A DNA stretch of 42,860 bases, taken from the NCBI GenBank assembly GCA_016791065.1, contig JAEUOD010000117.1:1-42860 (forward strand). Direction: 5' to 3'. This document shows positions 1 through 42,860 of the stretch, piece by piece. Within the stretch, counting starts at the first letter, position 1; every line of letters begins with the position of its first letter. The translations under genes and the position numbers were made by a program. Source of the stretch: Dechloromonas sp. GTDB lineage: Bacteria; Pseudomonadota; Gammaproteobacteria; Burkholderiales; Rhodocyclaceae. The notes beneath the pieces were generated by a model. That model was not told the DNA's origin, did no database searches, and was given only the letters and a program-made list of their open reading frames with translations.

Positions 1-380
1 GCCTGCAGGTGCGAGTTGTCCCCTGGACCGTACATCGCACGCGACTGATCCTGCAATTTGTTCTGAAAATCAACAAAAGTCTTCATGTTGTTTTCCAGAT
101 ACTTGCCAAGCATTCCCTGCATGGCACTGCCATAAAAACGGATAAATCCCGAGAGTAGTTCGCTGGAGAACATCGGGACGCCACCGGTTTCTTCTTCGAG
201 AATGATCTGAAGCAGGATGCTGCGGGTCAGGTCATCGCCGGTTTTGGCGTCGACAACCTTGAAAATTTCAAACTTGAGGACCAGATCCTTGACGTCACCG
301 AGCGTGATGTATGCACTCGTCTTGGTATCGTAAAGACGACGATTGGGGTATTTCTTGATCAAGCGGACTGGTTCCGTCAT
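1..380 (-). CDS. phaR: PhaR, polyhydroxyalkanoate synthesis repressor (partial)
   Basis: The minus-strand frame from the ATG at 380 stays open to the window edge (126 codons), so the C-terminus is missing. The N-terminus reads MTEPVRLIKKYPNRRLYDTK, then ...AYITLGDVKDLVLK..., DAKTGDD and LTRSILLQIILEEE, which is the characteristic PHB/PHA accumulation regulator DNA-binding domain. PhaR proteins bind both DNA and PHA granules and repress phaP and phaR until granules form (known for the family). The gene follows phaC-phaB-phaB on the same strand but is separated from it by a terminator, and it has its own -10 box, so it is probably transcribed alone and may be autoregulated. Identity is highly certain; the regulatory details are inference. 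Confidence 0.95.
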   Translation of the reverse strand, partial: MTEPVRLIKKYPNRRLYDTKTSAYITLGDVKDLVLKFEIFKVVDAKTGDDLTRSILLQIILEEETGGVPMFSSELLSGFIRFYGSAMQGMLGKYLENNMKTFVDFQNKLQDQSRAMYGPGDNSHLQ

Positions 381-395
381 GCAGCAATCCTCAAT

Positions 396-424
396 ACAAA
401 ATTTGTGTGCAGTGCAACATTATA
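396..424 (-). promoter_or_regulatory. phaR promoter -10 box with adjacent dyads
   Basis: On the minus strand a perfect TATAAT lies at 424..419, about 39 nt upstream of the phaR ATG. No good -35 is present because the upstream bases are the GC-rich terminator stem. Two small dyads follow: TGCA-G-TGCA at 408-416, at the expected start of transcription, and ACAAA-A-TTTGT at 396-406. A further TGC-rich element, GCAGCAA, abuts the start codon (381-387). TGC-rich sites are reported PhaR targets, so an autoregulatory operator is plausible but unproven. Confidence 0.5.
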
Positions 425-426
425 GC

Positions 427-456
427 GAAAAAAATAGGCGCCCGGAGGCGCCTATT
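427..456 (-). terminator. Rho-independent terminator of the phaCBB operon
   Basis: The perfect 10-bp stem AATAGGCGCC / GGCGCCTATT has a 4-nt loop (stem arms 433-442 and 447-456). Read on the minus strand it is followed by a run of seven T. It lies 61 nt after the stop of the second phaB and before phaR, so it ends the phaC-phaB-phaB transcript. Confidence 0.9.
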
Positions 457-516
457 CACGATTGCGCTGCAAAAATTCGCTCTCATTTCATGCGATTTCC
501 TGCAACATTCATCGGA

Positions 517-1260
517 TTACTGGTAGTACAGGCCGCCGTTGATGTTGATCGTGGCGCCGGTGGTGAAACCGGACAGATCGTTCGACAGGTAGGCGCAGGC
601 GTAGCCGATTTCTTCCGGCTTGGCCAGACGCTTCATCGGGACGGAGTCCACGATGGTCTGCAGCACTTCCGGCTTGATGGCCATGACCATCTTGGTGGCG
701 ACATAGCCCGGGGCGATGGCGTTGACGGTCACGCCCTTGGCAGCCAGCTCGGCGGCCAGCGCCTTGGTGAAGCCGATGACGCCAGCCTTGGCAGCGGAGT
801 AGTTGGTCTGGCCAGCCTGACCCTTGACACCGTTGACCGAGGAAATGTTCACGATGCGGCCCCAGCCACGCTCGGCCATCTTGGCGGAAACTTGCTTGGT
901 CATGTTGAACAGCGAGGTCAGGTTGGTGGCGATAACGGCATCCCAGCCATCCTTTTCCATCTTGGCGAACATGCGGTCACGGGTGATACCGGCATTGTTG
1001 ATCAGGATGTCGACCTGGCCGCAAGCAGCTTCGGCTTCGGCAACCATCTTCTGGCAGTCTTCCAGAACGGAAACGTCGCCGGCGACACAGACGAAGTCAT
1101 TGAAACCGGCAGCAGCCATCTCGGCCAGCCAGGCTTCCTTGTTGTCGAATTGCGGGTGGTAGGAGGCAACCACCTTGTGGCCGGCCTTGGCCAGTTCCTG
1201 GCAGATCGCGGTGCCGAGACCACCCATAGCGCCGGTAACGAGAGCAACACGTTGCGTCAT
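517..1260 (-). CDS. phaB: Acetoacetyl-CoA reductase (second phaB paralogue)
   Basis: A 247-aa short-chain dehydrogenase that reduces acetoacetyl-CoA to (R)-3-hydroxybutyryl-CoA with NADPH, supplying PHA synthase in the cytoplasm. Visible features are the Rossmann motif TGAMGGLG (9-16), NNAG (88-91), and the catalytic set N113, S140/S141, Y154, K158 (YSAAK). Length is standard for PhaB. The start is supported by AAGGAAGG just upstream of the ATG. It is the third gene of phaC-phaB-phaB, 51 bp after the first phaB, and is followed by a terminator. The two copies are clearly paralogous but well diverged, so they are an old tandem duplication. FabG is the main alternative; the operon context favours PhaB. 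Confidence 0.93.
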   Translation of the reverse strand: MTQRVALVTGAMGGLGTAICQELAKAGHKVVASYHPQFDNKEAWLAEMAAAGFNDFVCVAGDVSVLEDCQKMVAEAEAACGQVDILINNAGITRDRMFAKMEKDGWDAVIATNLTSLFNMTKQVSAKMAERGWGRIVNISSVNGVKGQAGQTNYSAAKAGVIGFTKALAAELAAKGVTVNAIAPGYVATKMVMAIKPEVLQTIVDSVPMKRLAKPEEIGYACAYLSNDLSGFTTGATININGGLYYQ

Positions 1261-1311
1261 AGTATTTCCTTCCTTATGTTGATATTGCGAGCGGGGTAAT
1301 AAAAACGCCGG

Positions 1312-2052
1312 TCAGTACATGTGCTGGCCGCCGTTGATGGAGATGTTGGCACCGGTAACGAAGGCCGCTTCGTCGGAAGCGAGATAGGCCACCAGGCCGG
1401 CGATTTCTTCAGGCTTGCCCAGACGGTTGACCGGGATCTGCGGAAGAATTTTGGTATCGAGAATTTCCTGCGGGATTGCGGTGACCATCTTGGTACCGAT
1501 GTAACCCGGGGAAATGGTATTGACGGTCACGCCCTGCTTCGCGACTTCCAAAGCCAGCGCTTTGGTAAAGCCGTGCATGCCGGCCTTTGCCGCCGAATAG
1601 TTGGTCTGGCCGAAAGCACCTTTCTGGCCATTGACCGAGGCGACGTTGATGACACGCCCCCACTTGCGTTCAACCATGCCGTCCATGACCTGCTTGGTCA
1701 TATTGAAGACAGAGTCCAGGTTGGTATGGATCACGGCATCCCAGTCGGCCTTGTTCATGCGTTTGAACGTCATGTCGCGGGTAATGCCTGCATTATTGAC
1801 GAGAACATCGACCGCGCCGACTTCGGCGGTCACCGTGTCGACACAAGCCTTTGCCGAATCGAAATCAGTCACGTCGCAGGGATAAGCCTTGAAGCCATAA
1901 CCCATGTTGTTCATGGTCTTCAGCCAGTCCTGAACCTTGGTATTGCCGGGTGAATAAGTGGTCACCACCTTGAAACCCAAGGCCGCGAGCTTGATGCAAA
2001 TCGCCTCACCCAGACCGCCCATGCCACCGGTAACTAGCGCTACTCTTGACAT
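1312..2052 (-). CDS. phaB: Acetoacetyl-CoA reductase (first phaB paralogue)
   Basis: A 246-aa SDR enzyme with the same role as its downstream paralogue. Visible features are the nucleotide-binding motif TGGMGGLG (9-16), NNAG near 86-89, and catalytic N111, S139, Y152, K156. The ATG at 2052 is chosen over an in-frame upstream ATG because GGAGGAGG lies at ideal spacing before it and the upstream extension is not family-like. It starts 27 bp after the phaC stop, so it is co-transcribed with it. Substrate assignment (acetoacetyl-CoA) rests on the operon and the characteristic NAGITRDMTF and NISPGYIGTKM-type segments. Confidence 0.95.
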   Translation of the reverse strand: MSRVALVTGGMGGLGEAICIKLAALGFKVVTTYSPGNTKVQDWLKTMNNMGYGFKAYPCDVTDFDSAKACVDTVTAEVGAVDVLVNNAGITRDMTFKRMNKADWDAVIHTNLDSVFNMTKQVMDGMVERKWGRVINVASVNGQKGAFGQTNYSAAKAGMHGFTKALALEVAKQGVTVNTISPGYIGTKMVTAIPQEILDTKILPQIPVNRLGKPEEIAGLVAYLASDEAAFVTGANISINGGQHMY

Positions 2053-2079
2053 CGTTCCCTCCTCCGGAAATCGTTGCAA

Positions 2080-3807
2080 TTAAACGGCGCGTTCCTTGAC
2101 GTAACGCCCGGGCGCCGGTTCGATCGGCTTGTATTTTGTATTGCCCGGCTTGCGTGGCGCCCTGAGATCGCCTGCCAGCGGCTTGATCCAGCCTGCCCAG
2201 TCAGCCCACCAGCTGCCTTTCTTTTCTTCTGCCGCCGACAACCAGCCTTCGGCATCCAGTTTTACATCATCGTTAACCCAGTAACTACGCTTGTTTTTGC
2301 TGACCGGATTGATCACGCCTGCAATGTGCCCCGAGGCACCAAGAACGAAACGCACCTTGCCGCCAAGAATCCGCGTGCTTTGGTAAGCCGATTGCCAAGG
2401 CACAATATGGTCCTCGCGCGTCGCTAGCAGATACACCGGCATTCCGAGCGTACCGAGATCGATGCGCTGCCCACACATCTCAAGTTTACCCGGGACGCGC
2501 AGATTGTTCTGCAGGTAGAGGTTGCGCATGTACCAGCATGCGAACGGCCCCGGCAGGTTAGTCGAATCGGAGTTCCAGTACAGCAGGTCAAACGCCTGCG
2601 GCTTCTGCCCCTTCAAATAGTTGTTCTGGACGTAATTCCAGACCAGATCGTTTGCACGCAAGAAAGAGAACGTGTTCTGCAGATCCCGGGCGGGCAGCAG
2701 GCCACCGTTGCCAATGGTCGCCTCACGGGTGGTCAGGCCCTGTTCGTCGATGAAGAGGCCAATTTCGCCGGTATCCGAGAAATCAAGCAGCGTCGTCAAC
2801 AGCGTCAGCGAGGAAACGATATCCTCGCCCCGCGCCTTGAGCACGGCCAGGGCGGAGGTCAGAATAGTTCCTCCGACGCAGAAGCCAAGCGCATTGACCT
2901 GCTTGACCTTGCACAGATCCCGGGCAACATGCAGCGCAGCGATCGGTCCATGCTCGAGATAGTCATCCCAAGTCAGATGGCCCTGCTCTTCCTTCGGATT
3001 ACGCCAGGAAACCAGAAAAACCGTGTTCCCTTGCTCAACCATGAAGCGGATCAACGAATTGTCCGGCTGCAGGTCCATGACATAGAACTTGTTGATACAA
3101 GGCGGCACGACCACCAGCGGCCGCGTGCCGACCTTGGGCGTCAGCGGGGCGTACTGGATGAGCTGCATCATCTCGTTTTCAAAGACGACCGCACCTTCGG
3201 TCGTAGCAATGTTCTTGCCGACCTCGAAGACCGATTCGTCGGTCATCGAAATGCGTCCCTTCTCGAAATCCTTGAGCAGGTTGTTGATACCGTCGGTGAT
3301 GCTCTGTCCCTTGGTTTCCAGGGCCAGCTTGATGAATTCGGGATTGGTTGCGGCAAAGTTCGACGGCGCCATTGCGTCGGCCACCTGCCGGGCAAGAAAA
3401 CGCATGCGGTTCTTCGCCTTGTCGTCATCCGCCGGGATGACCTCGACAATCTGCTTGAGATACTGGGTATTGAGCAGATAGGCCTGGTGCAGATAATCGT
3501 AGATCGGGCTTTCACGCCACTCCGGTGCCGAGAAGCGGCGATCACCCGGCTCCGGGCTAACCTTGAAATCCTGCTGCTGCCCCTGCTGCTTGGCAAGCAT
3601 GGCGCGCCAAAGCGACATCTGCTGGTCCATGAACTGCTTCTGCAACGCCGTCATCGCCTGCGGGTCGACCACGGGCGGCTGGGTGTTGGCGGAACCGGTC
3701 GCCTTGCCGAGATAATCCATGAACTGCTGCGCCATGTTCTGGCCAGCCTGCATGAACTGCATGGCCGACCCCAGAAATGCGTCGTTATTATTCGGTCCCT
3801 GCGCCAT
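2080..3807 (-). CDS. phaC: Class I poly(3-hydroxyalkanoate) synthase
   Basis: A 575-aa enzyme that polymerises (R)-3-hydroxyacyl-CoA into PHA on the granule surface. The N-terminal region (1-100) is Gln/Met-rich. An alpha/beta-hydrolase domain follows with the modified lipase box GFCVGG (catalytic C310), D466 in REDHIVP and H494 in SGHIAGV. The D-to-H spacing of 28 matches the Cupriavidus enzyme (from memory). Length and the tail (PIEPAPGRYVKERA) are typical of class I enzymes, which act alone without PhaE or PhaR subunits. It is the first gene of the operon, expressed from a TTGACA-type promoter at 3851-3879. No sign of truncation. Confidence 0.97.
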   Translation of the reverse strand: MAQGPNNNDAFLGSAMQFMQAGQNMAQQFMDYLGKATGSANTQPPVVDPQAMTALQKQFMDQQMSLWRAMLAKQQGQQQDFKVSPEPGDRRFSAPEWRESPIYDYLHQAYLLNTQYLKQIVEVIPADDDKAKNRMRFLARQVADAMAPSNFAATNPEFIKLALETKGQSITDGINNLLKDFEKGRISMTDESVFEVGKNIATTEGAVVFENEMMQLIQYAPLTPKVGTRPLVVVPPCINKFYVMDLQPDNSLIRFMVEQGNTVFLVSWRNPKEEQGHLTWDDYLEHGPIAALHVARDLCKVKQVNALGFCVGGTILTSALAVLKARGEDIVSSLTLLTTLLDFSDTGEIGLFIDEQGLTTREATIGNGGLLPARDLQNTFSFLRANDLVWNYVQNNYLKGQKPQAFDLLYWNSDSTNLPGPFACWYMRNLYLQNNLRVPGKLEMCGQRIDLGTLGMPVYLLATREDHIVPWQSAYQSTRILGGKVRFVLGASGHIAGVINPVSKNKRSYWVNDDVKLDAEGWLSAAEEKKGSWWADWAGWIKPLAGDLRAPRKPGNTKYKPIEPAPGRYVKERAV

Positions 3808-3850
3808 GGGAATCTCGTCTCTTGAATGTTGTAGGGGTTAGAGCCTTTGG

Positions 3851-3879
3851 ATTCTGCATACCGGCTTCTGCGCTGTCAA
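3851..3879 (-). promoter_or_regulatory. Sigma-70 promoter of phaCBB
   Basis: On the minus strand, a perfect -35 TTGACA (3879..3874), a 17-nt spacer, and a -10 CAGAAT (3856..3851; 4 of 6). Predicted transcription starts near 3844, giving a leader of about 36 nt before phaC. The spacer and -10 carry two GCAGAA direct repeats, TGC-rich when read on the plus strand; these might bind a regulator. Confidence 0.6.
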
Positions 3880-3893
3880 TGCATAATTACGGC

Positions 3894-4112
3894 ATGCCAT
3901 TAACCGTAATCATTGTGATCGGATGGTTATACGTCACCATTCTGATCGCCGCAAACGAACCGAGCATCATCGCCGGAATATTGTCGTTCCTGTTCTACGG
4001 CGCCCTGCCATGTAGCCTGTTGATCTACTTCGCCGGATCGAAAGTCCGCCGTCAGCGGCAGAAATACAGAGAGCTGATGGCCGAACGCCATGCCAAAGAC
4101 AGCCAGGAATGA
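3894..4112 (+). CDS. Small conserved-looking membrane protein
   Basis: A 72-aa protein starting MPLTVIIVIGWLYV, with two hydrophobic segments (about residues 3-19 and 24-46) and a basic, Arg/Lys/Gln-rich cytoplasmic tail (RRQRQKYRELMAERHAKDSQ). No enzymatic motif is seen and I do not recognise the family. It is divergent from phaC, with 86 bp between the start codons, and convergent with the ZIP transporter (11 bp between ends). An upstream in-frame ATG at 3879 overlaps the phaC -35 box, so the 3894 start is preferred; no clear Shine-Dalgarno sequence helps decide. A link to PHA metabolism would be guesswork. Confidence 0.7.
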   Translation: MPLTVIIVIGWLYVTILIAANEPSIIAGILSFLFYGALPCSLLIYFAGSKVRRQRQKYRELMAERHAKDSQE

Positions 4113-4123
4113 TCTTCGTCGCT

Positions 4124-4891
4124 TTATTCGCCGACCAGCGCCTGAACGACCGCGATCGAGGCAATGCCAAGACAAATCAGTAGTACCTGCTGCAGGGTCG
4201 CCTTGAGTTCAGTGCGCTTGTGCAGACCGGGAATCAGGTCGGCCACCGCAACGTAAATCATGCTCGCCGCTGCCAGACCGAGCAGCGATGGAATCCACTC
4301 CTGCATTTCAGACAGCGCGAAATAGGCGAGCATGGCGCCAACGAGCGTCGCCAGGCTGGACAGCATATTGAAGGCCAGCGCTCTTATCCTGCTGTAGCCG
4401 GAATGCAGCAGGATCAGGTAATCGCCGACTTCCTGAGGAATCTCGTGGGCAATGATGGCCAGCGCCGTGACAATGCCGACTTCGGTGCCCTGCAGGAAGG
4501 CTGCCGCGATCAGAATGCCGTCGACAAAATTGTGAAAGGTGTCACCAACTAAAATCATGAGACCGGAACGCCCGTGGTCGTGCGCCGGCGCATGGGCTTC
4601 GTGGGCCTCACAGTGGTCATGGTGGCAGTGGCGCCAGAGCACCAGCTTTTCCAGCACGAAGAAAACGAGGATGCCGAACAGCACAGTCCCCGCCATCTGG
4701 TGCGGGTCGCCATGCTCCAGGGCATGTGGCAGGATTTCCAGGAATGCTGCACCGAGCAGCGCCCCAATGGCGTAGGAGATCAGCACATTCACGCGGTGCG
4801 CCCCAAGTGCGACGCTCAATCCTGCCGCGCAGACGACGCTCAGAAGCCCCCCCGCAAGCGACACGGCAATGATCCAGGAAAGAGTACTCAC
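4124..4891 (-). CDS. ZIP family divalent metal transporter
   Basis: A 255-aa inner-membrane protein with about eight hydrophobic segments that imports Zn2+ or related divalent metals. Signature metal-site residues are present in the two central helices: HNFVDG (H120, N121, D124) and HEIPQE (H149, E150, E154). Between helices 3 and 4 is a His-rich loop (about 88-107, several His plus Cys and Glu), typical of ZIP proteins. Further hydrophobic segments run to a short C-terminus. Its neighbours give no operon partner. The exact metal cannot be read from sequence, and a zupT symbol is not assigned because the subgroup is uncertain. Confidence 0.9.
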   Translation of the reverse strand: MSTLSWIIAVSLAGGLLSVVCAAGLSVALGAHRVNVLISYAIGALLGAAFLEILPHALEHGDPHQMAGTVLFGILVFFVLEKLVLWRHCHHDHCEAHEAHAPAHDHGRSGLMILVGDTFHNFVDGILIAAAFLQGTEVGIVTALAIIAHEIPQEVGDYLILLHSGYSRIRALAFNMLSSLATLVGAMLAYFALSEMQEWIPSLLGLAAASMIYVAVADLIPGLHKRTELKATLQQVLLICLGIASIAVVQALVGE

Positions 4892-4920
4892 GAAAATCTG
4901 CTGATAGGGAAAGGCGCGGA

Positions 4921-5889
4921 TTATACGCTTGCCGGCCAGTTCGGCTTAACGGCCGTAGCCTCGCTCAACAGCCATGCCCGGAACGCCGCGACCGAGGGGC
5001 GTTGTACCACGGCCTTGCGCATCACAAGAAAATAAGCAAAAGGGGAAGGAACCGCGATATCGAAAGGCACGATCAGGCGGCCCGCCGCCACGTCGGCCTC
5101 GACCAGCGGCTTGAGTGCGAGGGCGACTCCTTGCCCTTCCAGGGCTGCCTCAACGGCGAGCACCGCGTTCGAAAAACGCGGTCCACGTTCGGCATCGACC
5201 GAATTGACACCCGCACTCGCCAGCCAATCCCCCCAACCCGGCTGCAAGGCCTCATCCTCGATGGTTTCATCATGAATGAGCACATGCCGAGCGAGATCGC
5301 CGGGAACGGTGAGCGGCCGCTCGGTGCTCGGCAGGCGCGGACTGCAGACTGGCACCCAGTCCGGCGCAAAAATTCGCTCCACCTGTAAACCAGGGTAGTT
5401 TCCCGTCCCGTAACGAATGGCGAGCAAGCTGTCAGCCTCGCGTAAATCGAGGCCCCGACCTCCCTGAACAAGGGTTTCACCGGGACGGTCGACGCTGTCG
5501 CCACCACTCGACAAACGCAATTCCACGCCTGGATGCGCCGCCGCAAAACGTGGCAGACGCGGTACCAACCAGCGCGCAGCAAACGATGGTGGCGCCGTTA
5601 CATTGAGTACGCCGTCGCCATCGCGCCGCGTGGAATCGACTGCCTCGGCCAGGCAATCGAAACCTTCGCGTACCTTCGGCAGCATGGCACGCCCCTGGGC
5701 GGTGATTTCCAATGCCCGTGTCAAACGCCGAAAAAGGCTGACCCCAAGATAGGTTTCAAGTGCCTTGATCTGCTGGCTGATTGCCGCCGGCGTCACATGC
5801 AACTCCTCAGCCGCCTTCTTGAAACTCAGGTGGCGTGCGGCTGCCTCGAAGGCGCGCAGGGCGGAGAGCGGAGGCAGGCGATAGGTCAC
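4921..5889 (-). CDS. LysR-type regulator, GcvA-like
   Basis: A 322-aa protein: winged HTH in the first ~65 residues (VTYRLPPLSALRAFEAAARH, then LSFKKAAEELHVTPAAISQQIK), followed by a LysR substrate-binding domain. The start is placed at the GTG at 5889, because the in-frame ATGs at 5925 and 5922 fall inside the predicted -10 box of its own promoter and would lengthen the protein beyond the family norm. The N-terminus YRLPPLSALRAFEAAARHLSF is typical of the GcvA group, whose founding member controls glycine cleavage genes; no such genes are nearby, so the target is unknown. It diverges from a small lipoprotein gene. A perfect 15-bp dyad just upstream of the start is a likely autoregulatory site. 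Confidence 0.88.
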   Translation of the reverse strand: MTYRLPPLSALRAFEAAARHLSFKKAAEELHVTPAAISQQIKALETYLGVSLFRRLTRALEITAQGRAMLPKVREGFDCLAEAVDSTRRDGDGVLNVTAPPSFAARWLVPRLPRFAAAHPGVELRLSSGGDSVDRPGETLVQGGRGLDLREADSLLAIRYGTGNYPGLQVERIFAPDWVPVCSPRLPSTERPLTVPGDLARHVLIHDETIEDEALQPGWGDWLASAGVNSVDAERGPRFSNAVLAVEAALEGQGVALALKPLVEADVAAGRLIVPFDIAVPSPFAYFLVMRKAVVQRPSVAAFRAWLLSEATAVKPNWPASV

Positions 5890-5898
5890 GATGGATGA

Positions 5899-5913
5899 TT
5901 TAGATTTTCTAAA
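5899..5913. promoter_or_regulatory. T-N11-A palindrome, putative LysR operator
   Basis: The perfect dyad TTTAGA-TTT-TCTAAA contains the T-N11-A core typical of LysR-type binding sites. It lies 9 bp upstream of the GTG start of the LysR gene and immediately downstream of its predicted -10 box, so a bound regulator would block its own transcription. Confidence 0.6.
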
Positions 5914-5920
5914 CCGTCGC

Positions 5921-5964
5921 ATCATAAAGAGTCGTTTGTCGCCCGACAAGCGGCTGACTAATGT
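5921..5964. promoter_or_regulatory. Overlapping divergent promoters (LysR gene / lipoprotein gene)
   Basis: The minus-strand promoter has -35 TTGTCG (5949..5944), a 17-nt spacer, and -10 TATGAT (5926..5921). The plus-strand promoter has -35 TTGTCG (5936-5941), a 17-nt spacer, and a weaker -10 TAATGT (5959-5964). The two -35 boxes form the palindrome TTGTCGCCCGACAA, and each lies in the other promoter's spacer, so RNA polymerase could occupy only one at a time. The minus-strand promoter is the better match. Confidence 0.5.
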
Positions 5965-5972
5965 TTTACCAG

Positions 5973-5994
5973 CGACCGACACTTCGGTCGTTTT
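5973..5994 (+). other. Stem-loop at the 5' end of the lipoprotein mRNA
   Basis: CGACCGA-CACT-TCGGTCG followed by TTTT. It begins about 2 nt after the transcription start predicted from the plus-strand promoter. It could be a 5' stabilising hairpin or a weak attenuator; the T-run is short for a terminator. Confidence 0.45.
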
Positions 5995-6023
5995 GTCAAA
6001 AACGTGAAAGGAAAAATTTCGTC

Positions 6024-6257
6024 ATGAACAAGTCACTGCTCGTCGCCGCGCTGCTTGCCGTTGCACTTACCGCCTGTGGCAAGAAGGAAGAAGTCGCCGC
6101 GACGCTGCCACCGCCCGCCATCGCACCGGCATTGCCGAACGCAGCCAGCGTGGCGGACACGAACAAGGCGTCCGAGACGCCCCTTCAGTCCGCCGTTACC
6201 GAAACGGTGCCGACTATCCCGTCTGCACCGCCTGCCGAAAGCACCCCGGCACGCTGA
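6024..6257 (+). CDS. Small Ala/Pro-rich lipoprotein
   Basis: A 77-aa protein with a lipoprotein signal: MNKS, a hydrophobic core, and the lipobox LTAC with lipidated C18. The mature part is a short charged GKKEE stretch followed by a low-complexity Ala/Pro/Thr/Ser tail with no recognisable domain. The start at 6024 is preceded by AAAGGA at good spacing. It resembles the very small single-copy lipoproteins of betaproteobacteria but I assign no function. It is divergent from the LysR gene through overlapping promoters. Its 3' region carries two further stem-loops and a strong terminator, described separately as a possible small RNA. Confidence 0.85.
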   Translation: MNKSLLVAALLAVALTACGKKEEVAATLPPPAIAPALPNAASVADTNKASETPLQSAVTETVPTIPSAPPAESTPAR

Positions 6258-6289
6258 ATCGATCGGACGATTAAGTTTCGCTTACCTAT

Positions 6290-6407
6290 CGGATAAAAAA
6301 ATCTCGTTCGTTAGAAAACGACGAAATTGCTAAATTTGCAAGGTCTCCCCCAGACCTTAATGCGCTTTGGATCTGGTTTGAGCCCGCCTCGTGCGGGCTC
6401 TTTTTTT
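6290..6407 (+). ncRNA. Putative small RNA with C-rich loop (3'UTR-derived or independent)
   Basis: Three successive stem-loops lie in a non-coding stretch. The first is TCGT(T)CGTT-AGAA-AACGACGA at 6304-6324 (one bulged T). The second is AAGGTCT-CCCCC-AGACCTT at 6340-6358, exposing a C5 loop flanked by UCU. The third is the strong terminator stem with a seven-T tail at 6380-6407. A C-rich loop that can pair with Shine-Dalgarno sequences, plus a terminator with a U-run, is a common architecture of trans-acting sRNAs. The promoter evidence is weak (GATAAA at 6292-6297), so the RNA may instead be released from the lipoprotein mRNA. The 5' end is approximate. Confidence 0.5.
6380..6407 (+). terminator. 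Rho-independent terminator
   Basis: Stem GAGCCCGC / GCGGGCTC (6380-6387 and 6393-6400) with a 5-nt loop and a T7 tail (6401-6407). It ends the lipoprotein/sRNA transcript before the CoA-transferase gene. Confidence 0.93.
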
Positions 6408-6450
6408 AAGTCGACCATCACTCACCTTACCTACTGGAGTATCGAGAAAC

Positions 6451-8013
6451 ATGGATGGAGGTTCACGTATTCTCAACGCCGCGCTGCGCGGCAAGATCAT
6501 GTCGGCCGAAGAGGCCGCCAACCTGATCCCGTCCGGCGTCAATGTCGGCATGAGCGGCTTCACCGGAGCCGGCTATCCGAAGCTAGTGCCGACGGCGCTG
6601 GCCAAGCGCATCATGGACGCCAACCTGCACGGCAAGAAGTTCAAGATTGGCGTGTGGACCGGTGCCTCGACCGCCCCCGAACTTGACGGCGCACTGGCCA
6701 TGGTCGATGGCATCGAGATGCGCCTGCCGTACCAGTCCGATCCTACCTGCCGCAAGCGCATCAATGCCGGCGAGATGGAATACATCGACATTCACCTTTC
6801 GCACGTCGCCCAGTTCGTCTGGTCCGGCTTTCTCGGCAAGCTGGACATTGCCGTGGTCGAAGTTGCCGGCATTCTCGAAGACGGGCGCCTCATCCCATCT
6901 TCCTCGATCGGCAACAACAAGACCTGGCTCGATCAAGCCGACAAGGTCATCCTCGAAGTCAATTCCTGGCAGAACCCGGCACTCGAGGGCATGCACGACA
7001 TCTACTACGGCACCGCCCTGCCCCCGCACCGCAAGCCGATCCCCTTGCTCAAGACCGATGACCGCATCGGCGAACCCTACTATCGCATCGACCCGAACAA
7101 GGTCATTGCCGTCATCGAGACCAACAAAGCCGACCGCAATTCGCCCTTCACCCCGCCCGACGCCAACTCGCGGCTGATCGCCGGTCATATCCTGGAGTTC
7201 CTGCAACATGAAGTGAAAAAGGGGCGGCTGCCGGCCAACCTGCTGCCGTTGCAGTCCGGTGTCGGCAACGTCGCCAATGCCGTGATGGCCGGCCTGCAGG
7301 ACGGGCCGTTCGAGAACCTGACGGCCTACACCGAAGTACTCCAGGACGGCATGCTTGACCTCATCAAGTCAGGCAAGCTGACCTGTGCCTCGGCCACCTC
7401 CTTTTCGCTGAGCCCACAGGCGCTGGAGGAACTCAACGCCGACCTGCCCCGCTTCAAGGATTCGATCATCCTGCGCCCGCAAGAGATCTCGAACCACCCG
7501 GAGGTCATCCGCCGCCTCGGCGTCATCGCAATGAACGGCCTGATCGAAGCCGACATCTACGGCAACGTCAATTCGACGCACATCATGGGCACCTCGATCA
7601 TGAACGGCATCGGCGGCTCGGGCGATTTCGCTCGCAATGCATTCGTCTCGATCTTCATGACGCCGTCGAGCGCCAAGAGCGGCAGCATTTCCTGCATCGT
7701 GCCGATGGTCTCGCACGTCGACCACACCGAGCACGATGTCCAGGTCATCGTCACCGAACAAGGTCTGGCCGATCTGCGCGGCCTGTCGCCCAAACAGCGC
7801 GCCAAGGTGATCATCGACAACTGCGCCCACCCGAACTTCAAGCCAGCCTTGCGGGAATACTACGATCGTGCCCAGCGCTACTCTCCGGGCCGCCACACGC
7901 CGCACCTGCTCGATGAGGCCTATACCTTCCTCCCCAACTGGGTGGCCAATCAGGCCGCCCGCGATGCCTGGCGCGAAGATGCCCTGGTTCAGGCCGACGC
8001 CTGGAAGAAATAG
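6451..8013 (+). CDS. Acetyl-CoA hydrolase/transferase (succinyl-CoA:acetate CoA-transferase type)
   Basis: A 520-aa cytoplasmic class I CoA-transferase that most likely moves CoA between succinyl-CoA (or propionyl-CoA) and acetate. Domain 1 is about 1-220 and domain 2 about 220-500. The motif AYTEVLQDG holds E295, aligning by position with the catalytic glutamate of AarC/Cat1-type enzymes (from memory). The conserved GNVNSTHIMGTSIMNGIGGS and VIVTEQGLADLRG segments fit this family. The ATG at 6451 is chosen because the longer frame would start inside the terminator; GGAG lies upstream. A monocistronic gene is likely. Close relatives are annotated as acetyl-CoA hydrolase, but transferase activity is more usual for this group. 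Confidence 0.9.
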   Translation: MDGGSRILNAALRGKIMSAEEAANLIPSGVNVGMSGFTGAGYPKLVPTALAKRIMDANLHGKKFKIGVWTGASTAPELDGALAMVDGIEMRLPYQSDPTCRKRINAGEMEYIDIHLSHVAQFVWSGFLGKLDIAVVEVAGILEDGRLIPSSSIGNNKTWLDQADKVILEVNSWQNPALEGMHDIYYGTALPPHRKPIPLLKTDDRIGEPYYRIDPNKVIAVIETNKADRNSPFTPPDANSRLIAGHILEFLQHEVKKGRLPANLLPLQSGVGNVANAVMAGLQDGPFENLTAYTEVLQDGMLDLIKSGKLTCASATSFSLSPQALEELNADLPRFKDSIILRPQEISNHPEVIRRLGVIAMNGLIEADIYGNVNSTHIMGTSIMNGIGGSGDFARNAFVSIFMTPSSAKSGSISCIVPMVSHVDHTEHDVQVIVTEQGLADLRGLSPKQRAKVIIDNCAHPNFKPALREYYDRAQRYSPGRHTPHLLDEAYTFLPNWVANQAARDAWREDALVQADAWKK

Positions 8014-8041
8014 TCCCCAGGTCGTTTGTCGGCGGCAACAA

Positions 8042-8069
8042 CCGGGCTGCGATGCGACTCGCGGCCCGG
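8042..8069 (+). other. Stem-loop after the CoA-transferase gene
   Basis: CCGGGC-T-GCGA, a 6-nt loop TGCGAC, then TCGC-G-GCCCGG: an 11-step stem with one T-G pair, 28 nt after the stop. There is no T-run, so it is either a 3'-protecting hairpin or a factor-dependent terminator. Confidence 0.45.
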
Positions 8070-8119
8070 CTTGGTCGACCCATGGTTAAGAATTACTAAG
8101 CCATCGGTTTAGAAAGACT

Positions 8120-8151
8120 CGATTGCTGCAGCGCAGCAATCGCCTTATAGT
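8120..8151 (+). promoter_or_regulatory. Promoter covered by a 23-bp palindrome
   Basis: A promoter TTGCTG (8123-8128), 17-nt spacer, TATAGT (8146-8151) precedes the 66-aa gene. The perfect inverted repeat CGATTGCTGC-AGC-GCAGCAATCG (8120-8142) overlaps the -35 box and most of the spacer, the geometry of a repressor operator. Its core, CTGC-N3-GCAG, matches the motif reported for Paracoccus PhaR (CTGC-N3-4-GCAG, from memory). Confidence 0.6.
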
Positions 8152-8189
8152 GAGGCTGCTATCACCGCCTGACACACAAGGAGGCCATC

Positions 8190-8390
8190 ATGTCCATCGC
8201 CAAACTGATTTCCTGGATGAGCGCACACCATCCGACAAAACGGAACGAAACCTGCAGCTACGAGGCCATATTCAAAGGCAGTCCGGGCCGCTCCGGTAGC
8301 AACCAAACCACATTGGCGAACGGTTTTCAGGTTGCCGGACATGATGCCGACGCCTATTTCAAGGAAGTCTTCTCCGGCCCGGTATTCTGA
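8190..8390 (+). CDS. Unknown 66-aa protein
   Basis: A 66-aa soluble-looking protein starting MSIAKLISWMSAHHPTKRNE and ending AYFKEVFSGPVF. I recognise no family, and no membrane segment, signal peptide or metal motif is clear. Support for it as a real gene is an excellent Shine-Dalgarno AAGGAGG (8178-8184) 5 nt before the ATG, together with a good promoter 40 nt upstream that carries a perfect palindromic operator. The gene is convergent with pgeF. Tight control plus small size suggest a condition-specific accessory protein. A connection to PHA or granule regulation is possible only through the operator's similarity to PhaR sites. Confidence 0.75.
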   Translation: MSIAKLISWMSAHHPTKRNETCSYEAIFKGSPGRSGSNQTTLANGFQVAGHDADAYFKEVFSGPVF

Positions 8391-8400
8391 AGCCAAGGCT

Positions 8401-9132
8401 TCAGTCGGCCAGCCAGATCAGACTGGCCATGCGGCCGGTCACGCCATCGCGGCGATAGGAGAAGAAGTGTTCAGGTTCGCTGACCGTACATCGCTCGCCG
8501 CCGCTGATCGAACCAAGCCCGGCCGTCTGTAGACGCTGGCGAGCCAGGCGATAGATGTCCGCCTGCCACTTGCCTGGCGCCCCGGGAATGAAGGCCGAGG
8601 CCGCTGCCGCATCCCTTGCGACAAAAGCAGCGCGCACCTCGTCGCCGACTTCGAAAGCGCCGGCGCCGATGGCCGGCCCCAGCCAGGCCATCAATTCGCC
8701 CGGCGGCACCGCCATCCTGTCCGTCGTCGCTTCCAGCACACCGGCGAGCAAACCACGCCAGCCGGCATGCGCCGCAGCAACAACACTTCCAGCGCGATCG
8801 CAGAACAGGACCGGCAGGCAATCGGCAGTCATCACCGCGCACACCTTGCCCGGCTGACGGGCAATGGCGGCATCCGCCTCCGGCATCGCCAGCGGGCGAT
8901 CGGCGTCGGCTACCGCAACGCCATGCACCTGCTTAAGCCATAAGGGTTCTGCCGGCAACAACCCGCGTATGAGCGCGCGATTGCGGCTTACGCATTGCGG
9001 ATCATCGCCGACATGATCGCCGAGGTTCAAACTCCCCCATGGAGCGCCACTGCAGCCGCCGCCGCGCAATGTCTGCAGGCTGCGTACCCTGGCCGGTGCC
9101 GGCCAGTCCGGCCGCAGCAACTCAAGCGCCAT
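8401..9132 (-). CDS. pgeF: PgeF/YfiH family peptidoglycan editing or purine nucleoside enzyme
   Basis: A 243-aa protein of the multicopper-oxidase-like DUF152/YfiH family. The conserved metal-site residues are visible in KQVHG (His), TADCLPV (Cys) and AHAGWRG (His). In E. coli the member removes wrongly incorporated L-Ser from muropeptides (PgeF); others act as purine nucleoside phosphorylase or adenosine deaminase (family knowledge). It starts 11 bp inside the end of rluD, the usual betaproteobacterial order rluD-yfiH, so the two are translationally linked. It is convergent with the 66-aa gene; the two stop codons lie in one palindrome (8387-8404). Confidence 0.92.
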   Translation of the reverse strand: MALELLRPDWPAPARVRSLQTLRGGGCSGAPWGSLNLGDHVGDDPQCVSRNRALIRGLLPAEPLWLKQVHGVAVADADRPLAMPEADAAIARQPGKVCAVMTADCLPVLFCDRAGSVVAAAHAGWRGLLAGVLEATTDRMAVPPGELMAWLGPAIGAGAFEVGDEVRAAFVARDAAAASAFIPGAPGKWQADIYRLARQRLQTAGLGSISGGERCTVSEPEHFFSYRRDGVTGRMASLIWLAD

Positions 9133-10081
9133 AACGCAGGAAATCGAGCAGGTCGCGCATGTCCTGCGGCATCGGCACCTCCCACTGCATCTTCAGGCCG
9201 CTCAGCGGATGGACCAGACCAAGGCGGGTCGCATGCAGCGCCTGACGCGGAAAATCGGGCAACTTCGGATTGACCTTGCCATAGACCTGGTCGCCGACTA
9301 GCGGATGGCCAATCGACGCGAGGTGGACGCGAATCTGGTGCGTCCGTCCGGTTTCCAGCGAACACTCGACGAAGGTGCAGTACGGGAACTGCTCCATGAT
9401 GCGGAACCAGGTCAGCGCCGGCTTTCCCCCCCGGTTTTCCGGGACGACCGCCATCTTGGTGCGCAAAACCGGATGCCGGCCGATCGGCTTGTCGACACCG
9501 CCTCCACTCTTCATGGCGCCGGCCGCGACGGCCAGATAGACGCGACGCACCGTGCGCGCCTGCAACTGGCGGACGAGGTCGGTCTGCGCTTCGAGCGTCT
9601 TGGCGACGACGAGCAGGCCGCTCGTATCCTTGTCCAGGCGGTGCACGATACCGGCACGCGGAATCTGCTCGATGCCCGGCACATGGTGCAGCAGCGCGTT
9701 CATCAGGGTACCGCTCCAGTTGCCGCTACCGGGATGGACGACCAGCCCGGCCGGCTTGTTGATGACGATCAGCGTCTCGTCTTCGAAGACGATATTGAGC
9801 GGAATGTCTTCCGGCTGTTCTGGAATATCACGCACATCGTTGAGCGGATTGACGACGAGACGCTCCCCCCCCAGCATCTTGCGCTTGGGTTCGCACTCGA
9901 CCTTTCCTTCGACGACGACCTGCCCATCCCGCACCCAAGCTTGCAGCCGGTTGCGCGAGTGTTGCGGGAGCATCTCGGCCAGCACCTGGTCGAGGCGGCG
10001 GCCATAGCTGGCATCGGGAACCGTCAGGCTGAGCGGTTCAGTTCGGCTATAATCGCCGGAGTTTTCCTTGGAATCTTTCAT
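9122..10081 (-). CDS. rluD: 23S rRNA pseudouridine synthase RluD
   Basis: A 319-aa enzyme that converts U1911, U1915 and U1917 (E. coli numbering) of 23S rRNA helix 69 to pseudouridine. It has an N-terminal S4 RNA-binding domain (about 28-90) and a RluA-type catalytic domain with GIVHRLDKDTSGLL, catalytic D150, and RTHQIRVH further on. The ATG at 10081 is preferred over the longer frame because the upstream extension would overlap all of the bamD signal peptide region in antisense. Its start codon overlaps the divergent bamD start by two bases. Synteny with bamD and yfiH is conserved in proteobacteria. Confidence 0.94.
   Translation of the reverse strand: MKDSKENSGDYSRTEPLSLTVPDASYGRRLDQVLAEMLPQHSRNRLQAWVRDGQVVVEGKVECEPKRKMLGGERLVVNPLNDVRDIPEQPEDIPLNIVFEDETLIVINKPAGLVVHPGSGNWSGTLMNALLHHVPGIEQIPRAGIVHRLDKDTSGLLVVAKTLEAQTDLVRQLQARTVRRVYLAVAAGAMKSGGGVDKPIGRHPVLRTKMAVVPENRGGKPALTWFRIMEQFPYCTFVECSLETGRTHQIRVHLASIGHPLVGDQVYGKVNPKLPDFPRQALHATRLGLVHPLSGLKMQWEVPMPQDMRDLLDFLRYGA
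10048..10053 (+). promoter_or_regulatory. bamD -10 box inside the rluD coding region
   Basis: A perfect TATAAT 26 nt upstream of the bamD ATG, giving a leader near 20 nt. No convincing -35 box is present at 16-18 nt. It falls within the first codons of rluD on the opposite strand. Confidence 0.5.
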
Positions 10082-10907
10082 GATGCGAAGTTTAGCTGCA
10101 TTCCGCAATTTCCCGACCTTCTGGCGTCTCCTGGCTGCACTTTTCGTTGCCCTCTCCCTTGTCGGTTGCAGCTCCTTCGGCAACATGCCGGACGAAACGG
10201 TAGGCTGGTCGGCTGCCAAGCTCTACTCGGAAGCCAAGGATGCCCAGGCTGAAGGCATTTGGGACAAGGCCGCCAAATACCTGGAAAAACTGGAATCGCG
10301 CTTCCCGTATGGCCGCTATGCCCAGCAGGCACAACTCGAACTCGGCTATGTGTATTGGAAAGCCAATGAGCCCGGCTCGGCACTCGCAGCCTGCGACCGC
10401 TTCATCAAGCTGCACCCGAATCACCCGGCTGTCGACTACGTTTACTATCTCAAGGGCCTGGTCAATTTCAATGAAGACCTCGGTCTGATCGGCTATATCA
10501 GCACCCAGGATCCGACCGAACGCGACCCCAAGGCGGCCCGCGAAGCCTTCGACGCCTTCCGCGAACTGGCAACGCGCTTCCCGAAGAGCAAGTACACCCC
10601 GGACGCCATCAAGCGCATGGAGTACCTCGTCAATGCGCTGGCTTCGCTCGAAGTCCACGTCGCCCGCTACTACATCACGCGCGGCGCCTACATTGCCGCC
10701 ATCAACCGCGCCCAGTACGCGCTCAAGACCTACCCCCAGGCCCCTGCCATCGAGGAAGCCATGTTCATCATGGTCACCGGCTACGACAAGCTGGGCATGA
10801 CCGACCTGCGCGACGACAGCAACCGGGTGATGCGCCAGAACTTCCCGAACAGCCGCTTCTACAAGGACGGCCTCGAGCGCAAGACGGCCTGGTGGAAGCT
10901 CTGGTAA
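10080..10907 (+). CDS. bamD: Outer membrane assembly lipoprotein BamD
   Basis: A 275-aa lipoprotein of the BAM complex, which inserts beta-barrel proteins into the outer membrane. It begins with a signal peptide and lipobox (SLVGC, lipidated Cys near residue 29), then tetratricopeptide-like repeats (WDKAAKYLEKLESRFPYGRYAQQAQL, YTPDAIKRMEYL and similar). The ATG at 10080 is taken; ATG 10083 directly after it is an equal alternative. It is divergent from rluD with overlapping start codons and convergent with the kinase gene (6 bp between ends). Length is typical of betaproteobacterial BamD. Confidence 0.95.
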   Translation: MMRSLAAFRNFPTFWRLLAALFVALSLVGCSSFGNMPDETVGWSAAKLYSEAKDAQAEGIWDKAAKYLEKLESRFPYGRYAQQAQLELGYVYWKANEPGSALAACDRFIKLHPNHPAVDYVYYLKGLVNFNEDLGLIGYISTQDPTERDPKAAREAFDAFRELATRFPKSKYTPDAIKRMEYLVNALASLEVHVARYYITRGAYIAAINRAQYALKTYPQAPAIEEAMFIMVTGYDKLGMTDLRDDSNRVMRQNFPNSRFYKDGLERKTAWWKLW

Positions 10908-10913
10908 ACCGCC

Positions 10914-13295
10914 TCAGCTCCCCTGCTTGATCGCCAGAATGGCCTGATTACGCAGGGTACGCAGCAGGGAAAGCTCCTTCTCCGGAATCTCGATGCCGCC
11001 GGGTTCGTCGCGGTCGGCATAGATCAGCGCCACCGGGTTCCCCTTGATATTCAGGGGGAACAGCACGAAGGAATGCGCCGGCACCGCCTTGCGGTACCAA
11101 TCGGGAATGCGTTCGGCGATCTTGGGATCGTTGATGTCGCTGATCAGGATGTCGACACCCTTCGAGGTAGCGGCATGAAAGATGTCCGGCGTGAAGCTGA
11201 GCGGAAAACGAAAGGCCTTGGCTACATCGTTGGCCTCCGGACCAAAGCCGAAACGCCCCTGCATGACCCCGGCCTTGGCATCGCGGATGCACAGCACGAC
11301 GCGCTTGAAGCCCATCGCCCGGTACATGGTTTCGAGGATGATGCGCAGGATGTCATTGAGCTTGAAACCATCGACCAGCGTGTTGCTGATGTCCTGAATA
11401 CCAGCGGTCAGGACCGACTGCGCATCGACCTGACGCCCCTCCGCGGCATCCGACTCGCCCCCTGCTCCGGCCAGCGGATCACTGTCGCGCAGTAGGGTGC
11501 CATCCATCGTATCAACCTCGCCACTCTCGGCTGACGCCCCTCCGGCATGGCGGGCAAACTGCCGCATTTGCCGGCCGAAAGTGGTCTGCTGCAGGTTGAG
11601 ATGGATGATCCTGGCAAACTCGGCCGCCTCCTCGACCGCCCGCTGTACCGTCTGCTGCACCTCTTTGAGATCAAGGGAGACGGCATCGGCGAAACGGGCC
11701 ATCGTCTTTTTCATCTCCCGTTCGCGCGCCTCCGGCGTCGCCTGTGCGATGACGTCGCACAGTTCGTTGGAGTAGCCCGACAACAGGCGCAAACGGTCTT
11801 CCTGCGTCGTCGCCTTCTTCACCGGACCGCTCGGCAGGCGCCGCATGCTGCCGACGATCAGTGGCGGAAAGCCCCACTGGCGGGCAACGGCGATACCCAT
11901 ATCCTCGAAGGAAATGCCCAGCACCTGCAGGGCGGCACTATCCTCTTTCGATCCCTTCTGTTCGATGATGCGGCGGATTTCCTCGGACTCGTCAGGAAAA
12001 TAGAACTGCGTCAGCAAACGTCCCAGGCTGTGGAACAGGGAGCAGATGAAAGTCTGCTCCAAGTCGCGCATCTGGGCCGTGGCCGAAATGTCCTTGGCGA
12101 GAATGCCGGCCAGGTTGGCGCGCAGGAAATCCTCCTTGAGCTGGTTGGCGTTGCTCTTGTTCTGCAAATGCTCGAACAACAGAACGGTGATCGCGATATT
12201 GCGCACTGCCTCGAAGCCGAGCACGATCACCGCGCGCGACACCGTGCTGATGCTGCCGCCACCAGCCGGCCGGAAATAGGCCGAATTGACCAGACGCAGA
12301 ATCTTGTTGGTCAGTGCGAAGTCCTTGAGGATGGTATTGGAGAGCTTGCTGATGCTCTCCGTCTCGCTGTTGGCGATCTTGTTGATGGCGCTGACCGATT
12401 CCGACAAGGCCGGGAAGTCGCTCTTGTGGCGCATCCGGCGCAGCAGGAAGTCGAGCGTGGACTGGCGCGTATCTCCCCCTGCCTGAAGCTCATCGTCCGG
12501 ATCGAGATAGCTGTCGAGCGCATCGGCAAACTGCCGGGCACTCTGATAGCGCAGCGCCGGATCGCGGGCCAGCGCCTTGTGAAGAATGGCCGCCAGAGGC
12601 TCATCGATGGCCATGCCAGCGGGCAGGCGGATATCTTCATTGGCAATCCGGTGCATGACCTGGAAGATGTTATCCCCCGAGACCGCCCGCCGTCCTGAGA
12701 GCAGTTCGAACAGGATCAGTCCGGCCGCGAATACGTCCGTACGCTCGCCGACCTCGCGTCGCTCGACGTACTCCGGCGCCATATAGGCTGGCGTTCCCGT
12801 GTATTCCTCAAGATCGTCGCTGGCACTGCCAATACGGGCCGCGATACCGAAATCCATGACGCGCGGCGTACCGTTCTCATCGAGCAGGATGTTGGATGGC
12901 TTGAGATCGCGATGAATGATGCCCTGGGCGTGCGCCTGGGCGATCGCATCGAGGATGGGGCGCAGCAGGGTCACCGCCCTAACCGGCGTCAGGGCTCCGC
13001 TATCGTGCAGAAAATCGGCCAGGGTCTTGCCCGGCACGTACTCGAAAACCAGGTAGAGATCGCCCCCTTCTTCGCCGGCCTCGAAAATAGGCACGATGTT
13101 GGGGTGGCGCAATTGCCCGACCATCCGGGCCTCGTCGAGCAAAACCTTGTTCTGTGCCGGATCGGGCCGCGTCAGGTGCACCGTCTTGATCGCGACCTCG
13201 CGCTGCAATTGCGGGTCGAAACCCAGCCAGACCGTGCTCTGCGCACCGCGCCCCAGTTCGCCGCGCAATTCGAAGCGGCCGATTTTCTTGCTCAT
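10914..13295 (-). CDS. Ser/Thr protein kinase fused to HDOD and GAF domains
   Basis: A 793-aa signalling protein. An N-terminal Hanks-type kinase (about 8-265) has the Gly loop ELGRGAQSTVW, VAIK (K37), HRDLKPSN (D130, K132, N135), DFG (148-150) and the activation segment GTPAYMAPE, all intact. An HDOD domain follows (about 283-490; KILRLVNSAYFR, SRAVIVLGFEAVRNI). A low-complexity linker leads to a C-terminal GAF-like domain (about 640-785; DISNTLVDGFKLNDILRIILE...). There is no transmembrane segment, so it acts in the cytoplasm. The start overlaps the DUF3293 stop by 4 nt (ATGA), so the two are translationally coupled. It is probably a sensor that phosphorylates partners in response to a ligand bound by GAF; targets are unknown. 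Confidence 0.93.
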   Translation of the reverse strand: MSKKIGRFELRGELGRGAQSTVWLGFDPQLQREVAIKTVHLTRPDPAQNKVLLDEARMVGQLRHPNIVPIFEAGEEGGDLYLVFEYVPGKTLADFLHDSGALTPVRAVTLLRPILDAIAQAHAQGIIHRDLKPSNILLDENGTPRVMDFGIAARIGSASDDLEEYTGTPAYMAPEYVERREVGERTDVFAAGLILFELLSGRRAVSGDNIFQVMHRIANEDIRLPAGMAIDEPLAAILHKALARDPALRYQSARQFADALDSYLDPDDELQAGGDTRQSTLDFLLRRMRHKSDFPALSESVSAINKIANSETESISKLSNTILKDFALTNKILRLVNSAYFRPAGGGSISTVSRAVIVLGFEAVRNIAITVLLFEHLQNKSNANQLKEDFLRANLAGILAKDISATAQMRDLEQTFICSLFHSLGRLLTQFYFPDESEEIRRIIEQKGSKEDSAALQVLGISFEDMGIAVARQWGFPPLIVGSMRRLPSGPVKKATTQEDRLRLLSGYSNELCDVIAQATPEAREREMKKTMARFADAVSLDLKEVQQTVQRAVEEAAEFARIIHLNLQQTTFGRQMRQFARHAGGASAESGEVDTMDGTLLRDSDPLAGAGGESDAAEGRQVDAQSVLTAGIQDISNTLVDGFKLNDILRIILETMYRAMGFKRVVLCIRDAKAGVMQGRFGFGPEANDVAKAFRFPLSFTPDIFHAATSKGVDILISDINDPKIAERIPDWYRKAVPAHSFVLFPLNIKGNPVALIYADRDEPGGIEIPEKELSLLRTLRNQAILAIKQGS

Positions 13296-13720
13296 TCTTG
13301 TTCTTCTATCCAAACCAGTCGGGGAATTCCGTCTGCGCCCCCGCAGACTATTGCATTCTGCCCAAAATCCCCGGCCAGCGCACAGGCATCTTCGCAGGTG
13401 ATATCGGGCACGAAGCAACTTTCCTCGACCGGCCCGTCTGCCTCGTCGGGTACGTTTTCGCCGGCATAGGGCTCGTAGTGGCCTTCGAGCAGGTCACACT
13501 CCAGTTGCGACTGGCGCTCCGCGTTCAGTTCCGCCGCCACCACCTCCGACCCCGGGTTGTAAGCGGTGATGACAGCGAAGCCGGAACACCCGTTCTTGTC
13601 CAGCCAGGCGCTCAGGACGGCGTTCGGCTGATCGATCCTCAGATCAGCAAAGCCGCCGGGCAGGAACACCCGGTAAGTCGTCGCGCGGTAGGCCGCATCC
13701 AGTTCATTCGTCTTCCCCAT
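13292..13720 (-). CDS. DUF3293 family protein
   Basis: A 142-aa acidic cytoplasmic protein starting MGKTNELDAAYRATTYRVFL and containing the NPGSEVVAAELNAERQSQLECDL stretch typical of DUF3293. Function unknown. The start could instead be the GTG at 13729, three codons earlier; the ATG is preferred by a small margin. It overlaps the rmuC end by 17 nt and the kinase start by 4 nt, placing it in the same operon. Confidence 0.82.
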   Translation of the reverse strand: MGKTNELDAAYRATTYRVFLPGGFADLRIDQPNAVLSAWLDKNGCSGFAVITAYNPGSEVVAAELNAERQSQLECDLLEGHYEPYAGENVPDEADGPVEESCFVPDITCEDACALAGDFGQNAIVCGGADGIPRLVWIEEQE

Positions 13721-15038
13721 CCTTTTCACCCACTCCGATCAATTGTTCCGACACCCCTGCCGGCAAAGCCTCGACGTCCTTCAGGCGCCGGGATAGCTGG
13801 CGTGTCCGGGTCTCCGCCCGGCTGATACTGTTGCTCGCTTCATCGAGTTTCTTGCGCGTATGCGCCAAGGCCTCGCCAAACTTGCCGAACTCCGTCTTCA
13901 CCGCACCAAGTACTGCCCAGACCTCGGCCGAGCGCTGTTCGATGGCCAGCGTCCGGAAACCCATCTGCAAGCTGTTGAGCAAGGCGGCCAGTGTCGTCGG
14001 CCCGGCCAGGCTGACCCGAAAATCGCGCTGCAGTGCCTCGGCCAGCCCCGGCCGGCGCAAGGCCTCGGCATACAGCCCTTCGACCGGCAGGTAGAGCATG
14101 GCGAAGTCGGTCGTATGGGGCGGCGCCACATATTTCTCGCGAATGCTCTTCGCCTCGTGCTTCAAACGGACCTCGATCCCGCGCGACGCCTCCTCGACGG
14201 CCGGCGCATCGCCGCGCTCCTGGGCTTCGAGCAGACGCTGGTAATCCTCGATTGGGAACTTGGCATCGATCGGCAGCCAGACCACTGCGCCATCATCTTT
14301 GCCTGGCAGGCGGATGGCAAAATCGACGCGCTCGTTGCTGCCCGGAAGCGTCGCCACATTGGCTGCGAACTGCTCGGCCGTCAGCAGTTGCTCGAGCAAG
14401 GCGGCAAGCTGCACCTCGCCCCAGGTGCCGCGCGTCTTAACGTTGCTCAGCACCCGCTTGAGATCGCCGACCCCGGCAGCGAGGTTCTGCATCTCGCCCA
14501 GGCCGCGATGGACCTGCTCCAGACGCTCACTGACTTGTTTGAAGGACTCGCCCAGGCGCTGCTCCAGCGTCGCATGCAGCTTTTCGTCGACCGTCCGGCG
14601 CATTTCCTCGAGCTTGCCGGCGTTATCGGTCTGGATCGCCAGCAGGCGCCCTTCGACGCTGAGCTTGAGCCGCTCGAAACGCTCGTCCAGCCCCTGCGAA
14701 AAGCGGTTCAGCTCGCATGCAAAAGCGTCGAGCCGCTCTGCCTGCAGCGTGCCGAACTGGCCGACCTGGGTCGTTACCGTCTGCGCCAGAAGGGTCGACG
14801 ACTGGGCGCGCTCCTCGCGATCGCGAAACGCCTCCTCGGCATCGTCGCGGCGGTTACGCGCCAGTTCCTCGCGCAGTTCGCGTTCGAGCCTGGACAAGCC
14901 CTTTTCCTGGGCCTCCTGCAAGGCACGAAAACGCCCGGCCTCCTCCTCGCGCCGCCCACCGCGCAGCAACGTGGCCGCCTGCAGCAGAATGACCACCACC
15001 ACGCCAGCCAGCAGGGCCAGCCCCGTTGTTTCGCTCAT
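13704..15038 (-). CDS. rmuC: DNA recombination protein RmuC
   Basis: A 444-aa membrane-anchored protein that limits DNA inversions and rearrangements in E. coli (family knowledge). It has one N-terminal transmembrane helix (about 5-25), a long charged coiled coil (about 30-190, rich in Glu/Arg), then the RmuC nuclease-like domain (about 200-400; VKTRGTWGEVQLAALLEQLL, LPIDAKFPIEDYQRL, and FAMLYLPVEGLYAEAL). Seven bases separate it from the upstream DUF748 gene, and its end overlaps DUF3293. Confidence 0.94.
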   Translation of the reverse strand: MSETTGLALLAGVVVVILLQAATLLRGGRREEEAGRFRALQEAQEKGLSRLERELREELARNRRDDAEEAFRDREERAQSSTLLAQTVTTQVGQFGTLQAERLDAFACELNRFSQGLDERFERLKLSVEGRLLAIQTDNAGKLEEMRRTVDEKLHATLEQRLGESFKQVSERLEQVHRGLGEMQNLAAGVGDLKRVLSNVKTRGTWGEVQLAALLEQLLTAEQFAANVATLPGSNERVDFAIRLPGKDDGAVVWLPIDAKFPIEDYQRLLEAQERGDAPAVEEASRGIEVRLKHEAKSIREKYVAPPHTTDFAMLYLPVEGLYAEALRRPGLAEALQRDFRVSLAGPTTLAALLNSLQMGFRTLAIEQRSAEVWAVLGAVKTEFGKFGEALAHTRKKLDEASNSISRAETRTRQLSRRLKDVEALPAGVSEQLIGVGEKDGEDE

Positions 15039-15045
15039 CCGTCGT

Positions 15046-18000
15046 TTATCTCAATGCAAAATCAACGCGGTTCGCCTTGCCCTTGTCGTCTGACTCGGCC
15101 TTGGGTGGCACGAGGAAGAGACGCTCCGGCGCGATCTTGCCCTGCTCGATCAGCCAGACCTGAACGTTCTCGGCGCGACGCTTGGCGAGTTGCTTCAGGT
15201 CATCATCGGTCGCCGGCAGATTCGCCAGCATGAGCTTTTCCATTTCCTCGACCGGCAAATCCTTCTGCAGGCCGACCATGTTGCGCGGCTTGGGAAACTT
15301 GGCCGCCTTGTAGGCCCGTGTCAGGTAGGTCTTGTATTCCTCGGGCTCGATCTCGACGTCGCGCAAGGAATCGGTTTCCTCGCCCTTTTTCGGCAAATCC
15401 TTCTGCTTCTCCTGGCGCATCGCCCGCTCCAGGGCAACCCGTTTGACACCTTCGCGGTCGATCTCGGGATCGGCACGCCCCGTGATGTCGAGCTTCAGGA
15501 CATTGCGCTCGCTCAAGGCCTTGGCCAGGATTTCCAGCTTTTTGGCAGCGGCGTCGTTGACCCGTGCCCGCCCAGGGGCGAACTCAAGATTCGACAGTTC
15601 CTCCCCGCTGCCGAACATCGAACCAAGCAGCGCAAACGGCGAAGTCACCGCCTTGGTAAAGAGGTTCACGATGACCTTCAGGATCAAGCCGCCGACCGAG
15701 AATTCAGGATCATCGAGCGAACCCGAAATGGGCAGATTGAGATCGATCTCGCCACGATTGTTCTTGAGCAGCGAAATCGCCAGATTGACCGGTAGCTTGG
15801 TCGCATCCGGACTTTCCACTGGATCGCCGAAGGTGAACTGGTCGATGAAAACCTTGTTCTCCGCTGCCAGCTGGTTGTTCTCCAGCTTGTAGGCCAGGTT
15901 GAGCGAGAGCTTGCCCTTCTGGATGTTGTAGCCTGCGTACTTGCCCGAGTACGGCGAGAAACCAGTCAGATCGACGCCCGTCACGTCGGCCTTGATGTCG
16001 AGGAAGGATTTGGCGGCCAGCGGGTTGAGCTTGCCTTGAATCTGTACCGGCGCCGATTTGGCGTAGCTGCCGCGCAAATCGAGATCGGCCACGGTGTCTG
16101 CCGCCGAGGAGAGTCCGGTAACCCGCCCACCCAGCTTGGTGACATTGACCGTGTAATTCGGCTTGACGAAGAAATCGGAGAAATTGATCGTGCCGTTCTG
16201 CAGGGTGATCTTGGCGATCTTGATCGGCACCGGCGGTTTGGCTGGCGAAACCTCGGCCGGCTTCTTCTCGACCGGCGCCGCTACCGGCGCGGCGGCGGTC
16301 ATTGCCACCGGTTCGGCACCCGGCTTGCGGACGATATCCTGGACATTGAGCCGACCCGACTGATTGAGGATCAATTTGGAGTAAAAATCGCTCAGCGCGA
16401 TCTCGCCGATATTGATCGCCATCGGCTCGAGGCGGAAATCGATGGCACCAAGATAAAGCGACTTGAGGCGCAGGAAGTCGGCACTGTTTTCCTTGTCCAC
16501 GGCCAGGAAGTCGCCGAGCGTCACCGAGCCCTTGTAGCCCGCCTTGAGGCCCCCGTTCTCAATGCTCGCCACCGCCTCACCCTTGTTCGACACCTGGCCG
16601 CGGCTCAACGCGACGTTCACGTGCTGGGCAAAATACGGTTGCAGGGGCAACAACGGGATGGCGGTCGTCTCGACCTTGAGCGCGACATCGAGCGGCATGC
16701 CCTGAACGCTGCCGCTGACGTTGACAGTCCCCTTCTTGTTCACCTTGCCCTGCAGGACAACGGCGCCCTTCTTGCCCGGCTCGTTGCCGAGATTCTCGCC
16801 CCGCAGGCTGAAGCCCTCGAGTTCCTGGAGCGCCGCCGGCGTCGTCGAACGATCCTCGAAGCGGAACGCCAGATCGGTCACCTCAAGCTTGAGGATGTTA
16901 CCGGTCCACGGCTGCTCGTCCTTGACCTTGGCGTCGGTCGCCCGGATGGTCTTGAGGATCGGCGAACTGACCCATTCAATCCGTCCTTCCTTGTTGCGTA
17001 CCAGACGGGCCTGGCTACCGCTGTTGCTAACCTCGGCGATTTCAATCCGGTGGGCCGGCAGATCGATCCGGACGCCCTTGACCGCCATCCGGTCGACCCG
17101 GAAACGCTCCCCGAGATCGACCTGATAGCTGGCCTCGACAACCTCGATCGGATCGGCCAGGCGACTATCCAGCCGGCCCACCGTTGCCTGCAGGTTGCGT
17201 ACCTCGCCCGCAACCGGCGCCAAATTGGAATCATCCTTCCAGCGCAAGCGAGCATTACTCAGTTCGAAAGCGGCGAGCGACCATTGCAGCGGCTTGGCCG
17301 GAGCAGCCTCGGGCGTCGGCTTGGCAGTGCCGGCCGACGGCCGGGCCAGCTTGTCGGCCAAGGCCAGGATGTTGAATTCGCCCTGACGATCAACGGTCAG
17401 GTTGAGGTCCAATGCATCAATCGCAACCCGTTTGACGGCAAAGTCACGGTTGAAGACATCCGCCTTCTCCAGATCAACGTCAAGCCGCTTCCAGCCAAGC
17501 AGCGCTTCGCCGCTGCGCTCCTTGAGTTCGAGACCGGAGACATGGGCACTGCCCACTACCGCCAGCGAAAACACCTCGTCGGCCACTTCCTTGAAGAGCA
17601 CTTTCAATTCCGAATCGAGCATCCCCGCCTCCAGGCGCAACGGAATCGACTCAGGCACGTAGGCTTGCAGGCCGGCGAGATCGAAACGGTCTAGGTCGAG
17701 ATCCAGTTCGCTTTCGTGTCGGCCGGCGAAGGGCTTGCTCCGCCCCTTGAGCGCCAGCGGCGAGCCGTCGATGACGGCCGAGAAGTTGGGTTCGACCAGC
17801 ACTTCGGCCTGATAGGGCAGACTGGAAACGAAGGGCAAGCCGAGCTTGATGTCGCTGATCAGATGCTTGCGGCCCATCGGTTGATCGTCGAACTCGATCC
17901 GACCATCGAGCAACTGGATGTTGTTGACCGAGAAGCGGGGCGTGCCGGTATCCGGCTCATCCTTGGGCTTCATCCACTCGTCGAGCAGGTCGGAAATGTC

Positions 18001-18411
18001 GTAGCGCCCATCAGCCAGGCGGGCCACCGCCACACGCAGCCCCTGCAGTCGAACCTCGTCAACTACGGCAGCCATCTTGAAGAGTGAGGACGAAGAAAGG
18101 TTGACATAAAGCTCGTCGAAACCGGCTACCTCCTTGCCGCCCTCGGCCTTGACCGAGACCTTTTCAAGACGAGCCGACAGCGCGTAAGGATTGATGTCGA
18201 TCGAGCCGATACTGACATCGCGATGCAGCGCAGCCCCGAGTCGTTCGAGCAAAATGGATTTGAGCAGGGGCGGCGCAGCGAAGTAGCCAAAAAGACCGAA
18301 AACCAGCAGAAAACCGCCGAGCCATTTGCCGATCCTCTTGCTGCGCGGGGATTTCAATGCGGCACCCAGTCGTGGGATCGCCAATGATTCGCCTGCCTTA
18401 TCGTCTGCCAT
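15046..18411 (-). CDS. Large DUF748/AsmA-like envelope protein
   Basis: A 1121-aa protein with one N-terminal transmembrane anchor (about 27-49) followed by a very long beta-rich periplasmic region of the DUF748 (AsmA-like) type. Repeated segments such as VRLQGLRVAVARLADGRYDI and DINPYALSARLEKVSV are characteristic. An Ala/Pro linker lies about two thirds along, and the C-terminal 150 residues look like an OmpA-type segment (LDITGRADPEID and KRRAENVQVWLIEQGKI, similar to peptidoglycan-binding folds). AsmA-like proteins are implicated in lipid transport between membranes (family knowledge). It is first in the minus-strand run DUF748-rmuC-DUF3293-kinase. Confidence 0.88.
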   Translation of the reverse strand: MADDKAGESLAIPRLGAALKSPRSKRIGKWLGGFLLVFGLFGYFAAPPLLKSILLERLGAALHRDVSIGSIDINPYALSARLEKVSVKAEGGKEVAGFDELYVNLSSSSLFKMAAVVDEVRLQGLRVAVARLADGRYDISDLLDEWMKPKDEPDTGTPRFSVNNIQLLDGRIEFDDQPMGRKHLISDIKLGLPFVSSLPYQAEVLVEPNFSAVIDGSPLALKGRSKPFAGRHESELDLDLDRFDLAGLQAYVPESIPLRLEAGMLDSELKVLFKEVADEVFSLAVVGSAHVSGLELKERSGEALLGWKRLDVDLEKADVFNRDFAVKRVAIDALDLNLTVDRQGEFNILALADKLARPSAGTAKPTPEAAPAKPLQWSLAAFELSNARLRWKDDSNLAPVAGEVRNLQATVGRLDSRLADPIEVVEASYQVDLGERFRVDRMAVKGVRIDLPAHRIEIAEVSNSGSQARLVRNKEGRIEWVSSPILKTIRATDAKVKDEQPWTGNILKLEVTDLAFRFEDRSTTPAALQELEGFSLRGENLGNEPGKKGAVVLQGKVNKKGTVNVSGSVQGMPLDVALKVETTAIPLLPLQPYFAQHVNVALSRGQVSNKGEAVASIENGGLKAGYKGSVTLGDFLAVDKENSADFLRLKSLYLGAIDFRLEPMAINIGEIALSDFYSKLILNQSGRLNVQDIVRKPGAEPVAMTAAAPVAAPVEKKPAEVSPAKPPVPIKIAKITLQNGTINFSDFFVKPNYTVNVTKLGGRVTGLSSAADTVADLDLRGSYAKSAPVQIQGKLNPLAAKSFLDIKADVTGVDLTGFSPYSGKYAGYNIQKGKLSLNLAYKLENNQLAAENKVFIDQFTFGDPVESPDATKLPVNLAISLLKNNRGEIDLNLPISGSLDDPEFSVGGLILKVIVNLFTKAVTSPFALLGSMFGSGEELSNLEFAPGRARVNDAAAKKLEILAKALSERNVLKLDITGRADPEIDREGVKRVALERAMRQEKQKDLPKKGEETDSLRDVEIEPEEYKTYLTRAYKAAKFPKPRNMVGLQKDLPVEEMEKLMLANLPATDDDLKQLAKRRAENVQVWLIEQGKIAPERLFLVPPKAESDDKGKANRVDFALR

Positions 18412-18477
18412 GTTAATCTACCGCCGCTATTTTGTTCTGAATGGGGCAAGCCCGGATTTTTCGGCACGCCTCGATGT

Positions 18478-18517
18478 CTAGATGGTGAACCGCTCAACGC
18501 AGACTGACCAAATCTAG
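18478..18517. other. Inverted repeat in the DUF748 / membrane-protein divergent region
   Basis: CTAGAT (18478-18483) and ATCTAG (18512-18517) are separated by 28 nt, each with adjacent GGT/ACC half-matches. The 140-bp region between the two divergent starts must hold both promoters, but I see no convincing -35/-10 pair. The repeat is short and may be chance. Confidence 0.25.
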
Positions 18518-18551
18518 CATACCGTCACTTGGCGAAACGCAGCAAAAATTC

Positions 18552-18950
18552 ATGAACTGGATCATCGACGACCTCAAGAATGCTCTGGCTCAGCTCAAGC
18601 GCTGGCAGACCTGGCTGGTCATCGGGCTGCTGGGCATTTTTGCACTGCTTGCCTACCTGGTCGGCAAAGTTGCCCTCAAGACCGATGCCTTGCTCAGTTT
18701 CCTGCGCCATACGACAGGTTCTTGCCGCCAGTTGACCAACCTCAATATCATCCTGCTGTTTTGCGGCATGATCTTTTTCTTTTTCTCAGCCGTCCTGACC
18801 CTGGGTGAAATCCAGCGCTATATCGAGTTCCGCCAGCGCGGTGCCGATTATCAAGCCAGACAGGCCGTGTTCTGGGCCATCGGCTGGGGGAGCGTGACCA
18901 TTGGCATCGCCATCGCCGCCCTCGTGTTCTTCAATTCCTTCTGCCGCTAA
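18552..18950 (+). CDS. Membrane protein of unknown function
   Basis: A 132-aa inner-membrane protein with three hydrophobic segments (about 19-40, 63-86, 105-127) and a charged N-terminus (DDLKNALAQLKRWQ). No domain recognised. It starts at an ATG with no evident Shine-Dalgarno sequence. It lies 12 bp upstream of the diguanylate cyclase gene on the same strand and is probably co-transcribed, so a role linked to that signalling pair is possible. Confidence 0.78.
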   Translation: MNWIIDDLKNALAQLKRWQTWLVIGLLGIFALLAYLVGKVALKTDALLSFLRHTTGSCRQLTNLNIILLFCGMIFFFFSAVLTLGEIQRYIEFRQRGADYQARQAVFWAIGWGSVTIGIAIAALVFFNSFCR

Positions 18951-18962
18951 GCGCGCCGCTCC

Positions 18963-19913
18963 ATGAAAATTCTGATCGTTGAGGACAGTCGGGCCAACCT
19001 CCTCGTCCTCTCCGAGTACGCCAGGGATTTCGGCGCCACCGTGCTTCCGGCCGAGAACGGCGAGAACGCGGTAGCGACCTTCGAACGCGATCGCCCCGAC
19101 ATGGTCCTGCTCGACGTCGTGCTGCCCGACATCGACGGCTTCGAGGTCGCCCGGCGCGTCCGCGCCCTGGAAACGCCCGGTGACTGGACGCCGATCATCT
19201 TTCTGTCCTCGCTCGGTGCCGACCAGGATATCGAAAAGGGGATCGCTGCCGGCGGCGACGACTACCTGCACAAGCCGGTCAGCGAGATCGTCCTGCACGC
19301 CAAGATTCGCGCCATGCAGCGCATCATCCAGATGCGCACCTCGCTGGTCGTCCTCGCCCGCAAGCTCGACAGCGCCAACCAGGAACTCAAACGCCTTTCG
19401 GCCAGCGACGGTCTGACCGGTATCGCCAATCGACGCTTCTTCGACGAACATATCTCGCGCGAATGGCGGCGCGCCCGGCGCAGCGCAAGCAGCGTCGCGC
19501 TGATGATGTGCGACGTCGATCACTTCAAGCGCTACAACGACACCTACGGCCACCAGGCCGGGGATGAGTGTCTGCGCCAGGTCGCGACGACCATCGCCAC
19601 CAATCTCGAGCGCGCCTCGGATGTCGCGGCGCGATACGGTGGCGAGGAATTCGCCGCCGTCCTGCCGGAAACGCCGATCGGCGGGGCTCTTTTCGTCGCC
19701 GAAAAAATTCGCCACGCCATCCATGCCCTGAACATTCCGCATGCCGGTTCTCCACTCGGGCGCGTCACGCTGAGCATCGGCATCGCCTGCATGGTGCCGG
19801 ATATCGACAACCCGTACGACGAACTGCTCTCGGCCGCCGACAAGGCCCTCTACCACGCCAAGCACACGGGGCGCGACCGGGTCTGCCGTTTCGACAAGAT
19901 TCCCGCAAACTGA
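18963..19913 (+). CDS. Response regulator diguanylate cyclase (REC-GGDEF)
   Basis: A 316-aa cytoplasmic regulator. The receiver domain (1-120) has phosphoacceptor D51 and conserved K104. A helical linker (about 120-145) leads to a GGDEF domain with the active motif GGEEF (226-230), so it should make c-di-GMP from two GTP. The inhibitory I-site RASD (217-220) lies exactly five residues before it, so product feedback is expected. The gene order membrane protein, REC-GGDEF, CheY-like suggests a local phosphorelay, but no histidine kinase gene is adjacent. Confidence 0.95.
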   Translation: MKILIVEDSRANLLVLSEYARDFGATVLPAENGENAVATFERDRPDMVLLDVVLPDIDGFEVARRVRALETPGDWTPIIFLSSLGADQDIEKGIAAGGDDYLHKPVSEIVLHAKIRAMQRIIQMRTSLVVLARKLDSANQELKRLSASDGLTGIANRRFFDEHISREWRRARRSASSVALMMCDVDHFKRYNDTYGHQAGDECLRQVATTIATNLERASDVAARYGGEEFAAVLPETPIGGALFVAEKIRHAIHALNIPHAGSPLGRVTLSIGIACMVPDIDNPYDELLSAADKALYHAKHTGRDRVCRFDKIPAN

Positions 19914-19914
19914 C

Positions 19915-20298
19915 ATGGCCCAAAAACGCGTTTCTATCCTGATCGTCGAAGATAACGACATGATGCGCGCCATCCTTCGCAGCATCCTGCGTGGCGAGGA
20001 ATACGACGTCGTCGGCGAGGCGCGCAATGGCGTCATCGGCGTCGAGATGGCAGAGCGCCTCAAGCCGGACATCGTCTGCATGGATGTCGTGATGCCGGAG
20101 AAGAACGTCCTGGAAGCGATGAGCGAAATCAAGGCGGCCCGCCCGGAAACGGAGATCGTCATGATCACCAGCAACACGGACCCGGATACCGTTCAGGAAT
20201 CGATCATGAACGGTGCTTGCGGCTTCATCGTCAAGCCCTTCAATGCCGCCAAGGTGCTGGACACCTTGAGCAAGGTCAGCAGTCGCCTGGCGAAATAA
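19915..20298 (+). CDS. CheY-like single-domain response regulator
   Basis: A 127-aa stand-alone receiver domain: VEDND acid pocket (11-15), phosphoacceptor D57, T85 and K107. The loop after the phosphorylation site is VMPEKN rather than the usual MPxMDG, lacking the conserved Gly, which may affect dynamics. It starts 1 bp after the cyclase stop, so it is co-translated with it. Its end abuts the convergent gloB. It may shuttle phosphate or bind a c-di-GMP effector; output unknown. Confidence 0.93.
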   Translation: MAQKRVSILIVEDNDMMRAILRSILRGEEYDVVGEARNGVIGVEMAERLKPDIVCMDVVMPEKNVLEAMSEIKAARPETEIVMITSNTDPDTVQESIMNGACGFIVKPFNAAKVLDTLSKVSSRLAK

Positions 20299-20320
20299 TC
20301 AGAAAACGTTGCGCCAGGCG
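20284..20320. terminator. Stem-loop spanning convergent stop codons
   Basis: The 9-bp perfect inverted repeat CGCCTGGCG / CGCCAGGCG (20284-20292 and 20312-20320) encloses both the TAA of the receiver gene (20296-20298) and the stop of gloB (20299-20301). It has no T-run, so it acts at most as a weak or factor-assisted bidirectional terminator. Confidence 0.4.
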
Positions 20321-21072
20321 CGAATGGCAGCGAATACCGGTACCTTGCCGGTATCGGTGAGAGCCTTTCCCTGTTCCACAGCATGCCGCTGGGCCACTGC
20401 AATCACGGCAGGTTCGGTGCAGCGTAAAAAGGGATTGGTCGCCAATTCTTCGGCCAGCGAGGACGGCACGCTCGGCACCTGGCGGGCACGCAGTTCGGCC
20501 ACCGCGGCGACGCGCCGTTGCAGGGCGGCATTCTCCGGCTCGACCGCAAGCGCGAAGCGCAGGTTCATCTCGGTGTATTCGTGAGCGCAATACACTCGCG
20601 TCTCGGCCGGCAAGGCCGCCAGACTGTCGAGCGAAGCCGCCATCTGGGCCGGCGTTCCCTCGAACAGGCGCCCGCAACCGGCCCCGAACAGCGTATCGCC
20701 ACAGAACAACGCACCCGGTGCGTAGTAGGCGAGATGCCCCAGGGTATGACCGGGAACAGCGATGACCTGGCACATCTGGCCAAGTACGTCGATGGACTCG
20801 CCGCCCGCGAGGGGGTGGGTGCAGCCTGTGATAGACTCTTTGGCCGGCGCGAAGACTTGCGGTCGATAGCGCGCGGTCAGATCGGCAACGCCACCCTGGT
20901 GGTCGGCATGGTGATGCGTGATCAGGATGCCTTCCAGGTCGAGCCCGTCGGCTTCGAGCCGCGCGATGACGGGTCCGGCCTCGCCGGGATCGACCACGAA
21001 GGCACGCTGGCCGCGGGTCAGCAGCCAGATGTAATTGTCCTTGAATGCGGGAATGAACGAGACGTCAAACAT
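20299..21072 (-). CDS. gloB: Hydroxyacylglutathione hydrolase (glyoxalase II)
   Basis: A 257-aa metallo-beta-lactamase-fold enzyme that hydrolyses S-lactoylglutathione to D-lactate and glutathione in methylglyoxal detoxification. The metal motif THHHADHQGG is intact, with further ligands in PGHTLGH, FCGDTLF and CAHEYT. The N-terminus MFDVSFIPAFKDNYIWLL is the family start, which selects the ATG at 21072 over a much longer in-frame extension. It is divergent from the methyltransferase-like gene, with 28 bp between starts. Confidence 0.95.
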   Translation of the reverse strand: MFDVSFIPAFKDNYIWLLTRGQRAFVVDPGEAGPVIARLEADGLDLEGILITHHHADHQGGVADLTARYRPQVFAPAKESITGCTHPLAGGESIDVLGQMCQVIAVPGHTLGHLAYYAPGALFCGDTLFGAGCGRLFEGTPAQMAASLDSLAALPAETRVYCAHEYTEMNLRFALAVEPENAALQRRVAAVAELRARQVPSVPSSLAEELATNPFLRCTEPAVIAVAQRHAVEQGKALTDTGKVPVFAAIRAWRNVF

Positions 21073-21100
21073 GCCGGAACTATCGAGCCAAGGACGCCGG

Positions 21101-21817
21101 ATGTCAATTCCCGGCTTCGAGGCTTGGCTCGATTCAGCCCAGGGACGCCACGTCATGGCTTGGGAACAGGCGCTGCTCGACGAGACCGTAGCCGACATCT
21201 TCGGCTTCAATGCCCTGCAGATCGGGCTGCCGCAGTGCGACTTCCTGCGCACCAACCGCATCCCGCTGCGCCAGCTGGCGGGCGATACCGGTGCCGTGCA
21301 TGTCCGCTGCGAACTGACCGCCCTGCCCTTCGCCTCGGCCAGCACCGACCTCGTCGTCCTGCCGCACGTACTGGAGTTCAGCGGCGACCCGCACCAGCTT
21401 CTGCGCGAGGTCGAGCGCATCCTGATCCCGGAAGGCCAACTTATAGTCCTCGGCTTCAATCCCCACTCGCTCTGGGGTCTCCGCCGACTGACCAACCGTT
21501 CGGGAAACTTCCCCTGGAACGGCAGCTACCTGTCGTTGCCCCGACTCAAGGACTGGCTGAAGCTGCTCGGCTTCGAGGTGGATCGGGGAACCCTCGGCTG
21601 CTACGTGCCGCCCATGGACCAGGAGAAATGGCTGCAGCGCTGGCATTTCATGGAAAACGCCGGCCGTCGCTGGTGGCCGTTCGCTGGCGGCATCTACCTG
21701 CTGCGGGCGATCAAGCGCACGCACGGCATGCGCCTGATCACCCCCGACTGGCGAAAGAACATCGTGCGCGCCAAGGCGCTGCGCCCCGTCGTACACAAGG
21801 AAAGCAATGGCAACTGA
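21101..21817 (+). CDS. SAM-dependent methyltransferase-like protein
   Basis: A 238-aa protein with a class I methyltransferase fold signature in its middle ([34 protein letters not shown] and [14 protein letters not shown]). The SAM-binding motif I expected near residues 35-50 is degenerate ([10 protein letters not shown] in place of a GxGxG loop). The start at 21101 has AAGGA close upstream; in-frame starts at 21071 and earlier would run into the gloB start. It overlaps rnhA by 11 bp. Its place before rnhA is common in betaproteobacteria, but the substrate is unknown. Confidence 0.82.
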
Positions 21818-22253
21818 AGAAACTGTGGAAATCTTTACCGATGGCGCCTGCAAGGGCAATCCCGGCCCGGGCGGCTGGGGCGCGATCCTGCGCCTTGGCC
21901 CGCACGAGAAGGAAATGTGGGGCGGCGAAAAGGAAACCACCAACAACCGCATGGAACTGACCGCCGCGATCCGCGCCATCGAAGCTCTCAAGCGCCCGGT
22001 CAGCGGCAAGATCTACACCGACTCGCAATACGTGCTCAAGGGCATCAACGAGTGGATCCACGGCTGGAAACGTAATGGCTGGAAGACCTCCGACAAGAAG
22101 CCGGTCAAGAATGCCGACCTCTGGCAGTTGCTCGATGCCCAGGTCAAACAGCACAAGCTGACCTGGATCTGGGTCAAGGGTCATGCCGGCCACCCGGAAA
22201 ACGAACGCGCCGATGCCCTGGCCAATCGCGGCATCGAAGAACTCAAGGGATAA
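21807..22253 (+). CDS. rnhA: Ribonuclease HI
   Basis: A 148-aa enzyme that cuts the RNA of RNA-DNA hybrids. The catalytic carboxylates are D12 ([14 protein letters not shown]), E50 (NRMELTAAI), D72 (YTDSQYV) and D136, with H126 in [12 protein letters not shown]. Length is standard. It overlaps the upstream gene by 11 bp and is followed 3 bp later by dnaQ, the classic rnhA-dnaQ pairing, here in the same direction. Confidence 0.97.
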
Positions 22254-22256
22254 GCC

Positions 22257-22973
22257 ATGCGCCAGATCTTCCTCGACACCGAAACCACCGGCCTCGACCC
22301 GCGCCAGGGCCATCGCATCATTGAAGTCGCCTGCGTCGAGATGGTGAATCGCCGCCTTACCGGCCGCCACCTCCACAAGTACACCAACCCCGAGCGCGAG
22401 ATTGACGAAGGCGCCCAGGCGGTGCATGGCATCACGCTCGAATTCCTCGCCGACAAGCCGAAATTCGCCGACATCGTCGACGAGTTCCTGGAGTTCATCA
22501 ACGGCGCCGAACTGATCATCCACAACGCGCCCTTCGATATCGGCTTCCTCAATGCCGAACTCCGCCGGCTCGACCGCGTGCCGGTCGAAACCATCTGCAG
22601 CGGCGTCACCGATACGCTGAAGATGGCCAAGGAATTGCACCCGGGCAAGCGCAACAGCCTCGACGCCCTCTGCGAACGCTACGAAATCGACAACTCGACG
22701 CGCACCCTGCACGGCGCCCTGCTCGACACCGAGCTGCTGGCCGATGTCTTCCTCGCCATGACGCGCGGCCAGAACAGCCTGATGATCGAGCCGGACGATG
22801 CCGAGCTCATGCCGCAAATCGGCGCCGATGGCCAGGTGCGCCAGCGCAAGCCGCTGCTCGTACGCCGGGCCGACGAGGCGGAACTGGCCGAACACGACAA
22901 GGTCCTGGCCGCTATCGACAAGGAATCCAAGGGCGCCTGCATCTGGCTGCCCAAGACCGAAACGACCGCCTAA
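22257..22973 (+). CDS. dnaQ: DNA polymerase III epsilon subunit (proofreading exonuclease)
   Basis: A 238-aa DEDDh 3'-5' exonuclease of the replicative polymerase core. ExoI is DTETTG (D7, E9), ExoII has D94 (HNAPFDIGFLN), and ExoIII holds H152 and D157 (LHGALLDTELLADV). The C-terminal region (about 180-238) is the alpha-subunit-binding tail, low in conservation. It follows rnhA directly and precedes the membrane hydrolase by 7 bp. Confidence 0.96.
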   Translation: MRQIFLDTETTGLDPRQGHRIIEVACVEMVNRRLTGRHLHKYTNPEREIDEGAQAVHGITLEFLADKPKFADIVDEFLEFINGAELIIHNAPFDIGFLNAELRRLDRVPVETICSGVTDTLKMAKELHPGKRNSLDALCERYEIDNSTRTLHGALLDTELLADVFLAMTRGQNSLMIEPDDAELMPQIGADGQVRQRKPLLVRRADEAELAEHDKVLAAIDKESKGACIWLPKTETTA

Positions 22974-22980
22974 GACGCCG

Positions 22981-23874
22981 ATGATCGCATTCATCCTGCT
23001 CCTGCTGGGCAGCCTCGAACTGGGCGCCTATCTGGCTATCGCCCGCCTCGGCTTCGGGGCCGGCTGGCCCTATGCCATCGCTGGTGCCATCGGCGGCATG
23101 CTCGGCCTGCGGGCCGGCCTCAACGCCGTCCTCTGGATGTTCAGCATGGCCTTCGCCTCGCCGGCACCGCGCCTTGGTTTTGCGCGAACGGCGCGGCTGA
23201 TGCTCAGTGACTACCTTGCCTTCCTGTTCACCTTCCTGCTCGTCGTCCCGTTCGGAGGCCTCTGGATGCCGGCCGACCGCCTCGTGCCGGGCAAGCGCAC
23301 CATCCTGCTGGTACATGGCTACGGCTGCAGCCGCGCCGTCTGGTGGTTGCTGCGCCGGCGTCTGGAAGCGGCAGGCCATTGCGTCGCGACGCTCAGTCTG
23401 ACGCCGCCGCTGGCCAGCATCGGCAAGCTGGTGCCGCAACTCAACGACCGCATCGAGGCGGTCTGCGCGGCGACCGGGAACAAGCAAGTGACCTTGCTCG
23501 GCCACAGCATGGGCGGACTGGTCTGCCGCTCTTACCTGGCCCGCCACGGTATCGCACGGGTCGACCGGCTGATCACGCTGGCTACCCCGCATGCGGGCAG
23601 CGAATCAGCCCGCATCGTGCCCGGCCGCAATGCCCGCGAGATGGAACCGGATTCGCTCTGGCTGCGCGACATGGCGCAGGAACGCGTACGGATTCCGGCC
23701 ATCTGCCTGCGCAATCCGTATGACAATTACGTCATGCCGCAGGATAATCAGCGCCTGCCCGGTGCCCGCGATGTGGAACTGCCGCCGGTCGGCCACCTGG
23801 CCATGCTTTACGACAGGCGGGTCGCCGATATCGTGCGCACCACCTGCTTCGAGGAAAGAAGGAAAACCGCATGA
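22981..23874 (+). CDS. Membrane-anchored alpha/beta hydrolase (lipase-like)
   Basis: A 297-aa protein with two or three N-terminal hydrophobic segments (about 1-22, 28-58, 78-95), then an alpha/beta-hydrolase domain: oxyanion motif LLVHGYG, nucleophile S176 in GHSMGG, D248 (NPYDNYVMP) and H272 (VGHLAML). The triad is complete, so it is probably an active esterase or lipase facing the periplasm. Substrate unknown. Its end overlaps the aminopeptidase start by 4 nt (ATGA). Confidence 0.85.
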   Translation: MIAFILLLLGSLELGAYLAIARLGFGAGWPYAIAGAIGGMLGLRAGLNAVLWMFSMAFASPAPRLGFARTARLMLSDYLAFLFTFLLVVPFGGLWMPADRLVPGKRTILLVHGYGCSRAVWWLLRRRLEAAGHCVATLSLTPPLASIGKLVPQLNDRIEAVCAATGNKQVTLLGHSMGGLVCRSYLARHGIARVDRLITLATPHAGSESARIVPGRNAREMEPDSLWLRDMAQERVRIPAICLRNPYDNYVMPQDNQRLPGARDVELPPVGHLAMLYDRRVADIVRTTCFEERRKTA

Positions 23875-25172
23875 ACATTCCCGCTGCCGCCCATGCCCTG
23901 GCGCATGACCTGCTGGCCTTCATCGATGCCAGCCCCAGCCCCTGGCATGCCGTCCGGACCTGTGAAGAACGCCTGCAGGCGGCCGGTTTTTCGCCGCTGC
24001 TTGAAACCGAGCGCTGGGTCCTGCAGCCGGGTGGCCGCCACTACGTCGTGCGCGGCGGATCGTCGATCATCGCCTTCGTCGTCGGCACGCAATCCCCGGC
24101 CGAGGCCGGCCTGCGCCTGATCGGGGCCCATACCGATTCGCCCGGCCTGCGCATCAAGCCGAAACCAGCCGAGCAGGTGGCCGGCATGGTACGGCTTGGG
24201 GTCGAGGTCTATGGCGGACCGATCCTCGCCACCTTCGCCGACCGCGACCTTTCGCTGGCCGGCCGGGTCAATGTGAAAACAGCCGAAGGCTACGAGAGCC
24301 GCTTGGTTCGTTTCAACGACACGCTGCTGCGCCTGCCCAATCTCGCCATCCACATGAACCGCGAGGTCAATGAAAGCGGCCTTAAGTTCAACAAGCAGAC
24401 CGAATTGCCATTGCTACTCGGCGTCGCCGACGACAGCGCGTCCGAAAGCCGCTTCCGCCAGCCGATCGCGAGCGCCCTCGACGTGGCGCCGGACGACCTG
24501 CTAACTTGGGAGCTCAATGCCTACGACACGCAGAAGGGCACGCTCTGGGGCGTCGACCGCGAATTCATCGCCGACAGCCAGCTCGACAACCTCGCCTCCT
24601 GCCACGCCGCGCTGAACGCCCTGCTCGCCATATCGAACCCCGCCGCCACTGCGCTTTGCGCCTTCTTCGACCATGAGGAAGTCGGCAGCGAAAGCGCCGC
24701 CGGTGCGGCTGGCAGTTTCCTCCATGACGTCGTCGCCCGCCTTGCCGCCGGTGCTGGGCTCGACTCCGAAGACCAGCGCCGCATGCTGGCCCGCAGCTTC
24801 TTTATCAGCGCCGACATGGCCCACGCCTGGCACCCCAATTTCCCGGCCGCCTACGAACCTTGCCATCACGCCCTGGTCAATGCCGGCCCGGTGATCAAGA
24901 GCAACGCCAACCAGCGTTACAGCACGACGGCTGACACCGCCGCCCGCTTCATGGCGATCTGTGCCAAGGCCGGCGTCCCCTGCCAGCAGTATGCCCACCG
25001 CACCGATCTCGGCTGCGGCAGCACCATCGGCCCCATCGTCGCGGCCCGCCTCGGCATCGCCAGCGTCGACGTCGGCTCGCCGATGTGGGCCATGCACAGC
25101 ATCCGCGAAAGCGCCGGCGTTCTCGACCACAGCTACATGACGGCGGCCCTGACGGCCGCCCTTGCGGAGTAA
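23871..25172 (+). CDS. M18 family aminopeptidase
   Basis: A 433-aa zinc aminopeptidase (DNPEP/ApeB family) that removes N-terminal residues, usually acidic ones, from peptides in the cytoplasm. Visible motifs are GAHTDSPGLRIKP (H87, D89), DHEEVGSES (metal and base Glu), GPVIKSNANQRYSTT, and AHRTDLGCGSTIGP. Length matches the family. It is translationally coupled to the upstream hydrolase. Confidence 0.94.
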   Translation: MNIPAAAHALAHDLLAFIDASPSPWHAVRTCEERLQAAGFSPLLETERWVLQPGGRHYVVRGGSSIIAFVVGTQSPAEAGLRLIGAHTDSPGLRIKPKPAEQVAGMVRLGVEVYGGPILATFADRDLSLAGRVNVKTAEGYESRLVRFNDTLLRLPNLAIHMNREVNESGLKFNKQTELPLLLGVADDSASESRFRQPIASALDVAPDDLLTWELNAYDTQKGTLWGVDREFIADSQLDNLASCHAALNALLAISNPAATALCAFFDHEEVGSESAAGAAGSFLHDVVARLAAGAGLDSEDQRRMLARSFFISADMAHAWHPNFPAAYEPCHHALVNAGPVIKSNANQRYSTTADTAARFMAICAKAGVPCQQYAHRTDLGCGSTIGPIVAARLGIASVDVGSPMWAMHSIRESAGVLDHSYMTAALTAALAE

Positions 25173-25176
25173 GCCC

Positions 25177-25725
25177 ATGCTACCGACGATCATCTTCCTG
25201 GCCGGCACGGCCATACTCATCTGGCTTTCCCGCAAGGCGCTGCGCGCTCCGGGCCGCCACGGCTTCTATCGCTTCTTCGCCTGGGAAGCCATCCTCGTCC
25301 TCTTCGTCCTCAACCAGGAGCCCTGGGGTCGCGACCCTTTCGCGCCACACCAGGTCGTTTCCTGGATCCTGATGACGATCAGCATCCTGCTCGTCCACCA
25401 GGGGCTCAGCCTGCTGCGCCGCAACGGCCAGGCCAGCGAGGAACGCAGCGACAACGCGCTGTACGAATTCGAGAAGACGACCAGCTTGGTCACCGAGGGC
25501 ATCTACCGGCACATTCGCCACCCGATGTATGCCTCGCTGCTGGCGCTGGCCTGGGGCGCCTATTTCCAGAATCCGACCTGGGTCGGCAGCGGCGTCGCCG
25601 TCACGGCCTCCTTCTTCCTGTTGCTCACCGCCAAGGCCGACGAGCAGGAATGCCTGGCCTACTTCGGCCATGCCTACGCCGACTACATGCGCCGGACGCG
25701 GCGCTTCATCCCGGGCATCTTCTGA
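25177..25725 (+). CDS. Isoprenylcysteine carboxyl methyltransferase-like membrane protein
   Basis: A 182-aa membrane protein (about four helices) of the ICMT/PEMT family. The C-terminal half has the family hallmark GIYRHIRHPMYAS...LALAWG and DEQECLAYFGHAYADYMRRTRRFIPG. Members methylate small substrates with SAM at the membrane. Bacteria have no prenylated CaaX proteins, so the true substrate is unknown. The start at 25177 follows GCGGAG, 4 bp after the aminopeptidase stop. A dyad (25729-25749) begins 3 bp after its stop codon. Confidence 0.85.
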   Translation: MLPTIIFLAGTAILIWLSRKALRAPGRHGFYRFFAWEAILVLFVLNQEPWGRDPFAPHQVVSWILMTISILLVHQGLSLLRRNGQASEERSDNALYEFEKTTSLVTEGIYRHIRHPMYASLLALAWGAYFQNPTWVGSGVAVTASFFLLLTAKADEQECLAYFGHAYADYMRRTRRFIPGIF

Positions 25726-25728
25726 CCG

Positions 25729-25749
25729 CCTGCGGCAAATTGCCGCAGG
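25729..25749. promoter_or_regulatory. Perfect 21-bp dyad upstream of regB, putative RegA site
   Basis: The 10-bp arms CCTGCGGCAA / TTGCCGCAGG flank a single A. The core GCGGC-N5-GCCGC differs by one base from the RegA/PrrA consensus GCGGC-N5-GTCGC (recalled). It shares 16 of 19 positions with the dyad at 30641-30659. Centre at 25739, 56 bp before the regB ATG. No T-run follows, so it is not a canonical terminator for the gene upstream. Confidence 0.6.
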
Positions 25750-25794
25750 GATGAGGCTGCGGAAAACCGGTACGGATCGCGGATAATCCGCCCC

Positions 25795-27054
25795 ATGCCG
25801 TTCACACCGACCACGCCGGAAAACAACGACCACCTCGCAAACCTGCGCCGCCTGATCGCCAGCCGCTGGGTGCTGCTCGCGGCCATGGCCCTGCTCGTCA
25901 TGATCGCGCCCGGCGCCCTCGATATCGCGCTGCCGCAATTGCCACTGCTCGGCATTCTGGTCGTCGCCGCCGTCTTCAACGTTTTGGCCCAATGGCAGGC
26001 AACGCGGGCGAGCAGCGCCAATTCGCACGAACTGCTCAGCCAGTTGCTGATCGACATCGTCACCCTGAGCGCCCTGGTTTTCTTCAGCGGCGGCGCCACC
26101 AATCCGGTCGTTTCCCTGCTGTTGCCGCCGGTCGCCGTGGCCGCGCTGACTTTGCCCGTACGTGGGGTGGCCATCGTCGGCGGTGCCGCGATTGCCGCCT
26201 ATTCGCTGCTCATGCTCTTCTACCTGCCGCTGCCCGTACCGGATGCGACGCGGGCCACCCGCCTGCACCTGATCGGCATGTGGCTCACCTTCGTCGTCTC
26301 GGCCATCCTCATCGCCTGGTTCGTCGTCCGCATGACCCGGATGATCCGCGAACGCGACGCGGAACTGGCCAGCGCCCGCGAGCAGGCCTTACGCGACGAG
26401 CGCGTGATGGCGATGGGTACGCTGGCGGCCGGAGCGGCCCACGAACTCGGCACACCGCTCGCCACCATGGCGCTGCTGACCGGCGAACTGGCCAACGATG
26501 CCGGGTTAACCGAAGAAGCACGTCAGGACATCGCCCTGCTCCGCCAGCAGATCGACGTCTGCAAGAGCATCATCACCGGCCTGTCGCGCCGGGCCGGCGC
26601 CGAGCGTCTCGAAAGCGCCCCGCTGCAGGCGGCCGATCGCTGGATCGACAACTTGCGCCAGCACTGGCATGCCGTCCGCCCGCAAAGCAGCAGCCAACTG
26701 GTCATCGATAGTCATGGAACAGTTCCCATGATGGTCGCCGACCCACGCCTCGAACAGGCGGTACTCAACCTGCTCAACAATGCTGCCAACGCCAGCAGCC
26801 AGCCGCTGGAGATCCGCCTCAGCTGGAGCAGCCGCGAGTTGTGCATCGATATCCGCGACCAGGGCCCCGGATTCCCGCCAGCCGTGCTCGAGCAGGGAGG
26901 CCAGAACAGCTTTCCGGCACATGCCCAGGGCAGTGGCGTCGGCCTGATGCTGACCCGCTCGGCCATCGAACAACTGGGCGGCAAGCTCAGCCTGATCAAC
27001 CCGGACGACGGCGGCGCCCTCGCCCGCATCGAAATCCCACGCTGCCCGCCATGA
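25795..27054 (+). CDS. regB: RegB/PrrB-type redox sensor histidine kinase
   Basis: A 419-aa inner-membrane kinase that senses quinone/redox state and phosphorylates RegA. Six hydrophobic segments (about 24-180) include the quinone-site heptapeptide, here GGATNPV (99-105) with V in place of the usual terminal F. The H-box AAGAAHELGTPLATM has H216. C256 (DVCKSII) matches the redox-active cysteine of RegB. The HATPase domain (about 310-419) has NLLNNAANAS and DQGPGFPP. The start overlaps nothing; the stop overlaps the regA start by 4 nt (ATGA). Confidence 0.93.
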   Translation: MPFTPTTPENNDHLANLRRLIASRWVLLAAMALLVMIAPGALDIALPQLPLLGILVVAAVFNVLAQWQATRASSANSHELLSQLLIDIVTLSALVFFSGGATNPVVSLLLPPVAVAALTLPVRGVAIVGGAAIAAYSLLMLFYLPLPVPDATRATRLHLIGMWLTFVVSAILIAWFVVRMTRMIRERDAELASAREQALRDERVMAMGTLAAGAAHELGTPLATMALLTGELANDAGLTEEARQDIALLRQQIDVCKSIITGLSRRAGAERLESAPLQAADRWIDNLRQHWHAVRPQSSSQLVIDSHGTVPMMVADPRLEQAVLNLLNNAANASSQPLEIRLSWSSRELCIDIRDQGPGFPPAVLEQGGQNSFPAHAQGSGVGLMLTRSAIEQLGGKLSLINPDDGGALARIEIPRCPP

Positions 27055-27581
27055 ACGACATCACCCTCGTCATCGACGACGACCCCAGCTTCAACGCCAT
27101 TCTGGTACGCACCCTGGAGCGTCGGGGCTTTCCGGCACGCGGCGCGCTCGATGCCGCCCAAGCCTTGATGCTGGCCCGCGAACTCCCCGCCCAACGCATC
27201 GTCCTCGACCTCAACCTCGCCGGCACCTCCGGCCTTCCCCTGATTCCGCAGCTTCTAGCCATCGATCCCGATTGCCGTATCGTCGTGCTGACCGGCTACG
27301 CCAGCATCGCCACCGCCGTCGACGCGGTCAAACTCGGCGCCATCCAGTACCTGGCCAAGCCAGTCGAAATCGAAGCCATCCTGGCCGCCTTTGCCGATGA
27401 TGGCCCGGACTTCGAGGTACCAGCCCCGGACGAACCGCTCTCGGTCGACCGACTGGAATGGGAGCACATCCAGCGCGTGCTCAACGAAAACGACGGCAAC
27501 ATCTCGGCCACGGCACGCGCCCTGAAGATGCATCGCCGCACCTTGCAGCGCAAATTGGCCAAGCGGCCGGTCAAAAGCTAA
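27051..27581 (+). CDS. regA: RegA/PrrA-type response regulator
   Basis: A 176-aa response regulator. The receiver domain (1-115) has DDD acid residues (9-11), phosphoacceptor D53 and K102; after a short linker, a Fis-type HTH (about 140-172, DGNISATARALKMHRRTLQRKL) closely matches the conserved RegA DNA-binding helix. It is coupled to regB by a 4-nt overlap. In proteobacteria this pair controls respiration, nitrogen and carbon fixation genes according to redox state. The gene end overlaps the antiporter end by 4 bp. Confidence 0.95.
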   Translation: MNDITLVIDDDPSFNAILVRTLERRGFPARGALDAAQALMLARELPAQRIVLDLNLAGTSGLPLIPQLLAIDPDCRIVVLTGYASIATAVDAVKLGAIQYLAKPVEIEAILAAFADDGPDFEVPAPDEPLSVDRLEWEHIQRVLNENDGNISATARALKMHRRTLQRKLAKRPVKS

Positions 27582-28840
27582 AGCAGCAGGAAAGCCGCAA
27601 TCGCCACGCAGGTCGGCGCCAGCGCTGCAAGGAACAGTCCGAGCGGGCTGACCGACTCGTCGACGAAACTCGATTTCAGGATGGCGACGCCGGCCGGATT
27701 GGGGGCATTGGCGATGATGGTCAGGCCGCCGCCGGTGACGGCACCGGCGACGATGGCGTACTTGAATTCGGCCGAGACGCCTTCGACCAGCGAGGCCAGG
27801 TAGGTCAAGGCAGCATTGTCGGTGATCGCCGTCAGGCCGGTGGCCAGGAAGAAGAGGACGCCAGGCTCGACGCCGAGCAGCGTCTGTTGCAGCCACCATT
27901 GCTGAAGGCCGCCCAGGACCACGAGCCCGCCCAGGAAAAACGCCACAAGCAAGCCTTCGCGCAGGATCAGTCGGTCCTGGTAGCGCTCGTAAGCCTCGGT
28001 ATAGCCCAGGAAGAAGAGAAAGAGGCCCATGAAGACGACCGGATGGTGGGCGAAGAGAACGACACCGACGAGAAAGGCCAGATGGATCGCGACGACCGTC
28101 ATCGGCATTCTGGCCTGCCCGTCGGCGACGACCGCCTGCTGACTGGCGGCCAGTTCGCGGCGGAACAGCAAAGTCAGCATGGCCGCGTTGAAAAATACGG
28201 CAGTGGCGGCCTTCCAGCCGAAGGTGGTGAGCATGAAGGCCGTCGTCCACTCCCATTTGGCGGCGACCATGAGTACCGGTGGCGCGCCGAAGCTGGTCAG
28301 GGTGCCGCCGATGGAAATATTGACGAAGAGCACGCCCAGCGTCGCGTATTTGAAGCGTTCGCTCTGCCCCTGCTGGAAATAGCGGTCGCGCAGCATCAGT
28401 GCGGCCAGGGTCATCGCCGCCGGTTCGGTGATGAAGGAACCGAGTAGCGGTACCAGCGAAAGGCAAAGGAAAAAGGTGGCAGCGCCGTTGGAAATGGGCA
28501 TCGCCGCAGCCAGCAGGCGAACGGCGGCAACGCCGAAATGCAGGATGGGTCGGCTGGCGGCAATCACCATGATGACGAAGACGAAGGCCGGCTCGGTGAA
28601 ATTGCGGCTTTCGACATAATCCACCGCATCGGTCTTGCCGGTCAGGAAAAAGAGCGCGGCGACCAGAATGAAGGCCCAGAAGCCGAAGACCACTTCGACT
28701 TCTGCCAGCATGTGCCACAGGCCGGCGTGCTTGCCTTCGCGATGCGCCAGATTGGCGAACAGCTTGGTCGAAAAGGTGTGCAGGACGGCGAGCGCAAAAA
28801 CGACAGCGGCGACAATTTCCGGGGGGCTGACTGAATCCAT
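27578..28840 (-). CDS. Putative Na+/H+ antiporter
   Basis: A 420-aa polytopic inner-membrane protein with about eleven hydrophobic segments. It resembles the Na_H_antiport_3-type family (segments ITEPAAMTLAALMLRDRYF, SIGGTLTSFGAPPVLMVA, and TGLTAITDNAALTYLASL, with a conserved Asp and Asn). Ion specificity is not proved by sequence. It is convergent with regA; the two stop codons overlap. Upstream is a palindrome-rich 140-bp region. Confidence 0.78.
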   Translation of the reverse strand: MDSVSPPEIVAAVVFALAVLHTFSTKLFANLAHREGKHAGLWHMLAEVEVVFGFWAFILVAALFFLTGKTDAVDYVESRNFTEPAFVFVIMVIAASRPILHFGVAAVRLLAAAMPISNGAATFFLCLSLVPLLGSFITEPAAMTLAALMLRDRYFQQGQSERFKYATLGVLFVNISIGGTLTSFGAPPVLMVAAKWEWTTAFMLTTFGWKAATAVFFNAAMLTLLFRRELAASQQAVVADGQARMPMTVVAIHLAFLVGVVLFAHHPVVFMGLFLFFLGYTEAYERYQDRLILREGLLVAFFLGGLVVLGGLQQWWLQQTLLGVEPGVLFFLATGLTAITDNAALTYLASLVEGVSAEFKYAIVAGAVTGGGLTIIANAPNPAGVAILKSSFVDESVSPLGLFLAALAPTCVAIAAFLLL

Positions 28841-28912
28841 GTAACGAACGATCGTGAAGTACAGGAGATCAGGTTAGCACAGCCGCCCGGGCGGCAAGGC
28901 TGGGGAAACCCC

Positions 28913-28966
28913 GTAGCCGGGACGGCCGTGGATTGGGCCGCCCGCAGCCCCGGCTACAGCCGGGGC
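28913..28966. repeat. Nested palindromes, REP-like
   Basis: An outer inverted repeat GTAGCCGGG (28913-28921) / CCCGGCTAC (28949-28957) overlaps an inner perfect hairpin GCCCCGGC-TACA-GCCGGGGC (28947-28966). The two structures are mutually exclusive. There is no T-run after either on the minus strand. The location between the antiporter start and the end of the copper operon fits an intergenic palindromic repeat or a factor-dependent terminator. Confidence 0.4.
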
Positions 28967-28981
28967 GGGGAAAGCATCGGC

Positions 28982-29449
28982 TCAGTGGCCCTTGTGCTCC
29001 ATCGGCGCGGGCGCGGCGGCCATCGGGCGGACCACCTTGGCATCGACCTGCTTGCTGCTGCCGTCGTCGAAGGTCAGGGTGATCGGCACGACATCCCCTT
29101 CCTTCATCGGTGCCTTGAGGTCGATCAGCATGACGTGCAGGCTGCCCGGCTTGAGCACCGCTTCACCCTTGGCCTTGATGTCGATCGCCGGTACCGGGCG
29201 CATCTTCATGACGCCGCCTTCGTTGAGGTGGGTGTGCAGTTCGGTGACCTTGGAGGCCGGGTTGTCGGCCTTGACGACCTTGATGTCCTTGTCGCCGTTG
29301 TTCTTGATCACCATGAAGGCACCGGTGGCCGGCGCATTGGGCGGCGCCAGGCGGACGTAGGGCTCGTTGACGGCGACCTGGTCGGCAGCGCCGGCAAAAA
29401 CGACGGACGAGAAAATCAGGCCAGCGGCCAACAGCGGGAGTTGCTTCAT
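28982..29449 (-). CDS. PCuAC periplasmic copper chaperone
   Basis: A 155-aa secreted protein (signal peptide about 1-21, cleavage near VFAGA-ADQ) of the PCu(A)C family that delivers Cu(I) to the CuA site of cytochrome oxidase together with Sco. The metal motif is present as GAFMVIKNNGDKD, then VTELHTHLNEGGVMKMRPV; the Met and His residues are the expected ligands. A His-containing tail MEHKGH closes the protein. It is last in the FixH-like/Sco/PCuAC cluster, 14 bp after the sco1 stop. Confidence 0.92.
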   Translation of the reverse strand: MKQLPLLAAGLIFSSVVFAGAADQVAVNEPYVRLAPPNAPATGAFMVIKNNGDKDIKVVKADNPASKVTELHTHLNEGGVMKMRPVPAIDIKAKGEAVLKPGSLHVMLIDLKAPMKEGDVVPITLTFDDGSSKQVDAKVVRPMAAAPAPMEHKGH

Positions 29450-29463
29450 GGGATGAGTCTCCA

Positions 29464-30066
29464 TCAGGGTTGAATCAAATGTTTGCGAATCTCGGCCGCC
29501 ACCTGCGCGGGCGGCGTGGCATGGGCGATCTTGCCGACCAGCCGGCCGTCCAGGCCGACCACGTAGGTATCGGCCGAGTGATCGACCACGTAGCCGCCGC
29601 CGGCCGTCTCGACCTTCTGGACAGCGTAGAAGACGCCATAGCGACGGGCGATGCCGGCGATGTTGTCCGGCGTACCGGTGACACCGACGATGCCCGGGTG
29701 AAAGAAGGCGACATACTCCTTGAGCCGGAGCGGCGTATCGCGCGGCGGATCGACCGAAACGAAGATCATCGCGACCTTGGCCTGCTCCTCCGGCGTCAGC
29801 AGGCGCAAACCGTCGCTGGTGGCAGCCAGCGAGGTCGGGCAGACATCGGGACAATAGGTGTAGCCAAAATAGACGAGGACGAGTTTGCCACGATAGTCGG
29901 CCAGCGAGACGTCGCCATCACTGGACTGCAGGGTGAAGTCGCCGCCGGGCGGCAGGGCGGCCGGCGGCAGCGGACGATCGCTGGCACCGGGCTGCCAGAA
30001 GAAGGCTAGGCCCAGCAGCAGGGCGACGAGGAGGCCGGCAATGGCAAGCAGGGAACGCTGCGACAT
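29464..30066 (-). CDS. Sco1/SenC copper-binding thioredoxin-fold protein
   Basis: A 200-aa protein with an N-terminal membrane anchor (about 4-22) and a periplasmic thioredoxin-like domain. Metal ligands are the CPDVC motif (FGYTYCPDVCPTS) and the distal His in VDHSADTYV. Sco proteins load copper and reduce the CuA subunit of cytochrome c oxidase. The ATG at 30066 is chosen because the longer frame would overlap the upstream gene. Four bp separate it from the FixH-like stop. Confidence 0.94.
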   Translation of the reverse strand: MSQRSLLAIAGLLVALLLGLAFFWQPGASDRPLPPAALPPGGDFTLQSSDGDVSLADYRGKLVLVYFGYTYCPDVCPTSLAATSDGLRLLTPEEQAKVAMIFVSVDPPRDTPLRLKEYVAFFHPGIVGVTGTPDNIAGIARRYGVFYAVQKVETAGGGYVVDHSADTYVVGLDGRLVGKIAHATPPAQVAAEIRKHLIQP

Positions 30067-30070
30067 GGGA

Positions 30071-30538
30071 TCAGTTGCTCCCCGAGGTGAAACGGAAAGG
30101 AATGGCGATGCGCTCATGACCGGTTTCGAGCAGCAAGGTCGCCTGCCAGACCATCTGCCCGGTGACGCAGACGGGCAAAACCGCTTCGGTCATGAAACGC
30201 CCTTCCCCCTTGGCAGCCAGCACGGGGCGGTTGTAGCCCATGCCCATCTCGACGCCGGCAAAGTCGATCTCGACGCGCGATGGCGAAACGCCGGTCGTCG
30301 CCACCAGGACCTCGAAGGGTTTGACCAGCGGGATCGGGTGCGTACCCATCGCCAGTTCGACCGAACCGCCGCCAGGCAGCCTGACGGCGCAGGCCTGGCG
30401 CTGCAGATCGCAGGTCGGATCGGGTTGCACGGTGATATCGGCCTTGGGCAGAAGCATCGGCGAGAGCTTGTAGCCGATCACGACGACCAGGCCGATCAGC
30501 AACACGCCGATTACATCAATCAGGATCTTTCTATTCAC
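30071..30538 (-). CDS. FixH/YtkA-like membrane-anchored periplasmic protein
   Basis: A 155-aa protein with one N-terminal transmembrane helix (about 7-27) and an Ig-like periplasmic domain. The motif EMGMGYNRP near residue 98 and LPVCVTGQMVWQATLLLE are characteristic of FixH/YtkA-type domains. Cys and Met residues there could bind copper. The start is a GTG at 30538, chosen because it makes the anchor N-terminal; an earlier ATG at 30595 gives an unlikely basic extension. It is first in the copper cluster, which suggests a role in oxidase assembly. Confidence 0.75.
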   Translation of the reverse strand: MNRKILIDVIGVLLIGLVVVIGYKLSPMLLPKADITVQPDPTCDLQRQACAVRLPGGGSVELAMGTHPIPLVKPFEVLVATTGVSPSRVEIDFAGVEMGMGYNRPVLAAKGEGRFMTEAVLPVCVTGQMVWQATLLLETGHERIAIPFRFTSGSN

Positions 30539-30587
30539 GAAATTTACTCGCCGCAGACTCTTGAGGAAGCGGATTGTCCTACAGAGA

Positions 30588-30628
30588 GCCGGCATGCGCT
30601 CAATACCCGGCCATTCTTTCATGCCGGC
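30588..30628. other. Inverted repeat in the FixH-like / TlpA-like divergent region
   Basis: GCCGGCATG (30588-30596) and CATGCCGGC (30620-30628) form 9-bp arms around a 23-nt loop, between the divergent starts at 30538 and 30721. It could be an operator or a leader hairpin of the minus-strand transcript. Confidence 0.35.
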
Positions 30629-30640
30629 CAGTGTTCGCCC

Positions 30641-30659
30641 CTGCGACATATTGCCGCAG
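30641..30659. promoter_or_regulatory. 19-bp dyad between the copper cluster and tlpA, putative RegA site
   Basis: CTGCGACATATTGCCGCAG; read on the minus strand its core is GCGGC-AATAT-GTCGC, an exact match to the RegA/PrrA consensus GCGGC-N5-GTCGC as I recall it. It agrees at 16 of 19 positions with the dyad upstream of regB (25730-25748). It lies between two divergent gene sets that both fit respiratory copper and thiol chemistry. Confidence 0.6.
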
Positions 30660-30720
30660 GCCTCGCGATGACCGTCGCGGTGCTACCATCGTGCCCATTC
30701 CAACCCTGACGCCAACGCTC

Positions 30721-31215
30721 TTGAAAAAGCTCATTTCCATTCTGCTGCTGACGCTGCTCCCCGGCCTCGCCATGGCCACCGAACAGCCGGCATCCGCCCC
30801 CCTGTTTGCCGCTACGCTAAGCGACCTCGACGACAAGCCGGTCGCTCTGGCGAACTACCGCGGCAAACCGCTCGTCGTCAATTTCTGGGCTCGCTGGTGC
30901 GCGCCCTGCCGCGCCGAAATTCCCGAACTGAACGCCTTCCGCGACAGCCAGAAGGGGAAGATCGAGGTCCTCGGCATCGGCATTGAGGACAAGGCCGAAC
31001 CGGCGAAAGCCTTCGCCAAGACTTACGCGATCACCTACCCGGTTTTCGTTGCCAAGGAAAAGGGCATTCCGCTGATGCAGGCCCTCGGCAACACCAAGGG
31101 CGGCCTGCCCTTTACCCAGTTCATCGACCGCAACGGCAATATCGTCCACACCAAGCTCGGCCTGCTTAAAAAGGCCGATCTCGATGCCGCCGGCGACATG
31201 CTGCTCAAACGCTGA
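30721..31215 (+). CDS. TlpA/ResA-like thiol-disulfide oxidoreductase
   Basis: A 164-aa thioredoxin-fold protein with a signal peptide or anchor (KKLISILLLTLLPGLAMA) and the redox motif WCAPC in NFWARWCAPCRAEIPEL. It is exported and probably keeps thiols reduced, for example in CuA sites or cytochrome c maturation. The start is a TTG at 30721, which places the signal peptide at the terminus; a GTG at 30691 is the alternative, and neither has a clear Shine-Dalgarno sequence. It is divergent from the copper cluster. Confidence 0.82.
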   Translation: MKKLISILLLTLLPGLAMATEQPASAPLFAATLSDLDDKPVALANYRGKPLVVNFWARWCAPCRAEIPELNAFRDSQKGKIEVLGIGIEDKAEPAKAFAKTYAITYPVFVAKEKGIPLMQALGNTKGGLPFTQFIDRNGNIVHTKLGLLKKADLDAAGDMLLKR

Positions 31216-31233
31216 TCCACCACGGAAACCACC

Positions 31234-32049
31234 ATGACCCAGATTCCCCAGCTGCAGGACGCCAGGCTCGTCGTCGAGGGCCGCATCGCCACCCTGACAC
31301 TAGACCGCGACGATGTGCGCAACGAACTCACCGGCACGGCGCTGGTGGACGACATCGTCCGGACGACCGAATGGATCAACGCCGACGAATCGGTTTCCGT
31401 CTTGATCCTGACCGGCGCCGGCAAGGCCTTTTCGGCCGGCGGCAACGTCAAGCACATGCTGCAGCGCGAAGGCACATTCGGCGGCAGCGTCCATGAGGTC
31501 CAGAAGAACTACCGCCAGGGCATCCAGCGCATCACGCTGGCCATGCACAAGCTCGAAGTCCCGGCCATCGCTGCGATCAACGGCCCGGCCATCGGCGCCG
31601 GTTTCGACCTGAGCTGCATGTGCGACATGCGCCTGGCCTCCACTGAAGCAAAGATGGGCGAAACCTTCGTCAATCTTGGCATCATCCCGGGCGACGGCGG
31701 TGCCTGGCTGCTGCAGCGTCTGGTCGGCTACCAGCGTGCAGCGGAACTGACATTCACCGGCCGTGTTTTCGATGCGAACGAGGCGCTCGCCATGGGGCTC
31801 GTCCTCTCCGTCACCGCCCCCGACGACCTGCTGCCCGCAGCCCGGGAACTGGCCGCCAGCATCGCCGCCAAACCGCCCCAGGCCCTGCGCATGACCAAGC
31901 GCTTGATGAAACTCGCCCAGCGCCAGGAACTGCCCGATTTTCTCGAATTGTCGGCCGTCTTCCAGGGGGTCTGCCACAACACCGCCGACCATCTCGAAGC
32001 CGTCTCGGCCTTCCTCGAAAAGCGCCCGCCCGGCTTCCAAGGACGATAG
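31234..32049 (+). CDS. Crotonase family enzyme with altered active site
   Basis: A 271-aa enoyl-CoA hydratase/isomerase-fold protein: oxyanion-hole segment AFSAGGNVKHM (about 65-75) and GPAIGAGFDLSCMCD (117-131). Both catalytic glutamates of classical hydratase are changed: D125 at the first position and V146 at the second. E143 and D154 (IIPGDGG) are nearby and might act instead. It may therefore be an isomerase, hydrolase or another crotonase reaction. It starts 18 bp after tlpA; the spacing suggests a shared transcript, but no functional link is evident. Confidence 0.82.
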   Translation: MTQIPQLQDARLVVEGRIATLTLDRDDVRNELTGTALVDDIVRTTEWINADESVSVLILTGAGKAFSAGGNVKHMLQREGTFGGSVHEVQKNYRQGIQRITLAMHKLEVPAIAAINGPAIGAGFDLSCMCDMRLASTEAKMGETFVNLGIIPGDGGAWLLQRLVGYQRAAELTFTGRVFDANEALAMGLVLSVTAPDDLLPAARELAASIAAKPPQALRMTKRLMKLAQRQELPDFLELSAVFQGVCHNTADHLEAVSAFLEKRPPGFQGR

Positions 32050-32053
32050 CCGG

Positions 32054-32082
32054 TTGGAGGGTGCCTCGCCTGCGTTTAGTAT
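32054..32082 (+). promoter_or_regulatory. Possible promoter of the TAXI-TRAP genes
   Basis: TTGGAG (32054-32059), 17-nt spacer, TAGTAT (32077-32082), 46 nt before the start of the binding protein. The -35 matches 3 of 6 and the -10 matches 4 of 6, so support is modest. Confidence 0.35.
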
Positions 32083-32128
32083 TCGACTGACCGCCCAGCG
32101 GTTTCCGAAAAATAAACGAGGAGACACC

Positions 32129-33073
32129 ATGAAGATCCGTTCCCTGCTTGCCATCGCCACGCTGAGCATCGCCTCCGCGACCACCGGCGCCGCCGAGTTC
32201 ATCAATGTACTGACCGGCGGCACCAGCGGCGTCTATTACCCGCTCGGCGTCTCGCTGACCCAGATCTACGGCAAGGTGATGCCGGATGCCAAGATGTCGG
32301 TCCAGGCGACCAAGGCCTCGGCCGAGAACCTCAACCTGCTGCAGGCCGGCAAGGGCGAGATCGCCTTCACGCTCGGCGACACGCTGTCCGAGGCCTGGAA
32401 GGGCAATGCCGAGGTCGGCTTCAAGGCGCCGTTGAACAAGCTGCGCAGCGTCGCGGCGATCTATCCCAATTACATTCACTTTCTGGCGGCCGCCGATTCC
32501 GGCATCAAGTCACTGGCCGACCTCAAGGGCAAGCGCGTCTCGGTCGGTGCGCCGAAAAGCGGTACCGAATTGAACAGCCGCGACATCCTCAAGGCCGTAG
32601 GCATGAGTTACCAGGATTTCGCCAAGGTGGAGTACCTCGGCTATTCGGAATCGGTTGAGCTGATCAAGAACCGCCAGCTCGACGCCACCCTGCTCTCCTC
32701 CGGGCTCGGCGTGGCCGCCGTGCGCGACCTGGCAACGGCGCTGAAAATCGTCGTCATCCCGATCCCGGCCGATATCGTTGCCAAAATCGGGGATGCCGCC
32801 TACCAGACCGGCACCATCCCGGCCAATACCTATAACGGCCAAACCACCGACGTACAGACGGTCCTTGTCCCCAACTACCTGATCACCCATGAAGGCGTGC
32901 CAGTCGACACGGTTTACAAAATGACCAAGTCGATGACCGAGAACCTCGACGCCATGGCCACCGCCCACGCTGCCGCCAAGGCGATCAAGAAGGAGAAACT
33001 GGCCGTCGGTTCACCGGTGCCGCTGCATCCAGGCGCCGAAAAGTACTATCGCGAAGCCGGCCTGCTCAAGTAA
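32129..33073 (+). CDS. TAXI family TRAP transporter solute-binding protein
   Basis: A 314-aa periplasmic binding protein. A signal peptide (about 1-22) ends near TTGAA, and the mature start EFINVLTGGTSGVYYPLG is the TAXI family signature. The start at 32129 has a good Shine-Dalgarno sequence (GAGGAG). It captures a ligand, probably a carboxylate or amino acid such as glutamate, for the fused permease that follows 6 bp downstream. The ligand cannot be read from sequence. Confidence 0.93.
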   Translation: MKIRSLLAIATLSIASATTGAAEFINVLTGGTSGVYYPLGVSLTQIYGKVMPDAKMSVQATKASAENLNLLQAGKGEIAFTLGDTLSEAWKGNAEVGFKAPLNKLRSVAAIYPNYIHFLAAADSGIKSLADLKGKRVSVGAPKSGTELNSRDILKAVGMSYQDFAKVEYLGYSESVELIKNRQLDATLLSSGLGVAAVRDLATALKIVVIPIPADIVAKIGDAAYQTGTIPANTYNGQTTDVQTVLVPNYLITHEGVPVDTVYKMTKSMTENLDAMATAHAAAKAIKKEKLAVGSPVPLHPGAEKYYREAGLLK

Positions 33074-33079
33074 CACGCC

Positions 33080-35152
33080 ATGACGAACCCCGACGTCTCC
33101 GCGAGCCACATCGATCAGGAGACGTTCTCCGAGCACAGCGCCCAGCGCCGTCTCGGGGGCGTCGCATGGCTGGTCCTGGGCGGCACCGCCTTGACTTTCT
33201 CCCTCTACCAGCTCGGCATGGCGGCCTTCCATCCGCTCTCCAGCCTGGTCATGCGGGCTTTGCACGTCGGCTTCCTGCTGACCCTGACCTTCCTCATTTT
33301 TCCGCTCCATCGCCGTTGCCGGCTCGACCGCGTCGCCCCCGGCGACTGGCTGCTCGCGGGAAGCGCTTTCCTGCTCGCCTGCTACCAGTGGATTTTTGAA
33401 GTCGACCTGATACAGCGCAGCGGCGATCCGACCACGCTCGACCTGGCCGTCGGCACGGCCATGATCCTGCTCGTCTTCGAGGCAGCCCGGCGCATACTCG
33501 GCCCCGCCCTGCCAACCATCTGCGCCCTATTCCTGCTCTACGGCCTGCTTGGCCAGCACCTGCCAGGCGATCTCGCCCACCGCGGCTATGACTACGCCCA
33601 GGTAGTCGATCAGCTGGCCTTCGGCACCGAGGGCATCTTCGGTATCCCGACCCTGGTTTCAGCCAGCTACATCTTTCTCTTCGTGCTGTTCGGCTCCTTT
33701 CTCGAACATGCCGGGATGATCAATCTCTTCAATTCCATCGCGCTCGGTTTCGTCGGTCATACAAAAGGCGGCGCCGCCAAGGTGGCGGTCGTCTCGTCCG
33801 GCCTGATGGGAACGATCTCCGGCTCGGGCGTCGCCAACGTCCTGACCACCGGCCAATTCACCATTCCGATGATGAAGCGCTTCGGCTATTCCGGCGTTTT
33901 TGCCGGAGCCGTCGAGGCGACTTCCTCGATGGGCGGCCAGATCATGCCACCCGTGATGGGGGCCGTCGCCTTCATCATGGCCGAGAACCTCAACGTGCCC
34001 TATCTGGAGATCGTCAAGGCCGCGGCGATACCGGCCATCCTCTATTACGCGACGGCCTTCTGGATGGTCCACCTCGAAGCCGGCCGCAAGAATCTGCAGG
34101 GCATGCCCAAGGAGCAGTGTCCCAATCCGTGGCGGGCAATGCGGGAACAGTGGTACCTCGTGCTGCCGCTGGCCGGTCTGGTCGGCATGCTGTTCAACGG
34201 CTACACGCCGATGTACTCCGGCATGGTCGGCCTCGCCCTATGCGCCATCCTGATCCTCGGCGCGGCCGTCGCCGCCCGGCTGTCGAACACCGCCTTCCGC
34301 TTCGTCTTCTGGATTGGCGTCGGGCTCGGTGCCTCGCTCCTGGTCAAGTGGGGCGTCTATCCCGTGCTGATCGTGATCGGCATGCTGGTGCTTGGCTGCC
34401 TCGGCGTCCAGGGTGGCCGGCAGACGCTCGGCATCATGCGCGACAGCCTGATCGATGGCGCCCGCCAGGCACTGCCGGTCGGGGTTGCCTGTGCCATCGT
34501 CGGCATCATCATCGGCACCCTGACGCTGACCGGCGCGGCGACCAATTTCGCCGGCTTCATACTCAAGATCGGTGCCGACAGCCTCTTCGTCTCGCTGCTG
34601 CTCACCATGCTGATCTGCTTGCTGCTCGGCATGGGCATCCCGACCATTCCCAACTACATCATCACCAGTTCAATCGCCGCTCCGGCCCTGCTCGATCTCG
34701 GCGTACCGCTGATCGTCAGCCACATGTTCGTCTTCTATTTCGGCATCATGGCCGACCTGACGCCGCCGGTAGCCCTCGCCGCCTTCGCCGCCAGTTCGAT
34801 CGCCCGCGAGCCTGCCATGAAGATCGGCCTCAAGGCGGTGCAGATCGCCATTGCCGGCTTCGTCGTGCCCTTCATGGCGGTCTACGACAACGCGCTGATG
34901 CTGCAGGGCGATCCGTCGCTGCTGGCCGTGGCCTACATCGTCGGCAAGGCGCTGCTGGCCATCGCCCTGTGGGGAGCCGCCGCCATTGGCTACCTGCGCG
35001 CTCCGCTCAATATCGGGGAGCGTATCTGGGCTGCCGCCGCAGCTTTCCTGCTGGTCGCTGCCATCCCGCTCACCGACGAACTGGGTTTTGCCGCCTGCGT
35101 GGTTTTCGTCGTCTGGCACCTGCTGCGAACCCGCAGGCCAAAACTGGCGTGA
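33080..35152 (+). CDS. TRAP transporter fused permease (TAXI type)
   Basis: A 690-aa inner-membrane protein combining the small DctQ-like part (about four helices in the first 170 residues) and the large DctM-like part, typical of TAXI systems. Hallmark segments are GSFLEHAGMINLFNSIALGFVGHTKGGAAK, GTISGSGVANVLTTG, MGGQIMPPVMGAVAF, LGMGIPTIPNYIITSS and MADLTPPVALAAFAASS. It uses an ion gradient. Its stop overlaps the DUF1850 start by 4 nt. Confidence 0.94.
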   Translation: MTNPDVSASHIDQETFSEHSAQRRLGGVAWLVLGGTALTFSLYQLGMAAFHPLSSLVMRALHVGFLLTLTFLIFPLHRRCRLDRVAPGDWLLAGSAFLLACYQWIFEVDLIQRSGDPTTLDLAVGTAMILLVFEAARRILGPALPTICALFLLYGLLGQHLPGDLAHRGYDYAQVVDQLAFGTEGIFGIPTLVSASYIFLFVLFGSFLEHAGMINLFNSIALGFVGHTKGGAAKVAVVSSGLMGTISGSGVANVLTTGQFTIPMMKRFGYSGVFAGAVEATSSMGGQIMPPVMGAVAFIMAENLNVPYLEIVKAAAIPAILYYATAFWMVHLEAGRKNLQGMPKEQCPNPWRAMREQWYLVLPLAGLVGMLFNGYTPMYSGMVGLALCAILILGAAVAARLSNTAFRFVFWIGVGLGASLLVKWGVYPVLIVIGMLVLGCLGVQGGRQTLGIMRDSLIDGARQALPVGVACAIVGIIIGTLTLTGAATNFAGFILKIGADSLFVSLLLTMLICLLLGMGIPTIPNYIITSSIAAPALLDLGVPLIVSHMFVFYFGIMADLTPPVALAAFAASSIAREPAMKIGLKAVQIAIAGFVVPFMAVYDNALMLQGDPSLLAVAYIVGKALLAIALWGAAAIGYLRAPLNIGERIWAAAAAFLLVAAIPLTDELGFAACVVFVVWHLLRTRRPKLA

Positions 35153-35529
35153 GTGTCATCTGCCTCGCCGCCGGCCTGCTCCTGGCGCCGCTTGGCGATG
35201 CGGTGACCGTGCGCTGGACGCATTCCGTCCAGCGCACGGTCTGGGAAGAGGATTACCGACTGCACGACGGTGCGCTGCAACTGGTCTCGGCCCGAGTCCA
35301 AGGCACCGGTGCCGGCATGGAGCCGCCCCCGGAAGCGGTGCTGCGTGATGGAGCCTGGCACTACACGCCAGACCTGCCGGCCTTGCCGGTGCTTCATCTG
35401 CGCCATTCGCCATACGTCCCGCCCTACACCCTGTGCACAGGCGGCACCTGCCGGACGGTACCGGATTGGCTGCCCGGCCTGCCCGGCGACGCCGTACTCG
35501 AACTTCGCCCGTGTGGCGCAGTGCGTTAG
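35149..35529 (+). CDS. DUF1850 protein of the TAXI-TRAP cluster
   Basis: A 126-aa protein with a short hydrophobic N-terminus (VICLAAGLLLAPLGDAV) and the family-typical core WTHSVQRTVWEEDYR. DUF1850 genes regularly sit next to TAXI-TRAP permeases; the role is unknown. The GTG start at 35149 overlaps the permease stop (GTGA), so it is translated by coupling. It is convergent with the TupA-like gene. Confidence 0.85.
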   Translation: MSVICLAAGLLLAPLGDAVTVRWTHSVQRTVWEEDYRLHDGALQLVSARVQGTGAGMEPPPEAVLRDGAWHYTPDLPALPVLHLRHSPYVPPYTLCTGGTCRTVPDWLPGLPGDAVLELRPCGAVR

Positions 35530-35538
35530 CGGCGCCCG

Positions 35539-36366
35539 TCAGCGCTTGGCGTTGGGGAAGAACAACGGCTCACCGCCGATCCGGTAGTCAGCAATGCTTT
35601 TCTGGCCAGCCGGCGAGACCAGCCAGTCGATGAAGCGCTGCCCGTCTTCCTTCTTCACATGAGGGTGCTTGGCGGGATTGACCAGGATCACGCCATATTG
35701 ATTGAACAGGCGGGTATCGCCCTCGACCACGACGCCGAGCTCGCCGCGATTCTTGAAAGCCAGCCAGGTTCCCCGATCAGCCAGGATGTAGGCATTCATC
35801 GAAGATGCCGTATTCAGCGCCGGCCCCATGCCGGAACCGGTATCGCGATACCAGCCGCCCCTGATGGCATCGAGATCCAGCCCGGCCGCCTTCCAGTAGC
35901 GCAGTTCGGCAGCATGCGTGCCGCTCTTGTCGCCGCGCGAAACGAAGGCCGGGCGCGGTTCAGCCGCGGCAATGCGACGCAGGCCTTCGAGGATGTCCTT
36001 GCCCGCCGCCTTGGCCGGGTCCGCCTTCGGCCCGACGAGAATGAAGTCGTTGTACATGACCTCCTTGCGTTCGACACCCCAGCCCTCAGCGACGAATTTT
36101 TCCTCGGCGACCTTGTCATGCACGAAGACGACATCGGCGTCGCCACGGCGCGCCGTATCGAGCGCCTGACCGGTGCCCAGGGCGACGACACGGACCTTGA
36201 TGCCGCTCTCCTTCTCGAAAACCGGCAGGATGTGGCCGAAGAGACCGGACTGCTCGGTCGAGGTGGTCGATGAAACGGTGATGAAGCGTTCGGCTGCATT
36301 GGCGCCCACGTTCGGCAGCAAAACAAGGGAAGCCAGGGTGACAAGCAGGGTCCGGCGGATATTCAT
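35539..36366 (-). CDS. TupA-like tungstate/molybdate substrate-binding protein
   Basis: A 275-aa periplasmic binding protein with a signal peptide (about 1-24, NVGANA-AERF). The segment ITVSSTTSTEQSGLFGHILP is the TupA-type oxyanion motif, followed by SRGDKSGTHAAELRYW, a second ligand segment. It probably binds tungstate for an ABC importer. No tupB or tupC gene lies in the window, so the transporter partners are elsewhere or the protein is an orphan. The start has GGAGGAAG upstream. It is divergent from the ModE-like regulator. Confidence 0.87.
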   Translation of the reverse strand: MNIRRTLLVTLASLVLLPNVGANAAERFITVSSTTSTEQSGLFGHILPVFEKESGIKVRVVALGTGQALDTARRGDADVVFVHDKVAEEKFVAEGWGVERKEVMYNDFILVGPKADPAKAAGKDILEGLRRIAAAEPRPAFVSRGDKSGTHAAELRYWKAAGLDLDAIRGGWYRDTGSGMGPALNTASSMNAYILADRGTWLAFKNRGELGVVVEGDTRLFNQYGVILVNPAKHPHVKKEDGQRFIDWLVSPAGQKSIADYRIGGEPLFFPNAKR

Positions 36367-36440
36367 GGGGGTCTTCCTCCAGTCAGGTTCTTGATTGTTG
36401 CAGCCCGCCCGGGGCCGCTTATGGGGAGTGAAGCCTAGGG

Positions 36441-36446
36441 TAGAAT
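36441..36446 (+). promoter_or_regulatory. -10 box of the ModE-like regulator gene
   Basis: TAGAAT (5 of 6 with TATAAT), 16 bp before the ATG. The best -35 (TTATGG at 36419-36424, 16-nt spacer) is weak. If it is used, the leader is only about 10 nt. Confidence 0.35.
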
Positions 36447-36462
36447 CGGCGGGAGACCGAAT

Positions 36463-37557
36463 ATGTCCAAGTTTGCAACAACTCCCGCCCCCCCTGCTTC
36501 CGGCATCCGCTGGAGCTGGAATTTCGGCCCCGATTTTTCCGAGGCAGATTCAGCCTGCCTGCTCTTGCTGCTCACTGCCCTGCGCGAGCAAGGCACGCTG
36601 GGCAAGGCTGCGGTCAACGCCGGCATTTCCTATCGTTCGGCCTGGGGTTTGCTGAGCCAGGGCGAAGCGTGCTTCGGTCAAAGTCTCGTCGTCAAATCCC
36701 GGGGGCGGGGGACCAGCCTCTCGGACTTCGGCGAACAACTGGTCCAGCTCGACTTCGCCGCCCGCACCACGCTAGCTGAAGCGCATGCCCCCTGGGCACA
36801 GCGACTGCAAGAGGTGCTCTTTCCGAGCCACGTTCCGTCCCCCGAACGCCTGCGAATCGCCGCCAGCCACGACCTGGCGCTGGCGGACTGGATCGAGAAC
36901 GGGCGCCACGTCGAGGCCGACATCTACTGGCGCGGCAGTGAAGAGGCCCTGGCGGCACTGACGCGCGGCGAATGCGATGTCGCCGGCTTTCACCTGCCGG
37001 AGTCGTGGTCGGCAGAACAGACGACGGCCTGGCTCGGCACCTGGCTCAAACCGCGACAATACGTCTGCTTGCCCGTCATGCGCCGACAACATGGGCTGCT
37101 GGTAGCGGCCGGTAATCCGCTGGCGGTGCATTCGGTCGCCGATGTCGCCCGGCTCGGGCTGCGCATGGTCAATCGCCAGCGCGGCTCCGGCACGCGCAGC
37201 ATGATCGACCAGTTGCTGGCCGCCAACGCGCTGAGCCCGAGAGATATCTCCGGCTACGCCCACGAGGAATTCACCCACGATGCCGTCGCCGCCACCGTCG
37301 CCAGCGGCCAGGCCGATGTCGGCTTCGGTATTGCAGCAGCAGCCGCGCGCTACGATCTGGACTTCGTGCCGCTCACCTGGGACCGCTACTGCCTCGCACT
37401 CCGCAATACGATCGCGCAAAGTGCCGCCGTCCGCCACCTCATCCGGCGCTTTCGCGGCAACACATTCCATCAGCGCCTGCAGGCCATGGCCGGTTACCAA
37501 GCCCTGGATGCCGACGAGGCACTTCCTTGGGAGCAGCTTTTCGCCGCCCCGGCTTAA
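36463..37557 (+). CDS. ModE-like regulator with periplasmic-binding-type ligand domain
   Basis: A 364-aa cytoplasmic DNA-binding regulator. The N-terminal winged HTH (about 20-110; TLGKAAVNAGISYRSAWGLL and VVKSRGRGTSLSDFGEQLV) is LysR/ModE-like. It is followed by a large PBP-like domain (about 125-345, with RIAASHDLALADWIENG, GLRMVNRQRGSGTRSMIDQLL and VASGQADVGFGIAAAAARYDL) instead of the ModE TOBE domains. It is divergent from the TupA-like gene and is the natural candidate to control it in response to tungstate or molybdate. Confidence 0.85.
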   Translation: MSKFATTPAPPASGIRWSWNFGPDFSEADSACLLLLLTALREQGTLGKAAVNAGISYRSAWGLLSQGEACFGQSLVVKSRGRGTSLSDFGEQLVQLDFAARTTLAEAHAPWAQRLQEVLFPSHVPSPERLRIAASHDLALADWIENGRHVEADIYWRGSEEALAALTRGECDVAGFHLPESWSAEQTTAWLGTWLKPRQYVCLPVMRRQHGLLVAAGNPLAVHSVADVARLGLRMVNRQRGSGTRSMIDQLLAANALSPRDISGYAHEEFTHDAVAATVASGQADVGFGIAAAAARYDLDFVPLTWDRYCLALRNTIAQSAAVRHLIRRFRGNTFHQRLQAMAGYQALDADEALPWEQLFAAPA

Positions 37558-37582
37558 CGCGCCCCGGCCGTCTTCAGGCCAT

Positions 37583-37888
37583 TCATTTCAAGGCGGCGAA
37601 GAATTCCCGGCGGGCCACCTCGAGCGCCGGCCAGGCCGATTCGTCGACGAGCTCGCGGCACGTTTCATGGAAGCTGGAAAACGCCGCCTGGACCTTGAGC
37701 AGATCGACCTGGCCAACCTTGCTGCGGCCGCCTTCGGATGGAGCACCATCGAGCGGGGTCAGGGTGGCATATCGCGGGATGATGCGCTGGCCGCCCTTTT
37801 CCGCCGAGGCGGTCATCGGCCCGGTCTTGGTGAAAACCTGTCCTTCGTATTCGAAGCGGGCGCCAATCGGCAGTTGCTGGAGTTTCAT
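37583..37888 (-). CDS. Small conserved-looking cytoplasmic protein
   Basis: A 101-aa protein starting MKLQQLPIGARFEYEGQVFT and continuing KTGPMTASAEKGGQRIIPRYATLTPLD, a compact beta-rich start, then a charged helical C-terminal half. I do not recognise a named family. It follows the acyl-CoA dehydrogenase gene on the same strand after a 91-bp gap with a large stem-loop, and is convergent with the ModE-like gene. It is kept as a real gene because the N-terminal pattern looks family-like. Confidence 0.7.
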   Translation of the reverse strand: MKLQQLPIGARFEYEGQVFTKTGPMTASAEKGGQRIIPRYATLTPLDGAPSEGGRSKVGQVDLLKVQAAFSSFHETCRELVDESAWPALEVARREFFAALK

Positions 37889-37927
37889 GGTTCAACGCGC
37901 ATCCGGGAGATGCGACATCTTACCAAG

Positions 37928-37966
37928 CCGCGAAGCGCAGGGTCGTTTGCTCCCGTCGCTTCGCGG
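37928..37966 (-). other. Stem-loop after the acyl-CoA dehydrogenase gene
   Basis: The inverted repeat CCGCGAAGCG / CGCTTCGCGG (37928-37937 and 37957-37966) has a 19-nt loop and lies 13 bp after the dehydrogenase stop. It lacks a T-run. A second small hairpin, TTCGGC-CTCA-GCCGAA, overlaps the stop codon itself. These may slow 3' decay or attenuate transcription into the small downstream gene. Confidence 0.4.
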
Positions 37967-37979
37967 GCTGCGTTCGGCC

Positions 37980-39776
37980 TCAGCCGAACAGTTCGTCGCC
38001 CATCCCGGCCAGCGCTGCATCGCCGGCCTTGACCGTTTCCGCATGGGCGTGTGCTTGCGGCAGCACCTGGTCAGCGTAGAAGCGGGCCGTGGCGACCTTG
38101 GCGCGATAGAAGGCCTGGTCGCCCTCGCCCTTGTCCAGATACGCGGCAGCAGCTAGCGCCGCCTTGCCCATGAACCAGCCGCCACAGACGGTGACGGCCA
38201 GATGCAGGTAGGGCACGGCGGCCATCAGCACGCCGGAAAGGTTGCTCCTGGCATTGGCCGCCAGCCATTCCGTCGTTTCCGTCCAGGTTTTCAGGGCAGC
38301 ACCGAGGCGCAGGCCGACGGCCTCGAGTTCCGGCTTGCCGGAAGCGCCCAGCGCCCGAGCGGTGGCATGCACTTCAGCGAAAACGATCTTCGCCGTCGCC
38401 CCTTGGTCACGCATCAGCTTGCGGAAGAGCAAGTCGTTGGCCTGGATGCCAGTCGTGCCCTCGTAGATCGTCGTGATCCGCGAATCGCGCCAGTGCTGCG
38501 CGGCGCCGGTTTCCTCGATAAAGCCCATGCCGCCGTGGATCTGGATGCCGAGCGAGGTCACGTCGATACCCATCTCGGTACCGCCGCCCTTGACGATGGG
38601 AATCATGAATTCGGCGAGATAGAGCGCCTGTTTGCGCGCTTCCGGATCGCTCAGCCCGTGCGCCCGGTCGAGCAGGCCGGAGGTGTAGTAGGTCACGGCA
38701 CGACATGCTTCGACACGCGCCTTCATGAGCATGAGCATGCGCCGGATGTCGGGGTGCTTGTCGATGCTGACCAGCGCCTCGCCAGTCACCGCATCGCGCC
38801 CCTGCTTGCGTTCGCGGGCATAGGCCAGGGCCTGTTGGTAGGCGCGCTCGCCGAGCGCGATGCCCTGCAGGCCGACGCCGAGGCGTGCCTCGTTCATCAT
38901 GATGAACATGTATTCGAGGCCGCGATTCGCCTCGCCGAGCAGCCAGCCGACCGCCCCGCCATTGTCGCCGTAGGCCATGACGCAGGTCGGACTGGCGTGA
39001 ATGCCGAGCTTGTGTTCGATCGAGACGCAGTGGGCATCGTTACGTGCGCCGAGCGAACCGTCGGCATTGACCAGGAATTTCGGTACCAGGAACATCGAGA
39101 TGCCCTTCACGCCGTCCGGCGCATCGGGCAGGCGGGCAAGCACGAGGTGGACGATGTTGTCCGTCATGTCGTGGTCGCCGTAGGTGATGAAAATTTTCTG
39201 GCCGAAGACGCGGTAACTGCCGTCGGCCTGCGGCTCGGCGCGCGAACGGATCAGCGCCAGGTCGGAGCCGGCCTGCGGCTCGGTCAGGTTCATCGTGCCG
39301 GTCCATTCGCCGGTGATCATCTTTTCCAGGTAGACCGACTTCAGTTCGTCGCTGGCACAGGTCAGCAGTGCCTCGACGGCCCCAGTCGTCAGCAGCGGGC
39401 CGAGGGAAAAGGAGAGGTTTGCCGAGCAGACCATCTCCTTGACGGCAACCCCCAGGGAGTCGGGCAAGCCTTGCCCCCCGAATTCGGTCGGCGAGGTGAT
39501 GCCGTTCCAGCCGGCATCGCGGAACGCCCGGTAGGCCTCCTTCCAGCCCTTGGGGGTGACGACGCCGCTGGCGCCCAGCGTGCAACCCTCCCGGTCCCCG
39601 ACGCGGTTCAGCGGCGCGAGGACTTCGCACGTGAATTTGGCCGCCTCGTCGAGAACGGCATCGACCAGATCGGGCGTCGCCTCTTCGTAGCCGGGCAACT
39701 GATGCAATTCCTTGAAGCCGGCCAGTTCGTCCATGACGAAACGCATGTCCTTTAGCGGCGCTTGGTAGTCGCTCAT
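37980..39776 (-). CDS. Acyl-CoA dehydrogenase (DmdC/long form)
   Basis: A 598-aa FAD enzyme that introduces the first double bond of acyl-CoA substrates. The three-part dehydrogenase core covers about 30-470 and includes TEPQAGSDL near 165-173 and IYEGTTGIQ with E439, the expected catalytic base. The C-terminal extension (about 470-598) is typical of the long DmdC-type enzymes. RBS AAAGGAG precedes the ATG. It is third in fadD-NMO-acyl-CoA dehydrogenase on the minus strand. The exact chain length is unknown; a 3-methylmercaptopropionyl-CoA role is only one family possibility. Confidence 0.92.
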   Translation of the reverse strand: MSDYQAPLKDMRFVMDELAGFKELHQLPGYEEATPDLVDAVLDEAAKFTCEVLAPLNRVGDREGCTLGASGVVTPKGWKEAYRAFRDAGWNGITSPTEFGGQGLPDSLGVAVKEMVCSANLSFSLGPLLTTGAVEALLTCASDELKSVYLEKMITGEWTGTMNLTEPQAGSDLALIRSRAEPQADGSYRVFGQKIFITYGDHDMTDNIVHLVLARLPDAPDGVKGISMFLVPKFLVNADGSLGARNDAHCVSIEHKLGIHASPTCVMAYGDNGGAVGWLLGEANRGLEYMFIMMNEARLGVGLQGIALGERAYQQALAYARERKQGRDAVTGEALVSIDKHPDIRRMLMLMKARVEACRAVTYYTSGLLDRAHGLSDPEARKQALYLAEFMIPIVKGGGTEMGIDVTSLGIQIHGGMGFIEETGAAQHWRDSRITTIYEGTTGIQANDLLFRKLMRDQGATAKIVFAEVHATARALGASGKPELEAVGLRLGAALKTWTETTEWLAANARSNLSGVLMAAVPYLHLAVTVCGGWFMGKAALAAAAYLDKGEGDQAFYRAKVATARFYADQVLPQAHAHAETVKAGDAALAGMGDELFG

Positions 39777-39802
39777 GTTTGCTGTCTCCTTTTAGGTTTT
39801 TT

Positions 39803-40750
39803 TCAGTAGTTACTGCTGCACAAGACGGCCTTGGCCGTGCTGTATTCGTCCTTCAGACGGGCCACCAGATCGGCTGTCGGCATCACCTCGTCGATCGTGC
39901 CCACGCCCTGCCCGGCGCCCCAGATATCCTTCCAGGCCTTGGCGGCCGTGCTGCCGCCGAAGTTCATCGCCGTCTTGTCCTTGTCCGGCAGGTTGTCCGG
40001 ATCGAGACCGGAAGCGACGATGCTCTTCTTCAGGTAATTGCCATGGACACCCGTGAAATACGGCGTATAGACGACGTCGGCGGCGGCCGAATCGACGATG
40101 GCCTGCTGGTAGGCTGCCGCCGCATTCGCCTCGCGGGTCGCGATGAAGCGGGTGCCGATGTAGGCGAAATCGGCCCCCATCGCCTGCGCCGCAAGGATGG
40201 CGCGACCGTTGGTGATGGCGCCGGAGAGCGCGATCGGGCCGTTGTAGAACTTGCGGATTTCGCCGACCAGCGCGAAGGGGCTGAGCGTGCCGGCATGGCC
40301 GCCGGCACCGGCACAGACCAGGATCAGGCCATCGACGCCGGCTTCGAGCGCCTTTTCGGCATGGCGCACACTGATCACATCGTGGAAAACCTTACCGCCA
40401 TAGGCATGGACCTGGGGCACGATCTCATTCGGGGCGCGCAGGCTGGTGATGATCAACGGCACTTCATGCTTCACGCAGAGCGCCATGTCGTGTTCGAGGC
40501 GCTCGTTCGACTGGTGGATGATCTGGTTGACCGCAAACGGCGCGGCCTTCGGGTCATCGGCCAGTTCGCGCTTGATGCGCAGCAGCCAGTCGTCGAGCAG
40601 ATCGGCCGGGCGGGCATTGAGCGCCGGGAAGGAACCGATGACGCCGCTCCTGCACTGGGCGATGACGAGATCGGGGTTGGAGACGATGAACATCGGCGCG
40701 CAGATCACCGGCAGCGTCAGGTTCTTGTTGAGTGATGCGGGAATCGGCAT
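39803..40750 (-). CDS. Nitronate monooxygenase family flavoprotein
   Basis: A 315-aa FMN TIM-barrel enzyme of the NMO/2-nitropropane dioxygenase family: APMFIVSNPDLVIAQCRSG at the N-terminus, CAGAGGHAG phosphate-binding segment (about 145-155), and GAITNGRAILAAQAMGADFAYIGTRF. Family members oxidise nitronates, but several in acyl-CoA operons likely act on other enolised substrates. RBS GAGGGGG lies inside the fadD end; the two genes overlap by one base. Confidence 0.9.
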   Translation of the reverse strand: MPIPASLNKNLTLPVICAPMFIVSNPDLVIAQCRSGVIGSFPALNARPADLLDDWLLRIKRELADDPKAAPFAVNQIIHQSNERLEHDMALCVKHEVPLIITSLRAPNEIVPQVHAYGGKVFHDVISVRHAEKALEAGVDGLILVCAGAGGHAGTLSPFALVGEIRKFYNGPIALSGAITNGRAILAAQAMGADFAYIGTRFIATREANAAAAYQQAIVDSAAADVVYTPYFTGVHGNYLKKSIVASGLDPDNLPDKDKTAMNFGGSTAAKAWKDIWGAGQGVGTIDEVMPTADLVARLKDEYSTAKAVLCSSNY

Positions 40751-42411
40751 TACGCCCCCTCTTTCAAGGCACGACGCAGTATCTTGCCGACGTTGGTGCG
40801 CGGCAGGTCGTCGCGGAATTCGACATGTTTCGGAATCTTGTAGCCGGTAAGCACGGTCCGGCAGTGCTCGATCAGCGCCTTTTCGGTCAGTCTGGGATCC
40901 TTGCGCACGACGAAAATCTTCACCGCCTCGCCGGAATGCTCGTCGGCCACGCCGATGGCCGCGACATCGATGACGCCCGGATGCATGGCGACAGCCTCCT
41001 CGACTTCGTTCGGATAAACGTTGAAGCCTGAGACCAGGATCATGTCCTTCTTGCGATCGACCAGGAAAACATAGCCCTGGGCATCGACGTAGCCCATGTC
41101 GCCGGTGCGCAGGAAGCCGTCGGCGTAGAAGACGTTTTCCGTCTCGTCCGGTCGATTCCAGTAGCCCTTCATGACCTGCGGTCCGCGAATGCAGATTTCG
41201 CCGACCTGGGTCGGCGGTACTTCGCTACCGTTATCGTCGCGGATCGAGACCTCGGTCGAGGAAATGGGCAGGCCGATGGCGCCGTTGAATTCCTTCATGT
41301 CGAGCGGATTGATCGTCGCTGCCGGCGAGGTCTCGGTCAGACCGTAGGCTTGCAGCAACGGTATGCCCGTGACCTTGAGCCAACGGTCGGCCACCGGCCC
41401 CTGCACCGCCATGCCGCCCCCGAGCGTGACGCGCAGGGTCGAGAAATCGAGCTTGGCAAAATCCGGGTTGTTGAGCAGCGCGTTGAACAGGGTATTGACC
41501 CCGGTCACCACGCTGACCGGGTACTTGCCCCATTCCTTGATGAAGCCCGGAATATCGCGCGGATTGGCGATCAGCAGGTTGCGGGCGCCGATCATCAGGA
41601 AGATCAGGCAGTTCGCGGTCAAGGCGAAGATGTGATAGAGCGGCAATGCCGTCAGGATCAACTCCTCGCCTTCGCGGATCACCGGCTTGATCCAGGCATG
41701 AGCCTGCATCACATTGGCGGCGATGTTGCCGTGAGTCAGCATCGCGCCCTTGGAGACCCCGGTCGTCCCGCCCGTGTATTGCAGGAAGGCCGTGTCGTCC
41801 TGGTTCAAGGCAACCGGCTGCCAACCGTGCCGCCGCCCGGCGGCCAGGGCTGCCTTGAAGCCGATGGCCCCCGGCAGCGTCCAGGCCGGCACCAGCTTCT
41901 TGACGTGGCGGACGACGAGATTGACCAGCATGCCCTTGAGCGCGCCGAGCATCTCGCCCATCGGCGTCACCAGTACATGCTTGACCTGCGTGTTGGCAAC
42001 GATCTGATCCAGGGTATGCGCGAAATTCTCGACGATGACGATGGCGACGGCACCCGCATCCTTGAGCTGATGTTCCAGTTCGCGGGGCGTATAGAGCGGG
42101 TTGCAATTGACCACGACGCACCCGGCGCGCAGCGTGCCGAACAGGGCAACCGGGTATTGCAGCAGGTTGGGCATCATCAGCGCGACGCGATCGCCCTTCT
42201 TCAGGCCCAGCGATTGCAGCCACCCGGCAAAGGCCCGGGTTTCCTCGTCGAGCTCCCGGTAGGTCATTTCCTGCCCCATGCTGATGTAGGCCACCTTGTC
42301 GGCATAGGTCGCGCAGGCCTGCTCGAACAAGCCGACCAGCGACGGAATGTGCGCGATGCTGATTTCGGCGGGGACGCCCGCGGGATAACTCTTCAACCAG
42401 ATCTTTTCCAT
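40750..42411 (-). CDS. fadD: Long-chain fatty acid-CoA ligase
   Basis: A 553-aa adenylate-forming enzyme that activates fatty acids to acyl-CoA at the inner membrane. The P-loop-like AMP-binding motif is [11 protein letters not shown] (212-222). Later motifs include [33 protein letters not shown] and the C-terminal hinge with [23 protein letters not shown] strong RBS (GGAGGAG) precedes the ATG. It heads the intact part of the operon, downstream of the IS-broken chalcone isomerase-like gene. Confidence 0.95.
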
Positions 42412-42433
42412 GTTTTTCTCCTCCTCTCCCGTC

Positions 42434-42720
42434 TCACGAACCCAGCAAGGCCTTCTTCAGGGCAACATCGACCGGTTTTTCACCGAGCCAGACCTTGAGC
42501 AAGGCGCGGGCAAATTCGCCTCCCGCCACCTTGCCGCGTCCCATGCCGTTAAGACTGACTGCGATGCCGTCGGCCGCAAAATCGATGGCGATGACGTCGC
42601 CCTCCCTGACCTTGCCGATTCCGCGCATGATCGCCGATAACTGCTCCGACTGGGGCTTGATCGCCACCAGCTCGGCCGGCGCATGGTTGTTGGCCAGCCC
42701 TTCTTCGAGCGCCTCGCTCA
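42434..42720 (-). pseudogene. Chalcone isomerase-like protein, truncated by an insertion element
   Basis: About 95 C-terminal codons remain, ending GKVAGGEFARALLKVWLGEKP and [11 protein letters not shown], the usual tail of bacterial chalcone isomerase-like (CHIL) proteins. The upstream half is replaced by an IS5-family element joined near 42720, so no native start remains. The gene would have been first in an operon with fadD (22-bp gap). Any expression would need a start from the element; the fused frame reading into the IS is not a genuine protein. Confidence 0.8.
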
Positions 42721-42860
42721 GAACCTGTTCACGATCTTCTGAGCAAAAGTGCGAGGAATGCAAGGTGAATGAACTGTAGGCTGGTGTTGAGTTTGCGTTC
42801 GCAGTTTTTCCATAGACGGCGGCATTTCTCGATCCAGGCGAATGATCGCTCAACTACCCA
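42721..42860 (-). mobile_element. IS5-family insertion sequence (left part missing from window)
   Basis: The end of the element lies near 42721: GAACCTGTTCACGATCTT is the likely inverted repeat start, with TCA (42718-42720) a possible 3-bp target duplication. The rest runs past the right edge. The family call comes from the transposase C-terminus. Only one end is visible, so the exact boundary is approximate. Confidence 0.75.
42729..42860 (-). CDS. IS5-family transposase, C-terminal fragment
   Basis: 43 residues plus a stop (TGA at 42731..42729) are visible, starting WVVERSFAWIEKCRRLWKNC and then a hydrophobic end (LAFLALLLRRS). The VERSFAW...RRL pattern is the conserved DDE-domain glutamate region (E of the triad) of IS5-group transposases. 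The N-terminal part lies beyond the window. The element is oriented like the broken gene. Confidence 0.8.
   Translation of the reverse strand, partial: WVVERSFAWIEKCRRLWKNCERKLNTSLQFIHLAFLALLLRRS

Follow-up and report, generated by a model that had tools for sequence, protein, structure and literature searches.

RegB senses quinone, and the regB/senC-regA locus of R. capsulatus is autoregulated. The operators of alphaproteobacterial RegA (PrrA/ActR/RegR) are built like the two dyads described here, as a GCG-type inverted repeat with a 5-nt spacer. Close examples among the R. capsulatus ChIP sites are GTGACAATTTGTCCC, at cydA, and GCGTCAATATGGCGC (PMC5359404, available excerpts), and the motifs quoted in the excerpts of PMC5506826 agree with the same layout. 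The alphaproteobacterial motifs are degenerate, with 4 of the 33 published R. capsulatus ChIP sites lying within one mismatch of GCGRC-N5-GYCGC, and PMC4263372 (on PrrA) and PMC5506826 report finding no strong RegA/PrrA motif in R. sphaeroides or At. ferrooxidans. With motifs as degenerate as those published, it is difficult to predict RegA regulons.

That RegA regulates nos, cyd and Sco genes is already known from other organisms. In R. capsulatus, the Sco-family gene senC is linked to RegBA in the regB/senC-regA arrangement, and a SenC-RegA promoter is named (PMC5359404, excerpts). Transcriptome-based work on RegAB of B. pseudomallei found that this betaproteobacterial RegA homologue has a positive effect on nosZ, cydAB and a SCO1/SenC gene, and no RegA box was found in the accessible part of that paper (PMC8191878). 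In Bradyrhizobium, RegR binds at the promoter of nosR and regulates genes for nor, nos and copper homeostasis; the nos genes there are of the nosRZDFYLX type, and the putative RegR boxes have other spacing and imperfect half-sites (PMC4064962, excerpts). No RoxR box was found in the accessible part of PMC5436846. For Accumulibacter, which its authors place in the Rhodocyclaceae too, PMC6446978 reports that RegAB binding sites had yet to be identified.

The window analysed here is the whole 42,860-nt stretch of Dechloromonas sp. contig JAEUOD010000117.1. Unlike the alphaproteobacterial sites, the Azonexus/Dechloromonas box is a near-perfect 17-bp palindrome that occurs at few places per genome. 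Also in contrast to R. capsulatus, Sco here belongs to a distinct operon (the copper operon), which also encodes PCuAC and a membrane-anchored protein, lies about 2 kb from regA and has its own box (Table 1).

Table 1. Features of the regBA and copper-operon region, in positions of the window
Feature	Position	Strand	Basis
Dyad A, RegA-type box preceding regB	25730..25748	.	sequence CTGCGGCAAATTGCCGCAG
GATAAT, -10-like element	25782..25787	+	sequence; 7 nt before regB ATG
regB-like redox histidine kinase	25795..27054	+	HisKA and HATPase_c domains
regA-like response regulator with Fis-type HTH	27051..27581	+	Response_reg and HTH_8 domains
PCuAC copper chaperone	28982..29449	-	Pfam PF04314, E=1.8e-38
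SCO1/SenC copper chaperone	29464..30066	-	Pfam PF02630, E=6.5e-40
First copper-operon gene, membrane-anchored protein	30071..30541	-	conserved Cys residues, M-x-M motif, beta-rich predicted fold
Dyad B, RegA-type box upstream of Sco/PCuAC operon, common to divergent tlpA	30641..30659	.	
TlpA/ResA-like thioredoxin, divergent from copper operon	30721..31215	+	Redoxin, AhpC-TSA and thioredoxin Pfam matches

The dyads and the genes beside them

The likeness of the two dyads and their near-perfect inverted symmetry, both claimed in the first-pass annotation, were borne out: A and B differ at 3 of 19 positions and therefore agree at 16, and each is a near-perfect inverted repeat. The core of dyad A (TGCGGCAAATTGCCGCA, 25731-25747) begins 64 nt upstream of the regB ATG. 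The sequence of dyad B is CTGCGACATATTGCCGCAG on the plus strand and CTGCGGCAATATGTCGCAG on the minus strand (core 30642-30658); the dyad lies between the divergent starts of the membrane-anchored protein gene (30541) and tlpA (30721). With up to three mismatches allowed, the dyad A sequence is matched in the window at A and B only (4 matches counting both strands), while 0 of 100 dinucleotide shuffles gave four or more matches (mean 0.04). TGCGRC-N5-GYCGCA is likewise present in the window at A and B only, with a mean of 0.05 expected and 0 of 100 shuffles reaching two. The bare RegA consensus quoted earlier carries no significance by itself: GCGNC-N5-GNCGC occurs in the window at chance level (7 against 7.3 expected) and was dropped as a scanner, as was TGCGNC-N5-GNCGCA, which gave 14 forward against 25 reversed sites in the source genome.

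The regB product has NF033792 (ActS/PrrB/RegB kinase) as its best NCBIfam match, at 235.6 bits, below the equivalog cut-off of 350. It has a GGATNP-type motif, an HELGTPL H-box and one Cys conserved across 12 homologues, in which H216 and C256 are invariant; we infer that C256 is equivalent to Cys-265. The quinone motif is defined as GGXXNPF in the available text of PMC8191878; the candidate motif here reads GGATNPV/L (GGAANPL in one of the 12), with the Phe replaced. For the regA product, NF033791 (ActR/PrrA/RegA response regulator) is the best-scoring family at 172.2 bits, below its equivalog cut-off of 250, which was exceeded in 0 of 232 genomes of the class. Receiver and Fis-type HTH are both present, and alignment of the HTH with PrrA (1umq) shows MHRRTLQR to be identical. 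A consensus promoter scan gave no full sigma-70 site near regB; NATAAT is found within the last 22 nt before regB in 68 of 72 genomes, and the placement of GATAAT suggests a leaderless or near-leaderless regB transcript.

The predicted fold of the first copper-operon protein consists of one N-terminal helix and beta strands (mean pLDDT 83.8) and had no PDB match at E≤0.001. Its earlier label 'FixH-like' did not survive, since 0 of 17 homologues, scanned singly, matched any Pfam or NCBIfam FixH family at E≤1; with neither a family nor a fold match, the FixH identity was dropped.

Conservation in Azonexus and Dechloromonas

Both dyads are real, strongly conserved sites in the genus. At ≤1 mismatch, 70 of 72 genus genomes keep the box ahead of regB and 70 of 72 keep it ahead of the copper operon (72 of 72 at ≤2), compared with 57 of 5000 random 300-bp windows at ≤1; these counts leave out regB matches below 55% identity and copper-operon matches below 48%. 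Its position is near-constant across the 72 genomes at both loci. Upstream of regB, conservation amounts to 1.8 bits per column in the half-sites (n=65), compared with 0.3-0.4 for the flanking columns, and the mean pairwise identity of the box is 88% (n=68) against 33% in the left and 49% in the right flank. A further box (≤2 mismatches), spaced exactly 16 bp from the first, stands upstream of the copper operon in 19 of 72 genomes, with 0 such boxes at the 18 other offsets. Among the loci listed (41 of 80, many of the 80 compared being genus genomes already counted), the box also precedes regB outside the genus, in Sulfurisoma-titled loci (1 mismatch) and other Rhodocyclales.

The strict pattern was found at 186 sites in 76 genus genomes, whereas the reversed control gave 5; loosening the A/T centre, in 12 genomes, made the excess smaller (71 against 19). 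The loci regB, copper operon and nosZ account for 112 of the 186 strict sites. All 4 exact TGCGRCA-N3-TGYCGCA sites of the source genome lie outside called ORFs, while 7 of its 10 one-mismatch sites are inside ORFs. At two mismatches the source genome has 143 sites against 93 for the reversed pattern. An exact site that recurs in the source genome and at least 11 relatives was rejected as an operator by its position inside an alpha/beta-hydrolase coding sequence.

Genome G034 (40 contigs, completeness rated at 100%) keeps the copper-operon box although its regB and regA matches do not go beyond generic kinases and regulators, making it the genus exception to the occurrence of the box with a RegA gene. 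No regBA was found in the incomplete genomes G018, G060 and G065; the box is kept in G018 and G065, and G060 is without a copper-operon match. In G031, which has regB and regA on separate contigs, neither gene is preceded by a box.

Probable assignment to RegA

A and B each have the GCG-type inverted repeat with 5-nt spacer of the published RegA sites. When a matrix built from the 33 published R. capsulatus RegA ChIP sites (PMC5359404) was run over 42,846 window positions, dyad B ranked 1st and dyad A 4th. Across the class, 22 of the 74 genomes that encode a RegA-like protein have the exact box, as do 6 of the 157 that encode none (p=8e-8, Fisher test), while the reversed pattern is present in 6 of 74 and 8 of 157 (p=0.39). 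The RegA-positive set, 75 genomes including the source genome, which was excluded from the Fisher test, was cut at a score gap chosen post hoc (lowest kept 144.7 bits, next 110.6). The exact box is absent from 52 of the 74. In 8 of the 10 RegA-positive genomes (source excluded) with the box on the regA contig, it lies 1.31-1.44 kb upstream of regA. This distance is that of the expected regB start. Because of the external ChIP matrix and the class-wide co-occurrence, both dyads are most likely RegA-bound, and the best explanation, to which we give a probability of about 0.86, is that A and B are RegA operators at regBA and the copper operon. Together with the genus footprint, the same evidence makes RegA control of copper delivery and autoregulation, the latter proposed earlier from the box before regB, well supported as predictions from sequence comparison.

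It is unlikely, though the most serious alternative, that the box is the operator of another conserved copper-, NO- or redox-responsive regulator, with RegBA a target rather than the binder. Such a regulator would explain how G034 keeps its copper-operon box, and copper and N2O functions are prominent among the targets; the exact box does occur in RegA-negative genomes of the class, though there the reversed control is found in more (8 against 6). Against it stand the co-occurrence with RegA and the nearness of the box to regA, the selection of both dyads by a matrix made from RegA ChIP sites of another organism, and the boxes before regB in other genera. Far less probable is a terminator hairpin at A, belonging to the upstream ICMT-like gene and resembling B by coincidence: A begins 5 nt beyond that gene's stop codon, and an 8-bp stem could form there, but a scan gave no terminator-like site, the relatives L089, L098 and L105 keep the regB box beside a divergent gene of another kind, B lies between divergent genes, and the boxes of three kinds of gene share one form. 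This reading of A was dropped on the negative scan and the contradiction by relatives. That the dyads are chance palindromes of a GC-rich genome has a negligible probability, since the commonness of the loose consensus, the coding one-mismatch sites and the recurrent coding site are outweighed by the shuffles, the near-constant positions between diverged flanks and the excess of strict over reversed sites.

Copper supply, nosZ and a possible mechanism

Dyad B belongs with the copper operon rather than with tlpA. The divergent neighbour of the operon in 72 genomes is nosZ in 49 and tlpA in 17, with neither found in 6. As the usual neighbour is nosZ, the earlier proposal that RegBA controls oxidase copper assembly has to be reworded as copper delivery for N2O reductase and/or oxidases. 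The box was found in 65 of 72 distinct nosZ upstream regions at ≤1 mismatch, many of which coincide with the intergenic region of the copper operon, which makes the two counts interdependent. Among further nosZ copies, all 15 upstream regions compared have the exact box, and 14 of the 15 lie away from the copper operon. A second nosZ paralogue group (L232-L236) had the box at ≤1 mismatch in 0 of 5 upstream regions. Membership of clade II (Sec-dependent) NosZ is indicated by a score of 663 bits on TIGR04246 (cut-off 625) for the L085 protein, the one protein scanned, over its N-terminal 476-residue part. At cydA, which has a RegA ChIP peak in R. capsulatus (PMC5359404, excerpts), a box with ≤1 mismatch precedes 12 of 19 close and 3 of 9 more distant copies (a split by identity made post hoc) by no more than 400 nt; the second cydA copy of the source genome is without it.

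In the proposed mechanism, a RegA dimer would bind the palindrome through its Fis-type HTH, each monomer on one half-site. At regB, where the box centre is about 55 nt upstream of the probable start at or near the ATG, RegA would set the RegBA level by autoregulation. At B, it would switch Sco/PCuAC copper delivery according to redox state, together with the enzymes that need the copper: N2O reductase where present, oxidases otherwise. Evenly balanced, in our judgement, is the broader proposal that RegA of Azonexus/Dechloromonas has come to have a narrow spectrum, with a sharp, palindromic operator and few core targets (regBA, Sco/PCuAC, clade II nosZ and, in some, cydA), through which RegBA may couple copper supply to N2O respiration. 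N2O reductase destroys the greenhouse gas N2O, and relatives carry the box before its gene, nosZ. The strict box flags core targets in a genus in which many genomes carry clade II nosZ, and offers a connection of redox sensing with copper chaperones and with N2O reductase expression that can be put to the test. If the proposal is true, the regulon could be read from sequence by means of the box, which the degenerate alphaproteobacterial motifs do not permit, and RegBA would be a redox switch joining copper supply with N2O respiration in N2O-consuming bacteria.

In the source genome, sites also precede gspC and a Crp-family gene, which have no clear respiratory role; for T2SS gspC as a conserved target, the box was found in 1 of 7 gspC-like relatives compared, which are about 30% identical homologues. 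One of the 15 further nosZ regions (L227) adjoins a second gene homologous to the first one of the copper operon.

Two palindromes in the window

Dyads A and B have the coordinates and letters that the first-pass annotation assigned to them, and they are identical at 16 of 19 positions. From the start of A's core to the ATG of a gene for a RegB-like redox kinase is 64 nt, and the next gene encodes a RegA-like regulator carrying a Fis-type HTH. B stands upstream of genes for a membrane-anchored protein and for SCO1/SenC and PCuAC chaperones, and has a TlpA-like thioredoxin gene on its opposite side. The loose consensus used in that annotation is present, but is uninformative alone, with 7 matches against 7.3 expected in the window (62% GC). 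The fuller pattern TGCGRC-N5-GYCGCA has no matches in the window other than A and B, against 0.05 expected, and no third dyad-like site was found there at up to three mismatches.

The window's own genome (3.17 Mb, 82% complete) was scanned with TGCGRCA-N3-TGYCGCA, which matched exactly at four places. Besides A and B these are a site preceding gspC and another ahead of a Crp-family gene, itself followed by a tonB-like gene (names of the gspC and Crp-family/tonB-like genes assigned by eye). As to scatter through coding DNA, all four exact sites lie between predicted ORFs; of the 10 one-mismatch sites, 7 are inside ORFs. One of the three outside ORFs, some 300 nt ahead of cydA, is an exact match to TGCGRC-N5-GYCGCA. 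The box at the GspC-like gene was present in one of seven relatives compared.

Dyads, exact boxes and the first gene of the copper operon (L, locus; C, contig)
Feature	Position	Setting	Remarks
Dyad A	window 25730-25748	5' of regB-like gene	
Dyad B	window 30641-30659	5' of copper operon	
Membrane-anchored protein	window 30071-30541 (-)	adjoins Sco/PCuAC	invariant Cys residues, M-x-M motif, no known family
Exact box TGCGACATAATGTCGCA	L001:1501-1517, own genome C2	~100 nt before GspC-like gene, type II secretion cluster (by eye)	
Exact box	L002:1501-1517, own genome C12	upstream of Crp-family regulator gene, then tonB-like gene (by eye)	

The membrane-anchored protein is a candidate copper-handling protein. 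Its earlier FixH label found no support: none of 17 homologues matched a FixH family and the predicted fold had no PDB match at E ≤ 0.001.

Conservation of the box in the genus

The genus sample comprised 76 genomes, taken as Azonexus/Dechloromonas by record titles. A close regB was present in 72, and the box, sought within 300 nt upstream, was exact in 62, with one mismatch in 8, two in genome G052 and three in genome G031. The first copper-operon gene was also present in 72 genomes, with the upstream box exact in 64, at one mismatch in 6 and at two in 2. Each of the two loci thus keeps the box at ≤1 mismatch in 70 of 72 genomes; this level was reached by 57 of 5000 random 300-bp windows from the same loci. 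In 67 of the 70 genomes with such a box at regB, its distance to the regB start was 61–79 nt. Half-sites at regB carried 1.8 bits per column, compared with 0.3–0.4 for the flanks, and identity between genomes was 88% in the box and 33% and 49% in the flanks.

Across the 76 genomes TGCGRCNAWTNGYCGCA gave 186 sites, compared with 5 for the reversed control, and 112 of the 186 were accounted for by regB (55), the copper operon (43) and nosZ copies in other places (14). With a looser centre, 71 sites were obtained against 19 for the control (12 genomes). At least 11 other TGCGRCNAWTNGYCGCA sites are one recurring site within an alpha/beta-hydrolase coding sequence, a reason for care with pattern counts. 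This match (loci L010, L091, L097, L112, L100) falls in the 3' part of the coding sequence, in the codons of a CGHSP stretch.

A −10-like NATAAT is found in the last 22 nt before the regB ATG in 68 of 72 genomes; the transcript may therefore be leaderless, which would place the box centre near −55, an activator-like position. One RegA dimer would bind each palindrome, we infer. At 19 of 72 copper-operon promoters a second box lies exactly 16 bp from the first, and none was seen at 18 other offsets tested (≤2 mismatches throughout), a spacing that would be compatible with side-by-side dimers. An FNR-like TTGAYNNNNATCA element lies between the box and the regB start in 48 of 72 genomes (e.g. loci L031, L037); it was not found between box A and the regB start in the window.

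RegA as the predicted binder

We consider it very probable (roughly 0.86) that A and B are RegA operator sites, a prediction made from sequence. RegA is favoured as the binder because four lines agree: location before regB, a ChIP matrix, co-occurrence in the class and the MHRRTLQR recognition segment, common to RegA here and PrrA. The box precedes regB in other genera too: among the 41 loci listed of 80, many of the 80 belonging to the genus itself, it has one mismatch in Sulfurisoma, two in Sulfuritalea, and one in L306, L310, L311, L313 and L316, where RegB is 35–41% identical; L307, L314 and L315 have no box before regB. A matrix made solely from the 33 Rhodobacter capsulatus RegA ChIP sites in a table of PMC5359404 gave B the highest rank and A the fourth among the 42,846 positions of the window. 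Of 231 class genomes besides the window's own, the exact box was found in 22 of the 74 that have a RegA-like protein and in 6 of the 157 that lack one (p = 8e-8); for the reversed control these counts were 6 and 8. In 8 of 10 RegA-positive genomes with a box on regA's contig, it lies 1.31–1.44 kb upstream of regA, the expected position of the regB start.

Several observations count against RegA, however. The exact box is absent in 52 of the 74 RegA-positive genomes, and neither RegA nor RegB reaches the NCBI equivalog cut-offs. Genome G034, rated 100% complete, keeps an exact copper-operon box (L166) and gave no match for regBA or nosZ. In G031, regB and regA lie on separate contigs (L127, L128) with no box upstream of either, and the copper-operon and nosZ boxes are at one mismatch.

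Genes beside the boxes

Divergent from the copper operon, nosZ is the adjoining gene in 49 of the 72 genomes and tlpA, as in the window, in 17; in the other 6 neither was found. The one nosZ representative scanned is of the Sec-dependent type (clade II). In relatives nosZ is at loci L085 and L187-L231; tlpA fills its slot in the window. A search at E ≤ 0.001 gave nosZ matches, some distant, in 64 of 76 genomes and none in the window's incomplete genome. The box is present at ≤1 mismatch in 65 of 72 distinct nosZ upstream regions, and at ≤2 in all 67 of the main nosZ group; five regions of a second paralogue are without it at ≤1 mismatch. Of the further nosZ copies, 15 of 15 fetched regions have an exact box and 14 are away from the copper operon, so the site accompanies nosZ also where that gene stands apart.

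Regulation of nos, cyd or Sco genes by RegA-family proteins has been reported for R. capsulatus (PMC5359404), B. pseudomallei (PMC8191878) and Bradyrhizobium (PMC4064962). For Accumulibacter, a passage of PMC6446978 states that no RegAB binding sites were identified. Judged from literature listings and excerpts, no paper seen describes a RegA box for this genus or a tie between RegA and clade II nosZ. Compared with the known systems, the operator here is sharper and the focus is on N2O and copper.

The box also lies within 400 nt of cydA at ≤1 mismatch in 12 of 19 close and 3 of 9 distant copies. In seven genomes a second RegA-/RegB-like gene lies a few kb from a second cydA (G003 C24, G005, G016 C44, G024 C14, G052 C7, G057 C19, G064 C17), and some of the upstream regions of these cydA copies carry boxes. 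In single relatives, boxes were also seen near a TonB receptor (best family the copper receptor, but at 68.9 bits well short of the 472-bit cut-off), near a P-type metal ATPase region that includes a protein resembling NosL, and near a further Sco-like gene, the last two identified by eye.
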